From a virus, in IMG/VR virus record IMGVR_UViG_3300011114_000620, positions 1 through 30,879 of that record: a DNA stretch of 30,879 bases. One strand, given 5' to 3'. Each line of letters starts with the position of its first letter. Within the stretch, counting starts at the first letter, position 1. A program made the position numbers and the translations under genes. Below the pieces are notes generated by a model. The model worked only from the letters and a program-made list of their open reading frames with translations. It did no database searches and was not told where the DNA came from. Positions 1-30,879 of the stretch are shown in pieces.

Positions 1-38
1 GTGCCTGTTACTAAAATCTTATTTAGACCGAGTGCCAT
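1..38 (-). CDS. 5' end of a gene downstream of the capsid gene (partial)
   Basis: Only 12 codons lie in the window. The ATG is preceded by AGGAG seven bases upstream, and the reading starts MALGLNKILVTG. It sits 12 bases after the capsid stop codon on the same strand, where head completion or connector genes often lie. The function cannot be told from this fragment. Confidence 0.55.
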   Translation of the reverse strand, partial: MALGLNKILVTG

Positions 39-50
39 GACTAGTTCTCC

Positions 51-1061
51 TTATAATGAAATAGAGTTGTAGCCAGATACTCTGGTCATTGACTTCGGCT
101 TAACGCTTACCAATTCGGCAATCATCAAGACAGCGCCAACATAACCAATCTGCCAATTAGGGAGAGTCGATTCAAAGCCAGTAAATACGAATGAACCTTG
201 ATCGTGAATGTAAAGACTCAAGTAATTCGAGTTAATGAAATAAACCGTACCTTCTGGACAGTAAGGATCTGGATAAACAGGAACGCCTGCGACCATCAAA
301 GCACGGAAAGCTGCTGATGGACCGTTGGCATCTGAATCGAAACCGTTACCTGGGGTAATAACATATTGCTCTTGACCCACATAATCTTGGGCTAAAAGTG
401 TCCATGTACCAAATCCGCATACGCCAAAAGTAGGAACTTCAGCGCCATTCTTAACCGTACCTGAAATGTACTGGAGAATGTTTTGACGAGTTGGGTTCAC
501 AGAACCTGCGTTATACACCTTCGATTTCCACCAAGTATAGGTAGTCCGATTGATGTTACCGTAGGTAACCATGTTAGTACCGTCATCAATTGCACCAGGC
601 AAACCAATAAACTGTTGAGTGTTCGTAGTATTGGTATACAGGGCAGTAGCCATTGCATCCATCATCACATTGGTCGCATCATTCATGCGTGCTTCAATCA
701 GAGGAATAATTGCATAGTCTTGCTGAACTGCACCTTCCATACCTAAAAACGGTACTGGAGCAATCATCAGTTTAAGGTTGAACTCAGCATTGAAAGCGCC
801 TTGCTGAACTGACGGCTGGCTAAACGAACCAGAATAGTCAGACCATTGGGCATTAACAAACTGTGCGCCTTGAACTGGAACGGTTACTTGGGATACACCA
901 CCAGAGGCTTGTTGACTGTTAGCAATCAACGCAGCCATAAGGGGTGTGCTGTTATAAAGTTGTACTACCAGCTTGGGGATAAACGCTCTACGAGTAACAT
1001 AAGTCAACTCATTGTATTGCGATGTACCTGACGCTGGAAGAATTCCGCCACCTATAGGCAT
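51..1061 (-). CDS. Major capsid protein
   Basis: The 336-residue product is beta-rich, with little Lys or Arg and many Asn, Gly and aromatic residues. It has an N-terminal stretch typical of phage capsid proteins (YNELTYVTRRAFIPKLVVQL) and a C-terminal segment running through LPNWQIGYVGAVLMIAELV. Length and position after a scaffold-like gene fit an HK97-fold major capsid protein that does not need a long cleaved N-terminal domain. The start is set by GGAG about seven bases before the ATG. The assignment is from family resemblance and context; no single catalytic motif exists to confirm it. Confidence 0.8.
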   Translation of the reverse strand: MPIGGGILPASGTSQYNELTYVTRRAFIPKLVVQLYNSTPLMAALIANSQQASGGVSQVTVPVQGAQFVNAQWSDYSGSFSQPSVQQGAFNAEFNLKLMIAPVPFLGMEGAVQQDYAIIPLIEARMNDATNVMMDAMATALYTNTTNTQQFIGLPGAIDDGTNMVTYGNINRTTYTWWKSKVYNAGSVNPTRQNILQYISGTVKNGAEVPTFGVCGFGTWTLLAQDYVGQEQYVITPGNGFDSDANGPSAAFRALMVAGVPVYPDPYCPEGTVYFINSNYLSLYIHDQGSFVFTGFESTLPNWQIGYVGAVLMIAELVSVKPKSMTRVSGYNSISL

Positions 1062-1101
1062 GGTTTATCTCCAAACAAAAATTAAAATATCCCCTTTACT
1101 A

Positions 1102-1632
1102 CTAATACCCTATTGGGCGAGTGTTTTTACGCAACTCACCTAATGCTTCTGCTGCTACATTGCGTGCTGCACCTTTTGGATCTTTCCAAAACTTAGAAAG
1201 GTCAAAACCTTTCAATGGATTCGGATTGTAGCCTGAAGGTGTTGGCACAGCAGCTTGTTTCATCCAATCAAAATACTCTGCTGCGGTTTCGTGATTGGTC
1301 ATTCCTTTGCTAAGCATGAGCTTCTCAATTTCCTGTATATCTTCTTCAGAATGGGCTAAGCCCTTCTTATACAAGTTATCTCTACGAATTTTAAGCTCAC
1401 CAATAGCATCTTTTTCACGCAACTTAGCTTCTAACTGCGCTACCCGTTCTTCGGCATTGTTGATTTTCTTTTCAGTGTAATCTTCAATCTCCAGTTCAGG
1501 AATTGGCATATTAGGGCGGAGCTTCTTGGTTAGGCGCAATACTTCCTTGCGAGTAGCAGGATTCTCAGCCATGTCCTTCATTAGCAAAGCTAACTCGTCA
1601 CGCTGTTCAAAACTTAGATCTTCTAAAGACAT
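1102..1632 (-). CDS. Scaffold-like capsid assembly protein
   Basis: The 176-residue product is highly charged. A long predicted helical or coiled-coil region (about residues 50-110, rich in Glu, Lys and Ala) is followed by a Pro/Gly linker and a basic C-terminal helix near residues 145-170. This shape, and the position immediately upstream of the capsid gene on the same transcript, is usual for phage scaffolding proteins, which line the procapsid through a basic C-terminal helix. The Shine-Dalgarno is AGGGGAT before the ATG. The role is inferred from context and composition. Confidence 0.6.
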   Translation of the reverse strand: MSLEDLSFEQRDELALLMKDMAENPATRKEVLRLTKKLRPNMPIPELEIEDYTEKKINNAEERVAQLEAKLREKDAIGELKIRRDNLYKKGLAHSEEDIQEIEKLMLSKGMTNHETAAEYFDWMKQAAVPTPSGYNPNPLKGFDLSKFWKDPKGAARNVAAEALGELRKNTRPIGY

Positions 1633-1649
1633 TTTTATCCCCTAAATCG

Positions 1650-1835
1650 TTAAATGACTTTTTTGGTATCGCCAGGCTTAGACATAGACATCATGTTCTT
1701 AGAGCCAGCTTTGTTTGAAGCAGTTAAACCACCAAACTCGGAGTAACGGGGAGTATTGATAATTTGACCATTTTTTTGGTTGTTGTCGGTTGGGTTGCGA
1801 GGAGCCGAAGCGCCACGGGGTTTAAAAAGATCCAA
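1650..1835 (-). CDS. Small basic protein of the head module, TTG start
   Basis: The 61-residue product is rich in Lys, Asn, Ser and Gly, without hydrophobic segments, and probably disordered. The start is TTG: GGAG lies seven bases before TTG, and no ATG in frame lies near a ribosome site. It lies between the scaffold-like gene and a proline-rich gene with short gaps, so it is probably co-transcribed with the capsid genes. I do not recognise the family. Confidence 0.6.
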   Translation of the reverse strand: MDLFKPRGASAPRNPTDNNQKNGQIINTPRYSEFGGLTASNKAGSKNMMSMSKPGDTKKVI

Positions 1836-1853
1836 AATATTCTCCTAATTGTT

Positions 1854-2384
1854 TTACATGGGTGGTGGAACGGGAGCGCCAGGGGGTACTGCACCGCCAC
1901 CTGTAGGTGGAGGCATTGGCAAGACTGGTGGTGGTCCTTCTGGAGCCATACCAGGAATTGCTGGTGCTGACATCATCGCCTTACTTTCAGGAGAAGCTCC
2001 GCCAGCTTGGGGTAAACTTTGTAACATTTGCAAGATCTCAGCAGGTTGCAATTCAGCAGTACTGGCTTTCTTAACGCCTAGTACACCGATCATGCTGCGA
2101 ATAGCCGATAAAATTTGTTTGCCTTCGGCTGATTCACTACCGATTGCAGGTAAAGATTGTTCTAACAAATCCATTGCCATTGATACATTAATCAGGGCTG
2201 CTTCACGATTGCCCATTTTAGGTTCTGGAGTAGACATGGGAGCCGCCATTGGGGGGCTATTAGGATCTGAGATCCCCATATCTTCTGCGCCTGTTGGCAT
2301 ATCAGGTATGCCATTTGGAGTAGCGCTATCACGCTGACTCTTAATCATATTCATTAATTCTTCGGAAGGTACGCCCATAGCCAT
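1854..2384 (-). CDS. Proline/methionine-rich head-module protein
   Basis: The 176-residue product has an N-terminal helix-like segment (residues 1-20), a low-complexity Pro/Gly/Met region near 25-55, a helical middle (about 60-130), and a C-terminal tail dominated by Pro and Gly ending PPGAPVPPPM. Similar Pro-rich genes often lie between portal and scaffold genes in podovirus-like phages. AGGAAA precedes the ATG. A second in-frame ATG lies six bases later, so the start is uncertain by two residues. Function unknown. Confidence 0.6.
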   Translation of the reverse strand: MAMGVPSEELMNMIKSQRDSATPNGIPDMPTGAEDMGISDPNSPPMAAPMSTPEPKMGNREAALINVSMAMDLLEQSLPAIGSESAEGKQILSAIRSMIGVLGVKKASTAELQPAEILQMLQSLPQAGGASPESKAMMSAPAIPGMAPEGPPPVLPMPPPTGGGAVPPGAPVPPPM

Positions 2385-2403
2385 TTCCTATCAAGTTATT
2401 GCA

Positions 2404-2432
2404 TAGCCTAAACTAAAACTATCAATTGTCAA
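2404..2432 (-). promoter_or_regulatory. Possible promoter or shared upstream element for the capsid genes
   Basis: On the minus strand a perfect TTGACA at 2432-2427 is followed by ATTGATAGTTTT, nearly the same run as in the strong promoter at 10242-10214. The -10 here is poor (TAGGCT at 16 bases spacing), so activity may need another factor or may be absent. It would direct transcription into the gene starting at 2384 and on to the capsid gene. Confidence 0.3.
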
Positions 2433-2433
2433 G

Positions 2434-2465
2434 TGGGGGGATTTATTTTATTTCCACCCCCCCCA
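2434..2465. repeat. G-run/C-run inverted repeat
   Basis: TGGGGGG at 2434-2440 can pair with CCCCCCA at 2459-2465 around an 18-base AT-rich loop. It lies in the 106-base gap between a 13-codon reading frame and the proline-rich gene. No T-run follows on either strand, so it is not a standard terminator. Confidence 0.4.
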
Positions 2466-2490
2466 AGGAAATTTCCATTGAAGGAGGAAA

Positions 2491-2532
2491 CTATCTCCGT
2501 GATTTACGAGTTTTACGAGTTTTACCGTACAT
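2491..2532 (-). CDS. 13-residue basic micro-peptide (possible)
   Basis: This very short reading frame encodes MYGKTRKTRKSRR. It has a strong ribosome site, AAGGAG, about six bases before the ATG, 17 bases after the stop of the upstream gene. Seven of the 13 residues are Lys or Arg. The good ribosome site and the lack of other coding content in this gap support translation. No function can be assigned, and it could be a decayed gene remnant. Confidence 0.35.
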   Translation of the reverse strand: MYGKTRKTRKSRR

Positions 2533-2548
2533 ATTGGACTCCTTTTGG

Positions 2549-2722
2549 TTAGCCACGAACAGATCTAGGGGCAGCACGAGTTTTCATGCCACGATCAAAA
2601 CTAGGTGTTGCTTGATTACGGTACTGCACACTAGCAGGAGCTTCGGCACGATCTAACGATTGTGTCGTTACTCTAGGCTGGTCAGCAGTTGATTGGGTCA
2701 TAGGCATTGTATTTTCAGCCAT
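2549..2722 (-). CDS. Small hypothetical protein (57 aa)
   Basis: The product is polar and probably disordered, beginning MAENTMPMTQSTADQPR and ending APRSVRG, with a basic C-terminal half. The ATG overlaps the stop of the upstream gene (TAATG), and AAGGAG lies five bases before it, so translation is probably coupled. Its strand and spacing match the portal-capsid operon. The family is not recognised. Confidence 0.6.
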   Translation of the reverse strand: MAENTMPMTQSTADQPRVTTQSLDRAEAPASVQYRNQATPSFDRGMKTRAAPRSVRG

Positions 2723-2889
2723 TAATATCTCCTTGCTTTACGCATATCCGATTTAGTCATGCTTGGAGCCATACTACGATAAATAGTTTTAGGTTCTACT
2801 CGCTCAGATTCTCCAGCTTCCATACGCTTTTCCCGTGGACTCATAAGCGACATGGCGGGTTCATTTTCTTTTTGTTCAGGTGTTTTCAT
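2722..2889 (-). CDS. Small charged hypothetical protein (55 aa)
   Basis: The reading frame starts just after the portal stop (portal ends at 2893) and ends in a TAATG overlap with the next gene. The product starts MKTPEQKENEPAMSLMSPRE and is rich in Lys, Arg, Glu and Met, with no hydrophobic segment. AAGGAT precedes the ATG. It belongs to the head operon by position; function unknown. Confidence 0.6.
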   Translation of the reverse strand: MKTPEQKENEPAMSLMSPREKRMEAGESERVEPKTIYRSMAPSMTKSDMRKARRY

Positions 2890-2892
2890 GCT

Positions 2893-4503
2893 TTATCCTT
2901 TTGGTGGAGGGGGCGGTGGAGCCATAGCTTGCATAGCTTCATTCTTTTGTTCTCGCTTTCTTAGCTTATCTTTTAAAAATTGTTTCATAGGTGGTTCTAG
3001 TAAGTCAAGTAAATCTTCACGATCAATTGCTTCGGCTTTAAATAGACTAAAGGCTAGGTCTTTTAAGTCCTCCGTAAAAATGGGAGAATTAGAGTGAGCG
3101 TCCACTTTAACCACAAAATCTTTAGTAAATTGGTTGGCAATAAACGGCTGATCGTTAATATCATGGAAATGTGTTGGATCGTAGGCTTGTATAAGTTTAA
3201 GATATAGGGTTGCCACTTTTTCAAGAGAATCCTCCACAATCAAAGCCCGTTTCTTTGCACGGGAACTGCCTAAACGAGCAAGTTGACTTGCGTGACCTGC
3301 TGACCGAACTCCTACCTCACCTTTGCCTTCAAGCACATTGCTAATGCCTGATACTTCAGCAAACATAGCGTCAATCTCATGGATTACTTCAAATAGATCA
3401 GGTGGCATATTGGGCGCCATACGATCTACCTTAGCATTAGGCATATCCGAAGCCAATAGCCCGCCTGGGCGGTTTAGCGCAAAGTTCTTCTCATCCAAAA
3501 TGCCCATAAAGCCTGATAAAGCGGTAGGTGGATTAACCTGCTTACTGAGTAGCTCTAAAATCTCGGACATTCTTTGATTGCGTAACTGTTGCAACAAAAT
3601 CAACTTTTGGCACTCAGACGCACCCCAGTAGTAATCGTATAGTGGATTAGGACAAATCTGCACAAAAGGACATTCGCCTTTAAGGAACATAGATTCGCCA
3701 GAACGGTCATAAATAATCACATCAGGACTCGCAATGGTAACTACTTGGTAGTCGCTAGTAGCGTCATTCCAAACCCAGAGTTCGTGCATTTCTACGGTTT
3801 CTTCTGCGACTCTTGCCTTATAACGATTAATGTCATTGAGTTGCAAGTTCACATTGCCATACATTTGTGGACCTGTTTGCGATACCAGTAGACGGTTAAT
3901 CCCTTCAGGAATGTCGGTTTCAACTTCGTTATAGCCTGCACTGACCCGATCTACAATCTTTGCCCGCTTGGGGTGTGAATATAGGCGTGCATACAGTTCT
4001 GACTTGGTTATGTAATAGGTTTGAACAATCGCCTCTTGCCGTCCTGTATACGGACTATCTTCTCGTAAAACGCCAATCGCTGACGGCTCAATCATGTAGG
4101 GATGGATACCGTCATTAAAGATTAGCTTAATGTAGGTAGTGTTGTACACCAAAGCCCAGTTAAGTGCCAAAGAAAAGACTTGATCGGCATTAGAATTAAG
4201 CCATTCGTCATTGATCGCTTGGGTTAGCGCAGGTGATTTGTATTGCTCTACTTGGTTAACGCCAGCCCCTAGTGAAATCGAGAAGCGGGTGGTTTCAGCA
4301 GAATATAAGAAGCTCGTTAATTGATCTAAGTGTGGATTGATTTTATTAAAGTAGGCTGGTGGTTCTTCAGGTCCTGAGCCAAATAAGTAATAAGACCGCA
4401 GGCTTGAATAATCAGCCCGTCTTTCCTCTTTGGATACTAAGCATTTTTGCATTAGCTCCAAATAAAAGTTTTCTCTATCGTTATCGTTATCTGGGATTCT
4501 CAT
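2893..4503 (-). CDS. Portal protein
   Basis: The 536-residue product matches phage portal proteins in length, charge pattern and order of segments. An N-terminal helical region (SLRSYYLFGSGPEEPPAYFN) is followed by the body around residues 100-250 and a long C-terminal helical region (about 370-530) with SAGHASQLARLGSSRAKKRA. It ends in a Pro run. The portal forms the dodecameric DNA entry ring at one capsid vertex. The ATG overlaps the upstream stop (ATGA). The position between the terminase and scaffold/capsid genes agrees. Confidence 0.82.
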   Translation of the reverse strand: MRIPDNDNDRENFYLELMQKCLVSKEERRADYSSLRSYYLFGSGPEEPPAYFNKINPHLDQLTSFLYSAETTRFSISLGAGVNQVEQYKSPALTQAINDEWLNSNADQVFSLALNWALVYNTTYIKLIFNDGIHPYMIEPSAIGVLREDSPYTGRQEAIVQTYYITKSELYARLYSHPKRAKIVDRVSAGYNEVETDIPEGINRLLVSQTGPQMYGNVNLQLNDINRYKARVAEETVEMHELWVWNDATSDYQVVTIASPDVIIYDRSGESMFLKGECPFVQICPNPLYDYYWGASECQKLILLQQLRNQRMSEILELLSKQVNPPTALSGFMGILDEKNFALNRPGGLLASDMPNAKVDRMAPNMPPDLFEVIHEIDAMFAEVSGISNVLEGKGEVGVRSAGHASQLARLGSSRAKKRALIVEDSLEKVATLYLKLIQAYDPTHFHDINDQPFIANQFTKDFVVKVDAHSNSPIFTEDLKDLAFSLFKAEAIDREDLLDLLEPPMKQFLKDKLRKREQKNEAMQAMAPPPPPPKG

Positions 4504-5048
4504 TTTTTAATCTGTAAGTTATCAGGATCTCGCAAAGTAGCACTTGGATCAGTTCTAGGTCCTGATTTTATGCCTGCCTCAGCAGGTGTCAAGCCAACTG
4601 GTTCACCCTTAATGGATTGAATTGCTCTACCCGATAATAAACTTTGCATAGTTATTCCTTGGAAACCACCCCATTGGGCATTATCACCTGCACGGGCTTC
4701 CCGTGGGGCTTCTATTTGTGGAGTCGGCATTATTTTGTCTTTGTTTCCTCGTTTGCGGGTGGCATACTTTTCGGCTTCTCCGTACTCGGCTTCGGTGAAC
4801 TTGTTGTTACGGGTGAGGTAGCCCGCTTGGTTCTCGCCTTCTCTTGCGGTTTTGATATTGGACATACCAAATTCCATAGCCAACTGCTTAGTGCTTTTGT
4901 CGGTGAAGCGAGTTTTTGCAGAAACCATGTTAGGCGCTTGCAAAAAAACAAGTAAAACTTCTTCATGGCAATCCTTCATTGGACACTGCGCTTTTTTACT
5001 TTCAAAATAGCCGTGCTTTGGACATTTGTAATCGTGTGTTACCGCCAT
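4500..5048 (-). CDS. Zinc-ribbon-like protein next to the portal gene
   Basis: The N-terminus carries C9, H12, C22, C27 and H28, a spacing compatible with a small zinc ribbon such as those in regulatory-protein-like phage genes. The rest of the 182 residues is polar and ends in a Pro/Asp-rich tail. It overlaps the portal start by four bases, so the two are translationally coupled. A good site (GGGGAGATAAC) precedes the ATG. Zinc binding is inferred from cysteine spacing only. Confidence 0.6.
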   Translation of the reverse strand: MAVTHDYKCPKHGYFESKKAQCPMKDCHEEVLLVFLQAPNMVSAKTRFTDKSTKQLAMEFGMSNIKTAREGENQAGYLTRNNKFTEAEYGEAEKYATRKRGNKDKIMPTPQIEAPREARAGDNAQWGGFQGITMQSLLSGRAIQSIKGEPVGLTPAEAGIKSGPRTDPSATLRDPDNLQIKK

Positions 5049-5050
5049 TG

Positions 5051-5455
5051 TTATCTCCCCTTTAGCTGTTCGTCAAGTGTTAAATCGTTATATTCATATT
5101 TCGGTCTAATTCCGAGCTTAATTTGAATCTTGCCGTCAACCACTGTTAATTTGCTCGTTCTTTCAAACTGAGGCTTAGGTTCTTTGCGGTACTGAACAAA
5201 ACGGGTATTGTCCCGATTTTGCATAATGGCTAGTTCGCCACGGCAATACTCTTGATATGCCTTAGATACTCGTATTTGCATCATTTCTGTCAATGGTTCG
5301 GTCAAATACTTGAAAACATCGTAAAAATGCGCTTCAGACAAGCCAGCATGGTTAGAAAACAATTTTAATGAGATTCCTCGGTCTTTATCAAGAATAAAGC
5401 GCCTCATTAGCCGTTTTAGCTCTACTTTAGGGATTGCGGTGTTAATTCTGCCCAT
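5051..5455 (-). CDS. Probable terminase small subunit
   Basis: The 134-residue basic protein lies directly downstream of terL, with a 14-base overlap. Residues about 10-60 look like a helix-turn-helix (ISLKLFSNHAGLSEAHFYDV), followed by a helical middle and a polar tail. Small terminase subunits recognise the packaging site with an N-terminal HTH and oligomerise through the middle helices. Identity is inferred from position and HTH likeness. The alternative is a DNA-binding regulator unrelated to packaging. Confidence 0.5.
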   Translation of the reverse strand: MGRINTAIPKVELKRLMRRFILDKDRGISLKLFSNHAGLSEAHFYDVFKYLTEPLTEMMQIRVSKAYQEYCRGELAIMQNRDNTRFVQYRKEPKPQFERTSKLTVVDGKIQIKLGIRPKYEYNDLTLDEQLKGR

Positions 5456-7205
5456 AAACCCCGATTGCCTTCAAATAATCGGATACATTGCGCCCAACCG
5501 TGAGTTGTTCAGGGGTAAAGTCGTCTTGCACCCGTGAAACAGTCCTAGATATCTGACTTGCAATCAGTCTAGGCTGAACTTGCTCGGCAAACGCTGCTGC
5601 AGCTAGGGCGCAAGCAATAACACGGTCATCTTTGTTCCTACCTGCTGCTTCTATCGAGCCACCGTTACGAACTAGGGTTTTCATTTCCTCAATGGTGTCC
5701 ATATCGTTGATTTCCATCATGCCACGCTCAAAAAAGTCCTTCATGTAGGTGAGCATCCGCTCTTTGGTAGCAGAAGTGGTTAACCAACCAATCGAATTAC
5801 TCATGCCACCCAAGGTATCGTTCCTGCGCCAGATATAGTTCTGCATATTGGCATAAACATCCATCAGATCCTTACCCATAGCGCTTCCCATGTGGGCAGC
5901 CTGTCTTTTAAGGTTCTTTAACTCATTAATCACAGCTTGACCTGGACCGTTTACCTCTAAGTTCAGAGTAGAGTTCTTGTAAGCACCTGCTAAGTGAGCG
6001 ATCACCCAAGCAAACTGATAGGTATTCATTTCACTAGTCGCAAAAGAAGCCACTTGTTCTAAGCCGTCTGAGTAGACTCTGAACACCTGAATACAAAATC
6101 TGTCAGCCCAGTCTGAGCTTCCGTAAGCTGGATCAGCGCCTAAAACATAATAAGCCGTATCAACGGGTTCTTCCCAAACCTTTAAAGTGCAAAGCCTATC
6201 GGTAGACTTAACTACTTCGGTGTCTTGAAAGTTCGTACCAAAGACATAGCGGTAAGAAGCAAAGGTTTTCTTCTTTAAGGATTTAACTGCGTCAGTACAA
6301 CGGGCATTAGAAAAGAAGCTAGTCCCCGTCATAATAAAAGCGTAGTCCTCAGTCGGTGGAAACTCTTGGTACATGAGGCTTTCGTCTTTAATGCCTTCTA
6401 GCAGTTTCCAGCGCCACCACGCTACTTGCCGTGAGTTGATCTCAAAGTTATAGAGTTTCTTAATATCTCTGACCCATTCCTTTTCTTCGCCTGTGAGCTT
6501 GCCGTCCCAGTACACCTTGTAGGTGTTGCCATTGGGGTCAAGGCTATACAGTTCATTACGCCACCAGCCACAGAAGATTGCTCGCTGAGTTCTAGCCCGT
6601 TTAGCGGTGACATACATATCGTGGAACATATTAAAACCACGAGCAGTTGATTCAAACAAATACAGTCGATCAGGGTTGGTTTCTGCTAAAGACGCTAAGA
6701 GTGAAGCGAGTCCTTCCTCATCTCCCCAAGAGGAAGTTTCTGTGCCATGTAAGTATGTAATAGCCTTGCCACGACCCAATGATCCTTTGGCTCTAAGCCC
6801 TGCGACTTGATAAAAGAGCCGACTGCGGTTCTTGAGGGAAAGCTGATTCCGATTGTGGGCAAGGAGCGGGATACGGTACTCTTTGGGCAAACCATCCATA
6901 TACATGGCAAGGGTTGATCGGAACATATCCCGATTTTCTTCCGTATCTGTTGTAAGGGTTCCTTGCAGACCTGGGTGCGTAAAGTGCCAATAAAGGTCAA
7001 GGGCGAGTGCAATTGTGGTGATTCCAAGTTGTCTTCCTTTCAAAATAACAAAAAAGTGAACATTCTCAGCTAAACCTTTGGCTATTTCGTCCATGACATA
7101 GGTTTGAGAGCCTAGTAAATGACCCATTTTCTTTAAACCCTGCTCTTTGGTTTCTATTTGCAGAGCAGCGCAGAACTTATAAAAGCCCTTCTTATCAAAA
7201 TTCAT
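5442..7205 (-). CDS. terL: Terminase large subunit (packaging ATPase/nuclease)
   Basis: The 587-residue product has the packaging ATPase P-loop variant KGRQLGITT (about residues 56-64). A Walker B-type region follows at AITYLHGTETSSWGDEE. A C-terminal RNase-H-like nuclease domain begins at VLGADPAYGSSD and continues with conserved acidic residues. It pumps DNA into the procapsid and cuts the concatemer. I chose the ATG at 7205 because it overlaps the TGA of the upstream glycosyltransferase gene (ATGA). A GTG 12 bases upstream would also be in frame. Confidence 0.88.
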   Translation of the reverse strand: MNFDKKGFYKFCAALQIETKEQGLKKMGHLLGSQTYVMDEIAKGLAENVHFFVILKGRQLGITTIALALDLYWHFTHPGLQGTLTTDTEENRDMFRSTLAMYMDGLPKEYRIPLLAHNRNQLSLKNRSRLFYQVAGLRAKGSLGRGKAITYLHGTETSSWGDEEGLASLLASLAETNPDRLYLFESTARGFNMFHDMYVTAKRARTQRAIFCGWWRNELYSLDPNGNTYKVYWDGKLTGEEKEWVRDIKKLYNFEINSRQVAWWRWKLLEGIKDESLMYQEFPPTEDYAFIMTGTSFFSNARCTDAVKSLKKKTFASYRYVFGTNFQDTEVVKSTDRLCTLKVWEEPVDTAYYVLGADPAYGSSDWADRFCIQVFRVYSDGLEQVASFATSEMNTYQFAWVIAHLAGAYKNSTLNLEVNGPGQAVINELKNLKRQAAHMGSAMGKDLMDVYANMQNYIWRRNDTLGGMSNSIGWLTTSATKERMLTYMKDFFERGMMEINDMDTIEEMKTLVRNGGSIEAAGRNKDDRVIACALAAAAFAEQVQPRLIASQISRTVSRVQDDFTPEQLTVGRNVSDYLKAIGVYGQN

Positions 7206-7915
7206 ACGGTAATCCACGGTAATTTATTATTAAAACGCTTGAGTATTTCCCGATTACCGATTTCAAAGAACTCTTTTTGAACGCTATAGTCATTACCACC
7301 AAGCCTAAAACAAAAGGTGTGCAGGTTAGTACCCACAAACTTAGGAAAGATTTGCTTGGCAGTAGCATAAAAGGTGCGATCTATTCCATAGCCTTTATTG
7401 GAGAGTACTCCGCTAATGGCTTTTAAACACTCGGTTCTCATACCCCACATACACCAATCGACAAAGTGGTGGTTCTCTATATTCCAAGCAGAATTCGCTT
7501 CGCCCAATGCTTCACAGTTATCCAGTAGGAGGAATTGCCCATTCTTATCAAACACCTTTCTAAAAGAATAAGCCCAATCGTTGCCTTCATTAATTTTCTC
7601 CATAATTGTTTCTACATGATTGGGTTCAAACCAATCATCGTCATTACAAAAGAAAGTGACTTCCTCATTAATCAAATGCGGTGCTGCTGCCAACCAACGC
7701 CTACCCTCTAAATCTTTACCGCCAATTTTGGTGTCCCAGTAGCACAAGCGCACATGGGGATATAAGCGCCTTAGCTCAACAAACTGATTAAAGTTATCGT
7801 CACATAAAATGTAATGCAAGCAAGCATAGGTCTGGCTATAGACCGACTTGATACACTGCTCTAATTCAAGCGGTCTTTTGCCGTTGGTAACAGTCACTAC
7901 GGCTGCGGTTTTCAT
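7202..7915 (-). CDS. Family 2 glycosyltransferase
   Basis: The 237-residue product is a GT-A fold transferase. It opens with beta strand AVVTVTNGKRPLELEQCIKS and has the metal/nucleotide-sugar binding DxD equivalent NDDD (about residues 91-94, FFCNDDDWFEPNH). The C-terminal part has a plausible acceptor region, WCMWGMRTECLKAISG. It has no membrane segment, so it is probably cytosolic. It is coupled to the genes on both sides by ATGA overlaps and sits beside terL, which suggests late expression and a virion or newly made DNA target. The donor sugar is unknown. Confidence 0.82.
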   Translation of the reverse strand: MKTAAVVTVTNGKRPLELEQCIKSVYSQTYACLHYILCDDNFNQFVELRRLYPHVRLCYWDTKIGGKDLEGRRWLAAAPHLINEEVTFFCNDDDWFEPNHVETIMEKINEGNDWAYSFRKVFDKNGQFLLLDNCEALGEANSAWNIENHHFVDWCMWGMRTECLKAISGVLSNKGYGIDRTFYATAKQIFPKFVGTNLHTFCFRLGGNDYSVQKEFFEIGNREILKRFNNKLPWITV

Positions 7916-8460
7916 TTAACTTTTAAGTATTCTCTAATTTGATTTAACAAATCTAATTGAGGTTTTGTATAAGCGTCCCCAGAGTTTTCCCATTGATTAA
8001 ATGTATAGCCTCTAAAGTAACCAGGCATACCGCTTGCTTTTAGCCAATCCTCATAAGGTCTTGATTCTTTATATTCTGGGTGTTTTTGATAATAAGCATA
8101 TTGCTCTTGTAGCTTTTGATTTTGTTCTGGAGTAAAAGAATTAGAAAATTTTTGATACCTTTCTGACAAAAAAGGATCTTTTTCAACTCCGTAATGACTG
8201 ACATAATCAGCCAAAATATCAATTGGTTTGGTTGTTGGATCAAAAACTTGAACCCCAACTTTACCCATTGGCAGGTTTTCTGGTCGTGGATATTCTGGTG
8301 AACCAGTTTCTTCAGGGCCATAAAACTCTAAAAATCCCCTTCCTTGGTTTGGGGCGTAGTCAAAAGCTATATCTTTATCGGCTAAATAAGGGTATTCAGT
8401 CTTAGCCTTTTCAAATAACATTTGACCAATAACATTATTATCATCAACATTATCTTCCAT
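7912..8460 (-). CDS. Hypothetical protein, AT-rich gene
   Basis: The 182-residue product is rich in Tyr, Gln, Glu and Pro, with no membrane segment. A helical, Gln/Tyr-rich part lies near residues 110-150. I chose the ATG at 8460 because AGGAAA lies six bases upstream; an upstream start at 8499 lacks a good site. A 60-base sample (8101-8160) counts 28% GC, lower than the neighbours, which suggests later acquisition. It overlaps the glycosyltransferase start by ATGA. I do not recognise the family. Confidence 0.6.
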   Translation of the reverse strand: MEDNVDDNNVIGQMLFEKAKTEYPYLADKDIAFDYAPNQGRGFLEFYGPEETGSPEYPRPENLPMGKVGVQVFDPTTKPIDILADYVSHYGVEKDPFLSERYQKFSNSFTPEQNQKLQEQYAYYQKHPEYKESRPYEDWLKASGMPGYFRGYTFNQWENSGDAYTKPQLDLLNQIREYLKVK

Positions 8461-8467
8461 TATTTTC

Positions 8468-8710
8468 CTATCTATGTTGGTTTTGCTTTGTAATCTCAAA
8501 GCGCTCTAGATCCCAATTCGCTACTTTTAGCCTAGCATGGTGATTCCTAGCTAGATCAATCAAAGCGGTATAGGTCATTTCACTATAGGCGTTTTTCCAA
8601 GTGCCTGCCAACTTAATCTTTTGTTTCTTAGTCTTGCAAGCTATGGCTTTATTCATTTGTTCTTTAAAGAGCAGACGCTCTATGCTCAAACGCTCAACAT
8701 CTAGAGTCAA
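8468..8710 (-). CDS. Small basic helical protein, TTG start
   Basis: The 80-residue product is Lys/Arg-rich and mostly helical by composition (segment ERLSIERLLFKEQMNKAIA). AGAGG lies nine bases before the TTG at 8710 and only three bases before another TTG at 8716, so 8710 is preferred. The reading frame overlaps the end of the upstream gene by 17 bases. It is part of the leftward operon; function unknown. Confidence 0.5.
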   Translation of the reverse strand: MTLDVERLSIERLLFKEQMNKAIACKTKKQKIKLAGTWKNAYSEMTYTALIDLARNHHARLKVANWDLERFEITKQNQHR

Positions 8711-8945
8711 GATCAAGATCCTCTGGGCTATCCAAAATAGACTTTAAATAAATGATCTCAGCCGTAGCTTCTGCCAAAAGCTTAGAAGATTCACCGTGTA
8801 CTCGCATGAGTTCGTGAAAGATTTGATCTTTACTCATTTCCCAGATCCGTTGCATATACATTTTCTTAGCCTGATCGTTGGCTGTTTCAATGAACTTCTC
8901 TGCGCTCATTTCACCATTCATTTTGCCGTTTGTTTTATTTGTCAT
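8694..8945 (-). CDS. Small acidic helical protein
   Basis: The 83-residue product is predicted helical, with a central segment rich in Glu, Lys and Met and an acidic end (SPEDLDLDSRC). I chose the ATG at 8945 because it overlaps the stop of the upstream gene (ATGA) and has GGAG seven bases upstream; an ATG 12 bases further up is also in frame. Operon position suggests an early-late accessory gene. Not recognised. Confidence 0.55.
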   Translation of the reverse strand: MTNKTNGKMNGEMSAEKFIETANDQAKKMYMQRIWEMSKDQIFHELMRVHGESSKLLAEATAEIIYLKSILDSPEDLDLDSRC

Positions 8946-9154
8946 TCGATTCTCCATACCCGCACTCCATTGCCTTCCCGCCTAGCGGTAAATTTCATAC
9001 CTGTCCTTTTTTGTGCCTTGTAGTTCGCATTACAAATAATCTGAATCTTCGACTCAGGCACAAAGAAGCACTCACCCAATTCCATTTCTTTATAAGGATA
9101 CCTTTTAGTCCTTTCAGAAGGTAATGGAATGTTACTTTCTACAGCAATTGACAT
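8942..9154 (-). CDS. First gene of the leftward operon (70 aa)
   Basis: The product contains YPYKEMELGECFFVPE followed by a basic, strand-like part ending GMKFTARREGNGVRVWRIE. This resembles a small, widely spread phage family with the pattern YP-x-x-x-M-x-x-G-x-x-FFV, whose function I cannot name. The ribosome site TAAGGAG six bases before the ATG is the strongest in this arm. A promoter candidate lies 27 bases upstream. Confidence 0.7.
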   Translation of the reverse strand: MSIAVESNIPLPSERTKRYPYKEMELGECFFVPESKIQIICNANYKAQKRTGMKFTARREGNGVRVWRIE

Positions 9155-9180
9155 ATACTCTCCTTAATCTATTTAATCCA

Positions 9181-9209
9181 ATAATACACACTATGTTAGA
9201 AACATACAA
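9181..9209 (-). promoter_or_regulatory. Candidate leftward promoter of the packaging operon
   Basis: On the minus strand TTGTAT (9209-9204), a 17-base spacer and TATTAT (9186-9181) form a sigma70-like pair. The -10 matches at five of six positions, the -35 at three of six. Transcription would begin near 9174, about 20 bases before the start codon at 9154. It lies over the first codons of the rightward gene at 9193. Confidence 0.45.
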
Positions 9210-9903
9210 CGAGTATCACCTTGGCGATAACCTTGTACACCTTAACTATCTCAGGCGCTTACAACTCCCCTTGGGTGAGGACATTGTCCACCACTGCAAT
9301 CCTTTGCACCATAAGCAGCTCTTACCGCTAACCGAGGGTACAGCAATCACCTTAGCTGATCTGTACATACCACCCACAGCAGTTAACGCTTGGATTGGAA
9401 GGGATAACTACTTCTACAATCACCCCTTGCAGGCTAATTGGGTGTTGTTTCATTTATCTTGGTTCGATCATTTGTCTAATCTTTTAGGAGTAGACAACCC
9501 CATAGCTTGCAGGGAAGATCTACTCTTTGAGTACCCACTCCTAAACGCTCCCCTACCAATGTCTTTTGATACCTTAGTGGTCAACGCAGAGCCGAAATCA
9601 AACCAGTTACCAACCTTCTCTCATGGATTCTTTAACAAGCGGGTAAAAGAGCTATTAAACGCTGGCAAGAGGGTGATTACTACGAATCCCACAGGAATGT
9701 GCCTATCGACTTTAGAAATGGGTATGGATATCACTGCTATTGGTTCTCTATCCAAGTACTGTACCGCCATAGAAGGGGTGGCTACAGGTCCTATGTGGAC
9801 AACCTTCAATGTCTTTAATTTAGAGAATATCAAGAGTAGGGTTTTGTACTGCGATATCCAAACAGTCAATCTGACGGATAACACCATTACTAAAAAACTG
9901 TAA
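9193..9903 (+). CDS. GT9-like (heptosyltransferase-type) glycosyltransferase
   Basis: The 236-residue protein opens with YNEYHLGDNLVHLNYLRRLQ, the G-D-x-x-x-H/x-L-R pattern at the start of GT-B heptosyltransferase-like proteins. A second half has LVVNAEPKS, then NTNPTG-type and TAIEGVATGP segments expected of the nucleotide-sugar binding lobe. It is shorter than usual GT9 enzymes (about 320-350 residues). It stands alone between two divergent units. The ATG at 9193 has no visible ribosome site, so expression may be weak or leaderless. The assignment to GT9 is moderate. Confidence 0.55.
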   Translation: MLETYNEYHLGDNLVHLNYLRRLQLPLGEDIVHHCNPLHHKQLLPLTEGTAITLADLYIPPTAVNAWIGRDNYFYNHPLQANWVLFHLSWFDHLSNLLGVDNPIACREDLLFEYPLLNAPLPMSFDTLVVNAEPKSNQLPTFSHGFFNKRVKELLNAGKRVITTNPTGMCLSTLEMGMDITAIGSLSKYCTAIEGVATGPMWTTFNVFNLENIKSRVLYCDIQTVNLTDNTITKKL

Positions 9904-10030
9904 TTTTCTATGGGGGGAGAACGGAATAGGGCACGCACAATCCCCACTCCCTGCCCAATTCGATTGCCAATCTTTTAAGCGATTCTCTGCTGCTTGCTAA
10001 CCTGACCAGACCAGATTACCAAGCTGCCTA

Positions 10031-10102
10031 AGTGTTGTTCAACACTCTAGTTAGTAGAGTACCCATTAGATCACTACCCTAATAAATATAGGGTAAACCC
10101 TA
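10031..10102. repeat. Cluster of overlapping inverted repeats
   Basis: AGTGTTGTTCAACACT (10031-10046) is a 7-bp stem. ACTCTA (10044-10049) pairs with TAGAGT (10055-10060), sharing three bases with the first stem, so the two compete. ACCCTA (10076-10081) pairs with TAGGGT (10089-10094), which can instead pair with ACCC at 10097-10100. Such alternatives suit an operator cluster or a switching RNA; neither is shown. Confidence 0.5.
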
Positions 10103-10213
10103 GGGGCGAATAGGTTGCCATTGTTCTTATTTTTCTGACAATTGCCTTATCTACTTATATACCTATTTTATAGATTAACTATTTATCAATAGTCTTATTA
10201 TATTAATAGGATC

Positions 10214-10242
10214 ACTATACAAAAAAACTATCAATTTGTCAA
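10214..10242 (-). promoter_or_regulatory. Strong leftward sigma70 promoter
   Basis: On the minus strand a perfect -35 TTGACA (10242-10237) and a 17-base spacer lead to TATAGT (10219-10214), five of six matches. Predicted start near 10207, reading left across the inverted repeats and then antisense to the gene at 9193-9903, towards the packaging operon. Confidence 0.7.
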
Positions 10243-10273
10243 TTTTAATAAATAAATACAATTAGTTTAAGAT

Positions 10274-10300
10274 AGTATTAATAGTATTAATAGTATTAGA
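10274..10300. repeat. 9-bp tandem repeat, three copies
   Basis: AGTATTAAT occurs at 10274-10282 and 10283-10291, then AGTATTAGA at 10292-10300. It is AT-only apart from one G per unit, 46 bases before the ArdC start. It could be an operator array or part of an AT-rich melting region. Confidence 0.6.
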
Positions 10301-10345
10301 ATTAAGTTGTAGTAAGTTAAAACCTAACCTAACTAGGGGCACACA

Positions 10346-11206
10346 ATGAGCATAGAAAATAAAGTTTATCAACAAGTAACTGACAGAATTATTGAGCAGC
10401 TTGAAGCTGGTGCTATTCCATGGGTTAAGCCTTGGAACGCTAACAGTAGCGCTGATAAGAATGTTGTAAGTAAAAAAGAATACAACGGGATTAATCGTTT
10501 AATTCTAGGTATGAGTGGTTATGCCAATAGTGTATGGGGATCATTCAAACAATGGCAAGAATTAGGCGGTAATGTTGCTAAGGGTGAAAAAGGCACAATG
10601 ATTGTTTTTTACTCTCAAGTAGTTAAAAAAGAAATAAGAGCAAATGACACTCACCCCGAGAATTCTACTTATGCAATGCTGAAAAGCTATTATGTTTTTA
10701 ATGTAGATCAAGTTGAAGGTATTGAGATTGAAAAGCCCGAAGTATCACCTAGAGTAATTGAGCCTAGTATTGCACTTGATGAGCGTATCCTAAAATCAGG
10801 CGCCAATATTAAGCATGGTGGATCACAAGCATTTTACTCGCCTACTAATGACTCAATCGGTATGCCAGATCGTAATACATTTAGCGATGATAACAATTAC
10901 TATGCAACGATCTTGCATGAATTAACCCATTGGTCTGGTGCTAAACATAGGCTAGATCGTACCAAAGGCAAGCGCTTTGCTGATAGTGCCTATGCCTTTG
11001 AAGAGCTAGTGGCAGAAATGGGGGCAGCATTTTTATGCCAAGATTATGCAATTAGTGGCGATTTACGCCATGCGGGCTATATCGGTAATTGGCTCAAGTG
11101 TTTAAAAGCAGATAACAAGGCAATCTTTAACGCTGCTGCACTAGCTCAAAAAGCAGCAACTTATATCAATACCCTTGACGCAATAACAAACCAGGCAGCA
11201 GCTTAA
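10346..11206 (+). CDS. ardC: ArdC-type antirestriction protein
   Basis: The 286-residue product has the ArdC layout. The N-terminal single-strand DNA binding domain (residues about 5-125) opens VYQQVTDRIIEQLEAGAIPW and includes YNGINRLIL and GEKGTMIVFY. A C-terminal zincin-like domain carries HELTHW (H191, E192, H195) and a downstream Glu at EELVAEMG (about residue 224) as third zinc ligand. ArdC proteins of plasmids and phages bind ssDNA and shield incoming DNA from host restriction. First gene of the rightward early block, with AGGGG before the ATG. Confidence 0.85.
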   Translation: MSIENKVYQQVTDRIIEQLEAGAIPWVKPWNANSSADKNVVSKKEYNGINRLILGMSGYANSVWGSFKQWQELGGNVAKGEKGTMIVFYSQVVKKEIRANDTHPENSTYAMLKSYYVFNVDQVEGIEIEKPEVSPRVIEPSIALDERILKSGANIKHGGSQAFYSPTNDSIGMPDRNTFSDDNNYYATILHELTHWSGAKHRLDRTKGKRFADSAYAFEELVAEMGAAFLCQDYAISGDLRHAGYIGNWLKCLKADNKAIFNAAALAQKAATYINTLDAITNQAAA

Positions 11207-11215
11207 TGTACTCTC

Positions 11216-11284
11216 TAAAGCCCTTATTTATAGGGGTTTATCGGATTAGCATTGTGCTAGTCAATACCTAACAATGGAGGATTT
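11216..11284 (+). promoter_or_regulatory. Two-hairpin leader element, copy A
   Basis: Hairpin 1 (11216-11240) pairs TAAA with TTTA and CCCT with AGGG. Hairpin 2 pairs GATTAGC (11244-11250) with GCTAGTC (11256-11262), including one G-T pair. These are followed by AATACCTAA and GGAGG-ATTT-ATG. It fills the gap between ardC and the next gene and matches copy B at 11507-11575 in order and spacing. Confidence 0.6.
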
Positions 11285-11500
11285 ATGTATATTTCAGAAA
11301 ATCAAATAAATGATGCTGTAGAGCTAATCATTAATACCAGGGATTTTTGCGGAGATGAGATGTTAGCTATATGTGATTTTTGCGCTGATGAAAATTTAAA
11401 AGATTGGCGCAAAGTTTATCGTATTGCTAATTTTAGAGCTAATGCACGCTGGAATGACTTTAAAAAGCAAGCTGGCGTTAATCCTAAATATTGCTTTTAG
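11285..11500 (+). CDS. Small early protein (71 aa)
   Basis: The product is mixed charged, with cysteines at the motifs RDFCGDEM and CDFCADEN and a basic C-terminal half ending NPKYCF. GGAGG five bases before the ATG is a strong ribosome site. The repeated C-D/G-F/C-x-D/E pattern might bind metal but lacks a clear finger. Small proteins of this position, beside ArdC, are frequent in plasmids and phages and often counter host defence; that role is only a possibility. Confidence 0.65.
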   Translation: MYISENQINDAVELIINTRDFCGDEMLAICDFCADENLKDWRKVYRIANFRANARWNDFKKQAGVNPKYCF

Positions 11501-11506
11501 TTGCAC

Positions 11507-11575
11507 CTAGTAAGCCCTTAGTAATAGGGGTTTACTAGATTGCAATTACGCAATCAATACCTAATTGGGGGATTT
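11507..11575 (+). promoter_or_regulatory. Two-hairpin leader element, copy B
   Basis: Hairpin 1 pairs CTAGTAA (11507-11513) with TTACTAG (11532-11538), plus CCCT with AGGG inside. Hairpin 2 pairs GATTGC (11538-11543) with GCAATC (11550-11555). AATACCTAA and TGGGGG-ATTT-ATG follow. Compared with copy A both arms of hairpin 2 differ but still pair, which suggests the fold is kept. Confidence 0.6.
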
Positions 11576-11758
11576 ATGCAAGTAAACACTAAGCAAGCAT
11601 TACAAAATACGCAAACTCTTTTTTTTGATATATGTGATTTATTAGAGGGTAATACTTATCAGTCATTAGGGTATGACGATAGAAAAGAATTTTTAGCAAT
11701 TGCTAAAGAAAAACTATCAACAATTGAGCGCTTTATAGATCAAGGAATAGCAGCATGA
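11576..11758 (+). CDS. Small early helical protein (60 aa)
   Basis: The start is the ATG at 11576, five bases after GGGGG, giving MQVNTKQALQNTQTLFFDIC. An upstream TTG at 11540 is in frame but would lie inside the leader hairpin, so I reject it. The product is predicted helical with an acidic middle (DICDLLEG) and ends AIERF-like. The stop overlaps the next start (ATGA). Not recognised. Confidence 0.65.
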   Translation: MQVNTKQALQNTQTLFFDICDLLEGNTYQSLGYDDRKEFLAIAKEKLSTIERFIDQGIAA

Positions 11759-11868
11759 GTGCCAGGGACAAATATAGCGCTTACTGTTATTTAGCAGCAA
11801 AACAAGGGTTTAAGCCCTTGTCATTTAATGCTTGGCAATCAACTGTTAAACAAGGGAGGGTTTATTAA
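11755..11868 (+). CDS. Mini-protein of 37 residues
   Basis: The reading frame MSARDKYSAYCYLAAKQGFK continues to VKQGRVY. It is joined to its neighbours by overlaps at both ends (ATGA before, TAATG after), which argues that it is translated. It is basic with several Tyr. The coding DNA also holds an ACAAGGG/CCCTTGT hairpin near its middle. Function unknown. Confidence 0.55.
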   Translation: MSARDKYSAYCYLAAKQGFKPLSFNAWQSTVKQGRVY

Positions 11869-12125
11869 TGAAAACTTTTAGCGATATTAAGCGTAAATTA
11901 GTAGAAGGTAATTCTTTAACCATGACTAGGCATGATTGGTATCCACAAGGCAAACTAATTGGGCTTACCAGGGATATAGTTAAACGCCAATCTAATGCTA
12001 TTCAACTAGAGGGGGGCTCTTGGCTATACCTAGATAAACCCGCTAAAGAGTACATTCCTACTAGTGACAATACATTCCTAGTGTTTTTAGATAACGATAA
12101 ATTTATGGAATATAGGATCAATTAA
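11868..12125 (+). CDS. Small early protein (85 aa), ArdC-neighbour type
   Basis: The product begins MKTFSDIKRKLVEGNSLTMT and contains RHDWYPQGKLIGLTR, VKRQSNAIQLEGGSWLYL and an acidic strand-like C-terminus. It looks like a small beta-barrel protein often found near antirestriction genes on plasmids and phages; I cannot name a domain. AGGGAGG precedes the start, and translation is coupled to the mini-protein upstream. Confidence 0.65.
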   Translation: MKTFSDIKRKLVEGNSLTMTRHDWYPQGKLIGLTRDIVKRQSNAIQLEGGSWLYLDKPAKEYIPTSDNTFLVFLDNDKFMEYRIN

Positions 12126-12127
12126 TC

Positions 12128-12220
12128 ATGAACTATCAAGACACCTTAACCGATAAGATCATTCTAGTGATCTCTTTATTCGCTGTATTACCTCTTATAT
12201 GGCTTGTAATGGCACTGTAA
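12128..12220 (+). CDS. Single-span membrane mini-protein (30 aa)
   Basis: After a short polar start (MNYQDTLTDK), residues 11-30 are an unbroken hydrophobic segment, IILVISLFAVLPLIWLVMAL, long enough to cross the inner membrane. It starts two bases after the previous stop and is followed at 18 bases by a terminator, which closes the operon. The ribosome site is weak (AGGA about 11 bases upstream). Confidence 0.5.
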   Translation: MNYQDTLTDKIILVISLFAVLPLIWLVMAL

Positions 12221-12238
12221 GGATCATTTAACACTAAT

Positions 12239-12265
12239 TAGGGGCATAGTAGCCCCTATTTTTTT
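12239..12265 (+). terminator. Rho-independent terminator of the ardC operon
   Basis: TAGGGGC (12239-12245), a 6-base loop and GCCCCTA (12252-12258) form a perfect 7-bp GC-rich stem followed by seven T. It lies 18 bases after the last small gene. Confidence 0.88.
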
Positions 12266-12424
12266 AATAGCTTGTAGCTCGTTTAAATCATTCTTTTAAA
12301 TTTCAATCTACTTTCCCTTTGCCTTAACTCTTTTTTGAGAGAGATAGTTTTCATTATTGCTTTAAAACCCTATATAGGTGGATTACCTATACGCGCGCGG
12401 GTAGGGGCAGAATAGTGGCTAAGC
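12266..12424. other. Gene-free stretch before the tandem repeats
   Basis: No reading frame has a start and ribosome site here. One clear hairpin is seen: TATAGGT (12373-12379) with ACCTATA (12385-12391) around GGATT. An alternating CG run follows at about 12392-12399. The start of the 18-bp repeat region may reach back to 12407. Confidence 0.5.
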
Positions 12425-12528
12425 TGGTCAATTTGGTAAAGCTGGTAAGACTAGCCAAGTTGGTCAATTTGGAAAGTTTGGTCAATTCAAAAATTAGATT
12501 GCCCTACCCAATTAGATTGCCCTATAAA
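12407..12528. repeat. 18-bp tandem repeat array
   Basis: TGGTCAATTTGG recurs at 12425 and 12461, with shorter versions TGGT at 12443 and TGGTCAATT at 12479, all in an 18-base step. The step continues with AATTAGATTGCCCTA at 12492 and 12510. There are about six units in two sequence families, with a weaker unit at 12407. The frame GQFGKAGKTSQVGQFGKF is open across it but has an upstream stop and no start codon, so it is not coding. Iteron-like. Confidence 0.65.
12499..12528 (+). promoter_or_regulatory. Candidate promoter of the structured RNA
   Basis: TTGCCC (12499-12504, four of six), an 18-base spacer and TATAAA (12523-12528, five of six). Predicted start near 12535, at the 5' edge of the folded region. 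Both elements lie in the last repeat units. Confidence 0.45.
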
Positions 12529-12531
12529 AAA

Positions 12532-12766
12532 AGTTAGTGAGCACCTAACCCGCTATTCATATAGTGGGTCACGCTTTTAAGCGGTATCTATCGTTTATCT
12601 GAGTGCTTAACTAAAGAGGTGCAGCCCTGTTAGAGTCCCCTAGATACTAGCCACTATGTTTATTCCCTTTGGCGATACACCATGCGGGAGGACTGGGTAA
12701 TAGTCCCGTAGGGAATGTTTTAAAGGTAGCTCTGCACAGGAGGCTGTAAGTGTCAAAGATTACCCC
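12532..12766 (+). ncRNA. Structured non-coding RNA with predicted pseudoknot
   Basis: Domain I: AGTTA (12532-12536) pairs with TAACT (12608-12612), and AGCAC (12540-12544) with GTGCT (12603-12607). These enclose hairpins ACCCGCTAT/ATAGTGGGT (12548-12569) and CGCT/AGCG (12572-12583). Domain II: GCAGCC (12621-12626) pairs with GGCTGT (12742-12747), and CTGT with ACAG (12736-12739). Inside, ATTCCCT (12662-12668) pairs with AGGGAAT (12710-12716) around GGACT/AGTCC. The 7-base loop GGGTAAT (12695-12701) is perfectly complementary to ATTACCC (12759-12765). I see no gene, no tRNA and no clear group I intron core. I name no family; large phage ornate RNAs (GOLLD, ROOL) are candidates to test. Confidence 0.6.
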
Positions 12767-12873
12767 AATGACCAGCCACAAAGCCACCACTAAAACATTC
12801 TTGAATAAATTACACCATAAAAAAATAAATTACACAAGCATTGTTTAAATACAACAGATTAGTAAAGAGTGTA

Positions 12874-12902
12874 TTGCATTAAGATTATTAATCCTTTACA
12901 TT
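12874..12902 (+). promoter_or_regulatory. Candidate promoter of the recombination operon
   Basis: TTGCAT (12874-12879), a 17-base spacer and TACATT (12897-12902), four of six matches each. Predicted start near 12909, giving a leader of about 37 bases before the ATG at 12946. It lies in a gene-free stretch (12767-12945) that also holds a direct repeat, AATAAATTACAC. Confidence 0.35.
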
Positions 12903-12945
12903 AGAGTTGTTGTATCCGATTGACCTAACTGAAGGAGTACACAAC

Positions 12946-13176
12946 ATGAAATTCTGTATTGATTGCATACACTACGAGGACTTGACAGGCTTGTGCCTCA
13001 AGACTAACTACACTGATTTAGTTACGGGCAAGACTGAGTATCGTAATGCTCACACTGAAAGAACCCTAGACCTCACTGGTTGCGGTAAGGAAGGCAAGTT
13101 CTTTAAACCACAGCGCCAGAAGATATATACGGCTGCTGATCTAGACGATTTATCCACAATACCTTTCGGGAGATAA
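12946..13176 (+). CDS. Small probable zinc-binding protein (76 aa)
   Basis: The product has C4 and C7 (MKFCIDCIHY), C17 and C46 (LTGCGKEGKFF), a spacing fit for one zinc site. It also holds a middle D-x-VTGK segment typical of a small phage family starting MKFC-x-D-C. The ATG at 12946 follows GGAG by about ten bases; upstream codons in frame lack a site. It is the first gene of the rightward recombination operon. Function unknown. Confidence 0.65.
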   Translation: MKFCIDCIHYEDLTGLCLKTNYTDLVTGKTEYRNAHTERTLDLTGCGKEGKFFKPQRQKIYTAADLDDLSTIPFGR

Positions 13177-13180
13177 AACA

Positions 13181-13348
13181 ATGGCTAAAAAACTTACTTC
13201 TGTACAGTTATTTACCTTAAAAAAATTATTGGAATCTCAAACATTGATGCCAATTTATAGGAAAAAAATAGAGGTTTTGCAAGAGGAAATTAAAGCTCTT
13301 ACAGGATTTATTGAAAATTTACAAAATATCCACGAAAAAAAGGATTAA
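13181..13348 (+). CDS. Small coiled-coil protein (55 aa)
   Basis: The product is Lys/Glu/Leu-rich: MAKKLTSVQLFTLKKLLESQ, then IEVLQEEIKALTGFIENLQN, a heptad-like pattern suggesting a short coiled coil. It starts five bases after the previous stop. GGGAGA lies about eight bases before the ATG. Not recognised; possibly a partner of the next coiled-coil protein. Confidence 0.6.
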   Translation: MAKKLTSVQLFTLKKLLESQTLMPIYRKKIEVLQEEIKALTGFIENLQNIHEKKD

Positions 13349-13352
13349 AAAA

Positions 13353-13571
13353 ATGGCAACGAGAAAAACAGCAGTAAAAAGTTATAAATTGCAAACACTA
13401 CAAGGACTTACTAGCGACATTGATCGCTTAAAAAACCTGATTGCCCGTCAAATGGATCAGCTAGACCAGCTAAGTGACGATCTTAGAGATAGCAAAGAAC
13501 AGGCTGAGTTTTGTCGTAAGCAAATCAATCACTATCTGGCATTAGTGAATATATTATCGAGGGGAACTTAA
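13353..13571 (+). CDS. Coiled-coil protein (72 aa)
   Basis: After a basic N-terminus (MATRKTAVKSYKL), residues about 15-65 show leucine heptads (LTSDIDRLKNLIARQMDQLD). I chose the ATG at 13353 (AAGGA nine bases upstream), since longer readings need non-ATG codons inside the previous gene. The end overlaps the next start by one base (TAATG). Function unknown. Confidence 0.6.
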   Translation: MATRKTAVKSYKLQTLQGLTSDIDRLKNLIARQMDQLDQLSDDLRDSKEQAEFCRKQINHYLALVNILSRGT

Positions 13572-13786
13572 TGAAAGCATTTCCAATAGTAATTGATCGA
13601 GAAACACAATTAGCGCATGAAATGGAGTCTGCCATTAATGAAGGAGGTATGGACTTACGGGATTACTTTGCAGGGAAAGCACTTGCTATTGTTGCAAGCC
13701 AATATCCATCTACTAGTTTTATTGGTGCTGCTGAAATAGCGTATGACTATGCTGATGCACTAATGAAGGTGAGAAGCTATGAATAA
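13571..13786 (+). CDS. Small acidic protein (71 aa)
   Basis: The product is acidic and alanine-rich, with an amphipathic helical look (AGKALAIVASQYPST, AAEIAYDYADALMK). GAGGGG precedes the ATG, which overlaps the prior stop; its own end overlaps the nuclease gene by eight bases. It lies just before yqaJ/recT genes, so an accessory role in recombination is possible. Not recognised. Confidence 0.6.
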   Translation: MKAFPIVIDRETQLAHEMESAINEGGMDLRDYFAGKALAIVASQYPSTSFIGAAEIAYDYADALMKVRSYE

Positions 13787-14678
13787 CCAAGCAGATTTTG
13801 CAGACGAAGTACGCAACTCAGCGTGGTGGAGTGGTGATAGTCGTAAGGTAGCCAATGGTAGAGCAGTAGACGCAATCCTTACTAAGCAGGGCAAAATGCC
13901 TATTCCTGACTTGTCGCAAGTAGAGGTAGTGCAGATGGGTCATGTTATGCAACCCGTGATTGGCAGACTAGCTCAGGACAAGCTACAAATAGAGCTTAAA
14001 GAAGCGGACTATGCTATTACTCACCCCAAGCATGATTGGTTTAGATCACACTTTGATTTCATATCGGCTGACGGCAAGACTTTAGTTGAAGCTAAGAACT
14101 ACAACGCTGGCACTAGGTCAAAGTTTGACGCTGATACCAATACGATCCCGCTTGCTGATTATGCTCAGTTAGTGCATGAAGCTGCTTGTCATGGCGTTGA
14201 ACATATCTATCTGGCGGTTTTATTTGGTGGTCAAGAGTTTCAGACCTTTGAATTTAACATTAGTGAAGCTGAGAAAGACGAGTTTATACAGAAAATGTCG
14301 GTGTATTGGGGCTTTGTGAAAGCAAACACCTTACCTGAAGCTGAAACCATTGAGCAAACTAAGCTGATCTATCCAACTAGCATTGAGGAACAAGTGGTAG
14401 CCACGCAACAAATGGAACAAGCAGTAGCGCAACTCAAAGGTATCAAAGGTCAGATTAAAGAGCTTGAAGGTGCAGAGGAACAGATTGAAGTAGCCATTAG
14501 AAACGCTCTAGGCGACAAGTCAGCAGTCGTTGGTGTAGACGGCTCAACTCTAGTAACTTGGCGCTCTACTAAGCCTTCTATGCGCTTTGCAAGTGATCTA
14601 TTCAAACAAGCTATGCCAGATATCTATGAGAAGTTTGTTATGGAAATGCCAGGTAGTCGTAGGTTCTTAATCAAATGA
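13779..14678 (+). CDS. YqaJ-family recombination exonuclease
   Basis: The 299-residue product has the YqaJ/lambda-exonuclease PD-(D/E)XK fold signature. The helix MGHVMQPVIGRLAQ (54-67) is followed by HFDFISADGKTLVEAKNYN, with D93 and E104-x-K106 as metal and catalytic residues. QLVHEAACHGVEHIYLAVL matches the last conserved block. A helical tail from about 215 holds a coiled-coil-like stretch. The enzyme resects DNA 5' to 3' so that the annealase encoded downstream can pair the strands. The usual Glu of the first motif is Gln (Q58) here. Coupled to both neighbours by overlaps. Confidence 0.78.
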   Translation: MNNQADFADEVRNSAWWSGDSRKVANGRAVDAILTKQGKMPIPDLSQVEVVQMGHVMQPVIGRLAQDKLQIELKEADYAITHPKHDWFRSHFDFISADGKTLVEAKNYNAGTRSKFDADTNTIPLADYAQLVHEAACHGVEHIYLAVLFGGQEFQTFEFNISEAEKDEFIQKMSVYWGFVKANTLPEAETIEQTKLIYPTSIEEQVVATQQMEQAVAQLKGIKGQIKELEGAEEQIEVAIRNALGDKSAVVGVDGSTLVTWRSTKPSMRFASDLFKQAMPDIYEKFVMEMPGSRRFLIK

Positions 14679-14758
14679 ACACGCTTGAGTTTGTAGTTTG
14701 GGCAGTTGTAACAACTTTTATCATTGAAGGTGTTTTATTAATGGGGAGATTATTATGA
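14675..14758 (+). CDS. Single-span membrane mini-protein (27 aa)
   Basis: The product MNTLEFVVWAVVTTFIIEGV continues LLMGRLL and is one hydrophobic segment. Its ATG overlaps the nuclease stop and its TGA overlaps the recT start (ATGA at both ends). It could serve mainly to pass ribosomes from one gene to the next. Also possible as a membrane peptide. Confidence 0.5.
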   Translation: MNTLEFVVWAVVTTFIIEGVLLMGRLL

Positions 14759-15582
14759 GCAATAACTTAATACCTTATGCAGATATGGAACAAATGGCGC
14801 AGGCTATGGTCAAAAGTAATCTGTTTGGCATGAAGGATGTAAACCAAGTGATAGCCCTTGGGCTAGTAGCACAGGCTGATGGGATGCCGTTTGCTAGTGC
14901 AGTGCGGGACTACGACATTATCCTCGGTAGACCAGCACTCAAGTCAGCTAGTATGCAAGCGAGGTTTCAAGCTGCTGGTGGCAAGGTGGAATGGAAGGTT
15001 TACAGCGATGATGAAGTGACGGGTATCTTTTCACATCCTAATGGTGGCACGCTAGAGTTAACTTGGACTATTGAACAGGCACAACGGATTGGTTTAGTTA
15101 AGCCTAATTCTGGCTGGTCAAAGTATCCACGGGCTATGCTTCGGGCACGCTGTTTATCAGAAGGAATCAGGACAGTATTTCCTGGCTGTCTTGGCAATAT
15201 GTACGCCCCAGAGGAAGTGATTGATTTTGAACCACAGACACCACCCAAGCCAAGGAACATGGGCATTGTTACTAAGCTAGGTAATGAGATAGTCACCATT
15301 GCTGATCTAAAAGAGGACATGATAAAAGGTATACCCATGTTTATCCCAGGCAGTGATGAACCTTACGCTCAGTACCTCACAGTAGAGGATTGGATTGATG
15401 GCTACGCAGAAATGCACGCTAAGATTCACGAATCAACTAAGCTCAGTCAGGAGGATAAAGACGAGAAAATTCATTCACTACGGACTTGTAATGAAGCATA
15501 TACGACAAATTTTGACGGCAATACAATTGCCAAATTCTTATCCAAGCTCACGATCCATAGAAAGGAAATCGCAAATGGCTAG
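14755..15582 (+). CDS. recT: RecT-family single-strand annealing protein
   Basis: The 275-residue product carries the RecT core: MAQAMVKSNLFGMKDVNQVI, VAQADGMPFASAVRDYDII, LKSASMQARFQAAGGKVEW, then WSKYPRAMLRARCLSEGIR and FPGCLGNMYAPEEV. RecT proteins form rings or filaments on ssDNA and anneal complementary strands. Pairing with a YqaJ exonuclease just upstream is the standard two-gene phage recombination module. GGGGAG precedes the ATG. The C-terminal 60 residues are charged, with no clear domain. Confidence 0.82.
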   Translation: MSNNLIPYADMEQMAQAMVKSNLFGMKDVNQVIALGLVAQADGMPFASAVRDYDIILGRPALKSASMQARFQAAGGKVEWKVYSDDEVTGIFSHPNGGTLELTWTIEQAQRIGLVKPNSGWSKYPRAMLRARCLSEGIRTVFPGCLGNMYAPEEVIDFEPQTPPKPRNMGIVTKLGNEIVTIADLKEDMIKGIPMFIPGSDEPYAQYLTVEDWIDGYAEMHAKIHESTKLSQEDKDEKIHSLRTCNEAYTTNFDGNTIAKFLSKLTIHRKEIANG

Positions 15583-15838
15583 TTTTTTATATCAAGAAGG
15601 TAAAGGTGGTCTATTACAGGAGTTCGATAAAAAGAATCCTGCTGGACCAGACTGGAAGGGTACTCTCAAGCTCAGTAGAGATTATAAGAAGGGCGAGGAA
15701 GTACGCATTAGCGCATGGACTAAGAACAATCCCAAGGGAACGATCATTAGTCTTAACGAAAACAATTGGACACCAAACCCAGATAGTAACTACCCAAAGG
15801 AAATTAATCATGTTAAAGACAGCGATGTTCCGTTTTGA
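15575..15838 (+). CDS. Small ssDNA-metabolism protein with SSB-like tail (87 aa)
   Basis: The product starts MASFLYQEGKGGLLQEFDKK and has a beta-strand middle (GTLKLSRDYKKGEEVRISAW, KGTIISLNENNW). It belongs by look to a common small phage protein family found among replication genes. The last six residues, DSDVPF, resemble the acidic tip of bacterial SSB (DDDIPF) that recruits repair enzymes. It overlaps the recT end by eight bases with AAGGAAA upstream. An SSB-like or SSB-mimic role is inferred. Confidence 0.6.
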   Translation: MASFLYQEGKGGLLQEFDKKNPAGPDWKGTLKLSRDYKKGEEVRISAWTKNNPKGTIISLNENNWTPNPDSNYPKEINHVKDSDVPF

Positions 15839-15980
15839 TATAGCCTTATTTTTATTGGTTTTTGCACTGTTTATGCCGATTGCAGAGGCTGGTACTAAAT
15901 GCGAACCTGATAGCAGGGGAGGCTTTTGTTGTTGGGATGTAGAAAAAGACGGCATTTTTAAACCGATCTCTTGTGCATGA
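15810..15980 (+). CDS. Small secreted four-cysteine protein (56 aa)
   Basis: The frame overlaps the end of the previous gene by 29 bases. It has an n-region MLKTAMFRFD, a hydrophobic core IALFLLVFALFMPI and a signal peptidase I site after AEA (residue 26). The remaining 30 residues hold C31, C40, C41 and C55, which could form two disulfides in the periplasm. AAAGGAAA lies about seven bases before the ATG. The stop overlaps the rusA start. Function unknown. Confidence 0.55.
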   Translation: MLKTAMFRFDIALFLLVFALFMPIAEAGTKCEPDSRGGFCCWDVEKDGIFKPISCA

Positions 15981-16366
15981 TTATTCTTGATCTACCTTAC
16001 CCACCGTCAATCAATAACTATTGGATGACGAGTGGGCATAGGCGATACATTAGTAAGCGAGGTATGGAGTTTAGAGCCGCAGTGTGGGCTTATTGCCTAG
16101 AATGGAAAGTGGGTAAATTGGGAGATCAAGCCGTGATGGTTCACATTGTTTTAAGACCAAGATCAAAGAAGCTCATGGATATTGACAATTGCGCTAAAGC
16201 CATTTTAGATAGCCTAGAACACGCAGGAATCATTAATTCTGATGTTCAGGTAGAGCGTTTAGTTATTGAAAGAGGGCAGCCAGTTAAGAATGGCGGTTGC
16301 CGTGTGTTAATTGAATTAATGTGTGCCGATAGCTCAGAGTCGAGTCCTTCACAAGAGGACAGTTAG
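15977..16366 (+). CDS. rusA: RusA-like Holliday junction resolvase
   Basis: The 129-residue product has LPYPPSINNYW at the N-terminus and DIDNCAKAILDSLEHAGIIN followed by SDV, the RusA pattern of acidic residues and Lys that hold magnesium and cut four-way junctions. Length fits the family (about 120). I chose the ATG at 15977 (ATGA overlap); a TTG six bases upstream is possible. It closes the recombination set of nuclease, annealase and resolvase, which would process replication and packaging intermediates. Confidence 0.85.
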   Translation: MIILDLPYPPSINNYWMTSGHRRYISKRGMEFRAAVWAYCLEWKVGKLGDQAVMVHIVLRPRSKKLMDIDNCAKAILDSLEHAGIINSDVQVERLVIERGQPVKNGGCRVLIELMCADSSESSPSQEDS

Positions 16367-16420
16367 GTAAGGTGCGCCAGCCACCTCTTGAGTAAGCTGG
16401 CACTAACAATGGGGATAGAT

Positions 16421-16630
16421 ATGAATGTACCGTACAGAACTAAGACAGGCATAGAAATTGGCAAGTATTACGAGAGGGATACCCGACCAGAAATATCAAG
16501 CGATATGGAGATTATTCAAAGCATTATGTTGGGTAAATATGAGTCGATTAGGCGTAAAACAGCCATTATTTATGCTTATTTTTTAGGCATTACACTGACA
16601 ATTTTTTGCTTGTTTGTGTTTGCTAAATGA
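16421..16630 (+). CDS. Membrane-anchored small protein (69 aa)
   Basis: The N-terminal 45 residues are polar (MNVPYRTKTGIEIGKYYERD). Residues about 48-67 form one membrane span (AIIYAYFLGITLTIFCLFVF). GGGGAT lies six bases before the ATG at 16421; starts at 16388 (TTG) and 16409 lack good sites. The stop overlaps the next start. It begins the coupled block that runs to the radical SAM gene. Function unknown; a membrane tether or holin-like peptide is possible. Confidence 0.55.
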   Translation: MNVPYRTKTGIEIGKYYERDTRPEISSDMEIIQSIMLGKYESIRRKTAIIYAYFLGITLTIFCLFVFAK

Positions 16631-17070
16631 GGGGTTCAAACACCTATTCTGAGAGGCAAACTGTTGCAAATAGGGGTGAGATATTGTTTGAGAAGTATTG
16701 CAAAGAAAACCACTATGAATATAAGCGAGTCGGTTTTGATGAGAAAAACAGCTTTATAAGCACTTTCTATGATTTGTCTACCTTACTACGCAATTTGCCA
16801 GATTATGTGATGGTGCGCCCAGATAGCACCTATGTGGTCAATGTAAAGGGTACAGCCAATCTTAAAAAGAAAGAGATTGATATGTTGCCATTGATGATGG
16901 AATGGTTCTCTAGTCGGGCAGCGCCCTTAATCTATGCTTTTTGTTTTGAAGCTAGTGATCCTTTGTTTGTTTACCCTGACCAGCTTATTAGTTTGTACCG
17001 TAGATCAGTTGATAAACAATGGTCTGATGGGGTCATTTACCGTACTTTGAATTTAATGGAATTTGCATGA
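16627..17070 (+). CDS. PD-(D/E)XK nuclease-like protein
   Basis: The 147-residue product shows the order expected of small Holliday-junction or restriction-type nucleases. Helix GEILFEKYCKEN has E19, then LPDYVMVRPDSTYVVNVKGT has D59 and N72-x-K74. The usual Glu/Asp two residues before Lys is Asn, so catalysis may be altered or lost. A conserved hydrophobic strand, PLIYAFCFEAS, follows. The gene is coupled to both neighbours. It may be a non-catalytic DNA-binding relative. Confidence 0.5.
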   Translation: MRGSNTYSERQTVANRGEILFEKYCKENHYEYKRVGFDEKNSFISTFYDLSTLLRNLPDYVMVRPDSTYVVNVKGTANLKKKEIDMLPLMMEWFSSRAAPLIYAFCFEASDPLFVYPDQLISLYRRSVDKQWSDGVIYRTLNLMEFA

Positions 17071-17684
17071 AACACGCTACTAAGGCAGAATTAATTGCGT
17101 TTGAGCAGGAAACAGCGCAGTTGTGGGAAAACGGGGATTTACCGTACCTTATTCACCTTTCAGGGGGTAATGAGGATTTTCTGATTGATTTGTTTGGGGA
17201 GGCGAGTGAAGGGGACTGGTTCTTTTCTACGCACCGTAATCACCACCACGCTCTTTTAGCGGGAATACCAAAAAATGAACTACAAAACACAATATTGGCT
17301 GGAAATTCTATGTTTGTTTATTCTAGGAAGCATCGTTTTTTTACTAGCAGTGTGCTTGCTGGCACTTGTTGTATTGCTGCTGGCGTAGCCTATGCCTTAA
17401 AGGAAGCGGGTAGTAGCAACCGTGTCTGGTGTTTTTTAGGTGACGGGGCTGAAGATCAAGGGCATTTTTATGAAGCAGTGCGTATGGTCGCAGGGCATGA
17501 TTTGCCTTGTACCTTTGTTATCGAGGACAACAATCGCTCAGTAGATACCACCTTATCAGGGCGTAATCCACTAGAGTTTAGGTTTAGGATGCCAGGCTGT
17601 GTGATTCGTAACCACTACACCCCAACTTATCCTCATGCTGGTAACGGTACTAAGAAGCACATTATCTTTAAGGATAAAAGGTGA
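17067..17684 (+). CDS. Thiamine diphosphate enzyme, E1-alpha-like half
   Basis: The 205-residue product matches the PP domain of 2-oxoacid dehydrogenase E1-alpha. It has STHRNHHHALLAGI (54-67), then SSVLAGTCCIAAGVAYALKE, then the cofactor motif from GDG (125-127, FLGDGAEDQGHFYEAV) to NN (155-156, FVIEDNN). Together these hold magnesium and the diphosphate of thiamine diphosphate. Usual E1-alpha chains are about 320-400 residues, so N- and C-terminal parts are missing. The partner half is encoded 1.1 kb downstream. No E2 or E3 gene is seen, so it is probably not a dehydrogenase complex; a decarboxylase or carboligase acting on a small keto acid or sugar is likelier. Confidence 0.75.
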   Translation: MKHATKAELIAFEQETAQLWENGDLPYLIHLSGGNEDFLIDLFGEASEGDWFFSTHRNHHHALLAGIPKNELQNTILAGNSMFVYSRKHRFFTSSVLAGTCCIAAGVAYALKEAGSSNRVWCFLGDGAEDQGHFYEAVRMVAGHDLPCTFVIEDNNRSVDTTLSGRNPLEFRFRMPGCVIRNHYTPTYPHAGNGTKKHIIFKDKR

Positions 17685-18781
17685 ACAAAGTCTATTTTGG
17701 TGATTGTCGAGATTCCATGCGCCAAATGGCTAAAGACGGCATAAAAGTGCAAACTTGTATTACTAGCCCACCTTATTATGGTCTTAGAGATTATGGAACT
17801 GCTACATGGGAAAGTGGAGATATAAATTGTGATCATAAAGAATATTTAGGTGGTCATGGTGATAAATCACAAAAACAATTAACTTCTAGTGGGACTCAAC
17901 AATATAACTATCGTGATATTTGTAAAAAATGTGGTGCTAAAAGAGTTGATAACCAAATAGGTCTTGAACAAACACCAAAAGAATTTATTGATAACCTTGT
18001 AGAAGTATTTGCTTGTGTTTGGGACATTCTTGAAAATGACGGAACTCTTTGGGTAAACCTTGGTGACAGTTATTACAACTACAGACCAGGCAAAGGACAA
18101 GCATTGAGCAAGCAATCTGTATCCAATAGCCTTCAAGACTTGCCGCAAGACTGTGCAAGAAGGGGAAATAAATTAGAAGGCTATAAAGAAAAAGATTTGA
18201 TGGGTATGCCTTGGAGATTAGCTTTTGCTTTGCAAGACTTTGGTTGGTATCTTAGACAAGACATTATTTGGCATAAACCAAACCCTATGCCTGAATCAAT
18301 AAAAGACAGATGCACAAAAAGCCATGAATATATATTTCTTTTAACTAAAAATCCACAATATTATTTTGACAGCGAATCAATAAAAGAAGAATCTATTAAT
18401 TCGGAAGAACAACAAATTGCAAAAAGAAATAAAAAACAACATAGATTTAATGCTCAAGAACATGAAACAAAATTTGTTCAGCACAATTTTTCTAAAATAA
18501 AAAATACTTATGAAAAAAGAAATAAAAGAGATGTATGGACTGTATCTGTAAAACCATACTCAGGGGCTCATTTTGCTGTATATCCAGAAGAATTAATTGA
18601 GCCTTGTGTAATGGCTGGTAGTCGTGTTGGTGATATTGTTTTAGACCCTTTTTTTGGTAGCGGGACAACTGGGGCTGTTGCTCAAAAATTAGGCAGGCAA
18701 TATATAGGCTGCGAACTTAACAAAGATTATGAACAATTACAAAATGATAGGCTTCAACAAATGGCTATGGAGTTAATATGA
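17681..18781 (+). CDS. DNA methyltransferase, N4-cytosine/N6-adenine type
   Basis: The 366-residue product has motif IV TSPPYYGLRDYG near residues 28-39 and motif I DPFFGSGTTG at about 322-331. This is the beta-class order of exocyclic-amino DNA methyltransferases. Between them lies a possible metal-binding insertion (CDH near 48, CKKCG near 79). The start is GTG, overlapping the upstream TGA (GTGA), and the stop overlaps the next start (ATGA). The middle is unusually AT-rich: hand counts of 18361-18480 give 22-28% GC against 38-45% in the neighbours. No restriction partner is adjacent, so it probably protects phage DNA. Confidence 0.85.
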   Translation: MNKVYFGDCRDSMRQMAKDGIKVQTCITSPPYYGLRDYGTATWESGDINCDHKEYLGGHGDKSQKQLTSSGTQQYNYRDICKKCGAKRVDNQIGLEQTPKEFIDNLVEVFACVWDILENDGTLWVNLGDSYYNYRPGKGQALSKQSVSNSLQDLPQDCARRGNKLEGYKEKDLMGMPWRLAFALQDFGWYLRQDIIWHKPNPMPESIKDRCTKSHEYIFLLTKNPQYYFDSESIKEESINSEEQQIAKRNKKQHRFNAQEHETKFVQHNFSKIKNTYEKRNKRDVWTVSVKPYSGAHFAVYPEELIEPCVMAGSRVGDIVLDPFFGSGTTGAVAQKLGRQYIGCELNKDYEQLQNDRLQQMAMELI

Positions 18782-19293
18782 CTTATAAAGACGCACTAAT
18801 CCGTGCCAATACTTATTTGGCTGCTGATCCTAAAACTAGATTCATAGGCTATGGTTTACTCAAAGGTCGAGCTTTGGGTACGCTAATCAATGTGCCAGCA
18901 GCCCAGATCATTGAGATGCCCGTAGCTGAGAACCTAATGATGGATATGGCTATTGGTATGGCGCTTGTAGGTTGCAAGCCAGTCGTATTCTTAGAGCGCA
19001 TGGACTTTTTAATGAACTGCATGGACGCTCTAGTTAATCACCTAGATAAGATCAGCACGATCTCCAATGGTGAATTTATGCCAAAAGTCATTATTCGGTG
19101 CATTGTAGGCAACAAAAACAAGCCTTTATACACTGGATTGACCCATATTCAGGACTTTACGGAAGGGTTACAGGCTATGGTAACTATGCCAGTAGTGCAA
19201 TTAAAGACCGTGGCTGACATCAATTATTCGTATGAAAAAGCCGACAAAGCCTTATATTCAACGGTTCTAGTGGAATACAAGGACCTAATATGA
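18778..19293 (+). CDS. Thiamine diphosphate enzyme, E1-beta-like half
   Basis: The 171-residue product matches the Pyr domain of E1-beta/transketolase. IIEMPVAENLMMDMAIGMAL carries E51, equal to the Glu that activates the thiazolium through the aminopyrimidine ring. GCKPVVFLERMDFLMNCMDA and LVNHLDKI follow, as in E1-beta (DF...NQ-x-x-K). It stops where the transketolase C-terminal domain would begin (usual length about 325). With the product of 17067-17684 it would make the minimal two-domain active site. ATGA overlaps join it to the methyltransferase and radical SAM genes. Confidence 0.75.
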   Translation: MTYKDALIRANTYLAADPKTRFIGYGLLKGRALGTLINVPAAQIIEMPVAENLMMDMAIGMALVGCKPVVFLERMDFLMNCMDALVNHLDKISTISNGEFMPKVIIRCIVGNKNKPLYTGLTHIQDFTEGLQAMVTMPVVQLKTVADINYSYEKADKALYSTVLVEYKDLI

Positions 19294-20384
19294 AAACGAA
19301 CAAATACTCGGATTTCAAGATTTTTCATGTGGCGGGGAAGGTTAATTCGTTTTTAGAAAATACCATTTCTGCCCCTATCTATGTTCGTATCAAGCCAATC
19401 AACCTATGCAACCACGGGTGCTTCTTTTGCGCCTACAGTACGGGCTTTAGGGTCAAGGACGGGGGCGAGGAAGAACATATCCACACAGGTATGCACGAGG
19501 ACATGAAAGAGGACGACACCATTCCTAGAATGAAAATGTTAGAGATACTGCATGACCTATACAAAATGGGTGTCAAGGCTATCACTTACTCTGGCGGGGG
19601 TGAGCCACTGATGCACCCAGACATAGTCGAGTTCATAGTCAAGACCTTTGAGTACAACATGGATGTATCCATTATCACTAACGGTCAAAATTTAGCCAAG
19701 GAAAGAGCCGTGGTGCTGCGTAATGCTAAGTGGGTAAGGGTTAGCATGGACTACACCAATGGCGCAGAAATGAAGCGTTTTAGGAATGTTCCAGAAAAGA
19801 GTTTTGACAGTGTGATTAAGAACATCGAGGAGTTTGCGAAGTACAAAGCAAAAGACTGTGATCTAGCAGTTAATTATATTGTGCACCGCAACAATTACGA
19901 AAACTTGGGGGTGTTTACACGCCTATTGAAAAGTATTGGAGTGGAAAATGTGCGCTACAGCCCTATGTATGTACCAGATTTTTATAATTATCACTATGCC
20001 ATTGCTGATTCTGTTAATGATCAACTCAAAGAAGCTGCCACCTTGGTTGACGATAACTTTAGTGTTAATAGCACTTATAACATTACTCCTGGCAGCAGCC
20101 ACTCGCCCATCAGGTCTTATAAGCGTTGCTACATTATGCAAACCGTACCCGTTATCGGTGCTGACCTTGGAGTCTATGCCTGCCACAACAAAGCCTATGA
20201 CAGCACGGGCTTGATTGGTTCACTCAAAGATCAGAGCTTTAAAGACCTGTGGTACAGCCAAGCCACTAAGGACTACATGATTAACTTTAATGCCAAGCGC
20301 ACCTGTTTGCATGAATGTTCCAATGACCGTAAGAATATTTTGATTAACGAAGTAGTACAAGCCAGTACCGATAACTTTATTTAG
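19290..20384 (+). CDS. Radical SAM enzyme with SPASM-like C-terminus
   Basis: The 364-residue product has the [4Fe-4S] motif C40-x3-C44-x2-C47 (NLCNHGCFFCAYS) and the SAM-binding GGEP motif at about 102-106 (YSGGGEPLMHP). The C-terminal part has C280, C298, C339 and C343 with VYACHNKAYD, GSLKDQSFKDLWYS and CLHECS, like SPASM/twitch domains that hold extra clusters. Such enzymes cleave SAM to a 5'-deoxyadenosyl radical to modify peptides, sugars or nucleobases. It directly follows the thiamine diphosphate pair by an ATGA overlap, so the two activities are probably steps of one path. The substrate is unknown. Confidence 0.85.
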   Translation: MKTNKYSDFKIFHVAGKVNSFLENTISAPIYVRIKPINLCNHGCFFCAYSTGFRVKDGGEEEHIHTGMHEDMKEDDTIPRMKMLEILHDLYKMGVKAITYSGGGEPLMHPDIVEFIVKTFEYNMDVSIITNGQNLAKERAVVLRNAKWVRVSMDYTNGAEMKRFRNVPEKSFDSVIKNIEEFAKYKAKDCDLAVNYIVHRNNYENLGVFTRLLKSIGVENVRYSPMYVPDFYNYHYAIADSVNDQLKEAATLVDDNFSVNSTYNITPGSSHSPIRSYKRCYIMQTVPVIGADLGVYACHNKAYDSTGLIGSLKDQSFKDLWYSQATKDYMINFNAKRTCLHECSNDRKNILINEVVQASTDNFI

Positions 20385-20392
20385 GGATAGAT

Positions 20393-21175
20393 ATGCCAAG
20401 GAAGAAGAAGATAGTAGAGCCAGCCGTACCCCAAAAGATTAAACTATTCATAGCTACACCCATGTATGGTGGTATGTGTGCAGGGTTTTACACCCAATCT
20501 ATTCTGCAATTGGTAAGCGTTTGCCGTGAACATAATATTGATTTGAGCTTTAGCTTTATGTTCAATGAGAGCCTGATAACACGGGCAAGGAACGCTATCA
20601 CCCACCAGTTTCTCAAGAGTGACTCAACTCACATGATGTTTATTGATTCAGACATTAAGTTTAATCCTGCTGACATAGTGCCTATGCTGTCGGTTGATAA
20701 GGAGATTATCTGTGGCATATACCCTAAGAAAGAGATCAATTGGGGTAGCGTTAAGCGGGCTATGGACAATGGCGTATCCTTTGACAATCTCAAGAGCCAT
20801 ACAGGTAGCTTTGTGGTCAACCTAGTGGACTATGTGGGTGAAGTAACCGTACCTGTGAACAAGCCAGTCGAGATATTTAATGGTGGTACAGGTTTTATGC
20901 TGATTAAGCGAGAAGTGTTTACCAAACTAGCCGATCATGTTCCACAATATGAAAATGATGTAGCTGATCTATCAGGACAACTAGAACAAAAAGAAAAAAT
21001 TTATGAGTTCTTTGCCACTAGCATTGAACCCGTGACTAATCGCCTGTTGTCTGAGGACTATCACTTCTGCCGTATCTGGCGGTTGATTGACGGCAAAGTA
21101 TGGGCAGCGCCTTGGTGTCAGTTAGCCCACATAGGTACATACGCTTTTGAAGGTAACTTAACGCCCTCGCCCTGA
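20393..21175 (+). CDS. GT-A fold glycosyltransferase
   Basis: The 260-residue product has a basic leader (MPRKKKIVEPAVPQK), then IKLFIATPMYGGMCAGFYTQ, RARNAITHQFLKSDSTHMMF and the metal-binding IDSDIKFNPADIV (DSD about 84-86). NGGTGFMLIKREVF and SEDYHFCRIWRL are the acceptor/metal His region. No membrane span is seen. It starts eight bases after the radical SAM stop with AGGGAT upstream, closing the block, and probably transfers the product of that path. Its 3' end overlaps a leftward gene by 18 bases. Confidence 0.8.
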   Translation: MPRKKKIVEPAVPQKIKLFIATPMYGGMCAGFYTQSILQLVSVCREHNIDLSFSFMFNESLITRARNAITHQFLKSDSTHMMFIDSDIKFNPADIVPMLSVDKEIICGIYPKKEINWGSVKRAMDNGVSFDNLKSHTGSFVVNLVDYVGEVTVPVNKPVEIFNGGTGFMLIKREVFTKLADHVPQYENDVADLSGQLEQKEKIYEFFATSIEPVTNRLLSEDYHFCRIWRLIDGKVWAAPWCQLAHIGTYAFEGNLTPSP

Positions 21176-21319
21176 TGGTCGCTTAGCAGTCTTAGCAGAA
21201 TCCCTAAAATCTTTGGAGGTGGGCGCACCTTTAGCACCTACTGATCTCATTTTCTCTCCTGAGCCTGCTGCTATTCTTTTTTGTTTAGCATGAATGTTTG
21301 CGTATAGTCCGTTCTTCAC
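21158..21319 (-). CDS. Small basic protein (53 aa), GTG start
   Basis: The product MKNGLYANIHAKQKRIAAGS continues through GEKMRSVGAKGAPTSKDF to RPSGRGR, a pattern seen often in environmental phages (K-G-L-Y-A-N-I-H-A-K). The GTG overlaps the upstream TGA (GTGA); an internal ATG at 21250 with AGGAG is an alternative start. It has a high Lys/Arg content and no hydrophobic core. Its 3' end is convergent with, and overlaps, the rightward glycosyltransferase gene. Possibly DNA- or virion-associated. Confidence 0.65.
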   Translation of the reverse strand: MKNGLYANIHAKQKRIAAGSGEKMRSVGAKGAPTSKDFRDSAKTAKRPSGRGR

Positions 21320-21543
21320 CTACTGCACCCCCACCTTCCTCTAGCTGCTTTACCTCTTTCGCCTTTCCAACTCTTAGACCTTGCACAAAATGATTTATGC
21401 CGTGGTCCTGATTTGGTCGGGGCTTGTAATTTGCTGCCTGTAGCTCGGTTATATTTGGCACGACCCTTGGCAGTTAAGCCACCACCAGCCTTGACTGATA
21501 GCTTCTCACCACGCCCAACCGATAGATTAGGTTTGCTTGCCAT
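21316..21543 (-). CDS. Small basic protein (75 aa) of a common phage family
   Basis: The product begins MASKPNLSVGRGEKLSVKAG and runs through GRAKYNRATGSKLQAPTKSG to WKGERGKAARGRWGC. I recognise this as a frequent, well-conserved phage protein with no defined function, very rich in Gly, Lys and Arg. TAAGGT lies just before the ATG, directly after the upstream stop. The neighbours are also small basic proteins, so a shared role in DNA compaction or in the virion is conceivable. Confidence 0.7.
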   Translation of the reverse strand: MASKPNLSVGRGEKLSVKAGGGLTAKGRAKYNRATGSKLQAPTKSGPRHKSFCARSKSWKGERGKAARGRWGCSR

Positions 21544-21546
21544 ACC

Positions 21547-21663
21547 TTAACGGGTTCTTTTACCCCGTTTAGAACTCTTAGCAATACGACTTGTCTTGCG
21601 GGGCAACCCACCCATAGGGGTTGTTTTCATTAGCGGTCTAGGAGCGTTTAGATTTTCTGGCAT
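21547..21663 (-). CDS. Small basic protein (38 aa)
   Basis: The frame starts inside the 3' end of the upstream gene (26-base overlap) and ends three bases before the next start. The product MPENLNAPRPLMKTTPMGGL ends KSSKRGKRTR, with a strongly basic tail. The ribosome site is poor (GGGAAAA), so translation may rely on coupling. Not recognised. Confidence 0.45.
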   Translation of the reverse strand: MPENLNAPRPLMKTTPMGGLPRKTSRIAKSSKRGKRTR

Positions 21664-21796
21664 TTGTTTTCCCGATTGGTTTACGAGCCACAGTTAAGGC
21701 AATGGCTATGGCTTGCTTTTGAGGTCTGCCTTCCTTTACCATCTTGCTAATGTTAGCAGATACAGCGCCCTTTGACTTTGATTTATTGAGTGGCAT
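21638..21796 (-). CDS. Small basic protein (52 aa) of a common phage family
   Basis: The product begins MPLNKSKSKGAVSANISKMV, then KEGRPQKQAIAIALTVARKP and a basic tail. This pattern (K-G-x-P-Q-K-Q-A-x-A-I-A-L) is widespread in phages and carries no known function. AGGAAT lies about nine bases before the ATG. It lies just after the endolysin gene on the same strand. Confidence 0.7.
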   Translation of the reverse strand: MPLNKSKSKGAVSANISKMVKEGRPQKQAIAIALTVARKPIGKTNARKSKRS

Positions 21797-21812
21797 GGTT
21801 TAATTCCTATAG

Positions 21813-22322
21813 TTAAGTAAGCATTTGTTCAGCATTAGCCTCTACTGTATCAGCCCTAGCAAGCCAGCCTTTTTCAAAGTGAAAATTGTTCAATGACTTG
21901 TAAAATGCTATTTTTTTTTCGGTGAAATGCTCCACCAAATCCATTGGATTAGATTGCACAATGAGAGCTTGAGTAACTGAACCGAGAATACCGTCTGCTT
22001 CTGCACCAACGGCTTTTTGCAAGCATTTGATTGCTCGCTTGACTCCCGCATTGACAGCAAAGTCGAAAACCACATAGTCCACCCCACTAGGTAACATATC
22101 ACAGCCTGCTGGATTCCAATAATTCTGTTTATACAACGGTTTTACCATTACTTGTGTTAAATCTTTGATTTCTTGCACACTGACAGGGCGATTGAGATAG
22201 GCTTTCCATGTAGCTATAGTCACTCCCCAGTTAGTAGCGCCCCCAGAATCATGGGGGTCTTGCACGAATCCACCTTCGCTTTTCATTAGCAAAGTAAAGG
22301 ATTTATTAAAGTTTTCGATCAT
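21813..22322 (-). CDS. Endolysin, GH108-type muramidase
   Basis: The 169-residue product has the GH108 signature SEGGFVQDPHDSGGATNWGV, with the likely catalytic E16, followed by QNYWNPAGCDMLPSGVDYVV and the C-terminal peptidoglycan-binding-like part (KAVGAEADGILGSVTQALI). It cuts the glycan backbone of peptidoglycan at lysis. It has no signal peptide, so export needs the holin. I prefer the ATG at 22322; a TTG at 22334 is also in frame. It overlaps the Rz stop by 17 bases. Confidence 0.85.
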   Translation of the reverse strand: MIENFNKSFTLLMKSEGGFVQDPHDSGGATNWGVTIATWKAYLNRPVSVQEIKDLTQVMVKPLYKQNYWNPAGCDMLPSGVDYVVFDFAVNAGVKRAIKCLQKAVGAEADGILGSVTQALIVQSNPMDLVEHFTEKKIAFYKSLNNFHFEKGWLARADTVEANAEQMLT

Positions 22323-22725
22323 TAAAAATACCAATCTGTTCTTTGAGCCAGCCCTGTAAGGACACCAATTGCTGTGTGGTTAGCGCACACTTTTCAATAA
22401 ATTTAGGGTCGGTGGGGGTTCCATCAATGCTGTCGGTGGGCTTGGAAACGCTTGTTGTTTGACTGGTACTGGGGAGGCGCATCCCACCATAATCACGCTT
22501 AATAATAGCAATGCGATCTTCATAATTAGATTTAACCTTTTCATTTACAAGTGAAAATTGCTTTTCTTTGGACTCATTAATCAATTCTTGAGCCTTAGCT
22601 GCTAGTTCTACCTTAGCTACATAAGCGTCATACTTGGCTGACTCATACTTACCGTACCCTAGTCCAGCTACGGCAAGCACAGCGCAAGCAGCGTAAATAT
22701 AGATTGAGATAGGTAAGGGAAACAT
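22306..22725 (-). CDS. Inner-membrane spanin (Rz-like)
   Basis: The 139-residue product has one N-terminal membrane span (about residues 4-22, PISIYIYAACAVLAVAGLGY). A periplasmic helical region rich in Ala, Glu and Lys (about 25-75) and a C-terminal QQLVSLQGWLKEQIG segment follow. This is the Rz layout: an inner-membrane anchor and a coiled coil spanning the periplasm. The start overlaps the holin stop (TAATG). An outer-membrane partner gene lies inside it in another frame at 22380-22523. Confidence 0.75.
   Translation of the reverse strand: MFPLPISIYIYAACAVLAVAGLGYGKYESAKYDAYVAKVELAAKAQELINESKEKQFSLVNEKVKSNYEDRIAIIKRDYGGMRLPSTSQTTSVSKPTDSIDGTPTDPKFIEKCALTTQQLVSLQGWLKEQIGIFNDRKL
22380..22523 (-). 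CDS. Outer-membrane spanin lipoprotein (Rz1-like), nested in Rz
   Basis: A 47-residue frame lies wholly inside the Rz gene in a shifted frame. It has a signal peptide MKIALLLLSVIMVGC with a lipobox ending at C15 (V-G-C-A), and a mature part of 33 residues rich in Pro (PSPPTALMEPPPTL). This is the classic Rz1 form: a short Pro-rich lipoprotein nested in Rz. The pair fuses inner and outer membranes in the last lysis step, so the host has an outer membrane. Confidence 0.75.
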   Translation of the reverse strand: MKIALLLLSVIMVGCASPVPVKQQAFPSPPTALMEPPPTLNLLKSVR

Positions 22726-22952
22726 TATCTTCTCATGGGTTGGCTAGTAACAAAGCGCAATATCACACAGATAATGCCAATGGCTATAAAGATAATGCCG
22801 TAATACTTGGGTGAAATAATGGTTTGCAGGTAGGAAAAGTTCTCGTACAGCGAGCCAATAATGACTAGTGAAAGTGAGAACCACATAGTTCTCGACTTCC
22901 ACATGGGCTTAGGGTGACGGTTATAAACCTTCGCCTGGCGTAACATAGACAT
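22725..22952 (-). CDS. Holin-like protein (two membrane spans)
   Basis: The 75-residue product has spans at about residues 24-42 and 51-68 (MWFSLSLVIIGSLYENFSYL and YYGIIFIAIGIICVILRFVT) and a basic end, SQPMRR. It sits directly before the spanin and endolysin genes. An internal ATG at 22904 (MWKSRTMW) gives 59 residues and resembles the usual start of such holins; neither start has a strong ribosome site. Two starts could make a holin and an antiholin form, as in some phages; this is inference. Confidence 0.7.
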   Translation of the reverse strand: MSMLRQAKVYNRHPKPMWKSRTMWFSLSLVIIGSLYENFSYLQTIISPKYYGIIFIAIGIICVILRFVTSQPMRR

Positions 22953-23265
22953 TAGCCGTACCAGTTGCTGTCAAAAAAGTAATGGATACATTGGCGGTAG
23001 TTGAAGCACCCGTTAAAACAATATCAGAAGCGGGTCGAATCGGTATGCCATAGTTACCTGAAGTAGCATTAGGCACGGCTGCTGCGTTACCAGAGGTAGG
23101 CGAAATCCGCACATAGACAGGTTGTCCAGTAGAAGCTACTTCATGGCTAACAAACAAATACTGATTGGTAGGGCTATCTGAGCTAAGGGTTACGGTTTGA
23201 CTGGTCGAGTTTGCCACCAGTACAAAGGTTTTTCCCATTGGTTGAAAGGCGGTTATATTGGACAT
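22921..23265 (-). CDS. Beta-rich probable virion protein (114 aa)
   Basis: The product is rich in Thr, Ser, Val, Ala and Asn with alternating hydrophobic residues (MGKTFVLVANSTSQTVTLSS, NVSITFLTATGTANVYVTPG). No membrane span or catalytic motif is seen. Composition suggests an immunoglobulin-like or decoration-type sandwich on the capsid or tail. It lies between a hypothetical gene and the holin gene, with a 32-base overlap into the longer holin reading. Confidence 0.55.
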   Translation of the reverse strand: MSNITAFQPMGKTFVLVANSTSQTVTLSSDSPTNQYLFVSHEVASTGQPVYVRISPTSGNAAAVPNATSGNYGIPIRPASDIVLTGASTTANVSITFLTATGTANVYVTPGEGL

Positions 23266-23514
23266 TTAGATAATCCGATTCTTTTCAGGCTTAGTCGTTG
23301 AGGATATTTTACTGTTGTAAGCACCTTCCTCAAAGCAAAATACGCTACGAAATCCACCCATGGGAACCTGACCTGGACTCCATTTTTGATTGCGGGCTGT
23401 TTCGTCAGAAGGTTTTTGTGGACGCACCGCTTTAGGATCAGATTTCTGAGAAATGTTGTAATCCTTAGCACCAGGCACTTCACTCTTGAGTTGTAACTCT
23501 TTCATGTCTTTCAT
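23266..23514 (-). CDS. Hypothetical polar protein (82 aa)
   Basis: The product has MKDMKELQLKSEVPGAKDYN, a Pro/Lys-rich middle and a segment WSPGQVPMGGFRSVFCFEEG. No membrane segment is seen. It overlaps the upstream gene end by 35 bases in another frame, with GAGA about ten bases before the ATG. The stop lies directly at the next start. Not recognised. Confidence 0.55.
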   Translation of the reverse strand: MKDMKELQLKSEVPGAKDYNISQKSDPKAVRPQKPSDETARNQKWSPGQVPMGGFRSVFCFEEGAYNSKISSTTKPEKNRII

Positions 23515-23707
23515 TTGAATTTCTCTCTTTAATGTTAATTAGAAGATAACTGAAAATGGCAAAAAATGCCATTGTTCCCAATCGTTCCCACTTTGGATCC
23601 CACATAGTCCAGCACGCTAGGGAAAAGGATAGTCCTAACGCTAAGATTGATAACATACGCTCTGATATAACCGCTAAAGCCAAACGAACTAATGCGACTG
23701 CATCCAT
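23480..23707 (-). CDS. Small membrane protein, possible second holin (75 aa)
   Basis: The product MDAVALVRLALAVISERMLS has two hydrophobic segments (about residues 18-36 and 45-60) and a polar, charged tail (KERNSNERHERVTTQE). AAGGGG lies about eight bases before the ATG. The form is like holin/antiholin genes of small phages and the gene is near the lysis cassette, so pore-forming or antiholin activity is possible. An overlapping frame starting at 23738 is taken to be a shadow. Confidence 0.55.
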   Translation of the reverse strand: MDAVALVRLALAVISERMLSILALGLSFSLACWTMWDPKWERLGTMAFFAIFSYLLINIKERNSNERHERVTTQE

Positions 23708-23741
23708 TGTTAATCCCCTTGTTAATTAAACTATCCATAGT

Positions 23742-23948
23742 TTAATCCTCTTCGTCCTCTGTTGCAACAAAACCGCTACCCCATTCCTCATCGGATAGCT
23801 TTTGCTTCAGCTTCTCTATGTTGACTGCACGGTCAATCACCTTGCATTTATCAGTCAAAGAGTAGCTTTCGTCCTCCATAACAAGCAATAGTAGCTTGCT
23901 AACAGCGCCTTCTAGGTCAGGGTTTAAGCCTTTATTCTTTTTACTCAT
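23742..23948 (-). CDS. Small acidic hypothetical protein (68 aa)
   Basis: The product MSKKNKGLNPDLEGAVSKLL has a helical middle and an acidic end (EEWGSGFVATEDEED). It follows the long coiled-coil gene by two bases on the same strand. No motif is recognised. Confidence 0.55.
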   Translation of the reverse strand: MSKKNKGLNPDLEGAVSKLLLLVMEDESYSLTDKCKVIDRAVNIEKLKQKLSDEEWGSGFVATEDEED

Positions 23949-23950
23949 AA

Positions 23951-25762
23951 TTATTTAGTAATTAAATTGTATGCGCCAGTAGCTGCGCCTGTACCTACTG
24001 CACCATAAACCCCTATTCTGATGCCTTTTCTAATATATTCTTTTTTCTTTTGAGCATCAGTTATTGTGTTTACTTCTCTTAAAAATTGATCTCTTTGCTT
24101 AATATCCATGACACCTGCTTTTTCAAGCCGATTGGCTACTTTAGTAACCTGAGCATTGATTTCATTGATGTCTTTAGCACGCTCAAGATCGCTATTAATT
24201 AGCATTAGATCGTTCTTTAAAGTTTCTTTTTCTGCTGCCGTGGCTGTCCTAGTAGCGCCCATTTCAGTTACCTTAGCGCCCCGTTGTTCTGCTGTAATAG
24301 CTGCTTTTACATAGTCATCTGCCATTTTTGCGGAATTGGTTTCTTTTAACATGGTTCTGTTATCACGCAAAAACTGTTGTAATTGATTGCCTGTCTTTCT
24401 ACTTTCAAGCTGGCTTACAAAATAGCGTTGTGCTGACTGTTCTGCTAGTTTGACATCACCACCAAGGGCATCTATCAAAGCACGGTAATCTTCAGGAGAT
24501 TTAAATACTTTTGTTGGGATTGACTGGACTGGCACTTTAGCGTAGTTAGCGCCTCTACCAAACAATTGCTCATCTATTAAAGCCTTGCCAACTTTAGTCT
24601 GGAATACCCGCATTGGTTCTGAATCTTTACGGTATTGGTCAATAAACTTGCGGATACTAGGAGAGAAATCTTCCATGACACCTTCAACAACTTTAGCTAA
24701 CCTACCTGCTTGTTGTTGGCTGATAGCATCAAATCCTTCTGCTGGTAAACCCGAAGCACGATCCCGTAAAAACCGTCTTAGGTTTTCTAAACCTTCAAAA
24801 CTGACTGGTTTTCCTGAAACAACACCCGTAATTGGATCAACTTCTCTAGGGTTAATGGCTCTTTTAATTTGTAGCAATTGATTTTTAATTGAATCCACAG
24901 AAGCAATAGCTAACTTAGTATCAGGATTAACAATTTCAGATTGAATTGTTTTTAATGCGTCTTTAAATACTTCTGTATCGGCTACTTTTAAACCAGCTTT
25001 TTCTTTATTTAAAGCAAAATTAAACGCTTCAGCTTTATTAACATCTGCATTAGTTTTACGGGTTGCTTCTAAGGCATTATATTTTTCATCTACTTTTGTT
25101 CTAATATTTGTACCAATCTCATTTAGTGATTGTGGAATAGCTTTAGTAGCACCAGCTTCTGTGCTGACAGTAACGCCAGGCAATTGACTATATGCAGCTT
25201 CGCCCTTACCTGCTTCTCGTTGTGCAATTTTTTCTGCTGCAAGGGCACGGGACTGGGCAGTTTCAGCTTGAGTGCCTGCGGTAGAGATTTCTTCTTGTAA
25301 CCTTTTACCTGTTGTTTTTTGGAGTTCTTCAGCAAGATCCTTGCCACCAGACATCATCTTGCCAATCTTACCAGCGCCATATTTCCCTAATTCATATACT
25401 GCTTTACCGCCAGCAAGAACAGCGGGAACAAGCTCTCCAGCAGTTTGATAGCCACTTACATCTTCTCTTGGTTTTGGAATACCTACTGCGCCATAAATTT
25501 TTTGAATGTCTTTAGTAGTAGGCAGGTAAGTTTCTCTGCCCATAGGAGCGCCACCTTTAAGTTGGGTAGGCACAACAAATTCTTCAATATCTCCAAGTGA
25601 TCCTAATGCACTTGTGCCCATACCATAAGCTACTGCACCAGCTTTTTCGCTAAAGCCAGGTTCTTTTTTTGATTCATTAACAATTGAATTTGGATTAAAT
25701 TTGGTTGTAACAGTGCCTTTAGGTTCTTCTGTTAAGGTTGCTGTTGAAGGGTCAAATGCCAT
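23951..25762 (-). CDS. Large helical protein, probable internal virion/ejection protein (603 aa)
   Basis: The product is Ala/Lys/Glu-rich and mostly helical, with coiled-coil-like regions near 150-200 and 480-570. A Gly/Ala hydrophobic segment lies at the very end (GIRIGVYGAVGTGAATGAYN), and a similar Gly-rich one near 40-60 (GAVAYGMGTSALGSLGD). Long helical proteins with weakly hydrophobic segments, placed in a row, are typical of podovirus ejection proteins. The start overlaps the upstream stop (TAATG). The role is inferred. Confidence 0.55.
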   Translation of the reverse strand: MAFDPSTATLTEEPKGTVTTKFNPNSIVNESKKEPGFSEKAGAVAYGMGTSALGSLGDIEEFVVPTQLKGGAPMGRETYLPTTKDIQKIYGAVGIPKPREDVSGYQTAGELVPAVLAGGKAVYELGKYGAGKIGKMMSGGKDLAEELQKTTGKRLQEEISTAGTQAETAQSRALAAEKIAQREAGKGEAAYSQLPGVTVSTEAGATKAIPQSLNEIGTNIRTKVDEKYNALEATRKTNADVNKAEAFNFALNKEKAGLKVADTEVFKDALKTIQSEIVNPDTKLAIASVDSIKNQLLQIKRAINPREVDPITGVVSGKPVSFEGLENLRRFLRDRASGLPAEGFDAISQQQAGRLAKVVEGVMEDFSPSIRKFIDQYRKDSEPMRVFQTKVGKALIDEQLFGRGANYAKVPVQSIPTKVFKSPEDYRALIDALGGDVKLAEQSAQRYFVSQLESRKTGNQLQQFLRDNRTMLKETNSAKMADDYVKAAITAEQRGAKVTEMGATRTATAAEKETLKNDLMLINSDLERAKDINEINAQVTKVANRLEKAGVMDIKQRDQFLREVNTITDAQKKKEYIRKGIRIGVYGAVGTGAATGAYNLITK

Positions 25763-27078
25763 TATTGATCCTCCCAGTTTCCATTTCCTAGATACTTGGC
25801 TTTATTTCCACTGTCATCTGTATACACTTTTCCAGTAACATATTTATCTGAAGATTCAGCACCACCAATTTCGCTTACCTCAGTAATTGACCGACCTTTT
25901 TTGTAATAGTCATCAATCTTTTGACCAACTGGTGCTAAGCCTGGGAAACGAATTTCAACAATTGCATTGCGATCTGCAAAATCTTCTTTTACTAGTTTTA
26001 ATCGTTCATTAAGAGCGCCTGCAGTAATTCCTTTCCAACTATAAATTGGTCTAAGGATATCAATTTCATTTTTAGTTAAGTTTTTACCGCCAAGTTCAAA
26101 TTCAATTGCTTGAATACGGGCTAATTTAGCAGATAATTGAGGAAAATTAGTTCGTAAATTATTAAATATGTCAGGTGTAAATTGAGTTTCTGGACCAATT
26201 AATCGAGAAAATTGAGGGTCTTTTAATAAAGTTTGTATTTCGTTAATATTATTAATTACATTTTTTCTTCCAAGGTACTGATTATTTGTTTCTTTATCCT
26301 TTGGAATTTGACCTGTAGTAGCACCAGCAGCTTTCATCATGGCAAGATCTCTATCTTGTGCCATTTTATCTCTAGCAATTCCTAAATCTTGTGCCATTTT
26401 GTCTGCTTTTAACTGGGCATCCATGAACTTAAACAAATCGTCTTTAACTCCACGAGCGCCCTTGGTGTTGTAAGAAGCCTTTAGGAAGTCACTTCCTGAC
26501 GCTGCTATGGCAACAGCACGATCAGCACTTGCCTTTGCTGAATCAATTAAAGCAGTTTTATCTGCTTGATCTAGCTCTTTATATAAACGCTCTTGAGTAG
26601 CTTTTAAAGAAGCCATTTCTTTTTCAAACTGGATCTGTTCCCGTCTAAAAACATCTTGTCTACCAGTCTGATAGCCCTTCATCATGCCTGTCATGGAGTC
26701 AATCGCAGCTTTACCTGACCTTGCACCATATTGTCCTGCTGCTGTGCCAATAAAAGCAATGAGTCCAGCTAAAGAGGACATACCGATAAAAGTTTCTTGG
26801 CTAGGTTTAAATTCAATTCCTTTAGATACGGTGCTAAGTTCTTTTAAAACAGGTTCTCTAGCTGCACGCTGTATATCTGCTGTTTGATAAGCTGCGTCAC
26901 GGGTAGCTTGTGCCTCACCCATAGATTTTTTAACAGCAGCTTCGCCCTCAGCTTTATAAAGATCAGCCGAATCTTGACTGGCTTGGGCTAAATCACCCAT
27001 GCTAATACGAGGCGCTTTAGGTGCTTTTGGCACAACAGGGTTTGAGAAGTTACCTAATGTTTCAACATTATCAGCCAT
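25762..27078 (-). CDS. Helical protein, probable internal virion protein (438 aa)
   Basis: The first 250 residues are helical and Ala/Lys/Gln-rich, with one hydrophobic Gly-rich stretch near 100-120 (FIGMSSLAGLIAFIGTAAGQ). The last 30 residues, GKVYTDDSGNKAKYLGNGNW, look like a small beta (SH3-like) end. It is linked to both neighbours with a one- to two-base spacing. Probably part of the same DNA-ejection set; function inferred from context. Confidence 0.5.
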   Translation of the reverse strand: MADNVETLGNFSNPVVPKAPKAPRISMGDLAQASQDSADLYKAEGEAAVKKSMGEAQATRDAAYQTADIQRAAREPVLKELSTVSKGIEFKPSQETFIGMSSLAGLIAFIGTAAGQYGARSGKAAIDSMTGMMKGYQTGRQDVFRREQIQFEKEMASLKATQERLYKELDQADKTALIDSAKASADRAVAIAASGSDFLKASYNTKGARGVKDDLFKFMDAQLKADKMAQDLGIARDKMAQDRDLAMMKAAGATTGQIPKDKETNNQYLGRKNVINNINEIQTLLKDPQFSRLIGPETQFTPDIFNNLRTNFPQLSAKLARIQAIEFELGGKNLTKNEIDILRPIYSWKGITAGALNERLKLVKEDFADRNAIVEIRFPGLAPVGQKIDDYYKKGRSITEVSEIGGAESSDKYVTGKVYTDDSGNKAKYLGNGNWEDQ

Positions 27079-27080
27079 GA

Positions 27081-28385
27081 TTAAGCCTCCTCTTTTGGTG
27101 GTATTACAGTATTGGCAATAGTATCAAATACGCCTGTTGTTGGTTTTATCCCAGTTGTAGGAGTACCTGAAGGTAAAGTAGGGCTATAACCCAATACCAT
27201 TGGGGCTAGTAATATACCAAGTTGTTTAGCAAAGTCTGCTTGACTTGCTGCTAGAGAATTATCAGCAACCATACCAGCTTGGATTGCATTAACAGCGTAG
27301 TTATCACCAATGTTAGCAATCTTGATACCTTGAATTAACTGGTTATCTAAGAGGCGTGCTTCCAAATCAGCAATGCTGTTAGCGCCTTGTAATACTCCTA
27401 CGCCACCTGTACGACTTAAATTCTGTGCTGCCATAGCTCTAGCTGCCTTGACTGCTTGAATGTTACTAGCGCTTAGATTACCTGCTAAGGCAGGGTTATA
27501 AAGCCCTTTACCAATATTTTGATAAGGTGTTGCAATAGCCATTCTTTCATTCTTAGCTTGTTGTGCTTGATCTTCTGCTTTCTTAGCAGCAGGTTGAGCA
27601 ACACCCTTAGATAGAGCGTAGGCTGTACCAGCACCTAAACCTAAGCGAAGTAACTGACTTAAAAGATTAGAGTAATCGCTATCTTTGCCATCTTTAGTTT
27701 TAGCGCCAGCAGGAGTAGGTACACCAGTGCTTAAAAATGGGTCGCCTTCAGCATAAACTCCTTGGCTTCTAGCAATTTCATTTAATCTATCAATTTGCGT
27801 TGAATCTAAACCTGGGTATTTTTGTTCCCCTGCTTGAGCTAGAGCTTGAGCTTCTTGTCCTAATGCTCTTTGTTCTTCAGCGCTTATTCTATTTCCTGAA
27901 AAATCTACTGTATCTTCGTAAACTGGTTCTGGTCTACCAAGTGGCTGTTGTTCTGGATAATAATTTTGTGGTGCTACTCTTTCATTTCCTGGATTATAAA
28001 GTCTTTGCCATTCAGGGTTAGACTCATAATCTTCCACATTTTGAGTGTATGCTATATCGTTACTATATGGTTCCATGCCAGGACGAAACACAGTGTCTAA
28101 ACTTTGACCAAAATCTGGATTAGTTGGATAAAGATCTGGAAAATTTTGTATTGCTTGTTGTTCTGCTTCATAGTCTGGAACATCAAATTGCATATCATCT
28201 TCACCATATTCCAACAAACCAGTATCAGGGTTTGTGCTACCTCTACCGCCACGCTTTTTAAGTAAAGCAGCTTCTCTAGGAGTAATGTGGGCAAGGATTG
28301 TATCTTTACCCCGACCTTTAGCACGGATCATTTCCGCCAATGCTGGCAATCCCAAGCCAAGTGTTTTTGATAAAGTGTTACTCAT
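27081..28385 (-). CDS. Probable internal virion or adsorption protein (434 aa)
   Basis: The N-terminal half (to about 210) is polar and rich in Pro, Asn, Tyr and Glu, with likely disorder. A Gly/Ala-rich hydrophobic patch near 240-265 (LLSQLLRLGLGAGTAYALSK) is followed by an Ala/Asn-rich helical part (AAQNLSRTGGVGVLQGANSI) and a Pro/Thr-rich end. The alternation of disorder and weakly hydrophobic helices resembles its neighbours. No known domain is seen. Confidence 0.5.
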   Translation of the reverse strand: MSNTLSKTLGLGLPALAEMIRAKGRGKDTILAHITPREAALLKKRGGRGSTNPDTGLLEYGEDDMQFDVPDYEAEQQAIQNFPDLYPTNPDFGQSLDTVFRPGMEPYSNDIAYTQNVEDYESNPEWQRLYNPGNERVAPQNYYPEQQPLGRPEPVYEDTVDFSGNRISAEEQRALGQEAQALAQAGEQKYPGLDSTQIDRLNEIARSQGVYAEGDPFLSTGVPTPAGAKTKDGKDSDYSNLLSQLLRLGLGAGTAYALSKGVAQPAAKKAEDQAQQAKNERMAIATPYQNIGKGLYNPALAGNLSASNIQAVKAARAMAAQNLSRTGGVGVLQGANSIADLEARLLDNQLIQGIKIANIGDNYAVNAIQAGMVADNSLAASQADFAKQLGILLAPMVLGYSPTLPSGTPTTGIKPTTGVFDTIANTVIPPKEEA

Positions 28386-28387
28386 AT

Positions 28388-30268
28388 TTAACTCCCTATT
28401 TCATCCAGATCTCGTAATGATTGGGCATTAACCCACTTCTTCTTAGGCGCTGCTCCTGATTCTTCACTAATCTTTTCTCCTTCTGAACCTGTATCGCCTG
28501 CTCCGCCACCACCACCGCTTGCCAATGACACACTACCAGTGTTTAATGCTTGCCCCAAGGCTGCTGTACTAGGTCCAAAGTATGAACTAGTTGCTGGACT
28601 TCTGCCACTAGTTGCCATCATTGGAGCAGGTTGTGAAGTTGGCGATCTAGCCGTTGGTTGAGTTGTTTCCCTTATAACTTCTTTAGCACCCGTACTTGGG
28701 CTAACTGTTCTGCCACTAGTAGGTGTACTGCCAGTAGAAGGCTTAGTGCTTGGGAAAAAGTAAGAAGATAGTGCGCCAGCCAAAGTAGTTGCTGTAGTAC
28801 CTGCTAATTTTTCACCAAATGTTCTTTCCTCTACAGGCAAACCTTCTGGATATAACTCAGGATATTTTTGTGATACTTCATAAGGCGTTAAAGTACGACC
28901 TAATTCGTCATCATAAACTGGACCATAAGGATCTTCTTCTGCACTAATGTTACTAGTTTGAATATCTTTAACTGCACCACCAGCTAACCCACTAATAGTG
29001 CCTCTAGCCAAACCTGATATGGGGTCTTTGCCACCCAAAAGAGCAGTTACAGTGCCAACTGCACCTTTTCCAATGCCACCAGATACGCTTGCTGGTAAGT
29101 TATCAGGCAAAGCAGCATTAATTCCACTTGTAATACCAGAAGTTGCTCCAGCAGTAGCAGAAGCAATAGCTGTAGCTTCAAGGATTTTATTAATATCACC
29201 GCCTTGTAAAGCTGTATTGACTGCGCTTGAAGTACCAGCAGTTATTGCTGAAGCAGCAGCATTAATGGTAGCAGCCCCATAAGCTGCGGCAAGTTCAGCA
29301 GCCGTCATACCAGCAGCAGCTTCTAAAATAGCCATGCCAACGGGGGCAAAAGCTACGCTTGCCATAACTGCTGCGCCAATTTTAACCGTAGAATCAAAGA
29401 CCTTATAAAGCTCTCCAGATTGGTTTGCAGGAGTAACATCTTGAATCGTATAAGTACGATTGCCTTTTTCTGGATCAGTAAAAACTTTACCTGTTTTGTT
29501 GTTTATTAAGTATTCAGGCTTTTGAACTGGAAGCTCAACTCCGTTAATAGTGACTGTATCTGGAACGCTTGACCCTGCATACGCATAGTTACGATTACCC
29601 AAGCGCATATTGGCAGGATCTTCATAGCTTGAATAAGGCGGTGTAATGGATAATGCTTGATTAGAGCCTGGTCGATTCTCATAAGCAGTAGAACCGTCAG
29701 CATAAAAATAAGTGCCGTTATCGTATCTAACTGCATTTTTTCGTAAATCATTAGGATCAATAAGCCAATTTACATTGCCAGTATCACCAGCAGCAGCTTG
29801 TTTTGCACTCTGTTTATCTTGAAACTCTTGACTACCAGCAATCCTGCTAATGGCTTGTGCCATATCCATGCCACGAAAGGTATTCATGCCGTCAGGATCA
29901 GGATTTCTACCTAAATAGCGATTGAAAAGTTGCTTAACTTGGTCGTCATTTAGCCCAGATTGAGGCTCTTGAGTTACTGGATTTCTGCCTGCACCTGAGT
30001 TCATGGCTGGTGCATTTTGGCTAGTTTGGGCAGCGATATAATTCTGACCTTCACCAGAATTGACAATACTGTTTACTAAAGATTCAGTAGAAGCACCTGC
30101 ATTAATTGCATTGGTATACGCTTCTAATCCACTAGGATCGGGTTCTCTGCCTAAGTAAGTACGATACCAATCGGCAACTGTGGCTTGTGATTGTGCGGGA
30201 TCAGGCGTTTCCTGTACAACAGGATCTTCTACCCAAGTAGCACTATCTCCGTTAGATACCCAAGGCAT
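28388..30268 (-). CDS. Large virion protein with two DUF4214-like repeats (626 aa)
   Basis: Residues about 30-85 (WYRTYLGREPDPSGLEAYTN) and 107-155 (LFNRYLGRNPDPDGMNTFRG) are two copies of the Y-L-G-R-x-P-D-P-x-G module of DUF4214, a fold linked to surface-layer or linker proteins. Residues about 285-430 are Ala/Gly-rich and hydrophobic (PVGMAILEAAAGMTAAELAA), as if able to enter membranes. The C-terminus is Ser/Thr/Pro-rich. It is probably a virion protein acting at DNA delivery or attachment; this is inferred. Confidence 0.6.
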   Translation of the reverse strand: MPWVSNGDSATWVEDPVVQETPDPAQSQATVADWYRTYLGREPDPSGLEAYTNAINAGASTESLVNSIVNSGEGQNYIAAQTSQNAPAMNSGAGRNPVTQEPQSGLNDDQVKQLFNRYLGRNPDPDGMNTFRGMDMAQAISRIAGSQEFQDKQSAKQAAAGDTGNVNWLIDPNDLRKNAVRYDNGTYFYADGSTAYENRPGSNQALSITPPYSSYEDPANMRLGNRNYAYAGSSVPDTVTINGVELPVQKPEYLINNKTGKVFTDPEKGNRTYTIQDVTPANQSGELYKVFDSTVKIGAAVMASVAFAPVGMAILEAAAGMTAAELAAAYGAATINAAASAITAGTSSAVNTALQGGDINKILEATAIASATAGATSGITSGINAALPDNLPASVSGGIGKGAVGTVTALLGGKDPISGLARGTISGLAGGAVKDIQTSNISAEEDPYGPVYDDELGRTLTPYEVSQKYPELYPEGLPVEERTFGEKLAGTTATTLAGALSSYFFPSTKPSTGSTPTSGRTVSPSTGAKEVIRETTQPTARSPTSQPAPMMATSGRSPATSSYFGPSTAALGQALNTGSVSLASGGGGGAGDTGSEGEKISEESGAAPKKKWVNAQSLRDLDEIGS

Positions 30269-30624
30269 TATGTACTCCCCACTAGCATTTCTGCTAACTT
30301 ACCTGCTGACATAATTGCACCAATAAAGCGGTAATCAAAGCCTGGTTGGATTTCTTCTGGTTTAGCCATTTTAGATTGAATGGCTTGTTGCTTAACCATT
30401 TCATATAAAGTCTTATCCCGTAAAGATTTCTCAGCCATTACACCCAATTGAACCACTAGGCTAGGGTTGATATTGTCCTTGGCTAGCACAGCCTTTAACT
30501 GTTCTTTAGCTTGCTCAACTTCAGGGGTTTGCGTAATTTGTCCTTTGTTTTGCATAGCCGTCATTACTTCACCGTCAGGAAAACCCGATTTTTTTTGGGG
30601 TGGGGAAAGGGGATTAGTTGCCAT
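30268..30624 (-). CDS. Hypothetical helical protein (118 aa)
   Basis: The product MATNPLSPPQKKSGFPDGEV has a helical middle (VEQAKEQLKAVLAKDNINPS) and a C-terminal RFIGAIMSAGKLAEMLVGST. The ATG at 30624 overlaps the upstream stop (TAATG). The stop overlaps the start of the next long gene. It belongs to the tail or ejection module by position. Not recognised. Confidence 0.6.
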   Translation of the reverse strand: MATNPLSPPQKKSGFPDGEVMTAMQNKGQITQTPEVEQAKEQLKAVLAKDNINPSLVVQLGVMAEKSLRDKTLYEMVKQQAIQSKMAKPEEIQPGFDYRFIGAIMSAGKLAEMLVGST

Positions 30625-30879
30625 TAAACTAGCCCCATAGTACTGGCAATTTGTTGGTGAATATACAAGTGGGAAGCGATCCAATCGTAAAAATCATTCT
30701 CCACATTCCAGTCCACATCAAGCAAATTAAAGGGGTTACTAAGCTCTAAAAGGTTGGCAAAACTCTGATGTTCGACCTGATGGGCGAGCAACCAGTCGTC
30801 TAAATAGTCGGGTTCTGCCTCTGAAAGCGGGAAAGCAGGCACTAATATGCCTTGATCTAGGAATGTTTCCCTAAATACT
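30624..30879 (-). CDS. Hypothetical protein, 5' end outside the window (partial)
   Basis: The frame is open without a stop to the right edge, reading about 84 residues including FRETFLDQGILVPAFPLSEA and ending IASTMGLV. It is acidic with many aromatic residues. A GTG at 30842 could start it, but continuation of a natural-looking sequence to the edge suggests the true start lies beyond. Not recognised. Confidence 0.55.
   Translation of the reverse strand, partial: VFRETFLDQGILVPAFPLSEAEPDYLDDWLLAHQVEHQSFANLLELSNPFNLLDVDWNVENDFYDWIASHLYIHQQIASTMGLV

Follow-up and report, generated by a model that had tools for sequence, protein, structure and literature searches.

Genes and layout of the cassette

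The window analysed here is the whole of a 30,879-base IMG/VR phage record, in which portal, terminase, major head and endolysin genes are present. Early genes, RusA and RecT-like ones included, surround a short cassette on the plus strand. The cassette opens with an E1-alpha-like PP domain (the alpha half; 17067–17684, 205 aa), which contains R57, H59, GDG 125–127 and N155. An E1-beta-like Pyr domain (the beta half; 18778–19293, 171 aa) has a catalytic-type E51 and H123 of an HxQ motif. It is followed by a twitch-type radical SAM enzyme (19290–20384, 364 aa) with a CxxxCxxC motif at residues 40–47 and auxiliary cysteines C280, C298, C339 and C343. Between the two halves sits an N6/N4-type DNA methyltransferase (17681–18781, plus strand, 366 aa; PF01555, 1.9e-52). 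Four-base stop/start overlaps mark the starts of these genes, at 17067, 17681, 18778 and 19290. After the radical SAM gene, a gap of 8 nt leads to a GT-A-like putative glycosyltransferase (20393–21175, plus strand; phrog_1574, 3.3e-47). Further upstream on the same strand is the gene for an LGDN protein (9124–9903, start probably at 9193), relatives of which adjoin the cassette in other phages.

The positions, sizes and key residues that an earlier, sequence-only reading of the window gave are confirmed in the sequence, the three enzymes being 205, 171 and 364 aa long. The four-base overlaps that it described are also present, but it took the alpha and beta halves for direct neighbours and did not mention the methyltransferase that separates them.

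In profile searches, the alpha half matches PF00676 (E1_dh, 1.8e-17), TIGR03182 (3.4e-27) and residues 8–197 of phrog_34187 (2.4e-67). The beta half matches PF02779 (Transket_pyr) at 3.4e-5, slightly short of the family cut-off, and reaches 4.5e-10 with E1-beta models, 2.6e-16 with an E1-beta profile in the PDB, and 1.2e-44 with residues 237–402 of phrog_34187. In sequence, the pair stands closer to the 2-oxoacid E1 enzymes than to transketolase. Across 22 alpha sequences, GDG 125–127 and R57 are invariant and N155 is kept in more than 90%. N156, which had been named together with N155, is not conserved among the aligned homologues. In the beta half, E51 and H123 are invariant among the aligned representatives, so that the GDG motif and the glutamate singled out earlier are both retained in related phages. 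The GDG...N motif aligns with human E1-alpha, and E51 with E1-beta; we take the former to be the metal and thiamine diphosphate (ThDP) motif, E51 the catalytic glutamate and H123 the histidine of HxQ. The alpha half, the beta half and the radical SAM enzyme are all under purifying selection (dN/dS against close relatives 0.04–0.10 for alpha and 0.04–0.07 for the other two), which argues that the gene pattern is not due to chance.

Structure prediction points the same way. The AlphaFold2 model of a fused homologue, L042 (pLDDT 90.8, pTM 0.93), superimposes on the PP and Pyr domains of transketolase over about 350 residues (Z 20–21, rmsd 3.0–4.0), a comparison that concerns the fused homologue and not the window pair. 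The beta half of the same model fits E1-beta (Z 21.9, rmsd 1.7) and lacks the C-terminal domain. The alignments used for structure prediction exclude the public phage records L001–L003. Consistent with this, the transketolase-C domain (PF02780) has no match in the window or in seven related records, and the beta half stops at 171 aa. No E2 or lipoyl domain (PF00198, PF00364) is encoded in these eight records, where positive controls worked; an E2 of the host is possible. The proposal of a stand-alone pair without E2 thus agrees with the gene content of all eight. Together, these findings support the idea that alpha and beta form one minimal ThDP enzyme in two halves. Like pyruvate and branched-chain 2-oxoacid dehydrogenase E1, its nearest characterised family, the pair has the Mg/ThDP motif, the catalytic glutamate and HxQ. 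Unlike E1, it has no E2/E3 and no transketolase-C domain, and its alpha half is barely over half the usual length.

The third enzyme matches Radical_SAM (PF04055, 2.2e-17) and, in a twitch region at its C-terminal end, SPASM (PF13186). All seven of its named cysteines (C40, C44 and C47, and C280, C298, C339 and C343) are invariant in 29–30 divergent homologues, which bears out their earlier description as a radical SAM motif with four extra cysteines. Its AlphaFold2 model (pLDDT 88, pTM 0.88) superimposes on DesII with a Z of 23.9 (336 residues aligned, rmsd 4.6), on SkfB with 23.4, on BlsE with 22.6, on PqqE with 20.6, and on BtrN with 16.6 over 224 residues. DesII and BlsE are also among its best sequence matches. 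DesII, BlsE and BtrN have sugar or cyclitol substrates, DesII being a deaminase and BlsE a decarboxylase, and the substrates of SkfB and PqqE are peptides. Because these two peptide enzymes score nearly as well as DesII and BlsE, the fold does not name the substrate. The protein belongs to none of the NCBIfam equivalogs, all of which score far under their cut-offs (the BlsE model reaches 51.6 of 400 bits).

The first two auxiliary cysteines align with those of BtrN; with the twitch region alone as the query, BtrN is found at E 0.34 only, so that the link to BtrN rests on the fold and the positions of the cysteines. The auxiliary cluster of BtrN has four cysteine ligands and serves a two-electron oxidation, unlike that of MoaA (PMC9012708), and TDP-quinovose is dehydrogenated by DesII (PMC11434129). 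By analogy, the four invariant auxiliary cysteines, which make the cluster BtrN-like, favour an oxidase role for the window enzyme. The Zn alcohol dehydrogenase that stands in the place of the radical SAM enzyme elsewhere agrees with this. The resemblance to DesII, BlsE and BtrN lies in their high fold ranks, in the ability of DesII and BtrN to turn an alcohol into a ketone, and in the four-cysteine cluster common to BtrN and the window enzyme. In contrast, identity to these enzymes is 13–23%, and the link consists of fold and weak sequence similarity.

Recurrence and exchange of partners

Homologues occur in 39 viral contigs with the alpha half as the query, in 80 with the radical SAM enzyme, and in 80 with the fused form. 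Further homologues were found in a 735-kb phage, in cyanophages, and in seven bacterial or archaeal contigs. Many of the IMG/VR loci are near-copies of each other. Low-identity bacterial matches to the alpha half (L051–L073) resemble ordinary E1-type genes and were set aside. The loci were sorted into three ARRANGEMENTS: the window type, beta–radical SAM–alpha, and fused alpha–beta.

The window type runs alpha, a variable slot, beta, radical SAM, glycosyltransferase. The second arrangement belongs to unrelated phages, of which the 735-kb phage is one. It is embedded in runs of glycosyltransferase and methyltransferase genes, one of the latter with PF08484, together with an epimerase-like gene. 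Six contigs have the order alpha, LGDN gene, beta, radical SAM. In the third arrangement, the fused alpha–beta gene (phrog_34187) lies beside a Zn-type MDR alcohol dehydrogenase, mostly together with an HldE-like kinase. Four bacterial or archaeal contigs (L044, L045, L048 and L050) carry the ThDP pair with one or more radical SAM genes. In L045, lptC and the gene of an ABC ATPase follow immediately downstream of the locus, a context that suggests a cellular chromosome and a setting of LPS transport. The sequence-only reading had staked its case on finding the gene order elsewhere, and the set indeed recurs in unrelated phages and in bacterial and archaeal contigs.

The loci divide by the partner of their ThDP enzyme. 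Among those anchored on alpha whose flanks extend 2.5 kb or more in both directions, the radical SAM enzyme is present in 18 and the MDR dehydrogenase in 17; no locus has both, and none lacks both. Conversely, wherever the contig leaves room, the radical SAM enzyme is accompanied by a ThDP pair. The radical SAM and MDR enzymes are thus two redox enzymes filling one place. On a tree built from the alpha half, about two switches of partner suffice, and this exclusivity therefore reflects few evolutionary events.

The ThDP enzyme can also be exchanged. Four contigs (L132, L133, L134 and L138) are collinear with L128, L135 and L148, at 71–93% DNA identity on both sides and through the radical SAM gene. 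They lack alpha and beta and have a split transketolase pair and a methyltransferase instead. The swapped-in transketolase is itself minimal (213 and 151 aa; PF00456 4.3e-12 and NF004559 2.3e-30, PF02779 1.6e-22). Its first half is 99–100% identical in all four contigs, and the swap is therefore one event in a single lineage. This suggests that the requirement of the radical SAM enzyme is for an E1/transketolase-type ThDP enzyme. A functional tie between the ThDP pair and the radical SAM enzyme is accordingly supported.

Other neighbours are less closely bound to the cassette. The slot is empty, with alpha and beta overlapping by 4 nt, in 24 of the 51 window-type loci. Most of the remaining loci fill it with genes other than the window's methyltransferase; its occupants overall are a methyltransferase, Mom (in L007; PF25680, 1.1e-39), a gene resembling C5-methyltransferases, one related to the gene at 16627, and small genes. 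Since its contents are interchangeable and often missing, the methyltransferase at 17681–18781 was rejected as a working part and is placed outside the system. Similarly, the glycosyltransferase at 20393 had been proposed as the dedicated last step, but copies 68–69% identical are kept in MW202825 and MW202753, both of which are cassette-free, and its family spans 63 phage records. It is thus a general phage gene, a core one in this group, and its link to the cassette is unspecific.

The LGDN gene is better linked to the cassette than this glycosyltransferase. It is 33–41% identical (E 1e-31 to 1e-41) to cassette-adjacent genes of the second arrangement, and its relatives lie beside beta in L028, L032 and L126–L148 and between alpha and beta in L119–L124. 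Of the window-type records long enough to include its position, nearly all carry the gene (L109 being the exception). It is absent from the nearest named cassette-free phages, MW202825 and MW202753, and has no match among 50,697 phage records. An assignment to the GT9 glycosyltransferases (heptosyltransferases), with which it shares an LGD motif only, was not confirmed: the relative in L032 has no Pfam match, and hhalign comparison to GT9 proteins, with shallow profiles, was not significant. Homology between the LGDN protein and the upstream genes of the MDR branch was not established.

The fused branch includes genes already on record. In the cyanophages S-SM2 and P-TIM68, phrog_34187 is annotated as a ‘transketolase central region-containing protein’; its function is blank in PHROGs. 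It is homologous to the window pair (50–52% identity for alpha, 43–44% for beta) and belongs to a cluster of sugar-pathway genes. Unlike the window pair, it is a single chain whose partners are an MDR dehydrogenase and an HldE-like kinase, with no radical SAM enzyme. The cyanophage genes adjoin an HldE-type kinase (TIGR02198, 4.5e-29), a phosphoheptose isomerase, a nucleotidyltransferase and an epimerase, and in L047 GmhB-, HldE- and epimerase-like genes, read by eye, are nearby.

A proposed route to branched sugars

The cassette is real and recurrent; its reaction is a supported guess. The reading preferred here, to which we give a probability of about 45%, is that of a two-step module for C2-branching of sugars, in which a keto-sugar formed by the radical SAM enzyme would receive a two-carbon unit from the ThDP pair. 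In the first step, a 5'-deoxyadenosyl radical would initiate the oxidation of one sugar hydroxyl to a ketone, probably on an NDP-sugar or a glycan precursor, with the fully cysteine-ligated auxiliary 4Fe-4S cluster acting as electron acceptor; BtrN and DesII likewise form ketones. In the second, the stand-alone alpha/beta pair would transfer an activated two-carbon unit to the carbonyl: an acetyl group if the donor is pyruvate, a glycoloyl group if it is a ketose. The product would be a branched or chain-extended sugar. Phage or host glycosyltransferases might then attach it to the surface glycans of virions or infected cells. The order suggested earlier, with the ThDP enzyme acting before the radical SAM enzyme, is more likely the reverse.

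This proposal draws on known branching enzymes. The alphaKADH2 enzymes are E1-alpha/beta-like pairs that act on keto-sugars, with activity shown in vitro on ketones for KbDH and by genetics for the others (PMC12247030, PMC4802897). For split transketolases, a two-carbon addition that follows an oxidoreductase step has been proposed (PMC12247030). Because both known branching kinds, an E1-like pair and a split transketolase, occur beside one radical SAM enzyme, a keto-sugar followed by C2 addition is the sequence of steps put forward. The oxidising role given to the radical SAM enzyme is suggested by the MDR alcohol dehydrogenase that fills the same place and by its BtrN-like cluster. Like the alphaKADH2 of aldgamycin, avilamycin, paulomycin (Plm8/Plm9) and kibdelomycin (KbDH-alpha/beta), to which it is likened by description, the window pair is a stand-alone E1-alpha/E1-beta-like pair with E1 motifs kept. 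Unlike them, it is phage-borne, consists of the cofactor-binding domains without transketolase-C, and has a radical SAM (or MDR) partner. The split transketolases of miharamycin and amipurimycin find their counterpart in the four contigs with the swap, whereas the sequence of the window pair resembles E1, and their own role is itself a proposal (PMC12247030). A sugar setting is also seen in the other gene orders, which sit with glycosyltransferases, epimerases and C-methyltransferases. Against the proposal, no gene for NDP-sugar synthesis was recognised in the window fragment.

The main rival to branching is a route to a heptose-like sugar, which we consider rather unlikely. Here the pair would act as a small transketolase and make a ketose phosphate, such as a heptulose, by ketol transfer for a heptose-like NDP-sugar pathway; the radical SAM or MDR enzyme would modify the sugar afterwards, and the product would be a linear, unbranched, higher-carbon sugar. 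The heptose-pathway genes and HldE-like kinases of the MDR loci, in the cyanophages and L047, fit such a free sugar-phosphate route equally well and thus count against branching, and a split transketolase can indeed replace the pair. However, loci of the radical SAM type yielded no adjacent HldE-like kinase, no heptose-pathway gene was recognised in the window, and the pair is closer to E1 than to transketolase. It is less probable still that the radical SAM enzyme removes or moves a group, by deamination, decarboxylation or epimerisation, with the ThDP enzyme acting on its product or in parallel. The nearest sugar-acting folds are those of a deaminase and a decarboxylase, and with SkfB and PqqE scoring near them, sugar oxidation is not fixed by the fold. 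The dehydrogenase found in the radical SAM enzyme's place and the four-cysteine cluster nevertheless point to oxidation.

Two further explanations lie well away from surface sugars. The sequence-only reading had left the target of the modification as sugar, DNA or host surface. What favours DNA is position: the cassette lies among early genes, and its slot can hold N6/N4, Mom or C5-methyltransferase-like genes, as if it supplied a sugar or carbon unit for hypermodified phage DNA or nucleotides. Yet what fills the slot differs between loci, many of which leave it empty, and homologues elsewhere occur in glycan, LPS-transport and glycosyltransferase surroundings, which makes the DNA option very improbable and agrees with the sugar and surface options. 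Least probable is ordinary auxiliary metabolism, that is, a 2-oxoacid decarboxylase or acetoin-type enzyme aiding the energy or redox state of the host. The family matches are to pyruvate dehydrogenase E1, but the eight records have no E2, lipoyl or transketolase-C domain, and the tie to a radical SAM or MDR enzyme and to sugar genes is constant.

Novelty and significance

The sequence-only reading knew of no described phage pathway of this make-up. That has to be qualified for the ThDP gene, which already exists as the annotated phrog_34187. Both enzyme families are known, but a phage-borne, cut-down ThDP pair joined to a radical SAM enzyme appears to be undescribed. No open-access paper was found that joins phage genome, radical SAM and transketolase, and nothing relevant on the phage ‘transketolase central region’; being confined to open access, this is weak evidence of novelty. 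Whether the branching proposed above amounts to an undescribed phage pathway, in which a radical SAM keto-sugar is branched by a ThDP enzyme without the C domain and the branched sugars coat virions or infected cells, is a more doubtful matter, and we advance it tentatively.

The cassette comprises three or four genes that could be expressed together, and it makes a concrete prediction, namely a keto-sugar followed by C2 addition. The partner swaps, with split transketolase on one side and Zn dehydrogenase on the other, would permit function to be cross-checked in three enzyme combinations. With only its two cofactor-binding domains, the ThDP pair is an unusually small enzyme of the E1/transketolase type and useful for work on carboligation. 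Rare sugars made by phages can change adsorption, superinfection or the recognition of virions.

DNA-modification and anti-restriction genes

The slot between alpha and beta, the two halves of the thiamine diphosphate (ThDP) enzyme, recurrently holds DNA-modification genes. These are of N6/N4 methyltransferase, Mom and C5-methyltransferase-like kinds, and they occupy the slot both in the window (17681-18781) and in the related phages L005, L007, L009 and L011. The gene directly upstream of alpha (16627-17070) has a relative, at 50% identity, within this same slot in the homologous loci L014 (6791-7282), L017 and L018; no family match was found. An anti-restriction protein (phrog_7245 match, 1e-84) is encoded at 10346-11206, in the same early region of the window.

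Radical SAM relatives in other phages

In a 199-kb phage contig (L026:5157-7280), the radical SAM gene is interrupted by an intein (Hint_2, 1.7e-7; Intein_splicing, 1.4e-5), which is inserted within CxxxCxxC, directly ahead of the third cluster cysteine. A distant radical SAM relative (25%) occurs in the podovirus-like phage MW202801 (L235:6995-11658), where it is followed by genes annotated as glycosyltransferase, PhyH-like, methyltransferase, NodB-like and a second glycosyltransferase, and this run lies between capsid and tail genes.

Bacterial and archaeal loci

The ThDP pair is also found with two or three different radical SAM genes on bacterial and archaeal contigs (L045:5863-12970, adjoined by lptC, and L050:4856-10880). 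These loci possibly represent a cellular version of the pathway.
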